Shown here piece by piece: positions 1-64,000 of a stretch of 64,000 nucleotides of DNA. Source of the DNA: Nocardiopsis sp. YSL2 (GTDB taxonomy: Bacteria > Actinomycetota > Actinomycetes > Streptosporangiales > Streptosporangiaceae); the NCBI RefSeq assembly GCF_030555055.1, contig NZ_JAMOAO010000001.1, positions 3,844,001-3,908,000 of the forward strand, written 5' to 3'. The notes beneath the pieces are model-generated. The model worked only from the letters and a program-made list of their open reading frames with translations, searched no databases and was not told where the DNA came from. A program made the position numbers and the translations under genes. Positions within the stretch are counted from its first letter, which is position 1, and each line of letters opens with the position of its first letter.

Positions 1-286
1 CACCGCGCGCGGTCCGGGGTTCCGCACCCCGCGGCGGCCCGCGATCCGGCGCCCGTCCGGCCCGTTCCCACGTGGAAGCGGGCCGGACGTGTCGGCACTG
101 TGACCGCACACGCCGCTCCTCCTGGCCGAGGAACTCGCCGGTGTCTGGCACAATGAGTAGTCGACTAACGGTGGCGGGCCAGCCCTCTAACTAGCCAGCC
201 GCCCACGTCAGTCTCGACGGGCTTCGCAACCCCACGCGTCGAACCGTCGGACGCCGAACACCGTTCATCGGGAGAAGACCACTCCA
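1..286. other. Upstream region of rpsP, no gene seen
   Basis: No supported coding frame. The region should hold the promoter of the rpsP block. Around 141-160 the sequence TGGCACAATGAG is the only promoter-like stretch I noticed, and I cannot define -35 and -10 boxes with confidence. A GGGAGAAG ribosome binding site at 270-277 precedes the rpsP GTG. Confidence 0.4.
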
Positions 287-745
287 GTGGCTGTCAAACT
301 GAAGCTCAAGCGTATGGGCAAGATCCGTACGCCCCAGTACCGCATCATCGTCGCCGACGCCCGCAGCAAGCGGGACGGCAAGGCGATCGAGGAGATCGGC
401 AAGTACCACCCCAAGGAGCACCCGAGCCTGATCGAGGTCGACTCCGAGCGGGCCCAGTACTGGCTGTCCGTGGGCGCCCAGCCCTCCGACGCGGTCAAGG
501 TCCTCCTGCGCAAGACCGGCGACTGGCAGAAGTTCAAGGGCCTCGCCGCTCCGGCTCCGCTCAAGGTCGCCGAGGCGAAGGACCCCGAGGCCAAGGAAGC
601 CGCCTTCCAGGCCGCTCTGAAGGAGCTCGTGCTCCCGGGCGCCGAGAAGGCCACCAAGGCCAAGAAGACCGAGAAGAAGGCGGACAAGCCGGCTGAGAAG
701 CCGGCCGAGACCGCCGAGGCCGAGAAGTCCGAGGGCGAGGCCTGA
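287..745 (+). CDS. rpsP: 30S ribosomal protein S16
   Basis: Small-subunit protein that binds 16S rRNA and helps assemble the 30S body. The N-terminus ([20 protein letters not shown]) is the S16 signature, and the fold covers about residues 1-85. Residues 86-152 are a Lys/Ala/Glu-rich low-complexity tail, typical of actinobacterial S16 and longer than in E. coli (82 aa). The start is GTG at 287 with GGGAGAAG about nine bases upstream. It is the first gene of the rpsP-KH-rimM-trmD-rplS block, a conserved bacterial order. The stop is one base before the KH gene start, so the two are almost certainly co-translated. Confidence 0.97.
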
Positions 746-746
746 C

Positions 747-989
747 GTGCTGGAAGAGGCGCTTGAGCACCTCGTGAAGGGGATCGTCGCGAACTCCGAG
801 GACGTCCAGGTGAGAGCCAAGCGGCTCCGCAAGGGCAAGGTCCTGGAGGTCCGCGTCCACGCCGACGACCTGGGCAAGGTGATCGGCCGCAACGGCCGCA
901 CCGCCAAGGCCCTCAGGACGGTCATCGGCTCGCTCGCGGGCGGCCGGTACGTCCGGGTGGACCTGCTGGACCTGCACGAAGTGCGCTGA
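747..989 (+). CDS. khpA: KH-domain RNA-binding protein (KhpA/YlqC family)
   Basis: An 80-residue protein that is essentially one KH domain. The GxxG loop is visible as GRNG at residues 47-50, within VIGRNGRTAKALR. Family members bind RNA, often as a heterodimer with KhpB (Jag), and usually sit between rpsP and rimM, as here. The GTG start lies one base after the rpsP stop and has no separate ribosome binding site, suggesting translational coupling. The length and glycine loop are normal for the family, and the identification is secure at family level. Its RNA targets cannot be read from the sequence. Confidence 0.93.
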   Translation: MLEEALEHLVKGIVANSEDVQVRAKRLRKGKVLEVRVHADDLGKVIGRNGRTAKALRTVIGSLAGGRYVRVDLLDLHEVR

Positions 990-1034
990 CGCGCCTCTCG
1001 GGGCGTCGACCGTCAGGGTCGGCGCCCCACAGCC

Positions 1035-1063
1035 GTGCCCGGGGTCGTTCCGACCCCGGGCAC
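1035..1063 (+). terminator. Hairpin between KH gene and rimM
   Basis: A perfect 13-bp GC-rich inverted repeat (GTGCCCGGGGTCG, loop TTC, then its complement) lies in the 184-bp gap before rimM. No U-run follows, as is common for actinobacterial terminators. It could attenuate or process the operon transcript and not fully stop it. Confidence 0.55.
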
Positions 1064-1173
1064 ACTGCCTCCCGAGGCCGGGGCGGCGGGTCGCGGACCC
1101 GAACCCCGCCTCCGGGTGACCCCGGCGGCACCCGGCCGACCGAGGGCGGATCTCACAGAAGGACGGAACTCCC

Positions 1174-1692
1174 ATGCGACTCGTGGTGGGCCGGATCGGC
1201 CGCGCGCACGGTATCCGCGGCGACGTCGCCGTCGACGTGCGCACCGACGACCCCGCGGCCAGGTTCGCCGTCGGAGCGGCTCTGGACACCGACCCGGCCG
1301 CCGCCGGGCCGCTGCGCGTCAGATCCACACGGCGCCACAGCGGCCGCCTGCTCGTGCGCTTCGAGGGGATCGACGACCGGGACGCGGCCGAGGCGCTGCG
1401 GGGTACCGCGCTCCTGGTGGACTCCGCCGACATCGCCCCCCTGGACGACCCGGACGAGTTCCACGACCACGAGCTGATCGGCCTCGCGGTCCGGACGGCC
1501 GCCGGTGCCGCCGTCGGTACCGTCGACGACGTCCTGCACCACGCCCAGGACCTGCTGGTCGTGACCACCGCCGAGGGTGACGAGGTGCTGGTGCCGTTCG
1601 TGGCCGCGCTGGTCCCCGAGGTCGACACCGAGCAGGGGCACATCGTCATCGACCCGCCGCCCGGCCTGCTCGACCTGCACACAGCCGACTGA
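1174..1692 (+). CDS. rimM: 16S rRNA processing protein RimM
   Basis: Assembly factor for the 30S head that binds ribosomal protein S19. The 172-residue protein has the usual two parts: an N-terminal beta-barrel RimM domain starting [20 protein letters not shown] (about residues 4-85), and a C-terminal PRC-barrel (about 95-165) with ELIGLAVR and [18 protein letters not shown] at 1174 is preceded by AGAAGGACGGAA. It lies 11 bp upstream of trmD, its usual partner, so both belong to one transcript. Length and domain order are normal. Confidence 0.95.
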
Positions 1693-1703
1693 ACGGGTAC
1701 GCC

Positions 1704-2483
1704 GTGCGCATCGACATCATCAGCATCTTCCCCGACTACTTCGCGCCGCTGGACCTGTCGCTGATCGGCAAGGCGCGCGCGGCCGGACGGCTCGACGTGC
1801 GCGTCCACGACCTGCGCTCGTGGACGCACGACCGGCACAACACCGTCGACGACACCCCCTACGGCGGTGGGCCCGGCATGGTGATGAAGCCCGAGCCGTG
1901 GGGCGAGGCCCTCGACGAGGTCGTCGGCGGGGAGCCCGCACGGCTGATCCTGCCCACGCCCAGCGGTCGCACGTTCCGGCAGGCCGACGCCGAGCGCCTG
2001 GCCGCCGAGCCCCGGCTGGTCTTCGGATGCGGGCGCTACGAGGGCATCGACTCGCGTGTCGCGGTGGACGCCGCCCGGCACATGCCGGTCGAGGAGGTCA
2101 GCATCGGCGACTACGTGCTCAACGGGGGCGAGTCGGCCACCCTGGTGATGGTGGAGGCGATCACACGTCTGCTGCCCGGGGTGCTGGGCAACAAGGAGTC
2201 CGCGGTCCAGGACTCGTTCGCCTCCGGTGGTATGGAACACCTGGTCGAGGGGCCGGTGTTCACCAAGCCGGCGACCTGGCGCGGCCAGGAGGTACCGCCG
2301 GTCCTGCTGTCCGGCAACCACGGCGCGGTCGACCGCTGGCGGCGCGACCAGGCGCTGCGCAAGACCGCCCGCAACCGGCCCGACCTGGTCGCGGCCACCC
2401 CGGACGAGGCATGGGACCGGCGGGACCGGGAGGTCCTCGCCGAGCAGCCCGTTCGGGACGCCGACGAACATGTGGCAAACTAG
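1704..2483 (+). CDS. trmD: tRNA (guanine37-N1)-methyltransferase TrmD
   Basis: SPOUT-fold enzyme that uses S-adenosylmethionine to methylate G37 next to the anticodon, preventing +1 frameshifts. The 259-residue protein shows the trefoil-knot SAM-binding segments [14 protein letters not shown] (residues 105-118) and [14 protein letters not shown] (130-143). Asp170 in VQDSF corresponds to the catalytic aspartate of E. coli TrmD. The C-terminal part (after about 180) is the tRNA-binding domain. GTG start 11 bp after rimM. All expected motifs are present. Confidence 0.96.
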
Positions 2484-2639
2484 GTGAGTTCCCCCTTGGT
2501 GACCGGCGGCATCCGCATGCCGGCGGCAGGACGTCGGCCTCTGTGACGGTCACCCGGGCGGTTCGAAAGTTCAGACCCATTCCAGGGCCCTCGCCCGCGC
2601 ACCCCTGCACACAGGGGATCAGGCCGCGGAGCGCTACCG

Positions 2640-3014
2640 ATGAGGATTCGCGAGATGCACACCGCCATTCAGGAGCTGGAGAAGGCTCAGCTTCGCACCG
2701 ACGTCCCGGAGTTCCGTCCGGGTGACACGCTCAACGTTCACGTGCGCGTGACCGAGGGCACCCGTACCCGTGTCCAGGTCTTCAAGGGCGTCGTCATCCG
2801 CCGTCAGGGCGCGGGCAACCGCGAGACCTTCACCATTCGCAAGGTGAGCTACGGCGTGGGCGTGGAGCGCACCTTCCCGATCCACACCCCGGCCATCGAC
2901 AAGTACGAGGTCGCCGCCCGCGGACGCGTGCGTCGCGCCAAGCTGTACTACCTGCGCGAGCTGCGCGGGAAGGCCGCCCGTATCCGCGAGCGCCGCGAGC
3001 CCATCTCCAAGTAG
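2640..3014 (+). CDS. rplS: 50S ribosomal protein L19
   Basis: Large-subunit protein at the 30S/50S interface. The core ([20 protein letters not shown], then [15 protein letters not shown] and [20 protein letters not shown]) is unmistakable L19. Two starts are possible. ATG 2640 gives [19 protein letters not shown] (124 aa, GGAG nine bases upstream). ATG 2655 gives [12 protein letters not shown] (119 aa), closer to the usual N-terminus, with GAGG about ten bases upstream. The 156-bp gap after trmD leaves room for its own promoter or leader. Confidence 0.95.
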
Positions 3015-3077
3015 TCTTCCGCGCCGTCGACGGAAACCGCGCCGCTCCCGGCGGGGAGGCAGGATAGGCTTCCGTCG

Positions 3078-3953
3078 ATGAGTGATGACGACAGGGGCCC
3101 CGGTGCCGACGGGGAGTCCGACGCGGACTCCGACCACGGCGGCCCGGAGGAGCACAGCTCCGCCACTGGCTCCCGAGTGCCACCGCACTCGGGAGCCAGT
3201 GGTGTCTCCGATGCCGATGGCCGGGAGCCTGAGGAGAGGGCGGACGCCGAGATGACCAAGTCCCAGAACAGTGCCGAGAAGGGGTCGTTCTGGAAGGAAC
3301 TCCCGATCCTGATCGTGATCGCCCTGGTGTTGGCGTTCGTGATCAGGACCTGGGTGATGCAGGCGTTCTACATCCCTTCGTCCTCGATGGAGAACACGCT
3401 CCTGATCGGGGACCGTGTGCTCGTGAACAAGCTGGTGTACCAGGTCCGCGACATCGACCGCGGCGAGGTGGTCGTCTTCGACGGCGACGGGTCATGGGAC
3501 GACCCGAACACCGTGGTGATCCCGGAGTCGAGCAACCCGGTCGCGCGCGGGTTCACGTGGGTGCAGCAGCAGCTGGGCGCCGCTCCCACGGGCAAGGAGT
3601 ACATCAAGCGCGTGATCGGCCTGCCGGGCGACGTCGTGGAGTGCTGCGACGAGCAGAACCGGGTACTGGTCAACGGGGTTCCGCTGGAGGAGGACGTGTA
3701 CCTCTATCCGGGCAGCGTGGCCAGCCACACCGAGTTCGGCCCGATCGAGGTGCCCGAGGACCACCTGTGGGTCATGGGCGACCACCGCGCGATCTCCTAC
3801 GACTCGCGGCTGAACCAGAACAACCCCGGCGGCGGAGCGGTGCCCATCGACCACGTCGTGGGGCGTGCCTTCGTGATCATCTGGCCGTTCGGCCAGGCGG
3901 GCGGGCTGGGTGTCCCCGACACCTTCGACCAGCTCAACGAGGACGAAGAGTAG
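3078..3953 (+). CDS. lepB: Signal peptidase I
   Basis: Membrane serine protease that removes signal peptides from Sec and Tat exported proteins. The frame starting at 3078 has an acidic, disordered N-terminus (1-70), one transmembrane helix (about 74-92), then box B with the nucleophile (PSSSM, Ser103), the general base Lys177 in YIKRVIGLPGD, and box E (GDHRAISYDSR, 234-244). The Ser/Lys dyad is complete. A second plausible start is ATG 3252 (residue 59), with AGGAGAGGG upstream, and it would drop the disordered tail. A perfect 18-bp inverted repeat lies inside that tail (3163-3202), so the true start is uncertain. The gene follows rplS, as in many actinobacteria. Confidence 0.95.
   Translation: MSDDDRGPGADGESDADSDHGGPEEHSSATGSRVPPHSGASGVSDADGREPEERADAEMTKSQNSAEKGSFWKELPILIVIALVLAFVIRTWVMQAFYIPSSSMENTLLIGDRVLVNKLVYQVRDIDRGEVVVFDGDGSWDDPNTVVIPESSNPVARGFTWVQQQLGAAPTGKEYIKRVIGLPGDVVECCDEQNRVLVNGVPLEEDVYLYPGSVASHTEFGPIEVPEDHLWVMGDHRAISYDSRLNQNNPGGGAVPIDHVVGRAFVIIWPFGQAGGLGVPDTFDQLNEDEE
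3163..3202 (+). repeat. Perfect 18-bp inverted repeat inside the lepB 5' end
   Basis: The 18 bases at 3163-3180 (CCACTGGCTCCCGAGTGC) are exactly complemented by 3185-3202, with a four-base loop (CACC). The predicted RNA hairpin is very stable. It lies either within the 5' coding region of lepB (start 3078) or in its leader (start 3252), where it could act as an rplS terminator or attenuator. Confidence 0.75.
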
Positions 3954-4190
3954 CGAGCACGGTCCCTGCGCGGGCCCGTGGCGGCCCTCCGGCCGACCGC
4001 CGTCCAACGAATTCCTCCCGACCGGGTACAAAAGGCCGTCCGGTGACGCATCATGGATCTCGGACCGTATTGGCGTACCCGGAGCGTGGGGCCGCCGCCC
4101 GGTGGGAACAAGCCGGGGGACGGCGGTGTCCATGTGATGAGGGGAAAGGCACACCACCAGCGGAGAGTGCTGACGAAAGCGAGCGCGTGG

Positions 4191-4517
4191 ATGAGTTCTG
4201 AGGACCTGGAGAAGTACGAGGCCGAGATGGAGCTCCAGCTCTATCGCGAGTACCGGGACGTCGTCGGGCTGTTCAGCTATGTGGTGGAGACGGAACGGCG
4301 CTTCTACCTCACCAACCACGTCGACCTCCAGCCGCGTTCCACCGAGAACGGGGAGATGTACTTCGAGGTCGGGATGGAGGACGCCTGGGTCTGGGACATG
4401 TACCGTCCGGCCCGGTTCGTCCGCAACGTCCGCGTGGTGACGTTCAAGGACGTCAACGTCGAGGAGATCACCAAGGCCGACCTGGAGCTGCCGCCCACCG
4501 AGGGCCCCGCGGACTGA
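4191..4517 (+). CDS. DUF2469 family protein
   Basis: A 108-residue protein conserved in actinobacteria and of unknown function. The N-terminus SSEDLEKYEAEMELQLYREY, then VVGLFSYVVETERRFYLTN and DAWVWDMYRPARFVRNVRVV, are the conserved blocks. It is acidic, with no signal peptide or membrane helix, so it is probably cytosolic. I chose ATG 4191 because family members begin MS(A/S)EDLEKYE. The frame is open upstream to 4053, but that extension looks non-coding. It sits between lepB and yraN, its usual place. The 237-bp gap before it shows no other gene. Confidence 0.9.
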   Translation: MSSEDLEKYEAEMELQLYREYRDVVGLFSYVVETERRFYLTNHVDLQPRSTENGEMYFEVGMEDAWVWDMYRPARFVRNVRVVTFKDVNVEEITKADLELPPTEGPAD

Positions 4518-4540
4518 TCTCCACGCCTCCGCGACCGGCG

Positions 4541-4549
4541 TTGTCCACA
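4541..4549 (+). promoter_or_regulatory. DnaA-box-like nonamer
   Basis: TTGTCCACA, the preferred DnaA box form of high-GC actinobacteria, lies in the short gap between the DUF2469 gene and yraN. It is a single copy, so it is not an origin. It could titrate DnaA, affect yraN transcription or be chance. Confidence 0.3.
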
Positions 4550-4614
4550 GGTCCACATTTCCTCTGGCGCGCCGGACGGCGATCACCGACCGTGGTAACG
4601 GGAGGTGGTCGCCG

Positions 4615-4980
4615 GTGGACCGACGGGCGAGGGGCCGACAGGAACTGGGCAGGCGCGGCGAGGACGTGGCCGTGGCCTTCCTCGAACGCGTCGGCCTGCG
4701 CGTGGTGGACCGCAACTGGCGGATCCCCGCGGGGGAGATCGACATCGTCGCCCGGGACGGCCGCACACTGGTCGTCGCCGAGGTCAAGACGCGTACCTCG
4801 GTGCGGTACGGCCACCCGGTCGAGGCCGTCACCCCCACCCGGCGGCGCAGACTGCGCCGTCTCGGTCGCGCGTGGGCCGACCGGCACCGCGTTCCCGCCC
4901 GGCCGCTGAGGGTGGACGGCGTCGGCGTGCTCATCCTGGACGGCCGCGTGTTCGTCTCCCATGAGCGGGGGATGACGTGA
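4615..4980 (+). CDS. yraN: YraN family (UPF0102) putative endonuclease
   Basis: A 121-residue protein of the UPF0102 family, which has a restriction-endonuclease-like fold. The conserved core is visible: GEDVAVAFLE (15-24), then GEIDIVARDGRTLVVAEVKTR (40-60), supplying the acidic residues and the ExK pair expected of that fold. GTG 4615 has a strong GGGAGGTGG upstream. Its stop overlaps the yifB start (TGATG), so it is translationally coupled to yifB. The biochemical role of the family is not settled, and nuclease activity is inferred from fold. Confidence 0.88.
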   Translation: MDRRARGRQELGRRGEDVAVAFLERVGLRVVDRNWRIPAGEIDIVARDGRTLVVAEVKTRTSVRYGHPVEAVTPTRRRRLRRLGRAWADRHRVPARPLRVDGVGVLILDGRVFVSHERGMT

Positions 4981-6503
4981 TGACGCTCGCCCGCACCCAC
5001 TGCGTCACCCTGCTGGGCGTACGCGGCCACGTCGTCGAGGTGGAGGTCCACCTGGGCGGCGGGGATCCCGGGGTGACCATGGTGGGTCTGCCGGACACGG
5101 CTCTGAGGGAGGCCCGCGACCGGGTCCGCGCCGCCCTCGTCAACAGCGGAGAGTCCTGGCCCACCGGCCAGATCACCGTCAGCCTGTCCCCGGCCAGCCT
5201 GCCCAAGTCCGGCAGCCTCTTCGACCTCGCCATCGCGGGCGCGGTGCTCGCCGCCGCCGGAGAGGTGCCCCCGGACCGGTTGGAGGGCACCGTCCTCATC
5301 GCCGAGCTCGGCCTTGACGGCCGGGCCAGGCCGGTTCCCGGCGTGCTCCCGGCGGTGGTGTCGGCCATCGAGCAGGGCCACGGCCGCTTCGTCGTCGCGC
5401 ACGGCAACGCGGAGGAGGCCCGGCTGGTGCCGGACGCCGAGGTGGTCCCGGTGGGCAACCTGATGGAGCTGTGCGACTGGCTGCGCGGCGGCGAACCGCC
5501 CCCGGACCCGCCGCGGGCCGGGGTGCCCCGCCCGCGCGAGGCCGCCGACGGCGGGCCGGACCTGGCCGACGTCCTGGGGCAGCCGGTGGCCCGGCGCGCC
5601 GTGGAGATCGCCGCGGCGGGCGGGCACAACCTGATGATGCTCGGTTCACCGGGGACCGGGAAGTCCCTGCTCGCCGAACGGCTGCCCACGGTCCTGCCGG
5701 AGCTGGGCCCCGCGGAGGCGCTGGAGGCCACGGCCATCCATTCGGTGGCCGGCATGCTCCCCGCGGGCTCGCCCCTGGTCACCAGGCCGCCGTTCGCGGC
5801 CCCGCACCACACCTCCAGCCGGGCCGCGATCATCGGCGGCGGCAGCGGCTACCCCAGTCCGGGATGGGTGTCCAAGGCCCATCGGGGCGTGCTGTTCGTC
5901 GATGAGGCCCCGCAGTTCGGCCGCGGCGTCCTGGACTCCCTGCGCGAACCGCTCGAACGCGGAGAGGTCGTCCTGGCCCGGGCCGCCTCCACGGTGTCGT
6001 TCCCGGCCCGCTTCCAGTTGGTGATGGCGGCCAATCCCTGTCCGTGCGCCAAACCGGGGACCCTGTGCACCTGCCCGGCGGGAGAGCGCCGACGGTACTT
6101 CTCCCGCCTGTCCGGGCCCCTGCTGGACCGGATCGACCTCAAGGTGGAGCTGCAACCGGTGGCCCGCGCCGAGCTGCTCGCGGACCGGGCCTTCGCGGAG
6201 TCCTCCGCGGTGGTCGCGGCCCGGGTGGGGAAGGCGCGGAGCAGAGCCGCCGCTCGCCTGGCGCATACTCCGTGGTCGACCAACGCGGAGATCCCGGGGG
6301 CCCGGTTGCGCCGGGAGTTCCCGGTGGAGCCGGCCGCCGTGCGGGTGCTGGGCCGTGCCATGGACCAGGGACTGATCAGCGCGCGGGGCGTCGACCGTGC
6401 GTTGAGGGTCGCCTGGACCCTAGCCGACCTCGCCGAACGCGACCGACCCGGTGAGGCGGAGGTGACCTATGCCTTCGCCCTGTGGTCGGGCCGGGCCTGG
6501 TGA
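4980..6503 (+). CDS. yifB: YifB/ComM family Mg-chelatase-like AAA+ ATPase
   Basis: AAA+ protein related to ComM, a helicase that promotes branch migration during integration of transformed DNA. From ATG 4980 it is 507 aa: an N-terminal ribosomal-S5-like ChlI domain (1-165), Walker A GSPGTGKS (222-229), Walker B VLFVDEA (304-310), a cysteine cluster at 354, 356, 363 and 365, and a C-terminal Mg-chelatase domain. GTG 4977 is an alternative start three bases upstream. The ATG overlaps the yraN stop by one base. It lies immediately before dprA, another DNA-uptake-associated gene, which fits a shared role in recombination. The metal-chelatase label is historical. Confidence 0.93.
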   Translation: MTLARTHCVTLLGVRGHVVEVEVHLGGGDPGVTMVGLPDTALREARDRVRAALVNSGESWPTGQITVSLSPASLPKSGSLFDLAIAGAVLAAAGEVPPDRLEGTVLIAELGLDGRARPVPGVLPAVVSAIEQGHGRFVVAHGNAEEARLVPDAEVVPVGNLMELCDWLRGGEPPPDPPRAGVPRPREAADGGPDLADVLGQPVARRAVEIAAAGGHNLMMLGSPGTGKSLLAERLPTVLPELGPAEALEATAIHSVAGMLPAGSPLVTRPPFAAPHHTSSRAAIIGGGSGYPSPGWVSKAHRGVLFVDEAPQFGRGVLDSLREPLERGEVVLARAASTVSFPARFQLVMAANPCPCAKPGTLCTCPAGERRRYFSRLSGPLLDRIDLKVELQPVARAELLADRAFAESSAVVAARVGKARSRAAARLAHTPWSTNAEIPGARLRREFPVEPAAVRVLGRAMDQGLISARGVDRALRVAWTLADLAERDRPGEAEVTYAFALWSGRAW

Positions 6504-6616
6504 GGGTGTGCCCCGGGTTCGGTGGGCGGCCCGGCGTGGTGCGGCGGGGACGGACAGACGGTGCCGGGGTCAGGGTCAGGGCACGGGGTGACGGTGCGGG
6601 AGACGGGGGGAGTGAC

Positions 6617-7777
6617 GTGACGGTACGCGCTGAGGAGGAGGCCGACGCCCGGGCACGGGCGTGCCTCACGGTGGTGGCGCCACCGGGGGACCCGTGGCTG
6701 GGGGAGCTGCTCGCGGAATACGGCGCGGCGCGGGTGTGGGCCGACCTCGTGGCGGGCGGGCCCGCGCCGCCGGCACCGCACGAGGAGGGGGCTCCGGGCG
6801 GCCCGGAGGAGCCGGCGCGGCTGGAGCGGCGCTGGGCACGCTGGAGTGCCCGAGCGGGACGGGTGGACCCGGACGGCCTGCTCAGCGACTCGGCGGAGGC
6901 GGGGATCCGCTTCGTGGCGCCGGGCGACCCGGAATGGCCGGGACGGCTGGAGTCGCTGGACCTGCCCGGCGGACGGCGCTCGCACGGCCTGTGGGTACGC
7001 GGCCGGGGCGACCTGCGCCACCTGTGCCTGCGCTCGGCGGCGCTGGTGGGGGCGCGGGCGGCGACGCCCTACGGCGAGCACGTCGCCGCGGAGCTGGCCT
7101 ACGGGCTGGCCGAGCGCTCCGTGGTCGTGGTCTCCGGCGGGGCGTACGGCATCGACGGTGCCGCGCACCGGGCCGCGCAGGCCGCCGGAACCACCGTGGT
7201 GGTCCTCGCCTGCGGGTTGGACGTGAGCTATCCGCGCGGACACGCCGGACTGTTCGCGGACGTGGCACGGCGCGGGGTGCTGGTGAGCGAGCGGCCGGTG
7301 CGCTCCACGCCGCGGGCCCCGGACTTCCTGATCCGCAATCGGCTGATCGCGGCGCTCACCCCGGGCACCGTGGTGGTGGAGGCCGGTCGGCGCAGCGGAG
7401 CGCTCAACACCGCCGCGCACGCCACGGAGCTCAACCGTGCGTTGATGGCTGTTCCCGGCCCGGTCACCTCGGCGCTGTCCGTGGGCTGCCACATGCTCCT
7501 GCGCGACTGGCAGGCCACCTGCGTGACCTGCGCCGACGACGTGGTCGCCCAGGTGGTGCCGCTGGGGGAGGAGCGAGCGGGGACGCCCCGCCTGGAGGCC
7601 GCGCTGGACGCCGACACCCGACGGGTGCTGCACGCGGTGCCCCGCAGGGGCGCGGGCACCGCGACGATCGCGGCGCGCAGCGAGGGCACTCTGGAGGGCA
7701 CGATGCGCGCGCTGGGGATGCTGGCCGCCGCCGGCCTGGTGGAGCGGTGCCCGACCGGCTGGCGGACCTCGCGGTGA
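6617..7777 (+). CDS. dprA: DNA-processing protein DprA
   Basis: Single-strand DNA binding protein that loads RecA onto incoming DNA. The Rossmann-like core shows SGGAYGIDGAAHRAAQ (173-188), GLDVSYPRGHAGLF, then SERP and FLIRNRLIAALTPGTVVVEA, the DprA signature order. A C-terminal winged-helix segment (EGTLEGTMRALGMLAAAGLVER) follows. I start at GTG 6617 because GGGGGGAG lies four bases upstream. The frame is open back into yifB but that part looks non-coding. The result is 386 aa. Natural competence is not established for most actinobacteria that carry this gene, so a recombination role is also possible. Confidence 0.94.
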   Translation: MTVRAEEEADARARACLTVVAPPGDPWLGELLAEYGAARVWADLVAGGPAPPAPHEEGAPGGPEEPARLERRWARWSARAGRVDPDGLLSDSAEAGIRFVAPGDPEWPGRLESLDLPGGRRSHGLWVRGRGDLRHLCLRSAALVGARAATPYGEHVAAELAYGLAERSVVVVSGGAYGIDGAAHRAAQAAGTTVVVLACGLDVSYPRGHAGLFADVARRGVLVSERPVRSTPRAPDFLIRNRLIAALTPGTVVVEAGRRSGALNTAAHATELNRALMAVPGPVTSALSVGCHMLLRDWQATCVTCADDVVAQVVPLGEERAGTPRLEAALDADTRRVLHAVPRRGAGTATIAARSEGTLEGTMRALGMLAAAGLVERCPTGWRTSR

Positions 7778-7868
7778 GGGCCGAGTACGGCCGCGCGCCG
7801 ACACGGGCGCGCCTCGCCCGGCGTCGGAACCCGGTACCGGTGACCCGGGCCGGGCCGCGGGAAATGGG

Positions 7869-7874
7869 TACGTT
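7869..7874 (+). promoter_or_regulatory. Putative -10 box of a leaderless Rid transcript
   Basis: TACGTT ends six bases before the Rid gene ATG at 7881, and no Shine-Dalgarno sequence is present. That spacing puts the transcription start at or next to the A of the ATG, the usual layout of leaderless actinobacterial mRNAs. Confidence 0.45.
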
Positions 7875-7880
7875 GGACTT

Positions 7881-8234
7881 ATGGCCAAAGCGTACAGTGA
7901 TGCCCGCGTGGCGGACGGCCCCCTGCTCTTCGTCTCCGGACAGACCCCTCAGGCACCCGACGGCGGCATCGCCGGCGACATCGTCGGCCAGACCCGGCAG
8001 ATCTTTCGCAACATGGAGACGGTGCTGGCCGCCCACGGCGCCGACCTCACCCACCTGGTCAAGCTCACCTACTACCTGCGGCACGTCGCGGATCTGGACG
8101 GGCTCCGTCCGGCCCTGATCGACTGCCTGCCGGACGGGCCCCGCCCGGCGGGCACGCTGGTGGAGGTCAACGGGTTCGTCGATCCCCGCTTCCTCGTGGA
8201 GATCGACGCCGTCGCCTGCCTGCCCCGGAGCTGA
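7881..8234 (+). CDS. RidA/YjgF/Rid family protein
   Basis: A 117-residue Rid (YER057c/YjgF/UK114) protein. The family hydrolyses reactive enamine/imine intermediates made by PLP enzymes. Motifs visible are LLFVSGQTPQAPDGGIAGDI near the N-terminus, and GTLVEVNGFVDPRFLVEIDAV near the C-terminus. The arginine of E. coli RidA that holds the substrate carboxylate (within VARLPKD) has no clear match here, so this is probably another Rid subfamily, with uncertain deaminase activity. The stop is two bases before the Xer recombinase start, so the two are likely co-transcribed. Confidence 0.85.
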   Translation: MAKAYSDARVADGPLLFVSGQTPQAPDGGIAGDIVGQTRQIFRNMETVLAAHGADLTHLVKLTYYLRHVADLDGLRPALIDCLPDGPRPAGTLVEVNGFVDPRFLVEIDAVACLPRS

Positions 8235-8236
8235 CC

Positions 8237-9226
8237 GTGCTCGACCGCTTCGCCGCCCACCTGTCGGGGGAACTCGGCCGCTCACCGCACACCGTGCGCG
8301 CCTACCTCGCCGACCTGCGCTCACTGCGCGCGTTCCTGGCCCAGGGCGGCCCCGCGCCGGGGGCACCGCCGGACGGAGAGGCCGGACGCGCCCGGGACGG
8401 GCACGCCGAGGGCGGGGGAGGCGGGGGCGGGTCGGCCCCGGAGACCCCGGACGGGTCCGGCGGTCGGGGGTACGGGTTCGAGGACCTGGACGTCCTCCTG
8501 GTGCGCGGTTGGCTGGCCCGCTCCCGCGACGAGGGGATCAGTCGCGCGAGCCTGTCCCGCCGGGTGGCGGCCGTGCGGGCGTTCACGCGGTTCCTGCACC
8601 GCGAAGGCGTGCTGGAGACCGATCCCGGGCCCCGTCTGGTCGCGCCCGCCCAGCAGCGCGGGCTGCCGACCGTCCTCGACGAGGAGCAGGCCGCCTCGGC
8701 GCTCGCGCGGGGACCGGCCGAGACTCCCGTGGACCTGCGGCGCCGCGCGGTGGTCGAACTGCTCTACGCCACCGGTGTACGCGTGGCCGAGCTGTGCGCC
8801 CTGGACCTGGAGGACGTGGACCGTGCCCGCGACACCGTGCGGGTCCTGGGCAAGGGTGCCAAGGAACGCACCGTCCCCGTGGGCACGCCCGCCCTGGACG
8901 CCCTCGACGCCTGGCTGGTCGGCGGACGCCCGGAGCTCGCGACCCGCGCCAGCGGGGCCGCCCTGCTCCTGGGCGCCCGGGGCGGCCGTCTGGGCGTACG
9001 CCAGGCGCGGGAGGACGTGCACGCGTTCCTGCGCGCGGCCGGGGTGGACAGCGCTCCGCACGGACTTCGGCACAGCGCCGCCACCCATCTGCTCAACGGT
9101 GGCGCGGACCTGCGCAGCGTGCAGGAGTTCCTCGGCCACGCCAGTCCGCGCAGCACACAGATCTATACCCACGTCTCCGTGGAGCGTCTGCGTGACACCT
9201 ACCGCCAGGCCCACCCCCGCGCGTGA
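8237..9226 (+). CDS. xerC: Tyrosine recombinase XerC/XerD family
   Basis: Site-specific recombinase probably resolving chromosome dimers at dif. The catalytic residues are all visible: Arg182 (GVRVAEL), Lys206 (LGKGAKERT), His275 and Arg278 (HGLRHSAATHLL), His301 (FLGHAS) and nucleophile Tyr310 (QIYTHV). The N-terminal SAM-like core-binding domain (1-36 and 81-130) is interrupted by a Gly/Pro-rich insert (about 37-80, with a run of seven Gly), so the protein is 329 aa against about 300 usual. In mycobacteria a Xer recombinase occupies the same place between dprA and the M23/rpsB region, which argues for a housekeeping and not a phage enzyme. Confidence 0.92.
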   Translation: MLDRFAAHLSGELGRSPHTVRAYLADLRSLRAFLAQGGPAPGAPPDGEAGRARDGHAEGGGGGGGSAPETPDGSGGRGYGFEDLDVLLVRGWLARSRDEGISRASLSRRVAAVRAFTRFLHREGVLETDPGPRLVAPAQQRGLPTVLDEEQAASALARGPAETPVDLRRRAVVELLYATGVRVAELCALDLEDVDRARDTVRVLGKGAKERTVPVGTPALDALDAWLVGGRPELATRASGAALLLGARGGRLGVRQAREDVHAFLRAAGVDSAPHGLRHSAATHLLNGGADLRSVQEFLGHASPRSTQIYTHVSVERLRDTYRQAHPRA

Positions 9227-9245
9227 TCACGTCCGCTCGGGGCGT

Positions 9246-9755
9246 TCACCACGGGTGCGGCGCCGGGTCCAGCGGCAGCAGGCGGACGCGGCCGCGCCCG
9301 AGGAGGCCGAGCGGGTCGAGGTGGGTGCCACCGCGCAGCAGGCCCCAGTGCAGGCAGGAGCGGTGCGGACAGTGCGTCGGTGACGCGGCCAGGACGCCCA
9401 GGGGGTCGCCCGCTGCGACGGGGTCGCCTCGGGCGAGCGGCGACTCCACCGGGAGATAGGTGGTGCGCAGATCGCCGTGCGCCACGCTGACCAGCGGTGT
9501 TCCACCGACGCTGCCGGCGAAGTGCACGCGGCCGGTGCCGGCCGCACGCACCGGCGAGCCCGGCTCCGCGGCCAGGTCCACGCCCAGGTGCCCGGGCAGC
9601 CAGCGCTGTGCGGGCGGGTCGAACCCGCGCACGACCTGCACGGGCGGGTCCAGCGGCCAGTGCCAGACGGTGTCGGCGACGGCGGTTCGGGTGAGGCAGA
9701 AGGGGAACAGCAGGAGCGATACGAGCAACACGGGTGTGATGCGGGCGGGTCCCAT
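9246..9755 (-). CDS. Secreted M23-family (LytM-like) peptidase
   Basis: From ATG 9755 the protein is 169 aa with a signal peptide (about 1-27, ending TAVA), then an M23 domain. HLGVD gives His56 and Asp60, His93 lies in VSVAHGD, and SCLHWGLL gives His136. The classical HxH pair reads C-L-H here, so one histidine is replaced by Cys134. Related proteins next to rpsB in actinobacteria also carry CLHWG, as far as I recall. A longer frame reaches 9845, but its extra 30 residues look non-coding. Likely a cell-wall endopeptidase, or an inactive regulator if the lost histidine matters. It converges on the Xer gene with a 19-bp gap. Confidence 0.85.
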
Positions 9756-10050
9756 GCATCCAGGGTCGACGCGGGGGGAGGGGTGCGCCAGGGGGTCCGG
9801 GAACCTGTGGACGACGGGCCGGAACAGTCCGTGCGATCCGAACACGCAGCGCAGGTCCTGTGTGCCCCGGACGGAGGATAGAATCGTCTGTGGCCCACCG
9901 GGCCAACAACACTACGCACGTCCCCGAGCCTTCCTCGGGAGGGGTCGTACCTACGGTCCACTCCGCTTCGGCGGTGTGGCGGTGCGGCCGGGGCGTCAGG
10001 CACAACCGAGGCGGGGAACCCCTCCCCGCCACCGCAAGGAGGACCAGGTC
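9756..10050 (+). promoter_or_regulatory. rpsB promoter and leader region
   Basis: The gap between the divergent M23 gene and rpsB. A -10-like TAGAAT sits at 9879-9884 with no good -35. The roughly 160-nt leader downstream contains a short stem at 9922-9940 (CCCGAG/CTCGGG) and a GGCGGGG/CCCCGCC stem near 10010-10030, just before the strong AAGGAGG at 10036-10042. Such structure is compatible with feedback control by S2, but that is inference. Confidence 0.45.
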
Positions 10051-10995
10051 ATGGCCACAGTCGTGACAATTCGCCAGCTCCTGGAGAGCGGCGTCCACTT
10101 CGGGCACCAGACGCGTCGCTGGAACCCCAAGATGAAGCGCTTCATCTTCACCGAGCGCAACGGCATCTACATCATCGACCTCCAGAAGTCGCTGGCGTAC
10201 ATCGACCGCGCCTACGAGTTCGTCAAGCAGACGGTCGCCCACGGCGGCACCATTCTGTTCGTCGGCACGAAGAAGCAGGCGCAGGAGGCCATCGACGAGC
10301 AGGCCCGCCGCGTCGGCATGCCCTTCGTCAACCAGCGCTGGCTGGGCGGCATGCTCACCAACTTCTCCACCGTGCACAAGCGGCTCCAGCGCCTCAAGGA
10401 GCTGGAGGAGATCGACTTCGACGACGTCGCCGGCTCCTCGCTCACCAAGAAGGAGCTCCTCAACCTCCGTCGTGAGAAGGAGAAGCTGGAGCGCACCCTT
10501 GGCGGTATCCGCGACATGGCCCGCGTGCCGAGCGCCGTGTGGATCGTGGACACCAAGAAGGAGCACATCGCGATCAGCGAGGCTCGCAAGCTGAACATCC
10601 CGGTCGTCGCGATCCTCGACACCAACTGCGACCCGGACGAGGTCGACTACCCGATCCCGGGTAACGACGACGCCATCCGCAGTGTCAGCCTGCTGACCCG
10701 CGTGGTCGCCGACGCCGTCGCCGACGGTCTCCTCGCCCGCTCCGGCGCCTCCACCGAGGCCGGCGCCGAGAAGCCCGCCGAGGAGCCCCTGGCCGAGTGG
10801 GAGCGCGAGCTCCTGGAGGGCAAGGGCAAGGAGGGCGCCGCCGCCGCGGAGGCGGCCGCCGCCGAGGCTCCCGCCGAGACCGCCACGGTCGCCCCGGCCG
10901 ACGAGGTCGCCGCCGAGGCTCCGGGCGAGGCCACCGCCGCCGAGTCGCCCGCCGAGGCTCCGGCCCAGGCGCCCGCCGAGGGCTCCGCCGAGTAG
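10051..10995 (+). CDS. rpsB: 30S ribosomal protein S2
   Basis: Binds near the 30S neck and recruits S1 in bacteria that have it. ATG 10051 follows AAGGAGG at ideal spacing and gives the standard N-terminus ([20 protein letters not shown]). Internal blocks include [20 protein letters not shown] and VFVGTKKQ-like [14 protein letters not shown]. The core ends near residue 245, and the last 70 residues are an Ala/Glu/Pro-rich extension, giving 314 aa. The frame is open far upstream to 9460, but that part is intergenic. First gene of rpsB-tsf. Confidence 0.97.
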
Positions 10996-11019
10996 GACCG
11001 CCTCACCGTCCCGGTACAG

Positions 11020-11044
11020 CCGCCCCGCCACCACGGCGGGGCGG
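11020..11044 (+). terminator. Hairpin between rpsB and tsf
   Basis: A perfect 10-bp stem (CCGCCCCGCC, loop ACCAC, GGCGGGGCGG) without a U-tract, 25 bp after the rpsB stop. In other bacteria a partial terminator in this position lowers tsf relative to rpsB. The same role is likely here. Confidence 0.6.
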
Positions 11045-11112
11045 CCGTGCCGGGTCAACGGCCCTCACCCCAAGACACCGACTCTCCACTCCAAGGGAAT
11101 TCGAGAACAGTC

Positions 11113-11949
11113 ATGGCGAACTTCACCGCCGCGGACGTCAAGAAGCTGCGGGACATGACCGGCGCCGGCATGATGGCCTGCAAGAAGGCCCTCACCGAGG
11201 CCGACGGCGACTTCGACAAGGCCGTCGAGGCCCTGCGCATCAAGGGCGCGAAGAAGCAGGCCGAGCGCGGCGAGCGCACCGCCGCCCAGGGCACGGTCGT
11301 CCTCAAGCAGCAGAGCGAGGGCAAGGCGACCCTCATCGAGCTCAACTGCGAGACCGACTTCGTCGCCAAGAACGACCAGTTCATCGCGCTGGCCGACCAG
11401 GTGGCCGAGTTCGTCGTCTCGGTCGACAGCGACGACCTGGCCACCGTGGCCGCCGCGGAGATCGAGCCGGGCAAGAGCCTGCAGGACTTCGTGGCCGAGA
11501 AGGGCGCGATCATCGGCGAGAAGCTGGAGCTCCGCCGCGTCGCCAAGTTCGACGGTGCCTACGTCGCCAGCTACCTGCACAAGTCCGACCCGGACCTGCC
11601 CCCCACCATGGGCGTCATGGTCGAGCTGGACAAGGCCGACGCCGAGGTCGGCAAGGACCTCGCCCAGCAGATCGCCGCCCTGGCTCCGCAGTACGTGGGC
11701 AAGGACGACGTCCCCGCCGACGTCGTGGAGAACGAGCGCCGCATCGCCGAGCAGACGACCCGCGAGGAGGGCAAGCCCGAGCAGGCGATCCCCAAGATCG
11801 TGGAGGGCCGCCTCAACGGCTTCTTCAAGGAGGCCACGCTGCTCGGCCAGCCGTTCGTCAAGGAGAACAAGAAGACCGTCCAGAAGGTGGTCGACGAGGC
11901 CGGCGTCAGCGTCAAGCGCTTCGTCCGCTTCAAGGTCGGCCAGGCCTAG
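11113..11949 (+). CDS. tsf: Elongation factor Ts
   Basis: Nucleotide exchange factor that regenerates EF-Tu-GTP. The 278-residue protein begins [20 protein letters not shown], followed by [19 protein letters not shown] (UBA-like domain, 1-55). The EF-Tu-contacting motif [10 protein letters not shown] lies near residue 80, and two core subdomains follow. The ATG at 11113 fits the family N-terminus. Terminated by the strong hairpin at 11966-11995. Confidence 0.97.
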
Positions 11950-11965
11950 GGTTTTGAGATGATGG

Positions 11966-11995
11966 AGGTGCCGGGGAGATCTCTCCCCGGCACCT
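11966..11995 (+). terminator. Terminator after tsf
   Basis: A 14-bp perfect inverted repeat (AGGTGCCGGGGAGA and its complement, with two bases between) starts 16 bp after the tsf stop. It is one of the clearest terminators in the window and separates rpsB-tsf from pyrH-frr-cdsA. Confidence 0.75.
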
Positions 11996-12102
11996 TCGGT
12001 GGATATGGGCGGATTCGGGCTCCGCAAGCGGCCCGTCCGCCCGCAGCAGCAGCACTCGGGGGACCCTGTGCCACTCGGGGACAACAAGGGAGGCCACAGG
12101 CC

Positions 12103-12864
12103 GTGTCGGAGAACCAAGCGACGAGCACCGAACCCGCCATGCACGATTCCGGTTGGAAGCGTGTGATGCTCAAACTCTCCGGGGAGGCGTTCGCGGGCGG
12201 TGGCGGACTGGGCATCGATCCCGAGGTCGTGCAGTACGTGGCCGAATCCATCGCCGAGGCGGTCTCCGAGGGCATCCAGGTCGCCGTCGTCGTCGGCGGC
12301 GGCAACATGTTCCGCGGTGCGCAGCTCACCGAGGGCGGCATCGAGCGCGGCCGCGCCGACTACATGGGCATGCTCGGCACCGTCATCAACTGCCTCGCCC
12401 TCCAGGACTTCCTGGAGCGGCTCGGAGTGGACACCCGCGTACAGACCGCGATCCACATGAGCCAGGTCGCCGAGGCCTACATCCCGCGCCGGGCCGTGCG
12501 CCACCTGGAGAAGGGCCGCGTGGTCATCTTCGGTGCCGGACTGGGCGCCCCGTTCTTCTCCACCGACACCACCGCCGCCCAGCGCGCGCTGGAGATCGGT
12601 GCGCAGGCCGTCCTCAAGGGCACCCAGGTCGACGGGGTCTATGACTCCGACCCGCAGCGCAACCCCGACGCCGTCAAGTTCGACAAGCTCAACTACAACG
12701 AGGTCCTCACCAAGAGCCTCAAGGTCATGGACGCCACCGCGGTCAGCCTGTGCATGGACAACGGGCTGCCGATCGTGGTGTTCGACCTGATGAGCCAGGG
12801 CAACATCCTGCGCGCGGTCCGCGGTGAGAAGATCGGCACCATCGTCGGGCCGACCACCGCCTGA
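12103..12864 (+). CDS. pyrH: UMP kinase
   Basis: Phosphorylates UMP to UDP with ATP, a pyrimidine nucleotide step regulated by GTP and UTP in the family. The amino-acid-kinase fold motifs are clear: [10 protein letters not shown] near the N-terminus, [29 protein letters not shown], then [17 protein letters not shown] and GVYDSDP. GTG 12103 is chosen because AAGGGAGG lies at good spacing, giving 253 aa. ATG 12139 (12 residues later) is the alternative and has no obvious ribosome binding site. Followed by frr and cdsA, the conserved actinobacterial order. Confidence 0.95.
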
Positions 12865-12925
12865 GACGCCGCGACGACGTCAGCCAAGCCACGAACACCA
12901 GAGTCGAGTTCCGGGAGCGCCACCA

Positions 12926-13483
12926 ATGATCGAAGAGACCCTCCTTGAGACCGAGGAGAAGATGGAGAAGGCCGTGACGGTCGCGAAGGAGGACTTCGCG
13001 ACGATCCGCACGGGTCGTCCCACCCCCGCGACCTTCAACAAGATCACCGTCGACTACTACGGTGCGCGTACGCCGATCAACCAGCTGGCCTCCTTCTCGG
13101 TTCCCGAACCGCGGATGGTCGTCATCTCGCCGTTCGACGTCAACTCCCGCACCGACATCATCAACGCGATCCGCAACAGCGACCTGGGCGTGAACCCGTC
13201 CGACGACGGCCAGGTCATCCGCGTGGTGTTCCCGGACCTGTCCGAGGAGCGCCGCAAGGAGTACGTGAAGGTCGCGCGGACCAAGGCCGAGGACAGCAAG
13301 GTCTCCATCCGCAACGTGCGCCGCCGCGCCAAGGACTCCTTCGAGAAGGGTGTCAAGGCGGGCGAGCTCGGCGAGGACGAGGCGCACCGCGCCCAGGTCG
13401 AACTGGACGAGCTGTCCCACAAGTACGTCGCCGCCATCGACGAGCTGTTGAAGCACAAGGAAGCGGAACTGCTCGAGGTTTAG
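12926..13483 (+). CDS. frr: Ribosome recycling factor
   Basis: Splits post-termination ribosomes together with EF-G. The 185-residue protein matches the family length. Recognisable blocks are [49 protein letters not shown] and [18 protein letters not shown], and the C-terminal helix ends [15 protein letters not shown] lies a few bases before the ATG. The stop is three bases before the cdsA start, so coupling is likely. Confidence 0.97.
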
Positions 13484-13486
13484 CCG

Positions 13487-14419
13487 GTGACCACTTCTTC
13501 CAGCGGCTCCGGAGGCGATGACCACTCGCCGGAGCACAGACCCGAGGGGCCGCCCGGCGGCTCCGACAGTGCCGACGGGCAGCGCTTCGTGCTGCACAAA
13601 CCGGGAGGTGAGCCGGTCCGGACCGGCCGCAACCTCCCGGTGGCCATCGCCAGCGGGTGCGTCCTGGGCGCGCTCGTGTTCTTCTCGATCTTTCCCTGGC
13701 CGCAGCTGTTCACGATCATCACCTCCCTGGCGGTCCTGATCGGCCTGCGCGAGGTCAACCGGGCGTTCTCCGGCAAGGGCATGACCCTGGCCGTGGTGCC
13801 GCTCGCCGTCGGCGGCGTGGCCATGCAGTCCTTCGCCTACTTCGGCGGTGCCGACTGGCTGGTGGGTGCCACCGCGCTCACCGCGATCGCCGTGCTGTCG
13901 TGGCGGCTGCGCGGCGGGGCCGACGGGTTCGTGTCGGACGCGTCGGCGAACCTGTTCACCCTGGTGTACCTGCCGTTCCTGTTGGGCACGTGGATGCTGC
14001 TCATCGCGCACCCCGACGACGGCCAGTACCGGCTGGTGACGTTCATCGTGGTGACGATCTCCAGCGACATCGGCGGGTACTTCGCCGGGATCCTGCTGGG
14101 TCGGCACAAGATGGCGCCGGTGATCAGCCCCAACAAGACCTGGGAGGGCTTCGGCGGCTCCGTCGTCGGCTGTTCCGTCGCCGGGGCGCTGTGCGTGGTG
14201 CTGATGCTGGACGGCCCGTGGTGGGTCGGCGTGGTGCTGGGACTCGCGGTCGTGCTGGGTGCGACGGTCGGGGACCTCATCGAGTCGATGTTCAAGCGCG
14301 ACCTCGGCGTGAAGGACATGGGCCGGTTCATGCCGGGCCACGGCGGGCTGATGGACCGCCTGGACTCCCTGCTCATCGCCGGGCCGGTGGTCTGGATCGT
14401 GCTGAGCCTGCTGCTGTAG
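13487..14419 (+). CDS. cdsA: Phosphatidate cytidylyltransferase
   Basis: Integral membrane enzyme making CDP-diacylglycerol from phosphatidate and CTP, the branch point to the phospholipids. The first 45 residues are polar and disordered. Then come about seven or eight hydrophobic helices. The family signature near the C-terminus is present: MFKRDLGVKDMGRFMPGHGG followed by LMDRLDSLL. 310 aa, GTG start three bases after frr. Transcription ends at the 15-bp hairpin just downstream. Confidence 0.94.
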   Translation: MTTSSSGSGGDDHSPEHRPEGPPGGSDSADGQRFVLHKPGGEPVRTGRNLPVAIASGCVLGALVFFSIFPWPQLFTIITSLAVLIGLREVNRAFSGKGMTLAVVPLAVGGVAMQSFAYFGGADWLVGATALTAIAVLSWRLRGGADGFVSDASANLFTLVYLPFLLGTWMLLIAHPDDGQYRLVTFIVVTISSDIGGYFAGILLGRHKMAPVISPNKTWEGFGGSVVGCSVAGALCVVLMLDGPWWVGVVLGLAVVLGATVGDLIESMFKRDLGVKDMGRFMPGHGGLMDRLDSLLIAGPVVWIVLSLLL

Positions 14420-14439
14420 CCGCCGGTGCCGCGTGGCAC

Positions 14440-14473
14440 CGAACGGGGCGGACCTCGCGGTCCGCCCCGTTCG
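14440..14473 (+). terminator. Terminator after cdsA
   Basis: A perfect 15-bp stem (CGAACGGGGCGGACC and its complement) with a TCGC loop, starting 21 bp after the cdsA stop and followed by CTTTCGG. Confidence 0.75.
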
Positions 14474-14478
14474 CTTTC

Positions 14479-14716
14479 GGGTGGAAGTCCCTCTGTTCCG
14501 CGGAGCGGCCCCGGGACGGTGGCGGGTGACGCGTGGGTGGGGCTGCGCCGTTGGCGTCGGTTGAGGGTGGAAGTCCCTCTGTTCCGCGGAGCGGCCCCGG
14601 GACGGTGGCGGGTGACGCGTGGGTGGGGCTGCGCCGTTGGCGTCGGTTGAGGGTGGAAGTCCCCCTGTTCCGCGGAGCGGCCCCGGGACGGTGGCGGGTG
14701 ACGGGTGGGTGGGTAC
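14479..14716. repeat. 86-bp tandem repeat, about 2.7 copies
   Basis: An 86-bp unit beginning GGGTGGAAGTCC is repeated head to tail at 14479-14564 and 14565-14650. A third, partial copy starts at 14651 and fades out near 14713. The copies are almost identical, with single-base changes in the third (CCCTC to CCCCC, ACGCG to ACGGG). The array fills the gap between the cdsA terminator and the aminotransferase start and runs right up to that gene's promoter. Confidence 0.9.
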
Positions 14717-14719
14717 GCT
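14714..14719 (+). promoter_or_regulatory. Putative -10 of leaderless aminotransferase gene
   Basis: TACGCT lies six bases before the GTG at 14726. With no Shine-Dalgarno sequence present, this looks like a leaderless promoter. It directly abuts the last partial 86-bp repeat. Confidence 0.45.
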
Positions 14720-14725
14720 CGACGC

Positions 14726-15904
<1,179 letters not shown>

Positions 15905-16097
15905 CCGTGCCGTCGGCGCGGCGTGCATGAGAACGCCGTGCCCGTGGCAGCCCCGGGACGCCGCCGTCCGTGCCCGTCTCGGACGCGGACGGTGTCCCGC
16001 GTGTTCAGGGAGTGTCGTCCTGTGAGCGGATGTTTGCGGACGGTAGCGCGGCGTGGCGGACGGTCGCGGACGCCGTGGTCCCCGTAGAACACCAGTG

Positions 16098-16140
16098 CGG
16101 TGCCCGCGCCGTCTCCGCCCCGGGGCGGAGGCGGGCACCG
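16098..16140. terminator. Bidirectional terminator between convergent genes
   Basis: An outer 10-bp stem (CGGTGCCCGC with GCGGGCACCG) encloses a five-base bulge and an inner 8-bp stem (CTCCGCCC with GGGCGGAG). It sits 14 bp from the stop of the CBS gene and could end both transcripts. The rest of 15905-16154 shows no gene. Confidence 0.65.
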
Positions 16141-16154
16141 CACCGGGCGCGGCC

Positions 16155-16574
16155 TCAGTGGTTGGGCGGGGCAGCGCTGACGTCGGCCAGGGCGGAGCCG
16201 GGGTCGATCGCCACCGCCAGGTCGCCCATCGTCACGACGCCGACGACCCGCTCGCCCTCCACGACCGGCAGGCGGCGCAGGGCGTCGGCGCGCATCACGT
16301 CCACGGCGTCGCGCAGGCTGCTCTGGGCGGGCACGGTCGCCACGTCCGAGCTGCAGACCGACCGGACCGTCGCCGTGTCCGGGTCGGTGCCCTCGGCCAC
16401 GCACCGCAGCACGATGTCCCGGTCGGTCAGGACACCCACCAGCCTGTCGTCCTCGGCCACCATCACGTCGCCCACGTCGGAGCCGCGCATGATCTCGGCG
16501 GCCTCGCGGAGCGAGGCGTCCGGCTCGACGGTGATCGCCGGGCTGGTCATCACGTCGGAGATGTTCCTCAGCAT
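16155..16574 (-). CDS. CBS-domain pair protein
   Basis: A 139-residue protein made of two CBS motifs (MLRNISDVMTSPAITVEPDA to LTDRDIVLRCVA, then VCSSDVATVPAQSSLRDAVD to VVGVVTMGDLAVAI), forming one Bateman module that usually binds adenine nucleotides. ATG 16574 has GGGGAGG upstream. The frame continues to 16805, but only across the promoter region. No enzymatic domain is attached, so it probably acts as a small energy-state or stress sensor. It lies downstream of, and in the same direction as, the sigma factor gene, and may be in that regulon. Confidence 0.88.
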   Translation of the reverse strand: MLRNISDVMTSPAITVEPDASLREAAEIMRGSDVGDVMVAEDDRLVGVLTDRDIVLRCVAEGTDPDTATVRSVCSSDVATVPAQSSLRDAVDVMRADALRRLPVVEGERVVGVVTMGDLAVAIDPGSALADVSAAPPNH

Positions 16575-16714
16575 GGTCCGCCTCCCCAGAGAAGTACTCG
16601 GTCCCTCACCCGTCCCACTAGCCGGATCGCTCCGGCCCAAACATGGCAGGCGGACGCCACGGTGCCCGTGCGGACCGTCGATCCCCGGACCGGCCCGGGG
16701 CCGACCCGGGAGCC

Positions 16715-17566
16715 TCACCCCTCCTCCGGCTCGCTCGCGCCCACGTCCTCGCGGAGCCGCTGCAGGAGGGCCGCCAGGAGGCGGGACACGTGCATCTGGG
16801 AGCATCCCAGCTCCGCGGCGATCTCCGACTGCGACTTGTCCCCGAAGAACCTCAGCACGAGCAGACGCTGCTCACGCTCGGGCAGACGTGCCAGGACGGG
16901 CCGCAGCGACTCGCGCTCCTCGACCAGTTCCAGCTCCTCCTCCTCGCAGCCGAGGCGGTCCTCGGGACTGGTGCTCTGCGAACCGTCTCCGTCCCAGCTG
17001 TCGGGCACGTCCAGTGACAGGGCACGGTAGGTCTGGTCCGCCTTGAGGAGTTCGACGGCCTCGCGCTCGTGCAGGCCGAGGAGTTCACCGATCTCCCGGG
17101 TCGTCGGCTCGCGCGCGTGCTCCTGCTCGAACGCGCCGATGGCGACGCGGAGACGGGCGCGGTTCTCCTGGTGCTGCCGTGGCACGCGCATCGCCCACGT
17201 GTGGTCGCGGAAGTGGCGCTTGATCTCGCCCAGGACCGTGGGCAGCAGGTAGGAGACGAAGGGGCTGCCGCGATCCGGGTCGAAGCCGTGGACGGCCTTG
17301 AGCAGTCCGACCATGGCGGTCTGGCGTACGTCCTCGTAGGGCTCGCCGTGTCCCCGGTACCTGAGCGCGACCCGTCGGACGAAGGGGGCGTAGACCAGGA
17401 CGACGTGCTCGCGCAGCCGGGCGGCGCGTGCGTCGTCCTTCGGCAGCGCGCCGATCTCGCGCAGGGCCGCGTCCGCGGACGCCTCGCCCTCGATCGGGTC
17501 GTGCTCGCGCGTGCGGCGGTGGCCGGACCTCTCCGTGGGCCCTTCGCCTCGGGTGAGCGGGCTCAA
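16715..17566 (-). CDS. RNA polymerase sigma factor, SigB/SigF/SigG family
   Basis: Group 3 sigma factor of the stress and differentiation type, 283 aa. Region 2 covers EPYEDVRQTAMVGLLKAVHG to LLPTVLGEIKRHFRDHTWAM, region 3 follows at VPRQHQENRARLRVAI, and region 4 contains LPEREQRLLVLRFFGDKSQS then EIAAELGCSQMHVSRLLA. Region 1.1 is absent, as expected. Such factors are normally held by an RsbW-type anti-sigma kinase, but none is adjacent here. Upstream is the glgE-glgB operon and downstream a CBS protein. I could not find a clean GTTT-N15-GGGTAT autogenous promoter in the 251-bp gap upstream. Confidence 0.92.
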   Translation of the reverse strand: MSPLTRGEGPTERSGHRRTREHDPIEGEASADAALREIGALPKDDARAARLREHVVLVYAPFVRRVALRYRGHGEPYEDVRQTAMVGLLKAVHGFDPDRGSPFVSYLLPTVLGEIKRHFRDHTWAMRVPRQHQENRARLRVAIGAFEQEHAREPTTREIGELLGLHEREAVELLKADQTYRALSLDVPDSWDGDGSQSTSPEDRLGCEEEELELVEERESLRPVLARLPEREQRLLVLRFFGDKSQSEIAAELGCSQMHVSRLLAALLQRLREDVGASEPEEG

Positions 17567-17817
17567 AGCGATCTCCTCCGTCTCCTCCGTCCGCGCGGTC
17601 GGGGCCTCGTGCCACGTCGCTTGCGGGCCGGCGCCCGGGGCGCCCCGGGCGGCTCTCCGGTCGGAACCGGGAGGCGCACTGGCTACGTGCCCAGGATCCC
17701 CACGGTGAAAGGGGGAGGAGGAGAAGTCGGGAGTACCTTGGGAGTCCGTTCACCTGGACGGGGACCTTCCCCGCCCAGGCAACGGCCTCGTTCGGTGGTG
17801 CGTTGCCGTTCTGTTGC

Positions 17818-20037
17818 CTAACGGCGTTCGGGCTCGAACCACACCGCGCCCAGCGGCGGCAGGGTGATCTCGGCGGAGAAGGGCTGTCCGTCCCAGGGGA
17901 GCTCCTCGGCCTCGACGCGGACCGGAGCCGGGAAGCCCGAACCGCCGAAGCGGGGATCGTCGGTGTTGAGCACCGCCTCCCACCAGCCCCCGGCGGGCAG
18001 GCCCACGCGCCGCTCGGGTCGCGGAACCGGCGAGAAGTTCACGCCGCAGGCCAGCACCGACCCGTCCTCGCCGTGGCGCAGGTACGTGAGCGTGTTGCCC
18101 TCGTGATCGCCCCCGTCCAACCAGCGAAAGCCCGCGGGGTCGGTGTCCAGGGACCACAGGGCCGGGCGCGGCCGGTAGGCGGTGTTGAGTGCTCTGACCA
18201 GCCGCTGTACACCCGCGTGGTGTTCGAACTGCAACAGCCACCACGGCACGCCCTGCTCGTGTGACCACTCGTCGCCCTGGGCGATCTCCCCGCCCATGAA
18301 CAGCAGCTGCTTGCCCGGGTGCGACCACATGAACGCGAGCAGGGCTCGCAGGGTCGCCGAGCGCTGCCACTCGTCGCCGGGCGGCTTGTTGAACAGCGAC
18401 TGCTTGCCGTGCACCACCTCGTCGTGCGACAGCGGCAGCACGTAGTTCTCGCTGTAGGCGTAGACCATCGAGAACGTGATGTCGTTGTGGTGGTAGCTGC
18501 GGTGGACCGGTTCCTTCTTCACGTACTCCAGGGAGTCGTGCATCCAGCCCATGTTCCACTTCAGGCCGAAACCCAGCCCGCCCATGTCGACCGGCCGCGT
18601 CACCCCCGTGTAGGCGGTGGACTCCTCGGCGATCATCGCCACGTGCGGGTTGCGGCGGTAGACGGTGGTGTTGAGCTCCTTGAGGAAGTCGATCGCCTCC
18701 AGGTTCTCCCGCCCGCCGAAGACGTTGGGCTCCCACTGGTCGGAGTCGCGCGAGTAGTCCAGGTAGATCATCGAGGCCACCGCGTCCACGCGCAGCCCGT
18801 CGATGTGGAACTCCTCCAGCCAGTACAGGGCGTTGGCGACCAGGAAGTTGCGGACCTCGGTCCGCCCGTAGTTGAAGATGAGCGTGCCCCAGTCCGGGTG
18901 CTCACCGCGCCTGGGGTCCGGGTGCTCGTACAGCGCCGAGCCGTCGAAGCGGGCCAGCGCCCACTCGTCCTTGGGGAAGTGCGCGGGGACCCAGTCCAGG
19001 AACACGCCGACGCCCGCCCGGTGCAGCGAGTCCACCAGGTACCGGAACTCGTCCGGCGAGCCGAAGCGCGGTGTCGGCGCGTAGTAGGACGTGACCTGGT
19101 AGCCCCAGGACCCGTCGAAGGGGTGTCCGGCCACCGGCAGGAGCTCCACGTGCGTGAAGCCCATGTCGGTCACGTACTCCACCAGCTGTTCCGCGAGCTC
19201 GGTGTAGCGCAGTCCCGGCCGCCACGACCCCAGGTGCACCTCGTAGACGCTCATCGGCGCCCGGTGCGGTTCCACGCCCTTGCGCTCGGCCATCCACTCC
19301 TGGTCGCTCCACACGTGGGCGGAGGAGGTGACCACGGAGGCGGTCGCCGGCGGGACCTGCGTGCGCCGCGCCATGGGGTCGGCCTTGTCGCGCCAGTGCC
19401 CGTCGGCGCCCAGCACCTGGAACTTGTAGAGGTCGCCCTCGCCCACGCCGGGCACGAACAGTTCCCACACACCGCTGGAGCCGAGGCTGCGCATGGGGTG
19501 TGCGACACCGCTCCAGTAGTTGAAGTCGCCGATCAGCCGGACGCCGCGGGCGTCGGGTGCCCACACCGCGAATCCCGTGCCGGGCACCTCGCCCATCGGG
19601 GTCTCCGGCTCGGCCGTGTTGGCGCCCAGCGCCCGCCACAGCTCCTCGTGCCGGCCCTCGCCGATCAGGTGCAGGTCGAGCTCGCCCAGGGTGGGGGCGA
19701 AGCGGTAGGCGTCGGCGGTGACGTGTTCGGGACCGTCGGGCTCGTAGCGCGCCGCGATCCGGTAGTCGCGGGTCCCGCGCGGAACGTTCCCGGAGAACAC
19801 GCCGCGGTGCAGGTGGGCCAGTTCGGTGCGGGCGCCGTCGGGCAGCACCGCGGCCACCTCCACGGCGCCCGGGCGCAGGACCCGCAGGTTCCGGCCGGTC
19901 GGGCCGTGCAGGCCCAGCACGGAGTGCGGGTCGTGGTGGTGCCCGTCCACCACGCGGTCGAGTTCGGCCAGGAGCGCGGGGTCGGACGCGGTGCGGCGAC
20001 GCGGGCGCGGTCGGGGTTGGCTGCGGGGCGAGGTCAC
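17818..20037 (-). CDS. glgB: 1,4-alpha-glucan branching enzyme
   Basis: GH13 enzyme adding alpha-1,6 branches to the glucan built by GlgE. 739 aa: an N-terminal CBM48-type region (about 30-240), the catalytic barrel with nucleophile Asp418 ([10 protein letters not shown]), acid/base Glu471 (MIAEEST) and Asp539 ([12 protein letters not shown]), and a C-terminal beta domain ending [14 protein letters not shown]. These positions correspond to D405, E458 and D526 of E. coli GlgB. It is last in the minus-strand operon glgE-treS-mak-glgB and is separated from mak by 154 bp with a hairpin at 20151-20182, so it may be expressed at a different level. Confidence 0.96.
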
Positions 20038-20150
20038 ATCGGCTCCGTCGGGATCGTTTTGGTGTGGGGCGGTACGGGCGCGGACGGCGGCCGGGGCCGG
20101 CTCCGCGCGGTGGCGGGGGTGCTGGGGCGTGTTCCGCGGATACGCGCCCC

Positions 20151-20182
20151 GGGCGGCCCGACACCCGCGTGGCGGGCCGCCC
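20151..20182 (-). terminator. Hairpin between mak and glgB
   Basis: Perfect 10-bp stem (GGGCGGCCCG with CGGGCCGCCC) 9 bp downstream of the mak stop in the direction of transcription. Perhaps an attenuator, because glgB continues the same pathway. Confidence 0.5.
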
Positions 20183-20191
20183 GGTCGCCGG

Positions 20192-21670
20192 TCAGCCGGG
20201 TACGGGCCGGGCGGCGGTGGCCGTGGCGATGGACTCCAACGGCACCCGCAGCCAGTCCGGCCGGTTGCGGGCCTCGTAGAGCACCTCGTACACGGCCTTG
20301 TCGAACTCGAACGCGCGCAGCACGGTCAGGTGCTTGTCCGGGTCGGGCCCGCCGCCGTCGGCGTACCCGGCGCAGAAGGCCTCCCGGTTGGTGCGCGCCC
20401 ACGTCCGGGCCGACCACTCCAGGTCGGGGTCCGCGGGTTCGCCGACGAGCAGGAACCCGGCGGCGTAGTCGAAGGAGCGCAGCATTCCGGCCACGTCCCG
20501 CAGCGGACTGGAGAGCTGCTGGCGGTCGCGGACGGGCACGGTCGGCTCGCCCTCGAAGTCCAGCAGTACCCACGTGGAACCGGTCCGGATGACCTGGCCC
20601 AGGTGGTAGTCACCGTGCACCCGCTGGATCGGCAGCGGCTCGTCCACCTCGGCGAAGTCGGCGTAGGCCTCCAGCACCCGCGGCGCGTGCTCGGCGAGCT
20701 CGGGGACCTCCGCGCTGGCCATCGCCAGGCGTTCGACCATCGCGTCGGCGAGCTCGGCGGCCGCGGCCGGTGAGAGCACGTCCGTGGGCAGGGCCTGCGC
20801 CAGGGAGCGGTGGACCTCGGCCGTGGTACGCCCCAGGCGCTCGGCCTCCTCCGCGAAGGACCGGAGCCGAAGGCTCTCGGTTGAGGGGGAGAGCCCCCTC
20901 CCTTCGCGCAGCGCCCGGGTGCGAAGGCGGGAGACGGGCGGCAAGGCCGACTCGCGCTGTCCGCCACCGCCCCCCAACAGGCACCGCACGTTCGCGGTCG
21001 CCAGGACCCAGCCGTCGGTGGCACCGGGCACGTACTCCTGGAGCAGGGCCAGGGTGGCCGGTACCGGGTGACCCGGCAGGTCGGCCTCGATCCACCCGCA
21101 CGGGCGTGCCACGTACGGCGACCCCGCCAGAGCGACGTTGAGCTCCAGGTCCGGGTTGTGGCCGGGCCAGAGCCTGCGGAAGGCCTTGAGCACGTAGTCG
21201 TCACCGAAGACCAGCGACGTGTTGGACTGCTCTCCGGTCAGCAGCCGGCCGCGCGCCCCGGTGCGCACCCGGGTGCCCGGCACGGTTCGGAAGCGCACCG
21301 GACCGTCGCCGGATTCCGGATGTCCGGAAACGAAGCACTCCAGCAGCAGACCGGTCAGCTCGGCGTCGTGGGTGGCGTCGTAGACCACCCGCGGGCGTCC
21401 GCTCGCCACCGTGCACACGCCGATCGCGGCGCCGGCCAGCTCCGGCGGCAGGTCCCGCGGGGGACGCGCGCCCAGCAGGACCTGGTAGCGGGAGCTGCGG
21501 CCGCGCTGGCCCGCCTGGACGACGAGCAGGTACAGCTCGGGTCCGCCGTGACCGGAGGACACCAGCCGGTGCCTGCTCTCGATCCGGATCTGCTGGATGG
21601 GGATTCCCTTTCCGGAGAACCAACGCTGTCGGGGCAGCCAGGCGGCGAGGAGCTCTTCGAGTTGAGACAT
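20192..21670 (-). CDS. mak: Maltokinase (Mak/Pep2)
   Basis: Phosphorylates maltose with ATP to alpha-maltose 1-phosphate, the donor for GlgE. 492 aa from ATG 21670. The kinase motifs are [10 protein letters not shown] (351-360, catalytic Asp354) and LLDFEGEP (369-376, Mg-binding Asp371), and the cap domain begins [20 protein letters not shown]. Residues about 231-272 form a Gly/Arg/Ser-rich insert (starting [10 protein letters not shown]) that is absent from the roughly 455-aa mycobacterial enzyme. The start lies one base after the treS stop. Mak often works in complex with TreS, and in some mycobacteria the two are fused. Confidence 0.93.
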
Positions 21671-21671
21671 G

Positions 21672-23708
<2,037 letters not shown>

Positions 23709-23755
23709 CTACTGCTCCCCACCAAGAATGTTCGACATCGGATCAACGGGCGTTT

Positions 23756-23798
23756 CGGACGGCGGCGGGGCCGGACAGGGCGGCCCCGCCGCCGTCCG
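23756..23798 (-). terminator. Perfect 18-bp hairpin between glgE and treS
   Basis: CGGACGGCGGCGGGGCCG at 23756-23773 is exactly complemented by 23781-23798, with a seven-base loop (GACAGGG). It lies within the operon, so it may reduce read-through, or protect the 3' end of a glgE-only transcript. Confidence 0.65.
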
Positions 23799-23804
23799 CG
23801 GGCG

Positions 23805-25775
23805 CTATCTGCCGCTGACCGTGAACACGTGCGCGGGTCCGGTCGCCGGGTCGAGCCGGACGTAGTTGGCGGCGCGCCAGGTGTAGGAGCGTCCGGTCAG
23901 CTCGTCTGTCACTGCGAGTTCCTCCTCCCTGTCACGGCCGATGGACGGCAGGTCGAGGTGCACGGTCGCCTCGCGGGCGTGGTGCGGGTCGAGGTTGACG
24001 ACCACGACGACGAGGTCGTCGGGCTCGTCGGGTCCGGTACCGGGGCGGTACTTGGAGAAGCACACGAGCTCGGGCCGGTCGACGTGGTGGAAGCGGAGGT
24101 TGCGCAGCTCGCGCAGGGCGGGGTGGGATCGGCGCAGCGCGTTGAGCCGGCCGATGAGCCCGGCGAGGGTGCCGCCGGAGGCCTCGGCCGCCGCCCAGTC
24201 CCGCGGGCGGTACTGGTACTTCTCCGAGTCGAGGTACTCCTCGCTGCCGGGGGCCGCGGGGACGTTCTCGCACAGCTCGAACCCGGAGTAGACGCCCCAG
24301 GTGGGGGAGAGGGTCGCGGCGAGGACCGCGCGCGCCTCGAAGGCGGGCCGACCGCCGTGCTGGAGGTAGGCGTGCAGGATGTCCGGGGTGTTGGCGAACA
24401 GGTTCGGGCGCAGGTAGTGGGCGGTCTCCCGGGAGAGCTCGGTGAGGTAGTCCTCGATCTCCTCCCGGCTGTTGCGCCAGGTGAAGTAGGTGTAGGACTG
24501 GTGGAAGCCGACCTTGGCCAGCGTCCGCATCATGGCGGGGCGGGTGAACGCCTCGGCCAGGAACAGCACGTCCGGGTGGCTGCGGGCCACGTCGGCGAGC
24601 AGCCGCTCCCAGAACGCCACCGGCTTGGTGTGCGGATTGTCGACCCGGAAGATGCGCACTCCGTGGTCGATCCAGTGCCGGACGATCCTCAGGACCTCGG
24701 CGTACAGGCCGTCGAAGTCCGCGTCGAAGCTGAGCGGGTAGATGTCCTGGTACTTCTTCGGCGGGTTCTCCGCGTAGGCGATGGAGCCGTCGACGCGGTG
24801 GACGAACCACTCGGGGTGCTCGGTGACCCACGGGTGGTCGGGCGAGCACTGCAGGGCCAGGTCGAGCGCGACCTCCAGGCCGTGCTCGGCCGCCTCGGAG
24901 ACGAAGGCGTCGAAGTCGGCCAGGGTGCCCAGGTCCGGGTGGACGGCGTCGTGGCCGCCGTCGGCCGAGCCGATCGCCCAGACCGAGCCGGGCTCGCCGG
25001 GCGCGGCGGTCAGGGCGTTGTTGCGGCCCTTGCGGTGGGTGGTGCCCACCGGGTGGATCGGCGGCAGGTAGACGACGTCGAAGCCCATGTCGGCGATGGC
25101 CGGCAGCCGCTTGGCGGCGCTCTGGAAGGTGCCCGAGCGCTCCTGGCCCGGGGCGGTGTCCACCTGGGCTCCCTCCGAGCGGGGGAAGAACTCGTACCAG
25201 GAGCCGAACAGGGCGCGCTCGCGGTGGACGACGACGCTCCGCCGCTTGGACCTGGTGACGAGCTCGCGCACGGGGGTGCGCTCCATCTCGGCCAGGACCT
25301 CGTCGGTCAGTGCGGCCGCCAGGCGGTCCACCGGTGCCAGGGAGTCGTCGCGCAGGACGGCCGCGGCCCTGGTCAGTGCGGGCCTGCGGGGCACGCGGCG
25401 TCCGGCGCGCGCCAGCAGCCGGGCGCCCTCCTCCAGGACGAGGTCCGTGTCCTGGTCCAGGGGCAGCTTGATCCGGGCCGTTCGCCGCCAGGTGGTGAAC
25501 GGGTCGGTCCAGGACTCCACGGCGAAGGACCACGTGCCCTCGGAGGGCAGGCTGATCTCCGCCTCGTAGCGGTCCGTTCCGGGAGCGGCTTCGCGCATGG
25601 GGACGAGTTCCCTGCGCTTGCCCTGGGGCGAGTAGAGGACCACACCGGCGGCGAGGGAGTCGTGGCCCTCGCGGATCACCGTCGCTCCCACGGTGAAGCG
25701 TTCACCGGGGACCGCTTTCACGGGTCCGAGGTCGTTGTCTGGAGAGATCCCGAGTATGGGAAGGCGTCCGATCAC
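23805..25775 (-). CDS. glgE: Alpha-1,4-glucan:maltose-1-phosphate maltosyltransferase
   Basis: Extends alpha-1,4-glucan by transferring maltosyl units from maltose 1-phosphate. 656 aa. GH13_3 features are the N-terminal beta-domain, a helical insertion (about 110-180), LFGSWYEFFPRS, the nucleophile Asp379 in IFRVDNPHTKP, and the acid/base Glu408 in LFLAEAFTRP. The start is GTG 25775 (minus-strand CAC read in reverse) with no strong Shine-Dalgarno sequence. It is first in the glgE-treS-mak-glgB operon, giving the whole trehalose-to-glucan route. The product could be storage or capsular glucan. Its promoter must lie in the lower-GC gap at 25776-26525. Confidence 0.96.
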   Translation of the reverse strand: MIGRLPILGISPDNDLGPVKAVPGERFTVGATVIREGHDSLAAGVVLYSPQGKRRELVPMREAAPGTDRYEAEISLPSEGTWSFAVESWTDPFTTWRRTARIKLPLDQDTDLVLEEGARLLARAGRRVPRRPALTRAAAVLRDDSLAPVDRLAAALTDEVLAEMERTPVRELVTRSKRRSVVVHRERALFGSWYEFFPRSEGAQVDTAPGQERSGTFQSAAKRLPAIADMGFDVVYLPPIHPVGTTHRKGRNNALTAAPGEPGSVWAIGSADGGHDAVHPDLGTLADFDAFVSEAAEHGLEVALDLALQCSPDHPWVTEHPEWFVHRVDGSIAYAENPPKKYQDIYPLSFDADFDGLYAEVLRIVRHWIDHGVRIFRVDNPHTKPVAFWERLLADVARSHPDVLFLAEAFTRPAMMRTLAKVGFHQSYTYFTWRNSREEIEDYLTELSRETAHYLRPNLFANTPDILHAYLQHGGRPAFEARAVLAATLSPTWGVYSGFELCENVPAAPGSEEYLDSEKYQYRPRDWAAAEASGGTLAGLIGRLNALRRSHPALRELRNLRFHHVDRPELVCFSKYRPGTGPDEPDDLVVVVVNLDPHHAREATVHLDLPSIGRDREEELAVTDELTGRSYTWRAANYVRLDPATGPAHVFTVSGR

Positions 25776-26525
25776 TGGTTACACCGCAATTGTCGTGTTT
25801 CGGGTGTTATGGCTGGTTCGGCTGGCATGCCGGTATTCGGAACGTGAATAACAATGATTTCATCGAAGGCAAGCCGGAGTTAACGAAGGGTCCGGAACAA
25901 CAACTGTCCGGATTGCGGCTTCGGCGCCCTCCGCTCTCTATCGTCTGCCCTCTCATGGGGTTTGGCTGAGCGTCGGGGCCGAATAATTAATGTGATCCTC
26001 CTCACACTGGCCGTCAGGGTCTGGAGCTGGTATTTGACGGGTTTCTCCCCTGTAAACCTCTCAAATCGGGCATAGGGCAGCACCAGATTCAGGGGTCTCT
26101 GTGGTTGTTTTCCTATTCCTTCTCGCGAAAAGTCGGAAAACTTGAGCGCCGGGTTGCGGGGGGCGTTCGATTGGGTAGGGATGACCAAATGTCGCCAAGG
26201 AGGGGCGTCCGCCATTCCGGACGCGCTCTCGTGTCTCCCGTGATCGATCAGATCCGCCGTGAAGGTCGGCGGTCGGGTTTCGGCGCCGACGCGGCCGGGC
26301 GGGAGACGTCCGCGTGGATTCCTCTTGATGTCGAGTTATTGAAGAGTCTGTTTCGTGCGGACTCACGCATGATGTTCGGTCTGCGTGCTTTGCCGTTGAT
26401 TTGTGAAGCTTTTCGGTAACACGCGCGTCGTGTCAGGGCTCCCTTTGCGACCCGCCTGGGAGGGTGGTCGGCGCAGTGTTCGTTCCGTCCCGCGGCGGAA
26501 CGGGAGGCACGGCCGAGGGGGAGAC
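25776..26525. other. 750-bp lower-GC divergent intergenic region
   Basis: No gene supported. The stretch is visibly richer in A and T than the rest of the window (for example GAATAATTAATGTGATCC near 25981 and TTGTTTTCC near 26104). An imperfect stem GTTTTCC...GGAAAAC encloses a TCGCGA core at about 26106-26142. TTGACG at 26034 is a possible -35 without a good -10. It must carry the glgE and PBP promoters. Small open frames on both strands (for example 26105-26419 and 25880-26215) show no recognisable protein. Confidence 0.5.
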
Positions 26526-28655
26526 GTGACCGAGTCCAGTGGGGACGGCGAGCGCGAGGAGACCCGGACGACCGCGCTCCTGCGACTGACGGGGATCGCG
26601 GCACTGGCCGGAGTGCTGTGCGCCGCGCTGGTCCTGCCGTGGGTGGGCGCGATCGGACTGGCCGGACGCGACGTCGCCTCGGCGTTCATGGCCCTGCCCG
26701 ACGACCTGGAGCCCCCGCCCCTGTCGGAGCGGATCCTGCTCACCGACGCCGACGGCCGGACGATCGCCGAGGTCGCTCAGCGCGAGCGCGACCTGGTCGC
26801 CCTGGACGAGATCAGCCCGTGGGTGCCGGCGGCGCTCATGGCGATCGAGGACGAGCGCTTCTACGAGCACAACGGACTGGATCTGCGCGGCGTCCTGCGA
26901 GCGCTGGTGCGCACGGCCCAGGGCGACCTCCAGGGCGGGTCCACCATCACCCAGCAGTACGTGAAGAACCTCCTCATCGAAGGCGCCGACACCGAGGAGG
27001 AGCTGGCCCGCGCCAACGAGCGGACCGTGGCGCGCAAGCTCGTGGAGCTGCGCCACACCATGGGCATCGAGGAGCGCATGACCAAGGACGAGATCATGGA
27101 GGGCTATCTCAACCTCTCCTACTTCGGCTCGGGCGCGCACGGCATCGAGATCGCCGCCCGGCGCTACTTCTCCGTCCCCGCCGACGAGCTCGGCCCGGCC
27201 CAGGCCGCGCTGCTGGTCGGCCTCGTGCGCGGGCCGTCCTACTACGACCCGCTGACCAACCCCGAGGCCGCGGTCCAACGCCGCGACATGGTGCTCGACC
27301 GGATGGCCGAGACCGGGCACCTCACCGCGGCGGAGGCCGAGGAGTACAAGGCCACCGGGCTGGACCTGGAACCCACCGAGCGCGGCGGCAGCTGCTACAG
27401 CAGCGACTACCCCTTCTTCTGCGACTACGTCATGCGGTGGCTGGAGAACTCCGAGTTCCTCGGTGAGACCGAGGAGGACCGGGCCCGCGTCCTGGAGCAG
27501 GGCGGGTTCACCGTCCGCACCACCCTGGACCGCGACGCGCAGACGGCCGCCCAGGAGGCCGTGGACCGGTACGTCCCCCACGAGGACTCCACGAAGTTCG
27601 CGGCGGAGGCGGTCGTGGAACCCGGTAACGGCAAGGTCCGGGCGCTGGCGCAGAACCTGCGCTACGGCTTCGACGAGGAGGACACCGGCACGACCTCGAT
27701 CAACCTCGCCGTGGACCGCGCCGACGGGGGATCGAACGGATACCAGGCGGGTTCGACGTTCAAGGCGTTCACCCTGGCGGCGGCTCTCGACTCCGGACTC
27801 GGCTACGACACGAGCTTCTCCGCGCCCAAGTCCCTGACCGTGAGCGGAATGCGCAACTGCGACGGCGGGCGGATGTCGGGTTGGAAGGTGCGCAACGCCG
27901 GGGAGAGCGACGAGGGCCGACACAACATGATCAGCGGGACCAAGGGGTCGGTCAACACCTACTTCGCCCAGCTGCAGCGGCGCGTGGGGCTGTGCGAGAC
28001 CGCGCGGATGGCCGAGGACACCGGGATCGCGCGCGCCGACGGCGAGCCACTGGGCGTGTGGAGCTCCTTCACCCTCGGCGACCAGGAGGTCTCCCCGCTG
28101 ACCGTGGCCAGCGCCTACGCCACCTTCGCCGCCCGGGGCACGCGCTGCGAGCCCCGGCCCGTCGAGGTCGTCTCCGAGAACCCCGTCGACCCCGAGTCCG
28201 GGCGGATCGTGGTCGGCAACACCTGTGAGGAGGGGGCCGTGGACCGGCGCGTGGCCGACGGGGTCAGCCACCTGCTCCAGCAGACGTTCAAGGGCGGTAC
28301 CGCCAACGGCCTGGGGATCGGCCGCCCGGCGGCGGGCAAGACCGGCACCACCGACAGCGCGGCCTACGCGTGGTTCGCCGGGTACACGCCCAACCTGGCC
28401 GCTGCGGTGGCCGTCGGCGACATACGGGGCGGCGAGGAGAATCCGCTCCAGGGCGTACAGATCGGCGGCCGCTACTACGGGATCGTCTACGGCGGCACGC
28501 TGCCCGGGCCGATCTGGCAGGCGACCATGCGCGGGGCGACGGCCGACCTGCCCGAGGAGTCCTTCCCGTCGTCTCCCTCGGCCTTCGGAGACCCCGACGC
28601 CCGGCCGCCCGAGCCCCGGGACGGCGACGGCGACGGAGGCACGGAGGGCACGTGA
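26526..28655 (+). CDS. Class A penicillin-binding protein (bifunctional PBP)
   Basis: Membrane peptidoglycan synthase. I start at GTG 26526 after GAGGGGGAGA, giving 709 aa. A single N-terminal TM helix (about 19-46) is followed by the GT51 glycosyltransferase (Glu108 in AIEDERFYEHNGLD, then GGSTITQQYVKN) and the transpeptidase with SxxK Ser410-Lys413 (GSTFKAF), SxN Ser475-Asn477 (KGSVNTYF) and KTG 605-607. The C-terminal 50 residues are Pro/Asp-rich and disordered. All catalytic motifs are present. It is transcribed away from glgE. Its exact cellular role (elongation, polar growth or sporulation) is not visible. Confidence 0.94.
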   Translation: MTESSGDGEREETRTTALLRLTGIAALAGVLCAALVLPWVGAIGLAGRDVASAFMALPDDLEPPPLSERILLTDADGRTIAEVAQRERDLVALDEISPWVPAALMAIEDERFYEHNGLDLRGVLRALVRTAQGDLQGGSTITQQYVKNLLIEGADTEEELARANERTVARKLVELRHTMGIEERMTKDEIMEGYLNLSYFGSGAHGIEIAARRYFSVPADELGPAQAALLVGLVRGPSYYDPLTNPEAAVQRRDMVLDRMAETGHLTAAEAEEYKATGLDLEPTERGGSCYSSDYPFFCDYVMRWLENSEFLGETEEDRARVLEQGGFTVRTTLDRDAQTAAQEAVDRYVPHEDSTKFAAEAVVEPGNGKVRALAQNLRYGFDEEDTGTTSINLAVDRADGGSNGYQAGSTFKAFTLAAALDSGLGYDTSFSAPKSLTVSGMRNCDGGRMSGWKVRNAGESDEGRHNMISGTKGSVNTYFAQLQRRVGLCETARMAEDTGIARADGEPLGVWSSFTLGDQEVSPLTVASAYATFAARGTRCEPRPVEVVSENPVDPESGRIVVGNTCEEGAVDRRVADGVSHLLQQTFKGGTANGLGIGRPAAGKTGTTDSAAYAWFAGYTPNLAAAVAVGDIRGGEENPLQGVQIGGRYYGIVYGGTLPGPIWQATMRGATADLPEESFPSSPSAFGDPDARPPEPRDGDGDGGTEGT

Positions 28656-28727
28656 GGCCCCGGCGGGGCACATGTGGGGGGTGACATGCGACTCTTCGGT
28701 CGTCCATGCCCCATACTGGGATCAACC

Positions 28728-28818
28728 GACAGGGGAGCGCGCGAGCGCTGAGAGTGCGGCACAGGGCCGCAGACCCTTACACACCTGATCTGGGTCATGC
28801 CAGCGAAGGAAGTCGTAA
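28728..28818 (+). ncRNA. TPP riboswitch (THI element)
   Basis: The conserved blocks of the thiamine pyrophosphate aptamer occur in order: GGGGAGC near 28732, GCTGAGA at 28747-28753, GACCCTT at 28772-28778, then ACCTGATCTGGGTCATGCCA and GCGAAGGAA. It lies upstream of ykoEDC and should turn the operon down when TPP is abundant. A CATACT -10-like box is at 28712-28717. Confidence 0.95.
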
Positions 28819-28822
28819 GAAC

Positions 28823-28886
28823 CGCCACCGACGGCATGTTCGCGGTGGCGCTCTTGGCCAGGGTGCGTGCGGTGGACGCCGCACGC
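28823..28886 (+). promoter_or_regulatory. Expression platform hairpins of the TPP riboswitch
   Basis: Two stems follow the aptamer: CGCCACCG/CGGTGGCG (28823-28830 with 28843-28850) and GCGTGCGG/CCGCACGC (28865-28872 with 28879-28886). Either could be an intrinsic terminator without U-run or part of an anti-sequestor. The ribosome binding site (GAAGGGA) lies about 25 bases further on. Confidence 0.5.
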
Positions 28887-28925
28887 CCCGGAAGAGCCCC
28901 TCGTCCCCCCACGAAGGGACATCTC

Positions 28926-29537
28926 ATGAGCACCGAGACCGAGACACCGGGCTTCTGGAAGGACATCCTGGGCCGGCTGCGCAGCTGGCGCACCGTCGAC
29001 ATCGTCGTGGCCGCCGTCATCGGCGTCGGCATCGGCGTGGTCTTCTGGGCCTGGGGCATCCTCTGGACGATCACCGCACCGCTGTTCGTCCTCTTCCCCC
29101 CGGGGCAGGCCGTCATCTACGGCATGTGGCTGATCTCCGGCGTGCTGGGCGGCCTGATCATCCGCAAGCCCGGCGCCGCCCTGCTCACCGCCATCGCCGC
29201 CGCGTCCGTGTCCGCGGTGCTGGGCACCCAGTGGGGCGTCATGGTGATCCTCGACGGCACGCTGCAGGGGATCCTGCCCGAACTGGTCTTCCTCGCCTTC
29301 GGCTACCGGCGCTGGAACATGGGCGTGGCCGTCCTGGCCGCCGCGGTCGCCGGGATCTCGCCCGCGATCCGCGACAACATCACCTACAACGTCACCTGGT
29401 CGCTCGACCTGAAGCTCGCCTACGGCGTGATCGTCATCCTCAGCGCGGCCGTCATCGCGGGCGTCGGCGCCCGCCTGCTCACCACGGCCCTGGCCAAGTC
29501 GGGCGCGTTGGCGCCCTTCCCGTCGGCCAGGGACTGA
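28926..29537 (+). CDS. ykoE: YkoE-type ECF transporter S component (thiamine/HMP)
   Basis: Substrate-binding membrane subunit of an energy-coupling-factor transporter for thiamine or its hydroxymethylpyrimidine moiety. 203 aa with about five or six hydrophobic helices, starting after a short cytosolic segment (FWKDILGRLRSWRTVDIVVA). ATG 28926 follows GAAGGGACATCTC. Placement directly under a TPP riboswitch, with the ATPase and T component downstream, supports the assignment. Whether the ligand is thiamine or HMP cannot be decided here. Confidence 0.9.
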   Translation: MSTETETPGFWKDILGRLRSWRTVDIVVAAVIGVGIGVVFWAWGILWTITAPLFVLFPPGQAVIYGMWLISGVLGGLIIRKPGAALLTAIAAASVSAVLGTQWGVMVILDGTLQGILPELVFLAFGYRRWNMGVAVLAAAVAGISPAIRDNITYNVTWSLDLKLAYGVIVILSAAVIAGVGARLLTTALAKSGALAPFPSARD

Positions 29538-29539
29538 GC

Positions 29540-31084
29540 GTGGAGCGGGCCCAGGGCGCGCGCGTCGAGTTCACCGGATGGGGCTGGCGGCACTCCGGCC
29601 GGGGGTCCTACGCCCTGCGGGGCGTGGACCTGGTCATCGAACCGGGGGAGCGGGTGCTCCTGCTCGGTGCCTCCGGCGCGGGCAAGTCCACCCTGCTGCA
29701 CTCCCTGGCCGGGCTGACCGGCCCCGACAGCGCCATCAGCGGCGACCAGGAGGGCGACCTGCGCGTGGACGGCGAACCCGCCGACCGCCGCCGGGGCACC
29801 GTCGGCCTGGTCAGCCAGGACCCCGAGACCCAGCTGGTGATGGCCCGGGCGGGCGACGACGTCGCCTTCGGGGCGGAGAACCTCGGGATGGACCCGGCGC
29901 TGATCTGGCCGCGTGTGGAGCGGGCGATGGCCGACGTCGGGTTTCCCTACGGGCCGCGCCACTCCACCGGCGCCCTGTCCGGGGGTGAGAAGCAGCGCCT
30001 GGTCATCGCCGGCGCGCTGGCGATGCGTCCACGGCTGCTGCTCCTGGACGAGCCGACCGCCAACCTCGACCCGGACGGGGCCGCGCTGGTGCGGGAGGTG
30101 CTGGCACGGGTGCTCGCCGCGACCGAGGCCACGCTGGTCCTGGTCGAGCACCGGGTGGCCGACGTCGTCGACCTGGTCGACCGGGTCGTGGTGGTGGAAC
30201 CGGGCGGCGGCGTGGTCGCCGACGGATCGCCGGATGCCGTGTTCGCCGAGCACGGGCGGTCGCTGGCCGGGCAGGGCGTCTGGGTGCCCGGTGCCGAACC
30301 GCGACCCCGGCTGGACCCGGCACCGGGCGGCGGGGGCGTGCTGGAGGCGGTCGGAGTGGCCGCGCGCACGCCCCCCGAACTGGGCGCTCGCTCCGCCGCA
30401 CCGCGGAGCGTGTTCTCCGACGTCCACGTGGACGTGCGGGCGGGGACGGCGACCGCGCTCACCGGACCCAACGGGGCGGGCAAGTCCACCCTGCTGACGC
30501 TGCTGGCCGGGCTCGCCAAACCGCACCGCGGGTCCGTGCTGCCGCGCGGGCCGCTGGCCGAGGCGGACCGGCGCCCGCTACGGCGCTGGCCCGCCGCGCG
30601 GCTCGCCCGGCACGTGGGGACGGTGTTCCAGCACGCGGAGGACCAGTTCGTCACCGCCACCGTGCGCGACGAGCTGCGGTTCGCCCCGCGGCGGGCCGGG
30701 GTGGGCGAGGCCGAGACCACGGCCTGGGTGGACGAGCTGCTGGAGCGGCTCCGGCTGACCGCGCTGGCCGACGTGCATCCCTACACGCTCTCGGGAGGGG
30801 AGAAGCGGCGGCTGTCGGTGGCCACTGCGCTCAGCTCGGGGCCGACCCGCGCCCCCGACGTCCTGGTGCTGGACGAGCCCACCTTCGGACAGGACACCCG
30901 GACGTGGACCGAACTCGTCGAGCTGCTCGGTGTCCTGCGCGCCCAGGGCCGGGCCGTGGTGATGGCCACGCACGACGAGCTGCTCCTGCGCCGGTTCGCC
31001 GACACGCGGGTGCGGGTGGCCGACGGGCGGGCCGAGACGGTCGCGGTGCCGACCGCGGCCACCGCGACTGAGGAGGACCGATGA
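29540..31084 (+). CDS. ykoD: ECF transporter ATPase, duplicated ABC domains (YkoD)
   Basis: Two fused ABC domains (EcfA and EcfA') in 514 aa. Domain 1 has Walker A GASGAGKST and signature ALSGGEKQRL with Walker B LLLLDEPTANLD. Domain 2 has GPNGAGKST, TLSGGEKRRL and VLVLDEPTFGQD. Both are complete, so both should hydrolyse ATP. GTG 29540 lies two bases after the ykoE stop. The end overlaps ykoC by four bases (ATGA). It forms the energising module with YkoC for the YkoE substrate-binding subunit. Confidence 0.94.
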   Translation: MERAQGARVEFTGWGWRHSGRGSYALRGVDLVIEPGERVLLLGASGAGKSTLLHSLAGLTGPDSAISGDQEGDLRVDGEPADRRRGTVGLVSQDPETQLVMARAGDDVAFGAENLGMDPALIWPRVERAMADVGFPYGPRHSTGALSGGEKQRLVIAGALAMRPRLLLLDEPTANLDPDGAALVREVLARVLAATEATLVLVEHRVADVVDLVDRVVVVEPGGGVVADGSPDAVFAEHGRSLAGQGVWVPGAEPRPRLDPAPGGGGVLEAVGVAARTPPELGARSAAPRSVFSDVHVDVRAGTATALTGPNGAGKSTLLTLLAGLAKPHRGSVLPRGPLAEADRRPLRRWPAARLARHVGTVFQHAEDQFVTATVRDELRFAPRRAGVGEAETTAWVDELLERLRLTALADVHPYTLSGGEKRRLSVATALSSGPTRAPDVLVLDEPTFGQDTRTWTELVELLGVLRAQGRAVVMATHDELLLRRFADTRVRVADGRAETVAVPTAATATEEDR

Positions 31085-31953
31085 GCGGGCGGCGTACCGG
31101 GCCGGAGGCCGAGGCCGCTCCGGAGCCGCGGGGCGTGCCGGGGGTGCCGGACGCACCGGAGGCAGGAGCCGTGTCGGGGGAGGCGCGGGGGGCGGGTGAG
31201 GCCCCGACCGTCGGCGTGCCCGTGCACGGCGGTGCCCGCGCCTGGCTGACCGGCCTGAACCCGGCGGCCAAACTGCTCGCCGCACTCGTCCTGGCCCTGG
31301 GACTCGTCCCGGCCGTGGACGCGGTGACCGGCGGCGTGGTGCTGGCCGCCGTCGTCCTGGTGGTCCCGTTCAGCGGGATCGACCGGCGCACGCTGTTCGT
31401 CCTGGGCGGCCCCTTCGTCCTGATGGGCATCTCCAGCGGGGCTGTCAACTACCTCTACGGCGAGGAGGGCGTCTCCGGTGCGGTGGGGGCGGCGGTCCGG
31501 CTGCTCGCGATCGCCCTGCCCGGCCTGCTGGCGGCGGTCAGCAGCGACCCCACGGAGATGTCCGACGGCCTCGTGCAACGGCTCCGGCTGCCCGAGCGTC
31601 CGGCCATGGGCGTGCTGGCGGCGCTGCGCCTCATCCCGCTGCTCGCCCACCAGTGGCGGACCATCACCCTGGCCAGACGGGCGCGCGGGCTGGAGGCCGG
31701 CGCCAACCCCGTGGCGGTGGTGCGGCTGTTCTTCGGGCGACTGTTCGCGCTGCTCGTGCGCTCCATCCGGACCGGGACCCTGTTGGCAATGGCCATGGAC
31801 GCCCGGGCCTTCGGGACCGGGCCGCGCTCGCACGCGCGCCGCAGCCGCTGGCGGGCGGCCGACACCCTGCTGATCATCGGGTCGGCGCTCCTGCTCGCGG
31901 CGGCCTACGGGTGCTCCGCGCGGCTGGGCACCCTGGTGCTGCTGTTCTCGTGA
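31081..31953 (+). CDS. ykoC: ECF transporter T component (YkoC/EcfT)
   Basis: Transmembrane coupling subunit. 290 aa with a Pro/Glu/Gly-rich N-terminus (1-45), then AWLTGLNPAAKLLAALV and several helices. The cytoplasmic coupling helices carry the Ala-Arg-Gly motifs that dock into the ATPases: RRARGLEAGAN, and later AMDARAFGTG. It overlaps ykoD by four bases, so the two are translationally coupled. Last gene of the TPP-controlled operon. Confidence 0.91.
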   Translation: MSGRRTGPEAEAAPEPRGVPGVPDAPEAGAVSGEARGAGEAPTVGVPVHGGARAWLTGLNPAAKLLAALVLALGLVPAVDAVTGGVVLAAVVLVVPFSGIDRRTLFVLGGPFVLMGISSGAVNYLYGEEGVSGAVGAAVRLLAIALPGLLAAVSSDPTEMSDGLVQRLRLPERPAMGVLAALRLIPLLAHQWRTITLARRARGLEAGANPVAVVRLFFGRLFALLVRSIRTGTLLAMAMDARAFGTGPRSHARRSRWRAADTLLIIGSALLLAAAYGCSARLGTLVLLFS

Positions 31954-31999
31954 TCCGAGTGGTAGGACAGCCAGGGACACAGTCGTCGAAGGTGAAGAG

Positions 32000-32800
32000 G
32001 TGAAGCTCGTGGGCGAGTTCGTGCGGGTGGAGACCGATCCGGACCACCCGGCCGTGGCCGTCGTGCGGATCGACCGGCCCAAGGCCCTGAACGCGCTGAA
32101 CGGCCAGGTGACGGGGGAGATCGCGGTCGCGGCGACCCGCGTGGCGGCCGACCCGTCCGTGCGCGCCGTGATGCTCTACGGCGGTGAGCGCGCGTTCGTG
32201 GCCGGTGCCGACATCAAGGAGATGGCGGAGCTGACCCACGCGCAGATGCTGGAGTACTCCCGGGCGCTGCAGAACGCCCTGACCTCCGTCGCCAGGATCC
32301 CCAAGCCCGTCGTGGCGGCGATCAGCGGGTACGCGCTGGGCGGCGGCTGCGAGCTGGCGCTGTGCGCGGACTTCCGGGTGGCGGGCGAGAAGGCCCGGCT
32401 GGGACAGCCGGAGATCCAGCTGGGCGTCATCCCGGGCGCGGGCGGTACCCAGCGCCTGCCGCGCCTGGTGGGACCGGCCCGGGCCAAGGAGATGATCTTC
32501 AGCGGTCGGCACGTGCGCGCCGAGGAGGCGCTGCGGATCGGCCTGGTGGACGAGGTCGTCGCCGACGCCGAGGTCTACTCCGCGGCGATGGCGATGGCGG
32601 CCCGGTACACGGGCGGCCCGGCGGTGGCCCTGGCCGCCGCCAAGGAGGCCGTCGACCGCGGACTGGAGACCGACCTGGACACCGGTCTGGAGATCGAGCG
32701 TCTGCAGTTCTCCGGGCTGTTCGCCACGGAGGACCAGAAGAGCGGGATGCGGAGCTTCATCGAGCACGGGCCGGGCAAGGCGACCTTCGAGGGGCGCTGA
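32000..32800 (+). CDS. Enoyl-CoA hydratase/isomerase family protein
   Basis: Crotonase-fold enzyme of beta-oxidation, 266 aa. The oxyanion-hole segments (AFVAGADIKEM and GYALGGGCELALCADFRVA) and both catalytic glutamates of true hydratases are present (GGCELA and GQPEIQLGVIPGAGGTQRLP). That supports hydration of 2-enoyl-CoA rather than isomerase-only activity. GTG 32000 is the longest start. GTG 32009 (VGEFVRVE) has GAAGAGG at better spacing and may be the real one. The chain-length preference is unknown. etfBA, which accepts electrons from acyl-CoA dehydrogenases, lies 3 kb downstream. Confidence 0.9.
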   Translation: MKLVGEFVRVETDPDHPAVAVVRIDRPKALNALNGQVTGEIAVAATRVAADPSVRAVMLYGGERAFVAGADIKEMAELTHAQMLEYSRALQNALTSVARIPKPVVAAISGYALGGGCELALCADFRVAGEKARLGQPEIQLGVIPGAGGTQRLPRLVGPARAKEMIFSGRHVRAEEALRIGLVDEVVADAEVYSAAMAMAARYTGGPAVALAAAKEAVDRGLETDLDTGLEIERLQFSGLFATEDQKSGMRSFIEHGPGKATFEGR

Positions 32801-33170
32801 CCGACCGCGCGGAGGTGGGGACGGGGCGTGCCGCGGCACGGTGCGACCCTCCCCACACCCGCGCACTCGTCCGATCCCGCCGTTTTTGGCATGATCGTGA
32901 CCGACGGGATCGAACCGGGCGTCGCCCGCGGTCGCCCCGGCGGCCGGTTCCGGCCGGGGCGCCGCCCTGTGAGGGAACCGCAGGGCCGGATTTTCCGTCA
33001 TACTCGTGGTGGCCGTCCGAGGACGGAGCGGTCGCCGGAGCCCCCACCTCTCGGTGGACCTGGAAGACCACCACGGCCCTGGACGGGCCGCACAAGCCAA
33101 TGTTGACCCATCCCCCCGGCCGATAAGCTGGACGTGGCGGTATGCGGTCTTTTGAGGGGATGAGTTCTCG
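32801..33170 (+). promoter_or_regulatory. Gap before the kinase gene: hairpin and promoter
   Basis: A bulged hairpin at 32934-32960 (GCCCCGG, bulge CGG, CCGG, loop TT, CCGGCCGGGGC) may terminate the enoyl-CoA hydratase transcript. Near the 3' side, TTGACC (33103-33108) and TAAGCT (33124-33129), 15 bp apart, form a plausible promoter for the kinase, about 40 bp before its ATG. No gene is seen. Confidence 0.45.
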
Positions 33171-35597
33171 ATGGCAATGTCGGCAGGTTTCCCCACGGGC
33201 GAGGAGCTGCCGGAGCGCATCGGCCACTACGTGATCCGCCGCCGTATCGGCCAGGGCGGCATGGGCGTGGTGTACCAGGCCGAGGATCCCCGGACCGAGC
33301 AGTTCGTGGCCGTGAAGGTCCTCAAGCCCGAGGTCGCCGGCGACCACATCGCGCGGGCCCGCCTCGCGCGCGAGGTCGAGACCATGCGCAGCGTGCAGAG
33401 CCCCAACGTGGCCGAGGTCATCGACGCGGACACACAGGCCGAGCTGCCGTGGGTGGTCACGGAGTACATCCCCGGACCCACGCTGGACGCGACCGTCACC
33501 GACCACGGACCCCTGCGCGGACGCGCTCTGACCCGCTTCATCACCGGACTGGCCCGGGCGATCAAGGACATCCACGCGGTGGACGTGATCCACCGCGACC
33601 TCAAGCCCGGCAACGTCATCATCTCCAACGGCGAGCCGATCGTCATCGACTTCGGCATCGCGCACGCCGTCGACGGCGCCAAGCTGACCCAGACCGGCAC
33701 GTTCGTCGGCACGCCCAGCTACCTGTCGCCCGAGGTCATCGAGGGGACGGACCTCGGTCCGGCCACCGACATCCACGCCTGGGGTGGCACGGTCGCCTTC
33801 GCCTCCACCGGACGCCCGCCCTACGGCGCGGGCTCCTTCGAGGTGATCTTCTTCCGTATCCTCAACGGCGAGATCGACATGGACGGGATGCACGAGGCAC
33901 TCCGCCCGCTGGTCACCCGCGCGGTCTCGCGGAGCATGCGCCAGCGCCCGACCGCCGCCGAACTCGTCGCCGAGACGGGCCGGCTGAACCTGGACCTGCC
34001 GTGGACGGAGGGCCCCGAAGGCGGCCCCACGGGGATGACCGGCGCCCACACCGTCGTCAGCCCCTCGTCCGGACTCGGTCCGGCCGCCACCGACGCGGCC
34101 GACTCGGTCGCGGGCTCCGAGGGTCGTGGACGGGGGGCCGGCGCGGCGGGTGCCGCGGGTGCGGCCGGTGCGGCGGGCGCCGCCCTGGGCGGCGCCGCGG
34201 GGTACCTGGCCAGCCACGGGGCCCGGGGGAGCGAGGGCTGGGGTCCCTCGCACTCCGCCAGCGGACCGAACCCGTCGCCCACCGCCGGCGCCTGGTCGGT
34301 GCCCCCGGAACAGCCGCGTACGCACGCCGCCCGTTCGGGCGGCTGGAGCGCGGACGACGAGGCCACTGACGACCTGTCGGGCGGGCACCGTGCGGCCGCG
34401 GGGTGGCAGACCGACGACGAGGCGACCGACGACCTGTCGGGCGGGCGTCGTGCGGCCGCGGGGTGGCAGACCGACGACGAGGCCACTGACGACCTGTCGG
34501 GCGGGCACCGGGCCTTCGGCGCACGGCAGGAGCCGCTCGGCGACGACGTCGCGGGGACCCAGCGCATCAGCCCGGTCGGGTCCAACGACCTGGAGGACCC
34601 CCAGGGCACGATGATGATGGACCCGGTCGGCGACCACGCCGCGGGGACGCAGCGCATCCAGCCGAGCGGTCCGGCCGAACGCGAGGACCCGCAGGGGACG
34701 ATGATGTTCGACCCCGTCGAGAACGGGCGGGGGCGCGGGCGTGTGGACGAGTACGGGGACGACTACTCGAACCAGGCGCCGCAGACGCAGTTCTTCAACA
34801 CGCCGCTGTCCAAGGGCGACTTCGGCGACATCCTCACCCCGGTCGGCGACGGCGGGCGCTCCCACCGCACGCAGGAGTTCGCGGAGGAGCACTACGACGA
34901 CGGGTACGAGCAGGAGCCGCGCGGAGGTCTGCTGAACCGGTTCCGCCGGGGCAGCCACGACCGGCTCGGCGACTACTTCCGCGGCGGGGACGACGAGTAC
35001 GACGACGAGGAGTACGAGGACGCGGTCTGGCGGATGCATCCGCTCGTGCTGATCCCCGTCATGTTCGCGCTCGCCGGTGTCGCGCTGTGGTTCCCGTGGT
35101 TCGGCGTCATCCTGGGGATCGTGATGATCGCGGGGCTCAGCGCCCTGGACAAGGTCAAGATCCAGCAGGCCGAACGCGTCCAGAAGCGCGGTCCGGGCCG
35201 CTCCGACGCCATGATGATGGTGCTGAGCTATCCGGTGGCCTTCGGCCGCAGCGTGCTGCGCACGATCGGGTTCGGGCTGATCTACCTGCTGGCCGGCATC
35301 CTGGTCGGGATGGTCTACGCCTCGGTCATGGACGTGCCGGGTGAGGGGGCCAACTACACCGGCGGCTTCGCGATCTTCGTGACGATCCTGCTCAGCTACA
35401 TCATGCCGAGCGGACGCGAGGCGCGGCACCAGGCGGTGTGGCTGGTGGAGCGCGCCAGGTTCCGCAACCTGTACCTGTACATCGGCGTGATCGTCGGCAT
35501 CATCCTGCTGACGATGCTGATCCTGTCCATCGGGCTGACCGCCGCTCCCGTGTGGGAGCTGGGGCCGCTCCAGGGTCCGTCGGACTGGTTCTCCTAG
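33171..35597 (+). CDS. Membrane serine/threonine protein kinase
   Basis: 808 aa. The N-terminal Hanks-type kinase (about 17-275) has the glycine loop IGQGGMGVVYQAED, Lys49 (VAVKVL), HRDLKPGN (141-148) and DFGIA (160-164), so it should be active. A long disordered linker follows, with three tandem 20-residue repeats (DDEATDDLSGG core, residues 395 to about 448) and two EDPQGTMM-type motifs near 480 and 505. The C-terminus (from about 620) has four or five membrane helices. Unlike PknB it has no extracellular PASTA domains. The target is unknown. etfB lies downstream beyond a terminator. Confidence 0.92.
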   Translation: MAMSAGFPTGEELPERIGHYVIRRRIGQGGMGVVYQAEDPRTEQFVAVKVLKPEVAGDHIARARLAREVETMRSVQSPNVAEVIDADTQAELPWVVTEYIPGPTLDATVTDHGPLRGRALTRFITGLARAIKDIHAVDVIHRDLKPGNVIISNGEPIVIDFGIAHAVDGAKLTQTGTFVGTPSYLSPEVIEGTDLGPATDIHAWGGTVAFASTGRPPYGAGSFEVIFFRILNGEIDMDGMHEALRPLVTRAVSRSMRQRPTAAELVAETGRLNLDLPWTEGPEGGPTGMTGAHTVVSPSSGLGPAATDAADSVAGSEGRGRGAGAAGAAGAAGAAGAALGGAAGYLASHGARGSEGWGPSHSASGPNPSPTAGAWSVPPEQPRTHAARSGGWSADDEATDDLSGGHRAAAGWQTDDEATDDLSGGRRAAAGWQTDDEATDDLSGGHRAFGARQEPLGDDVAGTQRISPVGSNDLEDPQGTMMMDPVGDHAAGTQRIQPSGPAEREDPQGTMMFDPVENGRGRGRVDEYGDDYSNQAPQTQFFNTPLSKGDFGDILTPVGDGGRSHRTQEFAEEHYDDGYEQEPRGGLLNRFRRGSHDRLGDYFRGGDDEYDDEEYEDAVWRMHPLVLIPVMFALAGVALWFPWFGVILGIVMIAGLSALDKVKIQQAERVQKRGPGRSDAMMMVLSYPVAFGRSVLRTIGFGLIYLLAGILVGMVYASVMDVPGEGANYTGGFAIFVTILLSYIMPSGREARHQAVWLVERARFRNLYLYIGVIVGIILLTMLILSIGLTAAPVWELGPLQGPSDWFS
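34353..34512 (+). repeat. 60-bp in-frame tandem repeats in the kinase gene
   Basis: Three copies of a 60-bp unit at 34353-34412, 34413-34472 and 34473 to about 34512 (partial) encode 20-residue repeats (DDEATDDLSGGHRAAAGWQT type). Copies 1 and 3 share ACTGACGACC where copy 2 has ACCGACGACC. The region is likely disordered and length-variable between strains. Confidence 0.9.
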
Positions 35598-35624
35598 TTC
35601 TCCGGGGCCCGCGCCCGTGCCCAC

Positions 35625-35663
35625 GCCGTCGCCCTCCTCCCGCCTCGGGAGGAGGGCGACGGC
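35625..35663 (+). terminator. Terminator after the kinase gene
   Basis: A perfect 18-bp stem (GCCGTCGCCCTCCTCCCG and its complement) with a three-base loop, 28 bp after the stop. One of the strongest hairpins in the window. Confidence 0.75.
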
Positions 35664-35828
35664 CGTTGGGCGGTGGTGCGCCAGCCGCCGCGCCCGGGGC
35701 GGTGACTATGGTGGGGGTACGCGTTGGGGGCGCGCTCATCCGTGCTGGTGGTCCGCGCCCCGGCGGAGCCCTGGCGAGGCCGCGGGGCCAACGTGGTCAG
35801 GGTTACCTCAGTTACACCCCGGTGTGGC

Positions 35829-35858
35829 TTGGCCTTTGAAGCTACTAGCCAGTAACAT
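35829..35858 (+). promoter_or_regulatory. etfBA promoter with embedded operator-like palindrome
   Basis: TTGGCC (35829-35834) and TAACAT (35853-35858) are 18 bp apart. TACT-AGCC-AGTA (35843-35854) is an inverted repeat overlapping the -10 element, and GTTAC motifs recur just upstream (GGTTACCTCAGTTAC near 35800). This looks like a repressor site of a fatty-acid or acyl-CoA regulator, by inference. The remainder of 35664-36017 has no gene. Confidence 0.45.
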
Positions 35859-36017
35859 CTGGGTATCAGCACATCGCGGGGCCGGTCCGCACGCGAAAGA
35901 CCGGACCCCGCCGTCGAGTGACCGAACGGCATTCGGCATTGTTGGCAGTACGGGGCGCGCCAGCGTCCGCCCGCCTGACGGCGGATCATGCGAGTGCAGG
36001 GAGGTCGGCCACCGGCC

Positions 36018-36797
36018 ATGAATATTGTCGTTTTGGTCAAGCAGGTCCCGGACACGGCGACCGAACGGAAGCTCAGCGACGCGGACAAGACGCTCGACCG
36101 CGCAGCGTCGGACGGCGTCATCAACGAGCTCTGCGAGTACGCCATCGAAGAGGCGCTGCTGCTCAAGGAGAAGCACGGCGGCGAGGTCACCATCCTGACG
36201 ATGGGGCCGGACCAGGCCACGGACTCCATCCGCAAGGCCCTGTCCATGGGCGCGGACAAGGCCGTCTTCGTCAACGACGACGCGCTCCACGGATCGGACG
36301 CGCTCCAGACCGCCTACGCGCTCGCGCAGGCCCTGGGCACCCTGGAGTTCGACCTGGTCGTCCTGGGCTCGGAGTCCACGGACGCGCGCACCGGTGTCGT
36401 CGGCGCGGCGCTCGCCGAGTACCTCGGCCTGCCGCAGCTCACGCTCGCGGGCAAGGTCGACATCGACGGCGGCGCCGTCAAGATCCAGCGTCAGACCGAC
36501 TACGGCTACGACGTCGTCGAGGCGCAGCTCCCGGCGGTCGTCTCGGTCGTCGAGAAGATCAACGAGCCGCGCTACCCGTCCTTCAAGCTGATCATGCAGG
36601 CGAAGAAGAAGCCGGTCGACAAGAAGTCGGCCGCCGACGCGGGCATCGACACCGGCAAGGTCGGTCTGGCCAACGCCACGACCGAGACCGTCGACTTCGC
36701 CCCCGCGCCGCCGCGGGCCGCGGGCACGATCGTCAAGGACGAGGGCGACGGCGGCGCGAAGCTCGCCGACTTCCTCGCCGAGAAGAAGTTCGTCTAG
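36018..36797 (+). CDS. etfB: Electron transfer flavoprotein subunit beta
   Basis: Beta subunit of the AMP- and FAD-containing heterodimer that collects electrons from acyl-CoA dehydrogenases. 259 aa: the N-terminus MNIVVLVKQVPDTATERKLS, then GGEVTILTMGPDQATDSIRK, and the family signature VEAQLPAVVSVVEKINEPRY. ATG 36018 is chosen. GGGAGG lies 13 bases upstream, rather far. etfA follows at 33 bp. Group I (housekeeping) ETF is likely, since no bifurcating partner is present. Confidence 0.96.
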   Translation: MNIVVLVKQVPDTATERKLSDADKTLDRAASDGVINELCEYAIEEALLLKEKHGGEVTILTMGPDQATDSIRKALSMGADKAVFVNDDALHGSDALQTAYALAQALGTLEFDLVVLGSESTDARTGVVGAALAEYLGLPQLTLAGKVDIDGGAVKIQRQTDYGYDVVEAQLPAVVSVVEKINEPRYPSFKLIMQAKKKPVDKKSAADAGIDTGKVGLANATTETVDFAPAPPRAAGTIVKDEGDGGAKLADFLAEKKFV

Positions 36798-36830
36798 GTC
36801 CGACGAGAGACTCAGGAAGGTTCAAGGATT

Positions 36831-37775
36831 ATGGCTGAAGTCCTCGTCCTCGTCGACCACGTCGACGGACAGGTCAAGAAGGTCACCACCGAGCTGCTGA
36901 CCGCCGCACGCCGCATCGGCGAGCCCGCCGCGGTGTGGGTCGGCGACGGCGTCGAGTCCGGCAAGGCCGCTCTGGCCGAGTTCGGCGCGGAGAAGGTCTA
37001 CGTCGCGTCGGCCGAGCTCAACGACTACGTCGTCGCGCCCAAGGCCGAGCTGCTCGCCAAGCTGGCGCAGGAGAAGTCGGCCGCCGCGATCCTCGTCTCG
37101 GCCACCGCCGAGAACAAGGAGATCGCCGGCCGCACCGCCGTGAAGCTGGGCTCGGGTGTGCTCACCGACGTCGTCGACGTCACCGCCGAGGCGGTCACCG
37201 AGCACAGCATCTTCGGTGGCGCCACGGTCACGCACGCCCGTGTGACCACCGGCGTGCCGATCGTCGCGGTCCGCCCGAACTCGGTCGTTCCCGAGGCCGC
37301 GGCCGGTGCCGCCGCCGAGGAGGCCGTGGCGGTCGAGATCTCCGACGCCGCCAAGTCCGCCAAGGTCGTGGAGCGCGTCGCCCAGGAGCAGGGCGAGCGT
37401 CCCGAGCTCACCGAGGCCGCGATCGTGGTCTCCGGTGGCCGCGGCGTCGGCTCGGACGACTTCACGGTCGTCGAGAAGCTGGCCGACTCGCTCGGTGCCG
37501 CCGTCGGCGCCTCCCGCGCCGCCGTCGACTCCGGCTGGTACCCGAACCAGTTCCAGGTCGGCCAGACCGGTAAGACGGTCAGCCCGAACCTGTACGTGGC
37601 CCTGGGTATCTCCGGTGCGATCCAGCACCGCGCGGGTATGCAGACCTCGAAGAACATCGTCGCGGTCAACAAGGACCCCGAGGCGCCGATCTTCGAGCTC
37701 GCCGACTTCGGTGTCGTGGGCGACCTGCACACGGTCGCGCCGCAGCTGACCGAGGAGATCAACAAGCGTAAGTAG
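36831..37775 (+). CDS. etfA: Electron transfer flavoprotein subunit alpha
   Basis: Alpha subunit holding the redox-active FAD. 314 aa. The C-terminal FAD domain shows VSGGRGVGSDDFTVVEKLAD, then AVDSGWYPNQFQVGQTGKTV, LYVALGISGAIQHRAGM and NKDPEAPIFELADFGVVGDL, the classical ETF-alpha signature. GGAAGG lies close to ATG 36831. It forms an operon with etfB and ends at the 16-bp hairpin 37793-37827. Confidence 0.97.
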   Translation: MAEVLVLVDHVDGQVKKVTTELLTAARRIGEPAAVWVGDGVESGKAALAEFGAEKVYVASAELNDYVVAPKAELLAKLAQEKSAAAILVSATAENKEIAGRTAVKLGSGVLTDVVDVTAEAVTEHSIFGGATVTHARVTTGVPIVAVRPNSVVPEAAAGAAAEEAVAVEISDAAKSAKVVERVAQEQGERPELTEAAIVVSGGRGVGSDDFTVVEKLADSLGAAVGASRAAVDSGWYPNQFQVGQTGKTVSPNLYVALGISGAIQHRAGMQTSKNIVAVNKDPEAPIFELADFGVVGDLHTVAPQLTEEINKRK

Positions 37776-37792
37776 TCGCACGCGCTTCGAGT

Positions 37793-37827
37793 ACGACGCC
37801 CGGCCGGGTTCCCCGGCCGGGCGTCGT
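37793..37827 (+). terminator. Terminator after etfA
   Basis: Perfect 16-bp stem (ACGACGCCCGGCCGGG and its complement) with a TTC loop, 18 bp after the stop. Confidence 0.75.
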
Positions 37828-37943
37828 GCGTTCGGGCGTCCGGTGGGCCCTCGGGCCGGGCGGCGCCCCGGTACCCGCCCGCGGTGTTTCCCGGCGTGCC
37901 GGCCGGGTACTCGGGTCGCACGCCGACTCCGAGCGGGGGAGCG

Positions 37944-38819
37944 ATGAGTACTGCCGTGAGGGCCGGACGCCGGACCGTGAAGGTGCGGAGGCCGGACAAG
38001 CCGTTGTTCGACGAGGGCGGGGAGACCAAGGCGGACCTCGCCGAGTACTACGCGCGGATCGCGCCGCTGATGCTGGCGCAGGTCAGGGACCGGCCTGTCG
38101 CCCTGCAGCGGTTCCCGGACGGGATCGACGCCGCCGGCTTCTTCGTCAAGCACCCCTCGACGCCGTCGTGGGTGCGCACGGTCGAGACCGGCAGCGGGAC
38201 GATGATGGAGTGCCAGGACGCCGCCGCGCTGGTGTGGTGCGCCGACCAGGCGGCGATCGAGGTCCACATGTGGCTGTCCAAGGAGCCGAACCTGGGCATG
38301 CCGGACCGCATGGTGCTCGACCTCGACCCGTCCGGGGCGACGGCCGCCGATTTCGAGGCCTGCAAGGCCACCGCGCGGGACGTGCGGGAGGAGCTGGACG
38401 CCGTGGGGCTGGCCGCCTACGTGATGACGACGGGGTCCAAGGGACTGCACGTGCACTCCCCGCTGCGCCCGGAGTTCACCGACCAGGAGGTGCGCGACCT
38501 GGCCGGGACGATCGCCGACCGGGTGGCCGCGCGGCGGCCGCAGGAGCGCACGACCAGGTTCCGCAAGGCCGCTCGGCGCGGTCGGCTGTTCGTGGACTAC
38601 CTGCGCAACGGCCGCGAGCAGCTCGCGGTGGCTCCGTACTCGGTGCGAGCCAGGCCGGGTGCGCCGGTCGCGGCGCCGATCACCTGGGAGGAGCTGGAGG
38701 GCCTGGAATCGCCGCGCGTCTTCTCCCTGGACCTGCGGCGCGAGACGTGCCCCTTCGCCGGGATGGGCCGCCACGCCCGCTCGCCCCGCAAGGCCCTGGC
38801 CAAGCTGGACCGCCTCTGA
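37944..38819 (+). CDS. Stand-alone LigD-type polymerase domain protein
   Basis: A 291-residue archaeo-eukaryotic primase-fold polymerase, as in the PolDom of LigD. The metal-binding motif VLDLDPS (Asp126, Asp128) and the TGSKGLHVHSPL block (163-174) are intact, and FVDYLRN supplies the third acidic residue. No ligase or phosphoesterase domain is attached, and no ku or ligD is in the window. Mycobacterial PolD1/PolD2 are comparable free-standing enzymes that fill gaps and incorporate ribonucleotides. GCGGGGGA precedes ATG 37944. Monocistronic between two terminating regions. Confidence 0.9.
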   Translation: MSTAVRAGRRTVKVRRPDKPLFDEGGETKADLAEYYARIAPLMLAQVRDRPVALQRFPDGIDAAGFFVKHPSTPSWVRTVETGSGTMMECQDAAALVWCADQAAIEVHMWLSKEPNLGMPDRMVLDLDPSGATAADFEACKATARDVREELDAVGLAAYVMTTGSKGLHVHSPLRPEFTDQEVRDLAGTIADRVAARRPQERTTRFRKAARRGRLFVDYLRNGREQLAVAPYSVRARPGAPVAAPITWEELEGLESPRVFSLDLRRETCPFAGMGRHARSPRKALAKLDRL

Positions 38820-38903
38820 CACCGGTCGCCGGTGCGGCCGCGGCCCCGCGTCCACCGCGTCCACCGCGCCGGGCGGAACCCACCCGCCTGGAGGGCCGCC
38901 GGG

Positions 38904-40682
38904 CTACCCCTCGGTGCGGTCCGTGTCCTCGGGCGGGGCGTGGAACGTGAAACCGTCGCGGTCCACGACCAGGAGCCCGTCCCCGACGGGTTCGAGCCGT
39001 TCGACGTCGCCGAGGTGGCGGGTCCGCGTGTGGCCCTCCGCGTCGGCGGTGGCGCCGTCGGGCCGGTACAGGCGCCCGTCGATCACCGTCCCTCCCGCAG
39101 CGCACGAGAAGTACCGTTCCCCCTCCTCCTCTTCCTCTGTGGAGGACGACCAGGCCACGGTCCCGTCCTCGGCCCGGACGGCGTAGACGTACGCCTCATC
39201 GTCGGCGTCGGTGCGCTCGGTCAGGAACACGCCGCCCAGGCCAGAGGGGCAGGGGCCGATCGAGGTGCCGACCACGGGGCCGCCCGTCTCGATCCTCCCG
39301 CTGCCCGCCGAGTTCCACAGTTCGGTGCCGTCGTCGTCGTAGGCGGCGAGCACTCCGCCGTTGTCGGTGGCATCGCCAGGGCGGTCGCGTTCTCGAACGT
39401 CGTAGGACATCATCGCCTCGAAGGAGGCCACGGTCACCCCGCCGACGGTGCGGACCGCACGGATGGACCGGTGGTAGGGCTCCTCCCGGTCCTCGTCAGC
39501 CCGGGGACGTGCGTCGTCCAGGCTGAACAGGAGTTCGCCGTCGTCCAGGCCGTAGACGGACAGACTGGAGCCGCGCCAGACGGCGACCCGCCCGTCCCCG
39601 GCCCGAACCTGGGCCTCGTCGTCCTCTTCCTGGGGCAGGACCCGAGCGGACGCGGAGCGGTCCGGCAGTTCGGCGACGAGGGATCCGTCCGCGAGGTCGA
39701 ACAGGCCCCATCGGGCGTCCGCGGAGTCGATGAGGCCGAGGAACCGGTGCGGTGCCGCCGGAAGGATCTCGGATGGCCCGTCCGCGCACCAGACCGCGGC
39801 GCCGGTCGATTGTTCGAAGGCCACCAGCGCCCCGGCGAAGTCCACCAGCACCGTCGCGTCGACGTGGTGCACCCCCGCGGGCTCGTACGCGTCCGGGTCC
39901 GCGTCGGGGTGCAGCCGCCGCAGGTCCGCCGCGTCCACCCGCCACAGTGCCCGTCCGTCCGTCGTGGAGAGCGCGGTGAAGCCCCCGGGGTCGGCGACGG
40001 TCACCGTGCGCGAGGAGCCGCCGACCACCCGGGTCCGGCTCGGGGGCTCCACCCTCCATACGGGTTCCCCCGGGAAGTGCTCCGCGGTCGGCGCGGAGGC
40101 CGCCGGTTCGGAGGTCTCCCACGGCTCCGGGTCGCCTCCGGGCCGGTACGTGGTGCAGGTGAGTGCGTCGCGGAACGGATCGGAGGCGAGCACGCCGACC
40201 TGTCCCGTGATGAGGAGCAGAGCGGCGAGGGTTGCGGTGGACACGGTGAGCCGGTGCGGCGCGGGCCCCTCGGGGGCGGAGCGCAAGTCAGACCACACCT
40301 GGAGGCGGAGCGGTAGGGCCGTCAGGACCACCACGCCCGCGATGAGGGCGAGGAGCGCGGGGAACGGCGACCACGCGCCCCAGACCGCCGTGACCGCGGC
40401 CGCGGTGGTGAGCAGGTCGCCCGCGAGGACCGCCCGCAGGGAGGTGCGGACGGGCAGGTCGGGCAGGTCGTGCGGTGCGCGGAGGACGAAGAGCAGGGCG
40501 GCCAGGGCCGTGGCGGCGGTGACGGCCAGGACCGACGAGTAGGGCCACAGCGTCCACGCCCAACCCGCCACGGCGAACACGCGCGGACCCCACCAGAGGA
40601 GGGCATCGCGAGCGGACTCCTCGGGCCGGGAGAAACGCGCGGGGGACTCGGGCATGACCGCACCCATCAGGGGAGGAGACAC
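38904..40682 (-). CDS. Membrane protein with PQQ-like beta-propeller domain
   Basis: About 592 aa. Four hydrophobic segments lie in the first 180 residues (for example GPRVFAVAGWAWTLWPY and LLALIAGVVVLTALPL). The rest is a predicted beta-propeller with PQQ-enzyme-like repeats (TTDGRALWRVDAADL, STGAAVWCADG, DDDGTELWNSAG, EDGTVAWSSS). No dehydrogenase catalytic set is apparent, so it probably binds or scaffolds. The start is uncertain: GTG 40682, ATG 40667 and ATG 40655 are in frame and none has a clear ribosome binding site. Its function is unknown. It converges with the LigD-polymerase gene. Confidence 0.78.
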   Translation of the reverse strand: MSPPLMGAVMPESPARFSRPEESARDALLWWGPRVFAVAGWAWTLWPYSSVLAVTAATALAALLFVLRAPHDLPDLPVRTSLRAVLAGDLLTTAAAVTAVWGAWSPFPALLALIAGVVVLTALPLRLQVWSDLRSAPEGPAPHRLTVSTATLAALLLITGQVGVLASDPFRDALTCTTYRPGGDPEPWETSEPAASAPTAEHFPGEPVWRVEPPSRTRVVGGSSRTVTVADPGGFTALSTTDGRALWRVDAADLRRLHPDADPDAYEPAGVHHVDATVLVDFAGALVAFEQSTGAAVWCADGPSEILPAAPHRFLGLIDSADARWGLFDLADGSLVAELPDRSASARVLPQEEDDEAQVRAGDGRVAVWRGSSLSVYGLDDGELLFSLDDARPRADEDREEPYHRSIRAVRTVGGVTVASFEAMMSYDVRERDRPGDATDNGGVLAAYDDDGTELWNSAGSGRIETGGPVVGTSIGPCPSGLGGVFLTERTDADDEAYVYAVRAEDGTVAWSSSTEEEEEGERYFSCAAGGTVIDGRLYRPDGATADAEGHTRTRHLGDVERLEPVGDGLLVVDRDGFTFHAPPEDTDRTEG

Positions 40683-40882
40683 GGAACCGCGTCAGCCTAA
40701 CGGAGGTGCGCGTCGTGGTGTCGTGCCGCCTCCGGCCCCGTGACGACCGGGATCAGCACACACCGGGCACGCCCGCCCCCGGGGAGACCACCATCGGCGT
40801 CTGCCGACCGCACCAGCTCTTCACCGCCCCGGCGGGAGCGGCCATGGGGCTCTGTTCCCGGCCGCGAGGCCGCCGGGGCCGC

Positions 40883-41644
40883 TCAGTGCTTGCGCAGGAC
40901 GAGGAGGAGGTTCCAGGTGACGACCTCGCGCAGGAACGGCACGTGGACGATCGGCCGCATCCAGTCGGGCAGGTAGCGCGGCCTGACGTCCACCGCCGTC
41001 ACGTCCCCGCGGCCGCGTGCCCAGCGGATCATCTCCTTGGCGTGGGCGGCGTACATGCTGCGGCCGAAGTCGTTCTTGGGGCGGCGGCCGTGCTTGCGGG
41101 CGAAGCGCTCGGCCGCGTAGGTGCCGCCGAGGTAGTGCCAGGGGGAGGTCTCGTGGCCGCCCCACGGTGAGAGCCACAGCGTGTACGACAGGTAGACCAG
41201 GCCGCCGGGCCTGGTCACGCGGACCATCTCGTCGGCCATCCGGGTCCGGTCGGGTACGTGCTCCAGCACGTTGGAGGAGAAGCACACGTCCACCGAGCCG
41301 TCGTGCAGCGGGAGGTCGAGCGCGCTCCCCTGGACCGCGTGCAGGTCGGCGTCGCGGCCGTGCAGCCGCATCTCGTGGGCGTCGGCGTCCACGCACAGGC
41401 AGCGCGCCCCGGCCTCGCGCAGCGCGTCGGCGAAGTAGCCCGGGCCGCCGCCGACGTCCACCACCAGGCGGCCGTCCAGCGGTGTGTAGGAGCGCAGCTG
41501 GGCCACGGTGTCGCGGGCCAGTGCGCCGTAGAAGAACGCCGGGTCGGTCTGCTCCCTGCGGAAGGCGGAGAACAGACCCACCGAGCGGCCGAGCGTGGCA
41601 CGGAAGGGGACCGTGCCGTCGGCCCGGGTGCCGGTCGTGCTCAC
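40883..41644 (-). CDS. Class I SAM-dependent methyltransferase
   Basis: 253 aa with a Rossmann methyltransferase domain: motif I VVDVGGGPGYFADALREAGA, motif II CLCVDAD, motif IV SVDVCFSSNVLEHVPD and VTRPGGLVYLSYTLW. The WGGHETSPWHYLGG segment resembles methyltransferases found in cell-surface or sugar clusters. GTG 41644 overlaps the stop of the second methyltransferase by four bases (GTGA), so the pair is translationally coupled. The substrate is unknown. A glycan or lipid-linked sugar is suggested only by the neighbours. Confidence 0.88.
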   Translation of the reverse strand: MSTTGTRADGTVPFRATLGRSVGLFSAFRREQTDPAFFYGALARDTVAQLRSYTPLDGRLVVDVGGGPGYFADALREAGARCLCVDADAHEMRLHGRDADLHAVQGSALDLPLHDGSVDVCFSSNVLEHVPDRTRMADEMVRVTRPGGLVYLSYTLWLSPWGGHETSPWHYLGGTYAAERFARKHGRRPKNDFGRSMYAAHAKEMIRWARGRGDVTAVDVRPRYLPDWMRPIVHVPFLREVVTWNLLLVLRKH

Positions 41645-42381
41645 GAGGTCCCCTCCCCCTCCAGTGCGACGTAGTGGCGCAGGTGGCGCCAGTGGTCACC
41701 GCCCCAGTACTCGTCCGAGGCCAGGATCCGGCCCTGGGGCACCAGCGCGGCGATCCGCTCGGTGGCCAGGGTGTGCATCCGCATCGGAGCCGGGTAGCGC
41801 AGGATCACGCGCTGGGCCAGCGCCACCAGCGGCCACGGGGCGTACCGGAAGACCAGGCCCTTGAACGTGCGCCGCTCGGATTCGGGGACGCCGAGCACCA
41901 GCGCGCCGCCCGGGCGTACGACCCGGGCGAACTCGCGCAGGTAGCCCTCGGCGAGCTCGGGCGGCAGGTGCTGGAGGACGAGGTCGGTGTAGACCAGGTC
42001 GAAGGAGTCGTCCTCGAACAGGGACAGGTCGGGGCGCTCGTTGAGGTGGAAGGTGATCCGGCCGCCCGTCCGGTCCAGGCGGCGGGCCTCCGCCAGCATG
42101 GGCGCGGAGATGTCGACGCCGTCGACGCGCTCGAAGTGCGCGGCCAGCGCGTTGGACAGCCGTCCCGCGCCGCAGCCGAAGTCCAGGACGCGCCCGCGGC
42201 CCGGCTGGGCGCCCAGTTCTTCGAGACGGGCGAGGGCGGGATCGATCTCGGCGCGGCCGGAGGCGAGGAACTCGTCGTCGTCCCAGCCGCCGGCGCGCTT
42301 ACCAGGGTCGACGCACACCGCCCACAGCGGCTCGGCGGAACCCAGCCGGGTCCAGTCCCGGCGCAGTTGTTCGAGCCCCAC
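41641..42381 (-). CDS. Class I SAM-dependent methyltransferase
   Basis: 246 aa from GTG 42381, chosen for the GGAGG eight bases upstream. The frame is open to 42450, and GTG 42396 or 42390 are alternatives. Motifs are VLDFGCGAGRLSNALAAHFE, GVDISAPML, DSFDLVYTDLVLQHLPPE and VRPGGALVLGVPES. It is a paralogue in fold, but not closely similar in sequence, to the next gene. The C-terminal tail SDEYWGGDHWRHLRHYV also contains an aromatic-rich patch. First gene of a two-gene operon, divergent from the GT-C gene, with a KstR-like site in the shared promoter region. Confidence 0.85.
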   Translation of the reverse strand: MGLEQLRRDWTRLGSAEPLWAVCVDPGKRAGGWDDDEFLASGRAEIDPALARLEELGAQPGRGRVLDFGCGAGRLSNALAAHFERVDGVDISAPMLAEARRLDRTGGRITFHLNERPDLSLFEDDSFDLVYTDLVLQHLPPELAEGYLREFARVVRPGGALVLGVPESERRTFKGLVFRYAPWPLVALAQRVILRYPAPMRMHTLATERIAALVPQGRILASDEYWGGDHWRHLRHYVALEGEGTS

Positions 42382-42414
42382 CGGCCTCACCTCCACGTTT
42401 CTGAAGCTTGTTCT

Positions 42415-42434
42415 CGTTCCGTCTGAACGGAACG
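42415..42434. promoter_or_regulatory. Palindrome upstream of methyltransferase pair
   Basis: CGTTCCGT-CTGA-ACGGAACG, two perfect 8-bp arms around four bases, in the divergent gap between the methyltransferases and the GT-C gene. It could be an operator or a hairpin in the methyltransferase leader. Confidence 0.45.
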
Positions 42435-42466
42435 TCACGGCCTGCGGCAACAGTCAAGGACAAAAC

Positions 42467-42480
42467 TGGAACGTGTTGTA
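42467..42480. promoter_or_regulatory. KstR-like palindrome, copy 1
   Basis: TGGAACGTGTTGTA matches TNNAACNNGTTNNA, the consensus of the TetR regulator KstR of Mycobacterium and Rhodococcus. It ends inside a good -10 (TATTCT, 42479-42484) reading towards the GT-C gene, so a bound protein should repress. The regulator is not in the window. Confidence 0.5.
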
Positions 42481-42529
42481 TTCTGTCATCCCTTGTCCGG
42501 GTAGGCCAACCTATGGCGTGGAGAGACCG

Positions 42530-44416
42530 ATGCTGCCTGCTTCCGCCCTCGCGCTGGTACGCGACCGGGTCCTCCTGGTCGCCCTTCTCCTGATCGCCGC
42601 CGCGGTGGGGCTCAAGGTCTACCTGCTCCAGGCGTCCTACTTCGTCGAGGACGACTTCCTGTTCTTCGCCGGTGCCCACGCCACCGACCTGAGCCCGGAG
42701 TACCTGTTCGGCCTGCACAAGGGCCACCTGATGCCGGGCGGGTTGTTCCTGGTCTACCTCCAGACGTCGTTCTGGCCGTTCAACTGGTGGGTCAGCGCCG
42801 GGATCATGCTCGTCCTGCAGACGGCGGCGCTGCTCGGCTTCCTGTGGCTGCTGTGGGAGCTGTTCGGCCGGCGCTGGGCGCTCCTGGTGCCCGTGACCGT
42901 GTACGCCCTGGCCCCGCTGACCATTCCCGTCCTGGGGTGGTGGTCCGCGGCGCTCAACGCGGTCCCGCTCCAGCTCGGCATGGTGTTCGCGCTGCTGTGG
43001 ACGGTCCGCTACCTGCGCACGTCGGACCGCCGGTTCGCGCTGTGGGCGGGGATCGCCGTCGGGTTCGCGATGCTGTTCAACGTCAAGGCGATGTTCCTGC
43101 CGGCGCTGCTCTTCGCGGTCGCCGTCGCCGTGCTCTACCCGGGCGGCCCGCTCACCGCCGCCCGCCGCGCGTGGGCGCTGCACCGGTCCTTCTGGACGGC
43201 GATGGCGGTCCTCTTCGGCGCCTACACCGTCCTGTACCTGGCCCGGATGCGCGCGGGGAACGGCGGCGAGGGCGCCGGCGTGCCGGAGTACGGGCCCGCC
43301 ATGGCCATGGTCCGGGGACTGCTCACCGAGGTCTTCCCGGTCGGCGCGCTGGGCGGTCCCCTGGAATGGTCGCCCGTGACCCCGACCGGCGGGTTGATCG
43401 ACGCGCGCGGGGAGATCGTGCTGGTGTCGTGGGCGGTGTTCGGCGTGATCGTGCTCGCGAGCCTGTGGCTGCGCCGCCGCGCGTGGCGGGCCTGGACCGT
43501 GCTGCTCGGCTACGTCGTGGTCGTGGACGTGGTCCCCACGATCGTGGCGCGCGGACGCTTCCAGGAGGTGGCCGCCGCCGACCCCCGGTACGTGGCCGAC
43601 GCCGCCCTGGTGTTCGCGCTGTGCCTGGCCATGGCCTTCCTGCCGACCCGAGAGGAGCGCGCCCGCTCCGCCGTGGGCCCCGAGGCGCCGCCCGCGGCCC
43701 CGGGCCGCACCACCCGGGTCGCCGCCGTGCTGGCCACGGCGGCGTACGCCGGTACGGCGGTGTACTCCACCGTCGCCTACGCGGACACCCTCAGCGGCGA
43801 CCGGCTCCAGTGGTACCTCGACACCGTGCGCGTGGCGATGGACGGCGTGCCGGAGGAGGGGGGACTCTACTCCCGCCCGGTCCCCGAGGACATCGTGCTG
43901 GAGTGGAACGGGCACCGGCGGATGAGCTCGTACGTCCTGGCGCCGCTGGCCGATCCGGACACGGCCGAGCGGATGAGCTCGCCGGAGCAGTCCGATCTGG
44001 CGTACGTGTTCAACGACGGCGGCTACCTGGTCCCGGCCCGCCCGTCCGACGACAGCCACGTGTTCGGCCCCGCCGCCGGCGAGGAGTGCATCGAGTCCTG
44101 GGACGGCCTGATGGCCTGGCCGGTCAGGGCGGACGGCGGGCCGCCCCAGATCGTCACCATCGGCTACACGTCCGAGGACGGGACCGAGGTCGCCGTGGCG
44201 CTGGGAGACGACTGGCTCGACGTGGAGCTGCCGGCCGCCGAGGAGAACAGCACCTGGTACGTGCCCGTGGGAGCGGCCGGAGACCAGCTGGCCCTGTACA
44301 CGTCGGCGGACGAGGTGTGCGTGAGCTGGGTGTCGATCGGCACGATGGCCCCGACGGTCGAGGGCAACCCGTGGGACCCGGACGAGGGCGGCCGCACCGA
44401 CCCCGCCGCGGACTGA
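42530..44416 (+). CDS. Multi-span membrane protein, GT-C-like glycosyltransferase
   Basis: 628 aa. About eleven hydrophobic helices cover residues 12-420 or so, and the last 200 residues form a soluble, probably external domain. Directly after helix 1 is FVEDDFLFFAGAH (Glu40-Asp41-Asp42), the position and kind of acidic motif that marks GT-C enzymes, which use polyprenyl-phosphate sugars. ATG 42530 has GGAGAG upstream. The frame runs back to 42041 but that part overlaps the divergent gene. I do not recognise a named family. With UbiA-DprE1-DprE2 3 kb away, an arabinosyl- or ribosyl-transferase is a fair guess. Confidence 0.72.
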   Translation: MLPASALALVRDRVLLVALLLIAAAVGLKVYLLQASYFVEDDFLFFAGAHATDLSPEYLFGLHKGHLMPGGLFLVYLQTSFWPFNWWVSAGIMLVLQTAALLGFLWLLWELFGRRWALLVPVTVYALAPLTIPVLGWWSAALNAVPLQLGMVFALLWTVRYLRTSDRRFALWAGIAVGFAMLFNVKAMFLPALLFAVAVAVLYPGGPLTAARRAWALHRSFWTAMAVLFGAYTVLYLARMRAGNGGEGAGVPEYGPAMAMVRGLLTEVFPVGALGGPLEWSPVTPTGGLIDARGEIVLVSWAVFGVIVLASLWLRRRAWRAWTVLLGYVVVVDVVPTIVARGRFQEVAAADPRYVADAALVFALCLAMAFLPTREERARSAVGPEAPPAAPGRTTRVAAVLATAAYAGTAVYSTVAYADTLSGDRLQWYLDTVRVAMDGVPEEGGLYSRPVPEDIVLEWNGHRRMSSYVLAPLADPDTAERMSSPEQSDLAYVFNDGGYLVPARPSDDSHVFGPAAGEECIESWDGLMAWPVRADGGPPQIVTIGYTSEDGTEVAVALGDDWLDVELPAAEENSTWYVPVGAAGDQLALYTSADEVCVSWVSIGTMAPTVEGNPWDPDEGGRTDPAAD

Positions 44417-44428
44417 GGGACGGTCCCG

Positions 44429-44448
44429 CGGCGCCGTTCGGGGCGCCG
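44429..44448. terminator. Short terminator between convergent genes
   Basis: CGGCGCC/GGCGCCG, a 7-bp stem with a six-base loop, between the GT-C gene and the convergent acyltransferase. It could serve both. Confidence 0.5.
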
Positions 44449-44453
44449 TCGGC

Positions 44454-45740
44454 TCATTCGCTCGGGACGACCGCCCGCTTCGGCACGGAGCCGGGTCCGT
44501 GGTGCCGCGACCACCGCCGGGAGGGTTCCTCCACCCACCGGTGCGTGGCCATGGCCAGCAGGATCGTGCCGGCGGTCACCGGGACCGCGTCCAGGAGGAA
44601 GGACCCCGTGAAGATCTCCTGGCCGGTGAAGTCGCGCCACAGGTACAGGACCACGAACTGCCACAGGAACACCCCGTAGGAGATCCGGGCGAGGAACTGG
44701 ACCGTGCGGTGCCGCAGCAGCGAGTCCAGCCACCGCCCCCGCTCCCAGGCCTCGGCCCGGCGCAGGGGGAGCGGTGCGCCCGTGGGGCGCGGTGCCAGGG
44801 CGGCGGGGGCCAGGACGAGGAACGCGAAGCCGATGCCGGTCGCCGAGTCCACCGCCGAGCTCCAGACGTCCCCGGCGCCGATGAAGCGGCCGCCGGCGGC
44901 CGGTGTGGCGTTGAGCGCTAGGAACGCGCCCGCCGCCATCCAGCAGACCCCGGGGGAGGCGGCGACCGTCCGGCACACGCGCCGCACGGGTCCGTCCGGG
45001 CCGGGTTCGCGATGGGCCCACTCCGACACGACCGCCAGGGCCATCCCGGCCGCGAACAGGCCCAGCGCCCGGGGCAGCCACGCGTGCATGTACTCGCGCG
45101 ACTCCGGATAGAACTGCGGCACCAGGGCGGCGAAGCCCAGCAGCGCCATGACGGCCAGGCCGCTGAGCAGGCGTCGGCCGCGGGCGTCCACCGTGGGGCC
45201 GCGCCGCGCCCACAGCGACAGTGCCAGGGCCAGCAGCGGAAGCAGCAGGTAGAAGCTCACCTCGACCGACAGACTCCACATCTGCCCCAGGCCGTACGGG
45301 CCGGTGCCGAGCCAGGGCGGGTCGGTGTCGAAGGTGAAGGTCAGCGTCAGGACCTCCAACCAGTGGCGGAGGTCGAGTTCGGCGCGCGAGTGGACCAGCA
45401 GGGCGGTCAGGGCCACCACCCAGTAGGCGGGGAACACGCGCACGGCGCGTCGCCAGAGGTAGGGGAGCGCGTGCGGCCCCCGCTCGCCGTCCAGGACGGC
45501 GCGGGCCCACGGCCGGAAGAGCAGGACGCCGGAGAGCGCGAAGAAGAGGGGGACCGCCAGGTCGAGGGCGCCCAGCAGGCCGCCGACGACGCCCGGGGCC
45601 AGGGAGTCGCCGGTCTCGGTGGCCACATGGAAGAAGAGGACCATCAGGGCGGCCGCCGCGCGGATGCCGTCGAGGGTCTCGTGGCGGCCGCCGACCTGGG
45701 GCAGCCGGCGGTCGGCGGTCGGGGAGAGGGTGCGCTCCAT
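44454..45740 (-). CDS. Acyltransferase family 3 membrane protein
   Basis: 428 aa with about ten membrane helices. The N-terminal LDGIRAAAALMVLFFHVA (His38) carries the conserved histidine of the family, which O-acylates sugars or other surface molecules with acyl groups drawn from the cytosol. QMWSLSVEVSFYLLLPLL and ISYGVFLWQFVVLYLW are further family blocks. Likely decorates a cell-envelope glycan made by the neighbouring genes, by inference. Its promoter region contains the second KstR-like site, and it is divergent from the DUF3068 gene. Confidence 0.88.
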   Translation of the reverse strand: MERTLSPTADRRLPQVGGRHETLDGIRAAAALMVLFFHVATETGDSLAPGVVGGLLGALDLAVPLFFALSGVLLFRPWARAVLDGERGPHALPYLWRRAVRVFPAYWVVALTALLVHSRAELDLRHWLEVLTLTFTFDTDPPWLGTGPYGLGQMWSLSVEVSFYLLLPLLALALSLWARRGPTVDARGRRLLSGLAVMALLGFAALVPQFYPESREYMHAWLPRALGLFAAGMALAVVSEWAHREPGPDGPVRRVCRTVAASPGVCWMAAGAFLALNATPAAGGRFIGAGDVWSSAVDSATGIGFAFLVLAPAALAPRPTGAPLPLRRAEAWERGRWLDSLLRHRTVQFLARISYGVFLWQFVVLYLWRDFTGQEIFTGSFLLDAVPVTAGTILLAMATHRWVEEPSRRWSRHHGPGSVPKRAVVPSE

Positions 45741-45780
45741 GGGGCCTTCCAGCGCGGGGGCGAGTCGAAACGCGTCTCAC

Positions 45781-45794
45781 TAGAACGTGTTATA
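45781..45794. promoter_or_regulatory. KstR-like palindrome, copy 2
   Basis: TAGAACGTGTTATA, again TNNAACNNGTTNNA and sharing the core GAACGTGTT with the site at 42467. It lies in the divergent gap between the acyltransferase and the DUF3068 gene and overlaps AT-rich, -10-like sequence (TATAAC on the minus strand). Confidence 0.5.
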
Positions 45795-45813
45795 AAAATT
45801 CAGACACGCCCTG

Positions 45814-45864
45814 GTGACGTCGTTCACTACTGGGCAGTACTCTACCGGAACTGAAGCTAGTTCC
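45814..45864 (+). promoter_or_regulatory. Putative promoter and palindrome before the DUF3068 gene
   Basis: GTGACG (45814-45819) and TACTCT (45838-45843), 18 bp apart, form a weak promoter. GGAACT-N6-AGTTCC at 45847-45864 is an inverted repeat placed at the expected transcription start, so it may be an operator. Confidence 0.4.
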
Positions 45865-45941
45865 ACTCGCCCCCGCTGACTTCGATCCGATCCACCCAGT
45901 TCCAGATCCAGAACCGGACTCTCATCCGCCCAGGAGGGCAC

Positions 45942-46856
45942 ATGCGCCGTACCGTTGCGGTCGTTCTCATCGCGCTGGGGGTCTTCTTTCTTGCCTTCGC
46001 ACCCATGATGCGCACGTGGATGTCGAGCTCCCTGATGAAGACTCCTCTGGACTACTACAGTCAAACCGTCAACGAAGGAGAGGTCGACTACTTCAACATC
46101 GAGGACGTGGAGGCGGTCGAGAACGCCCGGGTGGAGGCGCACTCGACGATCCGCGCCGACGTGGCCTCCAGCACGGACGACACCGTCGTCTGGGACCAGT
46201 TCACCTGGATCAAGGACGCCGACACCGACTTCGGCATCTCGTCGGCCAGCCGTCGTGCCGGGCACGACCGGGTCACCGGCGAGGCGGTCGACTGCTGCGA
46301 CGCCATGATCAACGACGAGGCCACCACCCAGGCCGGAATCCTGTGGAAGTTCCCCTTCTTCCCGGAGCAGCGCGACTACGACTTCTTCGAGACCACCGTC
46401 CAGGAAGTCGTCCCCATGGAGTTCCAGGGCGTCGAGGACGTCGAGGGTATCGAGACCTACCGCTACGTCCAGACCGTCGAGCCGACCACCGTCGGCGAGC
46501 GCACCATCCCGCGCTCCGTGGCGGGTCTGGAGGGCGACGGCGACATCACCGGCGATGAGCAGTTCTCGATCGTGCGCACCTACTGGGTCGACGCCGTGAC
46601 CGGAACCCCGATCAAGGTCAGCGAGGACCAGCACCGCGCCGTGGTCTACGAGGGCGAGGAGGTCCTGACCCTGCTGAGCGGTGAGCTCACCTTCGACGAG
46701 GCGAGCGTGCAGGACAAGATCGCCAGCACCGAACAGGGCCGGACACTGCTGCCCCTGCTGCGCACCACCATCCCGGTGGGGTCCCTGATCATCGGCGTCG
46801 GCCTCATCGGCATCGCGACCGTCCTGCTGATCGTGGGACGCCGCGGCGCCCACTAG
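45942..46856 (+). CDS. DUF3068 (PorA-like) membrane-anchored protein
   Basis: 304 aa. An N-terminal hydrophobic helix (about 4-24) leads to a large extracytoplasmic domain (25-270), and a second helix (SLIIGVGLIGIATVLLIVG) lies near the C-terminus, ending RRGAH. The pattern and blocks such as LDYYSQTVNEGEVDYFNIED match the DUF3068 family, often labelled porin PorA in actinobacteria, though a porin function is unproven. A near-perfect AGGAGGG ribosome binding site precedes the ATG. It is upstream of ubiA in the same direction. Confidence 0.82.
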   Translation: MRRTVAVVLIALGVFFLAFAPMMRTWMSSSLMKTPLDYYSQTVNEGEVDYFNIEDVEAVENARVEAHSTIRADVASSTDDTVVWDQFTWIKDADTDFGISSASRRAGHDRVTGEAVDCCDAMINDEATTQAGILWKFPFFPEQRDYDFFETTVQEVVPMEFQGVEDVEGIETYRYVQTVEPTTVGERTIPRSVAGLEGDGDITGDEQFSIVRTYWVDAVTGTPIKVSEDQHRAVVYEGEEVLTLLSGELTFDEASVQDKIASTEQGRTLLPLLRTTIPVGSLIIGVGLIGIATVLLIVGRRGAH

Positions 46857-46887
46857 GGACACCGCACTCTCTCCCCCCGGCGGCCGG

Positions 46888-46918
46888 CCGCCGGTACATC
46901 CCCCCGGTGTACCGGCGG
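46888..46918 (+). terminator. Hairpin between the DUF3068 gene and ubiA
   Basis: Perfect 11-bp stem (CCGCCGGTACA with TGTACCGGCGG), loop of nine. It probably separates the two transcripts or attenuates. Confidence 0.55.
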
Positions 46919-46956
46919 CGCGGCCGTCTCCGGTAGCGACGACGACGGGAGCGGAC

Positions 46957-47994
46957 ATGTCCTCACCAGTGGGCCACCGGAGGGCCCGGCACACCGGCAC
47001 CGTGCCCGCGGACCCCGTCGTGCCCGCCGAATCCGTCGTGCCCGCGGCACCCGGTCCGGACCCCCGGTCCCCCCGGGCCGCGCGCTCGCTCCCCTTCGCC
47101 CTGCTGCGCGCCTGCCGCCCCCGCCAGTGGCTCAAGAACCTCCTCGTCTTCGCCGCCCCGGCGGCCGCCGGGGCGCTCGGCCAGCCGTGGGCCCTGGCCG
47201 CCTGCGCGGCGGCCTTCGTCCTCTTCTGCCTGGCGGCCGGCGGGACCTACCTGCTCAACGACGTCAGGGACGTGGAACGCGACCGCGCTCACAAACGCAA
47301 GCGCGGTCGGCCGGTGGCCTCGGGCGAGCTGCCCGTCCCCGTGGCAGTGACGGCGGGCGCCGTGCTGGTCGCGGTCGTCCCTCCCGCCTCCCTGCTGCTC
47401 GGCAACCCGGGGCTGACCGCCCTGCTCACCTGCTACGTCGTCCTCACCCTCGCCTACACGCGCTTCCTCAAGGACGTCGTCGTGTGCGACCTGGTCGCGG
47501 TCTCCGCCTGCCATGTCCTGCGCGCCGTCGCGGGCGCGGTGGCCGTCGGGGTCCCCCTCACCACCTGGTTCGTCATCGTGGTGTCCCTGGCCGCCCTGCT
47601 CGTGGTGGTCGGCAAGCGCGAGGCCGAGCTGCGCGCCGCGAACGCCGTCGCGGCCGACGCCGTCGCGCCGACCGCGCCCGCCGACCCGGCCGCCGTGTTC
47701 CTGGCGGCCCGCGAGACGCTGTGCGGCTACTCCGTCTCCTACCTCACCCAGACCCGCACCACCGTCTCCGCCGCGATGATCGTCACCTACTGCGTGTGGG
47801 CCCTGGAACCGGCGGAGCACACCACCTTCCACGCGGTCAGTATCGTGCCCTTCATCATGTTCGTGCTCCGCTACAACCTGCTGGTCGACCGCGGCGTCGG
47901 CGAGGAGCCCGAGGAGATCGCGCTGCGCGACCGGCCGATCCAGGCCGTCCTCGTCGCCCTCGTGACCCTGGTCGGTCTGGGGATCTACCTGTGA
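46957..47994 (+). CDS. ubiA: Decaprenyl-phosphate phosphoribosyltransferase (UbiA family)
   Basis: Membrane prenyltransferase-fold enzyme. The mycobacterial counterpart (Rv3806c) joins 5-phosphoribosyl diphosphate to decaprenyl phosphate, the first committed step to decaprenyl-phosphoryl arabinose. 345 aa with a 45-residue disordered lead, then RPRQWLKNLLVFAAP. The first Asp-rich motif is NDVRDVERD (101-109), and the second region is YTRFLKDVVVCDLVAVSACH. About nine helices. dprE1 and dprE2 follow directly, which makes this assignment much safer than homology to quinone prenyltransferases alone. Confidence 0.88.
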   Translation: MSSPVGHRRARHTGTVPADPVVPAESVVPAAPGPDPRSPRAARSLPFALLRACRPRQWLKNLLVFAAPAAAGALGQPWALAACAAAFVLFCLAAGGTYLLNDVRDVERDRAHKRKRGRPVASGELPVPVAVTAGAVLVAVVPPASLLLGNPGLTALLTCYVVLTLAYTRFLKDVVVCDLVAVSACHVLRAVAGAVAVGVPLTTWFVIVVSLAALLVVVGKREAELRAANAVAADAVAPTAPADPAAVFLAARETLCGYSVSYLTQTRTTVSAAMIVTYCVWALEPAEHTTFHAVSIVPFIMFVLRYNLLVDRGVGEEPEEIALRDRPIQAVLVALVTLVGLGIYL

Positions 47995-48004
47995 CCCGTC
48001 GCCG

Positions 48005-48036
48005 CCCGAGCCCGCGCCCGCGTCCGCGGGCTCGGG
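48005..48036 (+). terminator. Hairpin between ubiA and dprE1
   Basis: 12-bp perfect stem (CCCGAGCCCGCG with CGCGGGCTCGGG), loop of eight, 10 bp after the ubiA stop. An intra-operon attenuator is possible. Confidence 0.5.
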
Positions 48037-48061
48037 GCCGGGGCACCCCCGGAGGAACCCC

Positions 48062-49417
48062 GTGAACCATCCGACGCTGCTCACCGGGTGGGGCCGCACC
48101 GCGCCCACCGCCGCCCGCGTGGTCCGACCGCGCACCGCCGCGCAGGTGGCCGACGCCCTCGCCCGGACCGGGCCGCGCGGTGCCCTGCCGCGCGGGTTCG
48201 GCCGCTCCTACGGTGACGCCGCCCAGGCCGCCGGAGGGCTCGTCCTGGACTGCCGTGAGCTGACCGGCCCCGTGCGGCTCGACGCCGACCGCGGTACGGT
48301 CACCGCGCCCGCGGGCACCGCCCTGGGCCGACTGGCCGCCCACCTGCTGCGCCGCGGCCACATCCTGCCGGTGATGCCCGGCACGGGGTACGTCACGCTG
48401 GGCGGGGCGATCGCCGCCGACGTCCACGGCAAGAACCACCACCGCGACTCCTCGTTCGGGGCGCACGTCCGCTCCCTGACCCTGCTCACCCCCGACGGCC
48501 GCGCCCGCGTCCTCGCCCCCGACGGCGCGGACGCCGACCTCTTCTGGGCGACCGTCGGCGGTATGGGCCTCACCGGGGTGGTCACCGAGGCGACCGTGGC
48601 CGTCCGGCCCGTGGAGACCGCCCACATGCGGGTGGACACCGACCGTACCGGCGACCTCGACGCCACGCTGGAGCTGATGTCGCGCGACAACGGCGCCCCC
48701 TACTCCGTGTGCTGGGTGGACCTGCTCGCGCGCGGGGGCGCCCTGGGGCGGGGCGTGCTCACCCGCGCCCACCACGCCCGGCCCGCGGACCTGCCCCGGG
48801 CCCTGCGCGCCGACCCGCTGCGGCTGAGTCCGTCCCACCGGCTGAGCGCACCGCCGTGGGCCCCGTCCGGGCTGCTCAACCGCTGGACGGCGGCAGCGTT
48901 CAACGCCGCCCGCTTCCACGGTGCGCCCGAGCGCAGACGCGGCCAGGCGCAGCCCCTGCCGTCGTTCTTCCACCCGCTCGACGCGGTCCGGGGCTGGAAC
49001 CGGATGTACGGTCCGCACGGGTTCGTCCAGTACCAGTTCGTCGTGCCCTTCGGCGCCGAGGACGTGCTCACCGGCATCGCCCGGGAGCTGTCCCGCGCGG
49101 GGGCGCCGTCCTTCCTCGCCGTCCTCAAGCGGATGGGCGAACCCACACCGGGGCCGCTCTCCTTCCCGCGTCCGGGGTGGTCGCTGGCCATGGACCTGCC
49201 CGCCACCCTGCCCGGGCTCGCCGGCCTGCTCAACGGGTTCGACGAGCGCGTGCTGGGCGCGGGCGGGCGCCTGTACCTGGCCAAGGACAGCCGCGCGCGG
49301 GCCGGGACCGTCCACGCCATGTATCCCGACCTGCCCGCCTGGCGCGCGGTCCGGGCCAGGGCCGATCCGGCCGGGATCCTGGTCTCGGACCTGGCCCGGC
49401 GTCTGCGGCTCGTGTGA
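48062..49417 (+). CDS. dprE1: Decaprenylphosphoryl-beta-D-ribose 2-oxidase
   Basis: FAD enzyme oxidising the ribose C2' of decaprenyl-phosphoryl ribose to a keto intermediate. 451 aa, GTG start after CCGGAGG. The FAD domain shows ALPRGFGRSYGDAA, VMPGTGYVTLGGAIAADVHG and the end of that domain VGGMGLTGVVTEA. The substrate domain has LSFPRPGWSLAMDLP and LYLAKDSRARAGTVHAMYP (Lys408). The residue matching the mycobacterial Cys387, the target of benzothiazinone inhibitors, is Ala376 here. Together with ubiA and dprE2 it should produce the decaprenyl-phosphate-linked arabinofuranose donor. Confidence 0.9.
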   Translation: MNHPTLLTGWGRTAPTAARVVRPRTAAQVADALARTGPRGALPRGFGRSYGDAAQAAGGLVLDCRELTGPVRLDADRGTVTAPAGTALGRLAAHLLRRGHILPVMPGTGYVTLGGAIAADVHGKNHHRDSSFGAHVRSLTLLTPDGRARVLAPDGADADLFWATVGGMGLTGVVTEATVAVRPVETAHMRVDTDRTGDLDATLELMSRDNGAPYSVCWVDLLARGGALGRGVLTRAHHARPADLPRALRADPLRLSPSHRLSAPPWAPSGLLNRWTAAAFNAARFHGAPERRRGQAQPLPSFFHPLDAVRGWNRMYGPHGFVQYQFVVPFGAEDVLTGIARELSRAGAPSFLAVLKRMGEPTPGPLSFPRPGWSLAMDLPATLPGLAGLLNGFDERVLGAGGRLYLAKDSRARAGTVHAMYPDLPAWRAVRARADPAGILVSDLARRLRLV

Positions 49418-49486
49418 GCGCGAGCCGACCGCCGGCCCCGGAGACCGTCCGGGCCGCCACCAACGCTTCGACTCGAAGGGACCGCC

Positions 49487-50236
49487 ATGCGTGACTCCGT
49501 GGGTTCGGTACGCACCGTGCTGCTGCTCGGCGGCCGCAGCGAGATCGGCCTGGCCGTCGTCGAGCGGCTCGTCCGCGACGGCGCGAGGGAGGTCGTGCTG
49601 GCGGCGCGCGGCGGGACGGCGCCACCGAGCGCCCTGACGGCTCTGGGCGCCACCGTGCACTCGCTGGAGTTCGACGCCCGGGACCCCGACACCCACACCG
49701 AGACGGTCCGGCGGGCCGTCGGACTCGTGGGCGACCTGGACGTGGTGATCGACTCCTTCGGTGTACTGGGGGAACAGGCCGACTACGACGCCGACCCGGC
49801 CGCGGCCGCGCGCGCCGCCGCGGTGAACTACACGGGGCACGTGTCGGCGGGCCTGGCCGTCGCGGCGCGGTTGCGCGAACAGGGCCACGGAGCCCTGGTG
49901 GTGGTCTCGTCCGTGGCCGGGGTGCGCGTCCGCCGCTTCAACTTCGTCTACGGCTCGGCCAAGGCCGGGCTGGACGGCTTCGCCCAGGGCCTGGCCGACT
50001 CCCTCCACGGCTCCGGCGCCCGTGTCCTCGTGGTGCGCCCGGGCTACGTGCCGACGCGGATGTCGGCGCACGTGGAGCCCGCGCCGTTCCCCGCCACCCC
50101 CGGCCAGGTCGCCGACGCCGTGGCGACCGGGCTGCGTTCGGGCGCCACCACCGTGTGGGCGCCGCGCGTCCTCCAGCCGGTGTTCGCGGGGATGCGGCTG
50201 ATGCCGCGCGCCCTGTGGCGCCGACTGGGCCGTTGA
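49487..50236 (+). CDS. dprE2: Decaprenylphosphoryl-2-keto-D-erythropentose reductase
   Basis: Short-chain dehydrogenase that reduces the DprE1 product to the arabinose epimer with NADH/NADPH. 249 aa. The nucleotide loop GGRSEIG (15-21), catalytic Ser in SSVAG (141-142) and YGSAK (Tyr155, Lys159) are present. DVVIDSFGVLGEQADY replaces the usual NNAG, as in DprE2 proteins. The 69-bp gap after dprE1 contains GAAGGG near the ATG. The three-gene order ubiA-dprE1-dprE2 gives two of the three known post-transfer steps. A separate DPPR phosphatase gene was not seen. Confidence 0.88.
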   Translation: MRDSVGSVRTVLLLGGRSEIGLAVVERLVRDGAREVVLAARGGTAPPSALTALGATVHSLEFDARDPDTHTETVRRAVGLVGDLDVVIDSFGVLGEQADYDADPAAAARAAAVNYTGHVSAGLAVAARLREQGHGALVVVSSVAGVRVRRFNFVYGSAKAGLDGFAQGLADSLHGSGARVLVVRPGYVPTRMSAHVEPAPFPATPGQVADAVATGLRSGATTVWAPRVLQPVFAGMRLMPRALWRRLGR

Positions 50237-50634
50237 TTCGGGCGCCCTCAGACGGGGCCTTCGCGCCTTGCGGTGCACTCCCTCGTTCCTTGGGAGTGCA
50301 CCTCCAGTCACTCCAGGACCCGTCGGCGCCCTCATCTGTGCTTTCTTTGGGCCTCCGCTCGTTCCTCGCTTTGGCCCGGCCAACCCCCCTGGGGTCCCCG
50401 TGAGCGGGGCCGCTCACTCCACACCCCCTGGCATCACTCGGGGGCTCTGAGACGGGGCCTTCGCGCCTTCCGGTGCACTCCCTCGTTGCTCGGGAGTGCA
50501 CCTCCAGTCACTCCAGGACCCGTCGGCGCCCTCATCTGTGCTTTCTTCGGGCCTCCGCTCGTTCCTCGCTTTGGCCCGGCCAACCCCCCTGGGATCACGG
50601 CAGGCTGAACGGCCTACCCTTCACACCTTCGGGC
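50237..50634. repeat. Two 144-bp direct repeats with internal hairpins
   Basis: Copies at 50250-50393 and 50450-50593, exactly 200 bp apart, differ at only a handful of positions. Each begins AGACGGGGCCTTCGCGCC and contains a perfect 11-bp stem, GGTGCACTCCC with GGGAGTGCACC (50272-50302 and 50472-50502). Open frames through the repeats encode proline-rich peptides in every phase and are unlikely to be genes. No transposase or target-site duplication is seen. Confidence 0.85.
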
Positions 50635-51561
50635 TCACTCGCGTGCGGCGGTCCCCGGGCGGTCCAGCTCCTCGTTGCCGACCGGGTCGACGCCGTGCGC
50701 CACCGGGCAGCCCGCCGGGAACGTACCGATCCGGTTGACGTCGTAGCCCCGCGGGTAGCTGCGGATGTTCGGGTTGTTCTCCGCCCACAGCGGCTCCTCG
50801 CGCGGTTTCATCCGGCGCACGATCCTCGCGCGCAGCTTCAGGGCGAGATCGGCGGCCCGGCGCCAGGACCTGCTCGGCGGCTCGTAGCGGAAGGCCTCGA
50901 TGAGCGAGTCGTCGAGGATGGCCATGGAGAACCTGCGGGCGGCTCCGGACAGGCGCGGCGGATAGAACGACACCATCAGGTCCAGGGTCGAGTCCGAGAC
51001 GCGCCGTCCCCCGTCGGTGTAGGCGAAGTGCTCGCGCTCGTAGCCGTCCATGAGGTCTCGGAACTCCTCGTAGGTCCCGGGGATGTCCTTGATCCCCATG
51101 TAGCGGCCCAGACGGCGGTAGTAATGCGTGATCGCGGAGATCTCGTGCGCGGAGAGGCGGCGCCAGCCGTAGCCGTAGTCGTTGAGCCAGCGCACCGGCA
51201 TCACCACGAAGGTGCTGAGGACGTAGCGGTAGTCGTCGTTGCCGATGTCGTAGGAGCGGTGCATCTGGTTCATCCGGCGCAGGGCGTCACGGCCGGGGCC
51301 GGGCTCGAACCCGTGCTGGACCATGTTGCCCAGGATCAGCGCGGTGTCGTCGTAGCGCTTCTGCGTGCTGCCGGTGAACTCGTCGGTCTCCCCGAGCAGG
51401 CGGCCGATGCTGGGCACGGCGTAGGTGCGGTACAGGGCGATGCCCAGGGCGCGTCCCATGTCCCAGGGGAACTCGTGGGACTGCAGGATCTGCATGATCC
51501 GCACGCAGTCGGCCTCGGCGTCCAGGCGGTGGATCTCGTCGCGGAAGTCGAAACGCTTCAT
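50635..51561 (-). CDS. DUF2236 (MpaB-like oxygenase) family protein, copy 1
   Basis: 308 aa. DUF2236 proteins are helical, and the family includes the haem-dependent MpaB/latex-clearing type oxygenases. The conserved core contains LRRMNQMHRSYDIGNDDYRY, then VLSTFVVMPVRWLNDYGYGW, with the characteristic Arg/His/Asp set, while the N-terminus is FDFRDEIHRLDAEADCVRIM. ATG 51561. No signal peptide. It lies 67 bp downstream of a paralogue, and the pair shares a 131-bp identical DNA block. The substrate is unknown, and enzymatic activity is inferred only from family. Confidence 0.82.
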   Translation of the reverse strand: MKRFDFRDEIHRLDAEADCVRIMQILQSHEFPWDMGRALGIALYRTYAVPSIGRLLGETDEFTGSTQKRYDDTALILGNMVQHGFEPGPGRDALRRMNQMHRSYDIGNDDYRYVLSTFVVMPVRWLNDYGYGWRRLSAHEISAITHYYRRLGRYMGIKDIPGTYEEFRDLMDGYEREHFAYTDGGRRVSDSTLDLMVSFYPPRLSGAARRFSMAILDDSLIEAFRYEPPSRSWRRAADLALKLRARIVRRMKPREEPLWAENNPNIRSYPRGYDVNRIGTFPAGCPVAHGVDPVGNEELDRPGTAARE

Positions 51562-52333
51562 GGGGGTCCTCGGATGAGCGGGGGCGGGGGCGTGAGCGGA
51601 GGAGGGGCGGGACCGCGGGGGCGGCCGACTACCGTTCGGCGGTGTCCTCGGCCGTCGGCGCCGCGGACGCGCTCGCGACCGCCTGGCCCGGGGCGGGCAC
51701 CTGGGCCCCGGTCCCCGGCACCTCCTGGGTGGCCAGCCCGTGCGGCACCGGGCAGCCCTGCGGGAACGTGCCGATCCGCGAGGGGTCGTAGCCGGTCGGG
51801 TAGCTGCGGATGTTGGGGCTCTGCCGGGCCAGGCGCGGCTCCACGCGCGGTCTCATCCGGCGCACGGCCTTCGCACGCAGCCGCAGTGCCGTGTCGGCCA
51901 GCTTCCGCCACGTCGCGGAGGGCTCCGGGTACCCGAACGCCTCGATGAGGCGGTCGTCCAGCAGCGCCCGGGTGAACGGGCGCACCAGGGGCCGCTGCCA
52001 GGCCGGGTAGAAGTCCACCATCAGCGCGAGGGTGGCGTCGGAGACCGCGCGTCCGCCGTCGGTGTAGGCGAAGTGCTCGCGCTCGTAGGAGTCGAACAGC
52101 TCGTAGAATTCCTCGTAGGTCCCGGGGATGTCCTTGATCCCCATGTGCTTGCCCAGGCGGCGGTAGTAGTTGGTGTTCGCGGCGATCTCGTGGTCGGTCA
52201 GCCGGCGCCAGCCGTAGCCGTAGTCGTTGAGCCAGCGCACCGGCATCACCACGAAGGTGCTGAGGACGTAGCGGTAGTCGTCGTTGCCGATGTCGTAGGA
52301 GCGGTGCATCTGGTTCATCCGGCGCAGGGCGTC
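51158..52333. repeat. 131-bp identical block shared by the two DUF2236 genes
   Basis: Positions 51158-51288 and 52203-52333 (offset 1045) are identical base for base, including all synonymous sites, whereas sequence on either side differs. This suggests a recent duplication followed by divergence outside, or gene conversion within this block. Confidence 0.85.
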
Positions 52334-52606
52334 CCGCCCCCGGCCCGGTCCGAACCCGAACTCCATGATGTCGTTGAGGATCAGCGCGGTGTCGTCGTAC
52401 CTGTGCTGCGTGCGCTCGGTGAACTCCTTGGTGTCGGCCAGGAGCCGACCGATACTGGGCACGGCGTAGGTGCGGTACAGCGCCAGCCCCAGCGCCTGCT
52501 CGAAGTCCCACGGGAACTCGTGGCTGCCCAGGATGAGGACGATCTCCCGGCACTCGGACTCGGCGTCCATGGCCGCTATCCGGTCACGCCACTCGAACCG
52601 CTTCAT
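51629..52606 (-). CDS. DUF2236 (MpaB-like oxygenase) family protein, copy 2
   Basis: 325 aa, first gene of the pair (ATG 52606), starting KRFEWRDRIAAMDAESECRE. The central part is nearly the same as copy 1 (LRRMNQMHRSYDIGNDDYRY). The C-terminal third differs more and ends in a Thr/Ala/Ser-rich tail (APTAEDTAER). Promoter unknown; the 200-bp gap upstream (52607-52817) contains TTGAACGTTTCACGG near 52674, a half-palindrome resembling, but not matching, the KstR-like sites. Confidence 0.82.
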   Translation of the reverse strand: MKRFEWRDRIAAMDAESECREIVLILGSHEFPWDFEQALGLALYRTYAVPSIGRLLADTKEFTERTQHRYDDTALILNDIMEFGFGPGRGRDALRRMNQMHRSYDIGNDDYRYVLSTFVVMPVRWLNDYGYGWRRLTDHEIAANTNYYRRLGKHMGIKDIPGTYEEFYELFDSYEREHFAYTDGGRAVSDATLALMVDFYPAWQRPLVRPFTRALLDDRLIEAFGYPEPSATWRKLADTALRLRAKAVRRMRPRVEPRLARQSPNIRSYPTGYDPSRIGTFPQGCPVPHGLATQEVPGTGAQVPAPGQAVASASAAPTAEDTAER

Positions 52607-52817
52607 GGAGAACTCCCGTCACCTTCGTGGCCCGCCCGGTCGGGCGGTGGTCTGCGCTGCGAATCGTCCCGTGGTTGAACGTTTCACGGCCCGAACTTTA
52701 CCGGGAAGCCCCGTGTGTACAAGGGTTGCGGTGCCCCGGCGAGGTGCCGCCGGGGCGGGTGCTGCCGAAGCGCGTGAGGCGGCCGGTCGGGTGCGGAGGG
52801 GGTCGGCACGGAACGGG

Positions 52818-53399
52818 TCAGGCGGCCATGCGCTCCGCCACCCGGCTGACCAGGGCCAACAGGACCTCCTTGGACGACTGGCGCTCGCGCGCGTCGCACA
52901 GGATGACCGGGATCCCCGGGTCCAGGCTGAGGGCGTCGCGCACCTCCGACGGTTCGTAGGCGTGGGCGCCCTCGAAACAGTTGACCGCCACCACGAACGG
53001 CACACCGCGCCGCTCGAAGAAGTCCACGGCCGCGAAGCAGGTCTCCAGGCGGCGGGTGTCGGCCAGGACGATCGCGCCGAGCGCGCCCGCGGAGAGCTCG
53101 TCCCACATGAACCAGAACCTCTCCTGCCCGGGCGTGCCGAACAGGTACAGGACGAGCTGGTCGTTGATGGTGATGCGCCCGAAGTCCAGCGCCACCGTGG
53201 TGGTCGTCTTGGCCTCGACCCCGGACAGGTCGTCGATGCCGTAGCTGGCCTCGGTCATCACCTCCTCGGTGCTGAGCGGGGCGATCTCGCTCACCGAGGC
53301 GACCATCGTGGTCTTACCGGCGCCGAAACCGCCCGCCACCAGGATCTTGAGCGCCGACGGGACCGGGGCCTGGGTGTCGTCAGAGTCGCTGGATGCCAT
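52818..53399 (-). CDS. cvnD: Conservon GTPase (CvnD/Ras-like ATP/GTP-binding protein)
   Basis: 193 aa. P-loop GGFGAGKTT, switch-like DFGRI, and the FGTPGQERFWFMW Walker-B/switch II region are visible. NCFEGA replaces the classical NKxD specificity motif, as in conservon GTPases, so nucleotide preference is less certain. ATG 53399 lies inside the end of the DUF742 gene (20-bp overlap). Last of the four conservon genes. Conservon members form membrane-associated complexes resembling eukaryotic GPCR signalling, affecting development in Streptomyces. Confidence 0.9.
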   Translation of the reverse strand: MASSDSDDTQAPVPSALKILVAGGFGAGKTTMVASVSEIAPLSTEEVMTEASYGIDDLSGVEAKTTTTVALDFGRITINDQLVLYLFGTPGQERFWFMWDELSAGALGAIVLADTRRLETCFAAVDFFERRGVPFVVAVNCFEGAHAYEPSEVRDALSLDPGIPVILCDARERQSSKEVLLALVSRVAERMAA

Positions 53400-53787
53400 C
53401 GAGAACCGCCTGGAGTACGTCCCGGCTGACCGGGCTCTTTGCCGTGTAGGGTGCGCGGGCCAGGGCCAGGCCGCGGTTGAGGAGGTCGCTGAGCAGGACC
53501 TTGACGACGGCGACCGGGATGTCCAGGTGCGCGGACACCTCGGCCACCGACAGGGGGCGTCGGCACAGCTCCAGGATCCGGAGCTGTTCGGGTTCGAGCG
53601 CCATCTCGTCGATCTCGGCCCGCTTGGCGGCGATGACCACACTGATCATGTCGAGCTTGACGGCGTCGGCGTGGTCGCGGCCCTGGGCGATCACGTACGG
53701 GCGGACGAGGGGGCCCGCCTCCTCGGCCCCCGCGGGCACCGACGGATCGTCCGCTCCGTCAGGCCGTTCCTCGTGGTTGGCTGGCAT
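53380..53787 (-). CDS. cvnC: Conservon DUF742 protein (CvnC)
   Basis: 135 aa with LVRPYVIAQGRDHADAVKLD, VVIAAKRAEIDEMALEPEQ and a winged-helix-like C-terminus (HLDIPVAVVKVLLSDLLNRG). DUF742 proteins are the third component of actinobacterial conservons and are thought to connect the sensor to the GTPase. ATG 53787 is nine bases after the CvnB stop. It overlaps cvnD. Confidence 0.9.
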   Translation of the reverse strand: MPANHEERPDGADDPSVPAGAEEAGPLVRPYVIAQGRDHADAVKLDMISVVIAAKRAEIDEMALEPEQLRILELCRRPLSVAEVSAHLDIPVAVVKVLLSDLLNRGLALARAPYTAKSPVSRDVLQAVLDGIQRL

Positions 53788-53796
53788 AACCGTTTC

Positions 53797-54228
53797 CTAT
53801 CGCGTGGATTCCCCGGTCGCGCCCTCGTGCCGGGGTGCGGCGTCCAGGTACCGACCCACCTGATCGACCAGGACGTTCATCTCGTAGGCGATGAGTCCGA
53901 CGTCGGCGCTCTCCTCGGCCAGGACGGCCAGGCACGCGCCGCGTCCGGCGCCCGTGACGAACAGGTAGGCACTCTCCATCTCGACGACCGTCTGGAGGAC
54001 CTCGCCGCCGCCGAAGTGGCGTCCGGTGCCCCGCGCCAGGCTCTGGAACGCGGAGGCCACCGCGGACAGGTGCTCGGCGTCCTCCTTGACCAGGTCGCGG
54101 GAACTGCCGATCAGCAGACCGTCGGCGGAGAGCACGATGGCGTGCCGCGATCCGACCGCTCGTTCGAGCAGTTCGTCGAGCAGCCAGTCGATGTCCTTGG
54201 TTCCGGTGCTATCGGGGGTGCTCGTCAC
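53797..54228 (-). CDS. cvnB: Conservon roadblock/LC7 protein (CvnB)
   Basis: 143 aa roadblock-fold protein (DIDWLLDELLERAVGSRHAI at the N-terminus, then GLLIGSSRDLVKEDAEHLSA, and a C-terminal helix VLVDQVGRYLDAA). Roadblock proteins regulate small GTPases, here probably CvnD. GTG 54228 is two bases after the sensor kinase stop, which supports co-translation. Confidence 0.9.
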   Translation of the reverse strand: MTSTPDSTGTKDIDWLLDELLERAVGSRHAIVLSADGLLIGSSRDLVKEDAEHLSAVASAFQSLARGTGRHFGGGEVLQTVVEMESAYLFVTGAGRGACLAVLAEESADVGLIAYEMNVLVDQVGRYLDAAPRHEGATGESTR

Positions 54229-54230
54229 GG

Positions 54231-57014
54231 TTACGCGTCCTTGTCGGTGTCGTCGGTCTGCTGCTTGCTCTCGCGCCGTCCACGGTCGGTGCCCTTCTGG
54301 AAGGCGGACATGTTCTGGCGCAGGCGGGCCAGGCGGTCCGAGGAGACGGTGGGGTCTCCTGAGGGCGTGCCGCCGGCCGCCGGGCCGCCCAGGACGTCGC
54401 CGTCGTGGTCGGTCGCCAGCTGCGGTGCCAGGTTCTCCTGCGGGCGCCGCTTGGGCAGGGGCGGGCGGCCTCCGCCCGCCTCGACCATCGTCTGCGCCCG
54501 GTCGGACGCCGGCTCCGACGGCGGAGTCGCCGTGTCGGCCGCCGACCGCCGGGTGGGGAGCGGAGGCCGGGCCTCCGCGCCGGACGGAGCCGGGCCGCCG
54601 CCCGGAGCCGGGGTGCGCCGGGGCAGCGGTCCGGTGCCGTTGGCACCGTCCGTGGTGCCGCCGGGCGCTCCGGGCCGGTCCTCGGTGCCGACGTCGCCGG
54701 ACCGGCCGCCGGTCCCGGACGCGTCGTCGCGGTCACCGGCCCCGTCGCCCCGCGTGTCACCGTCCGGCACGGCCGCGGGCGCCGGGGCGGCGGAGAACAG
54801 CGAGGCCAGACCGGTGGCCGGGGAGGCCGACCCGTCCGCCGTGTTCCCGGTGCCGTCGGCGGCCTCGGTCTCGTCGGTGACGTCGGTCGGCGGAGCGACC
54901 GACGTCAGCACCGGCTTCGTGCCGTTACCGCTGTTCGAGGGGGCCTCGATGGCGTCCCGGGACCGGCCGACGATCTCCCGGACCTCCCAGATGTCCTCGT
55001 CGCCGTCCTGCCCGGGGACCGGTCGGCGCTCGCCCGAGATCAGGCTGTGGGGCAGCAGCACGATCGCCTGCACACCGCCGTAGGGGGACTGGCGCAGGTG
55101 GACCTGGATGCCGTGCCTGTGCGCCAGGTGCGAGACGACGAACAGCCCGAGGCGCATCTTCTCGTTCAGGCGCATCACGTCGAACTCGGGCGGGTCGGCC
55201 AGCAGCGCGTTGGCCGACTCGAACTCGCCCTCCGTCATGCCCAGGCCGCGGTCCTCGATCTCGACCGTCACACCGTTGGGCACGTCGTCGCTGCTCAGCC
55301 GGACCTGGGTGTGCGGCGGCGAGAACATCGCCGCGTTGTCGACCAGTTCGGCGACCAGGTGGATGACGTCGGCGACGGCGGGGCCGTTCAGGTGCACGCG
55401 CGCGATCCGCTCACGCTTGACCCGGGTGTAGTCGCCGGACTCGGAGATGGCGCCGCGCAGGACGTCGATGAGCGGCATCGGCCGGTGCCAGGTGCGGCCC
55501 GGCGCCTCGCCGCCCAGGATCAGCAGGTTCTCGGCGTTGCGGCGCGAGCGCGTGGCGAGGTGGTCGAGCTTGAACAGCTGGGCCAGCTGGTCGGGGTCCT
55601 CCTGTTCGCGCTCCATCTTGTCCAGCAGCCGCAGCTGGCGGTGGACCAGCGTCTGGCTGCGGTGGGCGATGTTGAGGAACACGCGGTTGACGCCCTGGCG
55701 CAGCTCCGTCTGCTGGACGGCCTCGTCGACGGCGGCGCGCTGGGCGGTGTTGAACGCCCGGGCGACGTCGCCGATCTCGTCGTCGGTCGTGGTCAGCTGG
55801 GGGACGGCCGTGTGGGTGTCGACCGAGTCGCCCTCGTGCAGGCGGCGCATCAGCGCGGGCAGCCGTGTCTCGGCCAGGTCGGTGGCGCCGTCGCGCAGGT
55901 CCAGCAGGCGGGCGGTGAGCAGGCGGGCGGAGCGGGTGGCCAGCAGGAAGGCGAGCCCGGTCACCGCGGCGACGCCGAGGCTGCCCAGCACCGCGGTGAG
56001 GACGGCCCTGTTCGCGTCCTCACGGGTCAGGGACGCGGCGTACAGGGCCTCGTCGGAACCGATGTCGGTGAGTTCGGAGAGGACGTAGGAGTAGTCCGCC
56101 GACCACTGGTCGGCGTCCACCGGCAGGGACAGGTCCTGGACCGTCTCCGCCTGGAACGTGAGCGGATCGGTGACGGTCTCCGTCTCGATCTGGCGGTGGA
56201 TGATCTGCTGCTGCATGTCCAGGAGGCGCGAGTACTCGGGGCTGTCGAGCAGGGCCGTCACGCGCTCCTGCTGGCCCTCCCCCTCCAGATAGGGGGCGGA
56301 GGCGTCCAGGAAGCCCTGGTAGGAGCCGACCAGCCGACCGAACTCGTGCTGGTCCTCGTGCCCCAGTTCCTCGGTGGCGAAGGCCCGTGCGAGCTGGGCG
56401 TCGCTCTGCGCGAACAGGTCCACGGCGCGGAACAGGGTCGTGGCGGTGTAGGCGGGGCTCACCGCGGAGCCCTCGGTCCCCTCCCGTGTCTGCGTGTCGA
56501 AGGTGTCGGAGCCGGCCACGATCAGGGAGTTGTAGTAGGTGAGCACGTCGGACCTGGAGGCGGACCCCTCGTCCACGGCCTCCCGGATGCCGCCGATGTC
56601 CGAGTACTGGCTGTGCAGCTCGCTGATGCGCGCGGCGGTTCCGTCGGGGGCGAGGTCGACGAACTCGAAGAGGTCGTCGATGACCGCGCCCATCGACTCG
56701 TCGGAGCGGGTGCGGGACTCGGCCAGCTCCTGCTGCAGCGTCCGGTCCTGGGGGTTCTCGATGTAGGCGATCGTCTGGGACCGTTCCTGCATCACGTTCA
56801 CGAGGCCGACGGCGGCGGGGGCGATCATGTCCTCGGTGGCCTTGGCCTGGATGATCTGGATGACGGCGTTTCCGGCGAGGGCGACGGTGAGGATCAACCA
56901 CAGGGCGATCAGTGCTGCCACCGGGATCATGACCATGGTGCGGAGCCGGGCGGTGATCGTCCGCCTGCGTCGCTCGGGTGCTGCCTGCACGGTTCTCCTG
57001 TCGATCCGCGTCAC
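54231..57014 (-). CDS. cvnA: Conservon sensor kinase with NIT domain (CvnA)
   Basis: 927 aa from GTG 57014 (GAGGA upstream). TM helix 1 (about 27-50), extracellular nitrate/nitrite-sensing-like helical domain (51-340), TM helix 2 (VLTAVLGSLGVAAVTGLAFL), HAMP-like segment, then an HATPase_c domain (VAELVDNAAMFSPPHTQV, GLGMTEGEF, MRLGLFVVSHLAHRHG). There is no clear HisKA phospho-acceptor His, as typical for conservons, so it may signal through the roadblock/DUF742/GTPase set. The last 200 residues are disordered and Pro/Gly/Asp-rich. Confidence 0.92.
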   Translation of the reverse strand: MTRIDRRTVQAAPERRRRTITARLRTMVMIPVAALIALWLILTVALAGNAVIQIIQAKATEDMIAPAAVGLVNVMQERSQTIAYIENPQDRTLQQELAESRTRSDESMGAVIDDLFEFVDLAPDGTAARISELHSQYSDIGGIREAVDEGSASRSDVLTYYNSLIVAGSDTFDTQTREGTEGSAVSPAYTATTLFRAVDLFAQSDAQLARAFATEELGHEDQHEFGRLVGSYQGFLDASAPYLEGEGQQERVTALLDSPEYSRLLDMQQQIIHRQIETETVTDPLTFQAETVQDLSLPVDADQWSADYSYVLSELTDIGSDEALYAASLTREDANRAVLTAVLGSLGVAAVTGLAFLLATRSARLLTARLLDLRDGATDLAETRLPALMRRLHEGDSVDTHTAVPQLTTTDDEIGDVARAFNTAQRAAVDEAVQQTELRQGVNRVFLNIAHRSQTLVHRQLRLLDKMEREQEDPDQLAQLFKLDHLATRSRRNAENLLILGGEAPGRTWHRPMPLIDVLRGAISESGDYTRVKRERIARVHLNGPAVADVIHLVAELVDNAAMFSPPHTQVRLSSDDVPNGVTVEIEDRGLGMTEGEFESANALLADPPEFDVMRLNEKMRLGLFVVSHLAHRHGIQVHLRQSPYGGVQAIVLLPHSLISGERRPVPGQDGDEDIWEVREIVGRSRDAIEAPSNSGNGTKPVLTSVAPPTDVTDETEAADGTGNTADGSASPATGLASLFSAAPAPAAVPDGDTRGDGAGDRDDASGTGGRSGDVGTEDRPGAPGGTTDGANGTGPLPRRTPAPGGGPAPSGAEARPPLPTRRSAADTATPPSEPASDRAQTMVEAGGGRPPLPKRRPQENLAPQLATDHDGDVLGGPAAGGTPSGDPTVSSDRLARLRQNMSAFQKGTDRGRRESKQQTDDTDKDA

Positions 57015-57559
57015 GGGTGTTCCTCGGGGGCCGGGGGTGGCCGCTGGTAACTGGGGGAGGAGACGTCCAACCGCGCGGGGGCGGGGCGGGACGCCTCTCG
57101 GAGCCGTGTCCGCGTGCGGGCTAGGTGACGCGGACTTACCGCAGGGTAACCACTCGCGCATCCGCTCGGCGTCGCGGGTCGGCGACCAGGGCGTGGAGGG
57201 CGTGGGTTCCGCGTGCTGAGGCAGTCTGCCACGTTGGGCAGATATGTCCAGTCATCAGGTGGTTACTCACGAGGTACGGCCACTGCAGAATAGGACAAAG
57301 GTCATAAGAGTCAACAGGGGTGTGGCGGGATTCGCTCCGGCCGGGGCGGGCGGAAGGGCCGGAATTCGCTGTTCCGCCCCTGTGTTGCGACGCGGCGTAC
57401 TAGCGTTGCCGCTCGGAGTAGGCGGGTCCCCGGGTCGACCGGGCACCGCGGGCCGCCCCGTGTCCCGTCCTCGGCGGCCGCACCGCGCGGTACGCGGTAC
57501 CACTTCTCGGAAGGAGGAGGGCGCCTCCCCCCGCCGCGGCCGGTCCGGCCGCGAGGGGC
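57015..57559. other. Divergent gap between conservon and VanZ/RDD gene
   Basis: No gene supported. It contains the conservon promoter at 57287-57314 and therefore a leader of about 270 nt before cvnA. GGTAACC-type motifs recur (57147 and, as GGTTACTC, 57261), which may be protein-binding sites. I found no convincing promoter for the plus-strand gene. Confidence 0.5.
57287..57314 (-). promoter_or_regulatory. Near-consensus promoter for the conservon
   Basis: Reading on the minus strand, TTGACT (57314-57309) and TATTCT (57292-57287) are 16 bp apart, close to the vegetative sigma consensus. It points toward cvnA, about 270 bp away. Confidence 0.6.
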
Positions 57560-58726
57560 GTGCGCCCCAACCCACTGATGGGCCAACCGTTCGGCGGAGG
57601 ACAGGCCGCCATCGACGTGGCGGTCGCCGCCGTGCCCCTGATCGTCGTCCTCGGCGCCGCGCTCTACCTGCGCGACCAGCACCGCCGCTACGGGCGCCAG
57701 TACGGCTGGCCGGGGCGGCTCACCACGGCCGCGCTGGCCGCCGGCGCGGGCCTGGCGCTCTACGCCGTCTGGCCGCTGCCCGCGAGCGCCGACGGGCTGT
57801 GCGCCCTCGACCCGTCCTCGGCCGGACCGCGGCCGGGCTCCGCTCTCCCGTGGCCGGCCCCGGCCGACACGCTTCGCGCGATGGTCCTGGCCTTCGCGCT
57901 CTTCCTGCCGGTCGGGTTCCTGGCCCGCTGGCGCTTCCGCCGCGGCTGGGCGCTCACGCTGGCACTGGGGTCCGGCCTGGCCGTGGCGGCCGCGCTCCTG
58001 CGCGCCACCGGCCTGCTGGGGTTGTACCCGTGCGCGTACGCGGACACCTCGCCGGTGCTCGTGGGCCTCGGAGCCGCCGGGACCCTCACCGGCTGGCTGC
58101 TCGCCCGCTGGGTCCTCCCGCTGTGGCCCACGGGGCCGGCCCGGGGCTGGCCCGCCGCCCTGCCCGACCGCCTGGTCCCCGACCTCGGGCGCCGGATGCT
58201 CGGCGCACTGCTCGATCTGGGCCTGTGGTGGTACGGCGCGGCAACCCTGGTGGCGCTCCTGCGGGCCTACGAGGTGGTCCGGCCCACCGCCGTCGACCAG
58301 GTCCGGATCGCGGCGCTGCTCGGATGCGCCGCCGTCTTCGTCCTGGTCCTGCCCCAGCTGCGCCGCGACCGTGCCACGCTGGGGGCCGCCGCTCTGCACC
58401 TGGCCGTGACCGCGCCCGCCGCGCCGCGATCCGCCGACCGCTGGCGGGTCCTGGTGCGCACGCTGCTGCTCCAGGTCCCGGTCGCCCTGCTGATCGCCCT
58501 GGGCCCGGCCTGGGGCGCGCTCGCCGTGATCGCCCTCCACGGCAGCACCGCGGTCGTCCGGCCGGACCGCGCGGGGCTGGCCGACCTGGTGTGCGGGGTC
58601 CGGGTCCGGACCCGCTCGACTCTGGACGGCGGTCTGCCCGACCGCCTGGTCCGCTACGCACCCCCGGTCGAGGGCGCCGGGGCCGGGCTCAGTTCCATGC
58701 CAGGTAGCCCAGCAGCAGGCCGATGA
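57560..58726 (+). CDS. VanZ-like and RDD-like membrane protein
   Basis: 388 aa with about eight to ten helices. The first half (DTLRAMVLAFALFLPVGFLA, then a glycopeptide-resistance VanZ-like layout) and the second half (PDRLVPDLGRRMLGALLDLG, RSADRWRVLVRTLLLQVPVA, GLADLVCGVRVRTRS), which matches RDD domains, suggest a natural fusion. RDD domains are thought to be transport-related, and VanZ-like proteins alter lipoteichoic or glycopeptide interactions. GTG 57560 is used. ATG 57578 is alternative. Its 3' end overlaps the convergent DUF3592 gene by 38 bp. Confidence 0.75.
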   Translation: MRPNPLMGQPFGGGQAAIDVAVAAVPLIVVLGAALYLRDQHRRYGRQYGWPGRLTTAALAAGAGLALYAVWPLPASADGLCALDPSSAGPRPGSALPWPAPADTLRAMVLAFALFLPVGFLARWRFRRGWALTLALGSGLAVAAALLRATGLLGLYPCAYADTSPVLVGLGAAGTLTGWLLARWVLPLWPTGPARGWPAALPDRLVPDLGRRMLGALLDLGLWWYGAATLVALLRAYEVVRPTAVDQVRIAALLGCAAVFVLVLPQLRRDRATLGAAALHLAVTAPAAPRSADRWRVLVRTLLLQVPVALLIALGPAWGALAVIALHGSTAVVRPDRAGLADLVCGVRVRTRSTLDGGLPDRLVRYAPPVEGAGAGLSSMPGSPAAGR

Positions 58727-59084
58727 ACACCAGGAGCGCTCCGAGCCCGCCGAACATCACCCGCACGTAGCGTGAGAGCCAGGGACCGGAGACGATCCGG
58801 GCCAGCTCGGGCACCTCCGGGTCGTAGGAGACGGTCACGATCTCACCGGCCCGGGAGGCGGTCCAGCCCGAGCTCTCGTGCTCGGCGTGGACCTCCTGGC
58901 CGTCCTCGGTCCGGAACTGCACGATCATCCGCGAGGCGGTCGAGGTCTCGTGGTAGCCGATGATCCGGCCCTTGGCGCGCACACCGTGCCGCACCAGGCG
59001 CAGTTCGAGCCGGGTCTCGCGCGTGACCGACCACAGCAGGACGGCGCCCGCCAGGATGGGGATCAGGGGGTAGAGCTCGGCCAT
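58689..59084 (-). CDS. DUF3592 family protein
   Basis: 131 aa with an N-terminal helix (YPLIPILAGAVLLWSVTR), a small beta domain (ARIIGYHET-like GRIIGYHETSTASRMIVQF, VTVSYDPEVPE) and a C-terminal helix (VMFGGLGALLVFIGLLLGYL). This is the DUF3592 layout, of unknown function. ATG 59084, GAGGA upstream. It overlaps tail-to-tail with the VanZ/RDD gene, and the TetR gene lies 71 bp upstream. Confidence 0.78.
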   Translation of the reverse strand: MAELYPLIPILAGAVLLWSVTRETRLELRLVRHGVRAKGRIIGYHETSTASRMIVQFRTEDGQEVHAEHESSGWTASRAGEIVTVSYDPEVPELARIVSGPWLSRYVRVMFGGLGALLVFIGLLLGYLAWN

Positions 59085-59155
59085 CGTGGGGGATGTCCTC
59101 TCGGGAAGGTCGCTGAGGGCGGGGCGCCGGGGCGGGTGTCCACCGGGCGGCCCGC

Positions 59156-59800
59156 CTAGGACAGCGGGGCCGTCGGCGGGCCGACCAGGCCGTCCGCCAT
59201 GTGCGCCAGGGTCGCGTGGATGTCCTCGATCGGGCGCTCGGGCTGGAGCGTACGCCAGTCCAGGGCCACGCTCACCACCATGCCGAAGAGCGCCGAGCCC
59301 GCCAAGGCGGTGTCCAGGTCCGGTCTGACCAGCCCGTCGCGTGCGAGGTCGTCCAGCAGGGCGGTGATCACCCCGATCGCCTCGGTGCGGATCTGGTGGA
59401 CGGCCGTGTACCAGGACCGGTTGGTGCGCCAGGCCTCGGCCATGAGCATGCGCGCCAGCGCCTCGTGGGCGCCGATGAACACCACACCGGCGCGCAGGAC
59501 GCCGGCGAGGGCCGCGCGCGGCGGCACGCCGGCGTCGGGAGCGGGCACCGCCTCGGCCAGGGTCTGGGCCAGCCGGGTCACGCCCCACTCCATCAGGGCC
59601 GTGTACAGCTCGCTCTTGCCGCCGAAGTTGTAGTAGACGGTGCCCTTGGCGACCCCGGCCCGCTCGGCGATCTCGTCGACGGTCGTGGCGTCGTACCCCT
59701 GTTCCGAGATCAGCGTGATCGCCGCCTCGAACAGGCGCTGGCGCGTGGCCTCGCGGCGTCTGCTCATCGGGCGGTCCCCGCTCGGGGTGCGCACACTCAT
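59156..59800 (-). CDS. TetR family transcriptional regulator
   Basis: 214 aa. The N-terminal HTH (RRREATRQRLFEAAITLISE, VDEIAERAGVAKGTVYYNFG) is typical, followed by a ligand-binding helical domain. ATG 59800; ATG 59767 is an alternative that removes 11 residues. It is likely the repressor of the divergent-looking YhgE/ABC operon, since a perfect palindrome of TetR-operator type lies at 62981-63000 upstream of that operon. Autoregulation cannot be judged. Confidence 0.88.
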   Translation of the reverse strand: MSVRTPSGDRPMSRRREATRQRLFEAAITLISEQGYDATTVDEIAERAGVAKGTVYYNFGGKSELYTALMEWGVTRLAQTLAEAVPAPDAGVPPRAALAGVLRAGVVFIGAHEALARMLMAEAWRTNRSWYTAVHQIRTEAIGVITALLDDLARDGLVRPDLDTALAGSALFGMVVSVALDWRTLQPERPIEDIHATLAHMADGLVGPPTAPLS

Positions 59801-60002
59801 CTGGGGGTTGGACGCGGCCCCCGTGCCTGGGGGGCGGGCGCGTCCGTCTCCTTCCTACGACTCGTCACCGGCCGGCGGCCGACGGCCGGCCCGTGGTCCA
59901 CGGCGGTCCGGCGGCGCGGGAGCCGCGCCCGGGTCCACACCGGGCGGCGTACCCCCACGCTACCCGCGCGCGGTCGGCCGCCCGGTGCGTTCGGCCACAC
60001 GG

Positions 60003-62141
60003 TCAGAGCTTGAGCGCGGGGTAGAGGGCGCTCATGGTCCAGGTCCTCCTGCGTTCGACGGCCACCCACGTGAGCAGCAGGGGAATCACCAGCCACAACG
60101 ACATCACCCCGAAGGCCTGCCACACCAGAACCATGTCTCCGCCGCCGATGAGGTGGCGCATCGCCGTCACGGCCCAGTGCAGGGGCAGGTAGGGCCCGAT
60201 GACCTGGAAGAACGAGGGACTGGTCTCGATCGGGTAGGTGCCGCCGGCCGAGGTCAGCTGCAGGACCAGAAGGGCCAGCGCGATCACCCGCCCCGCCGCG
60301 TTGAACCGGACGTTCAGGTACTGCACCGTGGCGGTGAAGGCGGCGGAGGTCAGCAGCAGGAACGCGATCATCAGCGGCCATCGCTCCGCCTCCAGCCCCA
60401 GCAGCAGGTGCAGGGCCGTCAGCATCACCGCGACCTGTCCCGCGCCCAGCAACAGCGGGACCACGCGTCCGGCCAGCGCCACCCGCCAGGAGGCGGCGGT
60501 CGAGGACAGGGCGCGCGACGACAGGGCGGGCAGGACCATGAACACGACCATGGCGCCCACCCACAGCGACAGCGGCACGAAGAACGGCGCGAATCCGGTG
60601 CCGTAGTTGGGCGACTCGTTGTCGACCTCGGTGTCCAGGCGGACCGGACGGGTCATCATCTCGGCCGCCGTGGTCCGGCCCTCGTCGGAGTAGGTGGGGA
60701 TCTCGTCGGCTCCCTCGGCCAGGCCGTCGGCGAGCTCGTCCGACCCCTCGGACAGGTCGCCCAGCCCGTCGTGCAGGTCGCCCGCGCCGCCGCTCAGCTC
60801 GCCCAGCCCGGCGTCGAGGTCCTCGGCGCCGCCGACGGCGTCACTGAGGCCGTCGCGCAGTGTGCGCGCGCCCGAGGCGATCTCCTCCAGCCCCTCGGCC
60901 AGTTCGTCGACCTGGTCGCGGGCCCCCTCGGCCTGGTCCACCATGTCCGGCAGGTCCTCGGCCAGGTTCGCGGCGTCCGTGCTCAGCTCCGCGGCCTCCT
61001 CGGAGGCCGTCCGGATGTCCTCGCGGTTGTCGTTGACGTACTCCGCCGTGGTCAGCCCGACGTCCAGCGCGCCCTGGACGTCGGTGAGCAGCGTGTACAG
61101 CTCGGGCTGCTCGGTCTCCAGGTCGGGGTTGTCCTCCAGGTACTCCGTCAGGCGCTGGTCCACCGCGGCGAGCTCGGTGGTGTCGATCTCCTCGGGAAGG
61201 GAGTCCAGCGCGGTGGACAGGTCGCCCGCGATCCGCGACACGGTCCGTGCGCGCTCCTGGAGGGCGGGCAGGTCCTCCTCCAGTTGGGGGAGCCACTCGT
61301 CGGCCAGCTCGTCCAGCTTCTCGACCTGGGTGGAGACCTCGTCGGAGGCGGTCGTGGCGCCGGTGGCCAGTTCACGCGAGCCGGCGTAGAGCTCGTCCAG
61401 GCCGCTGCTGAGCGACCCGGCGCCGGTGTGGGCGGAGTCGATCCCCGTGGACAGCTCGCCGGAGCCCTCCTCAGCGGAGTCGGTGCCGCCCGCCAGCTCG
61501 TCGGCGCCCTCGGCGGCCTCCTCGGTGGAGCCGTGGATCTCGTTGAAGCCGAGGAACATCTCGTCGAGGTAGTCGCTGACCGCCGACTCGGCGGCGGCCT
61601 CGCGGACCTCCTTGAACGCGGCTCCGGCCAGGGACCGGACGATGTAGCTGTTGGCGTCGTTGTAGTTGGCCACGAGCATGGCCGGGACGGGGTCCTCCCG
61701 GTCGCGCGAGGGGGAGGTCAGGTTCTCACTGAACTGTGACGGGATGGTCAGCGACACGTAGTAGGTGCCGTCGGCCACGCCCTGGGCGGCCTCGTCCGAG
61801 TCGACCAGCCGCCAGTCCAGGTCGGCGCCGTCCAGGAGGGTGTCGGCGAGCTCGTCGCCGGCGGCGACCTCGCGGTCGCCCACCTGGACCGGAACGTCCT
61901 CGTTGACCAGGGCGATGGGCAGGTGCTCCATCCGGCCGAAGGGGTCCCAGAAGGACCACAGGTACATGCCGGAGTACAGCAGCGGGATGATCAGGAGCGC
62001 CGCCAGAGCCGCGGTCGGCAGCGGTGAGCGCAGGAAGGACCGCATGGTGAGCAGTCCGAGCCGGGGCACCGCCAAGGGGCGGTAGCGCGGGGCCTTCCGC
62101 GTCCTCGTGCGCTCGGCGCGCGGGAGTCTACGCCTGGCCAC
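60003..62141 (-). CDS. YhgE/Pip family membrane protein
   Basis: 712 aa. One helix near the N-terminus (TAALAALLIIPLLYSGMYLW), a very long hydrophilic extracellular coiled region (about 70-500) with repeated heptad-like Gly-Ala-Glu patterns (EGSGELSTGIDSAHTGAGSL type), and five or six C-terminal helices ending WTMSALYPALKL. This is the YhgE/phage infection protein architecture, related to ABC-2 permeases. GTG 62141, AAGGGA upstream. It overlaps the ABC ATPase gene by 14 bp, so the two are one unit. The substrate is unknown. Confidence 0.88.
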   Translation of the reverse strand: MARRRLPRAERTRTRKAPRYRPLAVPRLGLLTMRSFLRSPLPTAALAALLIIPLLYSGMYLWSFWDPFGRMEHLPIALVNEDVPVQVGDREVAAGDELADTLLDGADLDWRLVDSDEAAQGVADGTYYVSLTIPSQFSENLTSPSRDREDPVPAMLVANYNDANSYIVRSLAGAAFKEVREAAAESAVSDYLDEMFLGFNEIHGSTEEAAEGADELAGGTDSAEEGSGELSTGIDSAHTGAGSLSSGLDELYAGSRELATGATTASDEVSTQVEKLDELADEWLPQLEEDLPALQERARTVSRIAGDLSTALDSLPEEIDTTELAAVDQRLTEYLEDNPDLETEQPELYTLLTDVQGALDVGLTTAEYVNDNREDIRTASEEAAELSTDAANLAEDLPDMVDQAEGARDQVDELAEGLEEIASGARTLRDGLSDAVGGAEDLDAGLGELSGGAGDLHDGLGDLSEGSDELADGLAEGADEIPTYSDEGRTTAAEMMTRPVRLDTEVDNESPNYGTGFAPFFVPLSLWVGAMVVFMVLPALSSRALSSTAASWRVALAGRVVPLLLGAGQVAVMLTALHLLLGLEAERWPLMIAFLLLTSAAFTATVQYLNVRFNAAGRVIALALLVLQLTSAGGTYPIETSPSFFQVIGPYLPLHWAVTAMRHLIGGGDMVLVWQAFGVMSLWLVIPLLLTWVAVERRRTWTMSALYPALKL

Positions 62142-62958
62142 TGGTGGGGTTCCCTTCGGTCCGGTCGTGGAGGAGTTCGTCGAGGGGGATCGAGTTCGGC
62201 GCCGCGTGCCTGCCCCGTCCGCCGCGCTCCGTGTCGATCGTTCCGGCGGTGCCGGCGGGGGAGGGGGCCGCGCCGGCTCGGGCGTCGGATCCCTGCCGGA
62301 GGGGGAAGGGGCCCTGTACGTCGCGGTCGACCGTGACGGGGCCCTCGACCAGCGCGGTGGGGTCGGCGCAGGTGGCGATCACGGTGAGCCCGGCGGTGGT
62401 GAGGTCGCGCAGGGTCCGCCACATCTCCGCCTGGTGCTCGCGGCACAGTCCCGCGTCGACGTCGTCGACCGCCAGCAGCCGGGGTTCGTTGACCAGGGCC
62501 AGAGCCGTGCCGAAGCGGCGCCGTTCCAGCATCGGCAGGTCCTTGACCAGCGTCGAGCGGTCGAGGTCGGCGAGTCCGGCGGCCGCCATGGCCTCGTCCG
62601 TGGTGCCGCGGGCGGCGGGGCGCATCCGCAGCAGCAGGCCCTCGGCGAGGTGCTCGCGGACCCGGAGCCGGTCGTCGAGGTCGTTGACGCCCTCCATCAG
62701 GCCGAGTGCGCTGATCCGCCGGGCCCGGCGCGCCTGCCGGGGCAGCTGGAAGCCGTCGACGTGCAGGGTGCCCGAACTGGGCTTCATCCGGCCGGTGAGC
62801 GTCAGAAGCAGGGCACTGCGCCCGCCGCCGGAATCGGCCTGGAAGACGGTGAGCGTCCCCGGCCGGGCGGTGAACCCCACGCCCGAGTAGACGGTGCCTT
62901 CGCGAGTGCCGAGTGTGACGTCCTCGGCGTGGACGCGAGCTCCGGTGGCCCGACGCAT
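62128..62958 (-). CDS. Degenerate ABC ATPase partner of YhgE
   Basis: 276 aa. ABC fold is recognisable (DVTLGTREGTVYSGVGFTAR, then ALLLTLTGRMKPSSGTLHVD), but the catalytic motifs have decayed: Walker A reads ADSGGGRSA (Lys to Arg), the signature reads LPMLERRRFGTALAL with no LSGGQ, Walker B ends AVDDVD rather than DE, and the H-loop His is missing (IATCADPTAL). Either it hydrolyses ATP poorly or acts as a structural partner. ATG 62958 has GGAGG upstream. Operon with yhgE. Confidence 0.8.
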   Translation of the reverse strand: MRRATGARVHAEDVTLGTREGTVYSGVGFTARPGTLTVFQADSGGGRSALLLTLTGRMKPSSGTLHVDGFQLPRQARRARRISALGLMEGVNDLDDRLRVREHLAEGLLLRMRPAARGTTDEAMAAAGLADLDRSTLVKDLPMLERRRFGTALALVNEPRLLAVDDVDAGLCREHQAEMWRTLRDLTTAGLTVIATCADPTALVEGPVTVDRDVQGPFPLRQGSDARAGAAPSPAGTAGTIDTERGGRGRHAAPNSIPLDELLHDRTEGNPTSGQA

Positions 62959-62980
62959 TCTGATGGCCTCCCTCCATTTT

Positions 62981-63000
62981 TGAACTGACCAGTCAGTACA
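62981..63000. promoter_or_regulatory. TetR-type palindromic operator
   Basis: TGAACTGAC-CA-GTCAGTACA has nine-base arms matching at eight positions and a perfect ACTGACCAGTCAGT core. It lies 23 bp upstream of the ABC ATPase start, in its promoter region. The TetR gene at 59156-59800, in the same transcriptional direction, is the obvious candidate regulator. Confidence 0.6.
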
Positions 63001-63174
63001 AAAGCGACGGGTCCACGGTACTCCCGCGAACCCCTCCGCTCGAGCGTTGGCGACTGTGGGCTCGGGCACAACGCACCGCGCGCGGAGCTGCCGTGCTTTT
63101 TACGCGCTCGCGAGCTCGCGGCGGGATAGGCGAGGATGGGAGCGGACTGGCCGTGGCTGACGGAAGGAAACGGG

Positions 63175-63948
63175 ATGTCGGAGATCGCCGAGCGCGTCAG
63201 GCGGGTCCTGGACGACCCGGGGCTGTGGCCGCGGGAGCCGAGGGAGGCCACCGCGCTGCAGCGCGAGATGGCCGGCCGGGTGCGTGAGGAGCCGTTGGAC
63301 GCCGACGCCGTTCGGTTCGTCGCCGGGCTGGACGTCAGCTACGCCAGGGACGACTCCGCGCTCGCGGCGGCGGCCGTCGTACTGGACGTGCGGACGATGG
63401 AGGTGGTGGACTCCGCCGTCATCTCGGCCGAGCCCTCCTTCCCCTACATCTCCGGGCTGTTCGCCTTCCGGGAGTCGCCGCCCGTCCTGGAGGCGCTCGG
63501 GCGGCTCACGGTCACCCCTGACGTCTACCTGTGCGACGGGTTCGGCCTGGCCCATCCGCGGCGGTTCGGCGTCGCCTGCCATCTGGGCGTGCTGCTGGAC
63601 CTGCCCGTGGTGGGCTCGGCGAAGTCCGTCCTCTACGGAAGGCACTCCGTGCCCGGCGACGCGAGGGGCTCGTGGACGCCCATGGTCGCGGGGCGCTCGG
63701 AGGTGGTGGCGGACTCCGCCGCCCTGGCCGCGGACGGGGCCGAGGTCATCGGCCGTGTGCTGCGCACCCGCGCCGGGGTCAAGCCGGTCTACGTGTCGGT
63801 GGGGCACCGGGTGGACCTGGCGGGCGCCGCCGACCTCGTGCTGCGCCTGTCCCCCAGGTACCGGGTGCCCGAACCCGTCCGGCACGCCGACCGTCTGTGC
63901 GGCGAGCACCGCAAAGCGGTCCTCGCCGCACGGAACGGCTCACAGTAG
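63175..63948 (+). CDS. nfi: Endonuclease V
   Basis: Cleaves DNA (or inosine-containing RNA) one phosphodiester 3' of deaminated bases. 257 aa. Metal ligands Asp53 (GLDVSYA), Glu100 (FAFRESP) and Asp121 (CDGFGLAHPRRFG) match E. coli D35, E89, D110. The usual CDGHG reads CDGFG. VVGSAKSVLYGRH and VYVSVGHRVDLAGA are other family blocks. ATG 63175 has AAGGA upstream. The longer open frame from 63136 is not needed. Confidence 0.92.
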   Translation: MSEIAERVRRVLDDPGLWPREPREATALQREMAGRVREEPLDADAVRFVAGLDVSYARDDSALAAAAVVLDVRTMEVVDSAVISAEPSFPYISGLFAFRESPPVLEALGRLTVTPDVYLCDGFGLAHPRRFGVACHLGVLLDLPVVGSAKSVLYGRHSVPGDARGSWTPMVAGRSEVVADSAALAADGAEVIGRVLRTRAGVKPVYVSVGHRVDLAGAADLVLRLSPRYRVPEPVRHADRLCGEHRKAVLAARNGSQ

Positions 63949-64000
63949 CCCCCGACCGCCACCCACGGGTGGGGTGACCCCCGAGCACGGGCCGAAGCGA
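63949..64000. other. Window end, no gene seen
   Basis: Short tail after nfi. ACCGCCACCCACGGGTGGGG could form a small stem (CCACCC/GGGTGG) acting as a terminator. Nothing else is visible. Confidence 0.3.

Follow-up and report, generated by a model that had tools for sequence, protein, structure and literature searches.

The dprE1 gene of Nocardiopsis sp. YSL2 (48062-49417, + strand) very probably encodes an ordinary, single-copy Nocardiopsis DprE1 acting in the synthesis of decaprenylphosphoryl-arabinose (DPA), in which Ala376, found at the position of the inhibitor-reactive Cys387 of Mycobacterium tuberculosis, is the prevailing state, the cysteine being probably derived, and with which no covalent inhibitor adduct is expected. 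The Ala376 finding itself is ordinary; the more interesting part of the window, i.e., the whole stretch of 64,000 nucleotides analyzed, is a gene for an unnamed GT-C membrane protein (42530-44416, + strand).

DprE1, its pathway partners and the cell-wall context

The product of dprE1, a predicted FAD-dependent decaprenylphosphoryl-beta-D-ribose 2'-oxidase of 451 aa, is read from a GTG start with GGAGGA just upstream. The G+C content by codon position in this + frame is 0.78/0.59/0.95, and a long open reading frame on the opposite strand (47855-50383) was set aside as an antisense shadow of the gene, attributed to the high G+C content of this DNA. The NCBIfam equivalog model for DprE1 (NF053785) scores the protein at 558.4 bits against a cut-off of 500, and this family model confirms, at the level of sequence, that the gene encodes DprE1, the name already given to it by the sequence-only reading. 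M. tuberculosis DprE1 chains from the PDB match across residues 5-450 (E 1.8e-118), with identity at 208 of 443 aligned positions (47.0%), and the FAD-binding domain PF01565 is found by Pfam with 77.1 bits. The nearest named relative, from Nocardiopsis sp. NRRL B-16309, is 94% identical. No activity or inhibitor data for a Nocardiopsis DprE1 were found in the literature, and we infer the enzyme activity and its product in Nocardiopsis.

The six FAD- or substrate-site residues that were checked (Tyr60, His132, Lys134, Gln334, Gln336, and Lys418) are all as in M. tuberculosis, the pocket and active-site positions compared being those of that enzyme. Tyr60 and Lys418 are also given as DprE1 site residues in the available text of PMC6153800. 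Further pocket positions, namely Trp230, Leu317, Leu363, and Val365, are unchanged. M. tuberculosis DprE1 (Rv3790; PDB 4fdn and others) and the Nocardiopsis protein are alike in family, domain, checked site residues and partner genes, but differ by Cys387 to Ala, Asn385 to Ser, Tyr314 to Phe, and Ser228 to Val, at an overall identity of 47%.

The source genome (6.4 Mb, 4 contigs) holds one full-length DprE1 match; five other matches are weak and confined to query residues 8-201, and no second full-length, Cys-bearing copy was found in it. It might be argued that the protein is a DprE1-like paralogue acting on another substrate, e.g., oxidizing a sugar alcohol or a lactone, in view of its weak kinship to other oxidases of the superfamily (TIGR01679, 65 bits; xylitol oxidase, 1e-10) and of its 558 bits with NF053785, far below the 725-807 bits of sequences from the Mycobacteriaceae-like family f6. 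This is very improbable, as the equivalog cut-off is exceeded, the active-site residues are kept, the adjoining genes exceed cut-offs of their own and the genome has no other match of full length; the paralogue was accordingly disfavored on equivalog scores and gene neighbors.

These neighbors are the gene for the DPPR synthase, a UbiA-type decaprenyl-phosphate phosphoribosyltransferase (46957-47994, + strand; NF008978, 362.9 bits, cut-off 207), and dprE2, coding for the SDR-type partner reductase (49487-50236, + strand; NF053786, 283.8 bits, cut-off 250), and the three genes are directly consecutive in 51 of 80 related loci. Since both partners lie beside DprE1 and exceed their equivalog cut-offs, the DPA-pathway steps bearing their names are present. 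The order of this pathway is UbiA, phosphatase, DprE1, and DprE2. UbiA would join phosphoribose to decaprenyl phosphate, a putative phosphatase would then take off the phosphate, DprE1 would oxidize C2' using FAD, and DprE2 would reduce C2' with inversion to give DPA, so that the DPPR synthase, DprE1 and DprE2 of the window should make DPA. Further upstream lie genes for a PgfA/PorA-like cell envelope protein (45942-46856, + strand; NF053601, 304.7 bits, cut-off 160; PF11271) and for a membrane acyltransferase of the Acyl_transf_3 type (44454-45740, - strand; PF01757, 107.7 bits).

Regarding the users of DPA, neither Emb (PF04602) nor AftA (PF12250) was matched in the source genome or in any of 12 congeners, the sole match to each among 21 genomes being in G019. 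Emb was found in 17 of 396 genomes of a phylum sample and in 16 of the 65 genomes of this sample with DprE1 over the cut-off, three or four candidates per genome being scored, which makes absences there weak. In the available portions of the literature, Nocardiopsis is described without characteristic sugars (PMC4218971) and with whole-cell sugars "not detected" (PMC13405408), and galactose, glucose, mannose and ribose, with no arabinose, are given as whole-cell sugars of Streptomonospora (PMC8448680). Judging by titles and abstract openings, no literature on how this order uses DPA was noticed, and none was found on an arabinosyltransferase together with the Nocardiopsis cell wall. With a DPA pathway but neither Emb nor AftA detected, it may be asked how arabinose is used in Nocardiopsis, a question that points to the GT-C gene.

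Distribution and polarity of the residue at position 387

The motif PGWNICVDFP of M. tuberculosis aligns with PGWSLAMDLP of the window protein, and the full alignment of the two DprE1 proteins, gapless here, places Ala376 in the Cys387 column with no cysteine at this site, as had been read from the sequence. By residue index and alignment column, its codon is at 49187-49189 on the + strand (48062 + 3 x 375). Ala376 thus stands where a covalently inhibited, benzothiazinone-sensitive DprE1 requires a cysteine. Other pocket differences, from M. tuberculosis to the window protein, are Asn385 to Ser, Ile386 to Leu, Val388 to Met, Tyr314 to Phe, and Ser228 to Val.

Two overlapping sets of sequences, the counts of which are not summed, were used for this column. 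The first, made of the window protein and the 80 relatives nearest to Nocardiopsis, has Ala in 57, Thr in 18, Cys in 4, and Ser in 2. For the second, genomes were sampled with NF053785, and matches above the cut-off came from 65 of 396 genomes across the phylum, 59 of 61 in family f6, 55 of 81 in the order of Nocardiopsis, and 45 of 120 in the order of G019; with 214 places from sampled genomes, 12 of them under the 500-bit cut-off, plus the window, it has Ala in 127, Cys in 70, Thr in 13, and Ser in 5 (n = 215). Family f6 was sampled deliberately, and the overall share of Cys is inflated if anything. A partial match in G327 (405 bits) and the low-scoring FAD-domain matches of the phylum search were left out of the counts, and absences in the phylum searches, which scored three or four candidates per genome, are weak.

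All 23 sequences of the genus have Ala, as do 34 of the 35 from other genera of its family, the remaining one having Ser. In family f6, Cys is found in 60 of 70 sequences (Ala 6, Ser 3, Thr 1), the six Ala sequences bearing the motif GWNVA (5) or GWNIA (1), and in group f93 in 9 of 16 (Thr 4, Ala 2, Ser 1). Only Ala occurs in group f8 (10 of 10) and in groups f83, f89, f92, and f94 together (14 of 14), and the remaining genomes of the phylum have Ala in 38, Thr in 8, and Cys in 1 (n = 47). Emb genes and the nesting of M. tuberculosis within f6 on the tree suggest that f6 is Mycobacteriaceae; our guess is that f93 corresponds to Pseudonocardiaceae and f8 to Streptomycetaceae. Cys387 is found mainly in the Mycobacteriaceae-like f6 and the probable Pseudonocardiaceae group f93, and Ala is the usual state of DprE1 outside Mycobacteriaceae and their relatives.

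Cys387 has been termed highly conserved in various Actinobacteria (PMC3206020), a published statement that this wider sample narrows; as far as the accessible text of PMC3035642 goes, the set considered there comprised only mycobacteria, corynebacteria, Nocardia, and Rhodococcus, all with Cys387 except M. avium. Streptomyces somaliensis and Actinomadura madurae have been reported to be without a close DprE1 ortholog, which was generalized to the genera (PMC4608729, available part). Streptomyces YIM 130001 (L045) has a DprE1-like gene with Ala at 387, the product of which is 52% identical to the window DprE1 and, in the alignment, has Cys at the Tyr60 position. A Ser-bearing second DprE1 copy is reported for Nocardia brasiliensis (PMC4608729), which resembles the Nocardiopsis enzyme in that the reactive cysteine is naturally absent, but stands there besides a Cys-bearing copy, whereas a single full-length copy is found in the Nocardiopsis genome. 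DprE1 copies with GFMLS at the Cys387 motif were observed in L047, L066, G431 (L230), G434 (L236), and G462 (L227), those of the last three genomes being above the equivalog cut-off and additional to another DprE1 copy.

The polarity of the change was read from one quick LG+G4 search, with no outgroup and with columns about 384-389 excluded, on 129 rows obtained from 296 by merging those with the same residue and more than 72% identity. On this tree, some deep supports of which are low, four-state parsimony requires 16 changes and Cys versus the rest 5. Ala is reconstructed at the midpoint root, and the root state is without Cys for 235 of 256 possible root edges, the other 21 being in or at Cys clades. 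These clades comprise M. tuberculosis with most of f6 and an f93 row, a Pseudonocardia/Saccharothrix pair, and one further occurrence elsewhere (L117, G367). With midpoint rooting, and with most placements of the root giving a state other than Cys, this one quick tree suggests that the origin of Cys387 probably lies in the lineage of Mycobacteriaceae and their relatives, with a few further origins elsewhere. The Ala within f6 (L185, L094) looks secondary. The description of Ala as standing "in place of" a cysteine is therefore reversed: Ala is the commonest residue in the samples and does not vary within the genus (23 of 23), and it is Cys that looks derived.

Ala376 could also be imagined as a recent substitution selected for resistance, e.g., to some nitroaromatic natural product made by the organism itself or by its neighbors. 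There are parallels for such a change, as the benzothiazinone resistance of M. avium has been ascribed to Ala at 387 (PMC3206020) and 6 of 70 f6 sequences have Ala amid a Cys background. For Nocardiopsis, however, this is extremely improbable: Cys occurs in none of 23 sequences of the genus and none of 35 from the rest of the family, parsimony puts Ala deep in the tree, and no obvious antibiotic cluster was seen among the 18 window genes scanned. A recent resistance substitution was accordingly rejected on the residue distribution and the tree.

Consequences for drug response

According to the available text of PMC6153800, covalent inhibitors are reduced by the FADH2-containing DprE1 to a nitroso form attacking Cys387, which is essential, and the IC50 of macozinone (PBTZ169) rises from 0.3 uM for the wild type to 3.6 uM for C387S. 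Natural resistance to benzothiazinones is reported to be caused by Ala in M. avium and by Ser in M. aurum (PMC3206020, accessible part). Both sources uphold the premise that loss of Cys387 removes covalent inhibition. With no thiol at Ala376 for the nitroso intermediate of a benzothiazinone, a covalent adduct would not be expected, and insensitivity of the Nocardiopsis DprE1 to covalent inhibitors at the level of the target is a reasonable and sound prediction, although it is not new and not peculiar to this organism. This insensitivity would be limited to covalent inhibitor classes, because non-covalent 2-carboxyquinoxalines are active on Cys387 mutants, as cited in the available text of PMC6153800. 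Moreover, the drug response need not depend on Ala alone, because Asn385 to Ser and Tyr314 to Phe also differ.

The sequence-only reading had gone further and expected the organism to be naturally resistant to covalent inhibitors. This holds for the target as predicted above, but resistance of the organism to benzothiazinones cannot be inferred from Ala376, because Emb and AftA were not found in the source genome and the 12 congeners, and the genus is described without characteristic sugars. As in M. avium DprE1, where Ala at the Cys387 position is reported to account for the natural resistance to benzothiazinones (PMC3206020 and PMC3035642), the reactive thiol is absent; unlike in Nocardiopsis, this Ala occurs in a mostly Cys-bearing lineage and is probably a secondary change. 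The cysteine required by benzothiazinones looks to be characteristic of mycobacteria and some of their relatives and not general to actinobacterial DprE1. Its distribution is of help in predicting which spectrum covalent DprE1 drugs will have, and corrects the view of Ala as a sign of resistance.

The GT-C gene upstream of dprE1

The unnamed gene at 42530-44416 (+ strand), a candidate user of DPA in view of its predicted structure, its structural matches and its linkage to dprE1, encodes a protein of 628 aa from the chosen ATG, with a C-terminal CBM-like domain. By sequence it belongs to no known arabinosyltransferase family of Pfam or NCBIfam: neither database gives a match for the protein, and a Pfam search at E up to 1 with 12 homologues gave one weak, irrelevant match and no arabinosyltransferase family. 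Six more distant homologues gave one PMT_2 match below the cut-off (23.5 versus 26.1) and otherwise none. Searches of PDB sequences with the protein, single or as a profile, gave nothing meaningful, and the homologue from L306 gave no match.

An AlphaFold model built from 12 sequences (pLDDT 84.7, pTM 0.84) predicts a GT-C membrane fold. Its best Foldseek match is EmbC (7bvh, E 1.6e-5, TM normalized to the query 0.38), and VIA-align gives Z 19.6 with an oligosaccharyltransferase (rmsd 4.6, 330 aligned), 16.7 with AftD (rmsd 4.8, 340 aligned), 15.2 with AftB (rmsd 4.8, 349 aligned), 14.4 with EmbB (rmsd 13.7, 386 aligned), and 11.1 with AftA (rmsd 5.5, 377 aligned). For residues 507-607, the matches are to CBM6 and CBM35 modules (Z about 9). 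The Asp pair D41 D42, early in the chain, is invariant in two alignments, one of 12 and one of 10 sequences; in the latter, which includes four f6 sequences, R353, Y354 and D357 are also invariant. The predicted fold is thus shared with the arabinosyltransferases Emb, AftA, AftB, and AftD, but the protein, unlike them, has no meaningful PDB sequence match and no Pfam arabinosyltransferase family. Since the scores of oligosaccharyltransferases and Pmt enzymes against the model equal or exceed those of arabinosyltransferases, the fold alone cannot name the sugar transferred.

The block of genes for GT-C, acyltransferase, PgfA, UbiA, DprE1, and DprE2 is found in 13 of 15 loci of the order (L007-L020, L025); the first three genes are absent within 6 kb in L017 and the gene order differs in L018, while L009 ends early upstream and the GT-C match is partial or at the locus edge in L007, L016, and L019. 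Among 81 genomes of the order, 54 have both GT-C and DprE1, 3 DprE1 alone, 4 GT-C alone, and 20 neither (Fisher p 3e-12, with genomes treated as independent despite their relatedness), and in 48 of the 54 pairs the two genes start within 15 kb. Beyond the order, the family was found at E up to 1e-5 in 17 of 395 other genomes of the phylum sample, three candidates per genome being scored, namely in G231, G155, and G354 and, as a single match per genome, in 14 of 15 from f6. In f6 the homologue lies more than 200 kb from Emb where both are on the same contig (G019, G091, G167, G299, G378), and otherwise on a different contig. In G231 and G155 (L308, L309) an AftD gene (PF11847; 777 and 207 bits) is within 3 kb of the homologue. 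A second homologue of G155 (L309:7012-9114) is in tandem with the first and close to AftD. The homologues of the f6 genomes G019, G091, G167, and G299 (L304-L307) have no Pfam or NCBIfam name, and that of L304 adjoins a sugar-nucleotide epimerase-like gene.

It can be hypothesized, with somewhat less than even confidence, that Nocardiopsis and much of its order have a DPA pathway without Emb and AftA (as judged from the source genome and 12 congeners), the product of which is used by an unrecognized family of GT-C arabinofuranosyltransferases represented by 42530-44416. A DPA-dependent arabinosyltransferase is the best single guess for this gene, and a tentative one. It is favored by the joint occurrence of the gene and dprE1 in the order, by their adjacency there, and by the homologues that lie within 3 kb of AftD in two lineages elsewhere (L308, L309). 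Against it, five genomes with the GT-C gene (G485, G486, G519, G530, G231) are without DprE1, the best match being below 94 bits with all candidates scored; among them G231 has AftD together with the homologue, yet a best DprE1 match of 63 bits. Arabinose is also absent from the whole-cell sugars reported for Nocardiopsis and Streptomonospora in the available texts (PMC4218971, PMC13405408, PMC8448680). The main alternative is that the enzyme uses another polyprenyl-phosphate-sugar donor. Furthermore, the family was absent from all 10 DprE1-bearing f8 genomes and from the f6 genome G290, in a search with all candidates scored and no positive control, and the GT-C protein therefore cannot be the only user of DPA. 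If the arabinosyltransferase assignment is true, an arabinosylated envelope glycan would exist in bacteria recorded without characteristic sugars, and mycobacteria would carry an uncharacterized enzyme of the same GT-C family.

On the other side of dprE2, two tandem genes for MpaB/Lcp-type oxygenases (50635-51561 and 51629-52606, - strand) are matched, among the 80 related loci, in Nocardiopsis loci only, within the available flanks. At 52818-57161 (- strand), a gene for a sensor kinase-like protein is followed by smaller genes and one for a GTPase-like protein, an arrangement that may resemble the cvn operon of actinomycetes.
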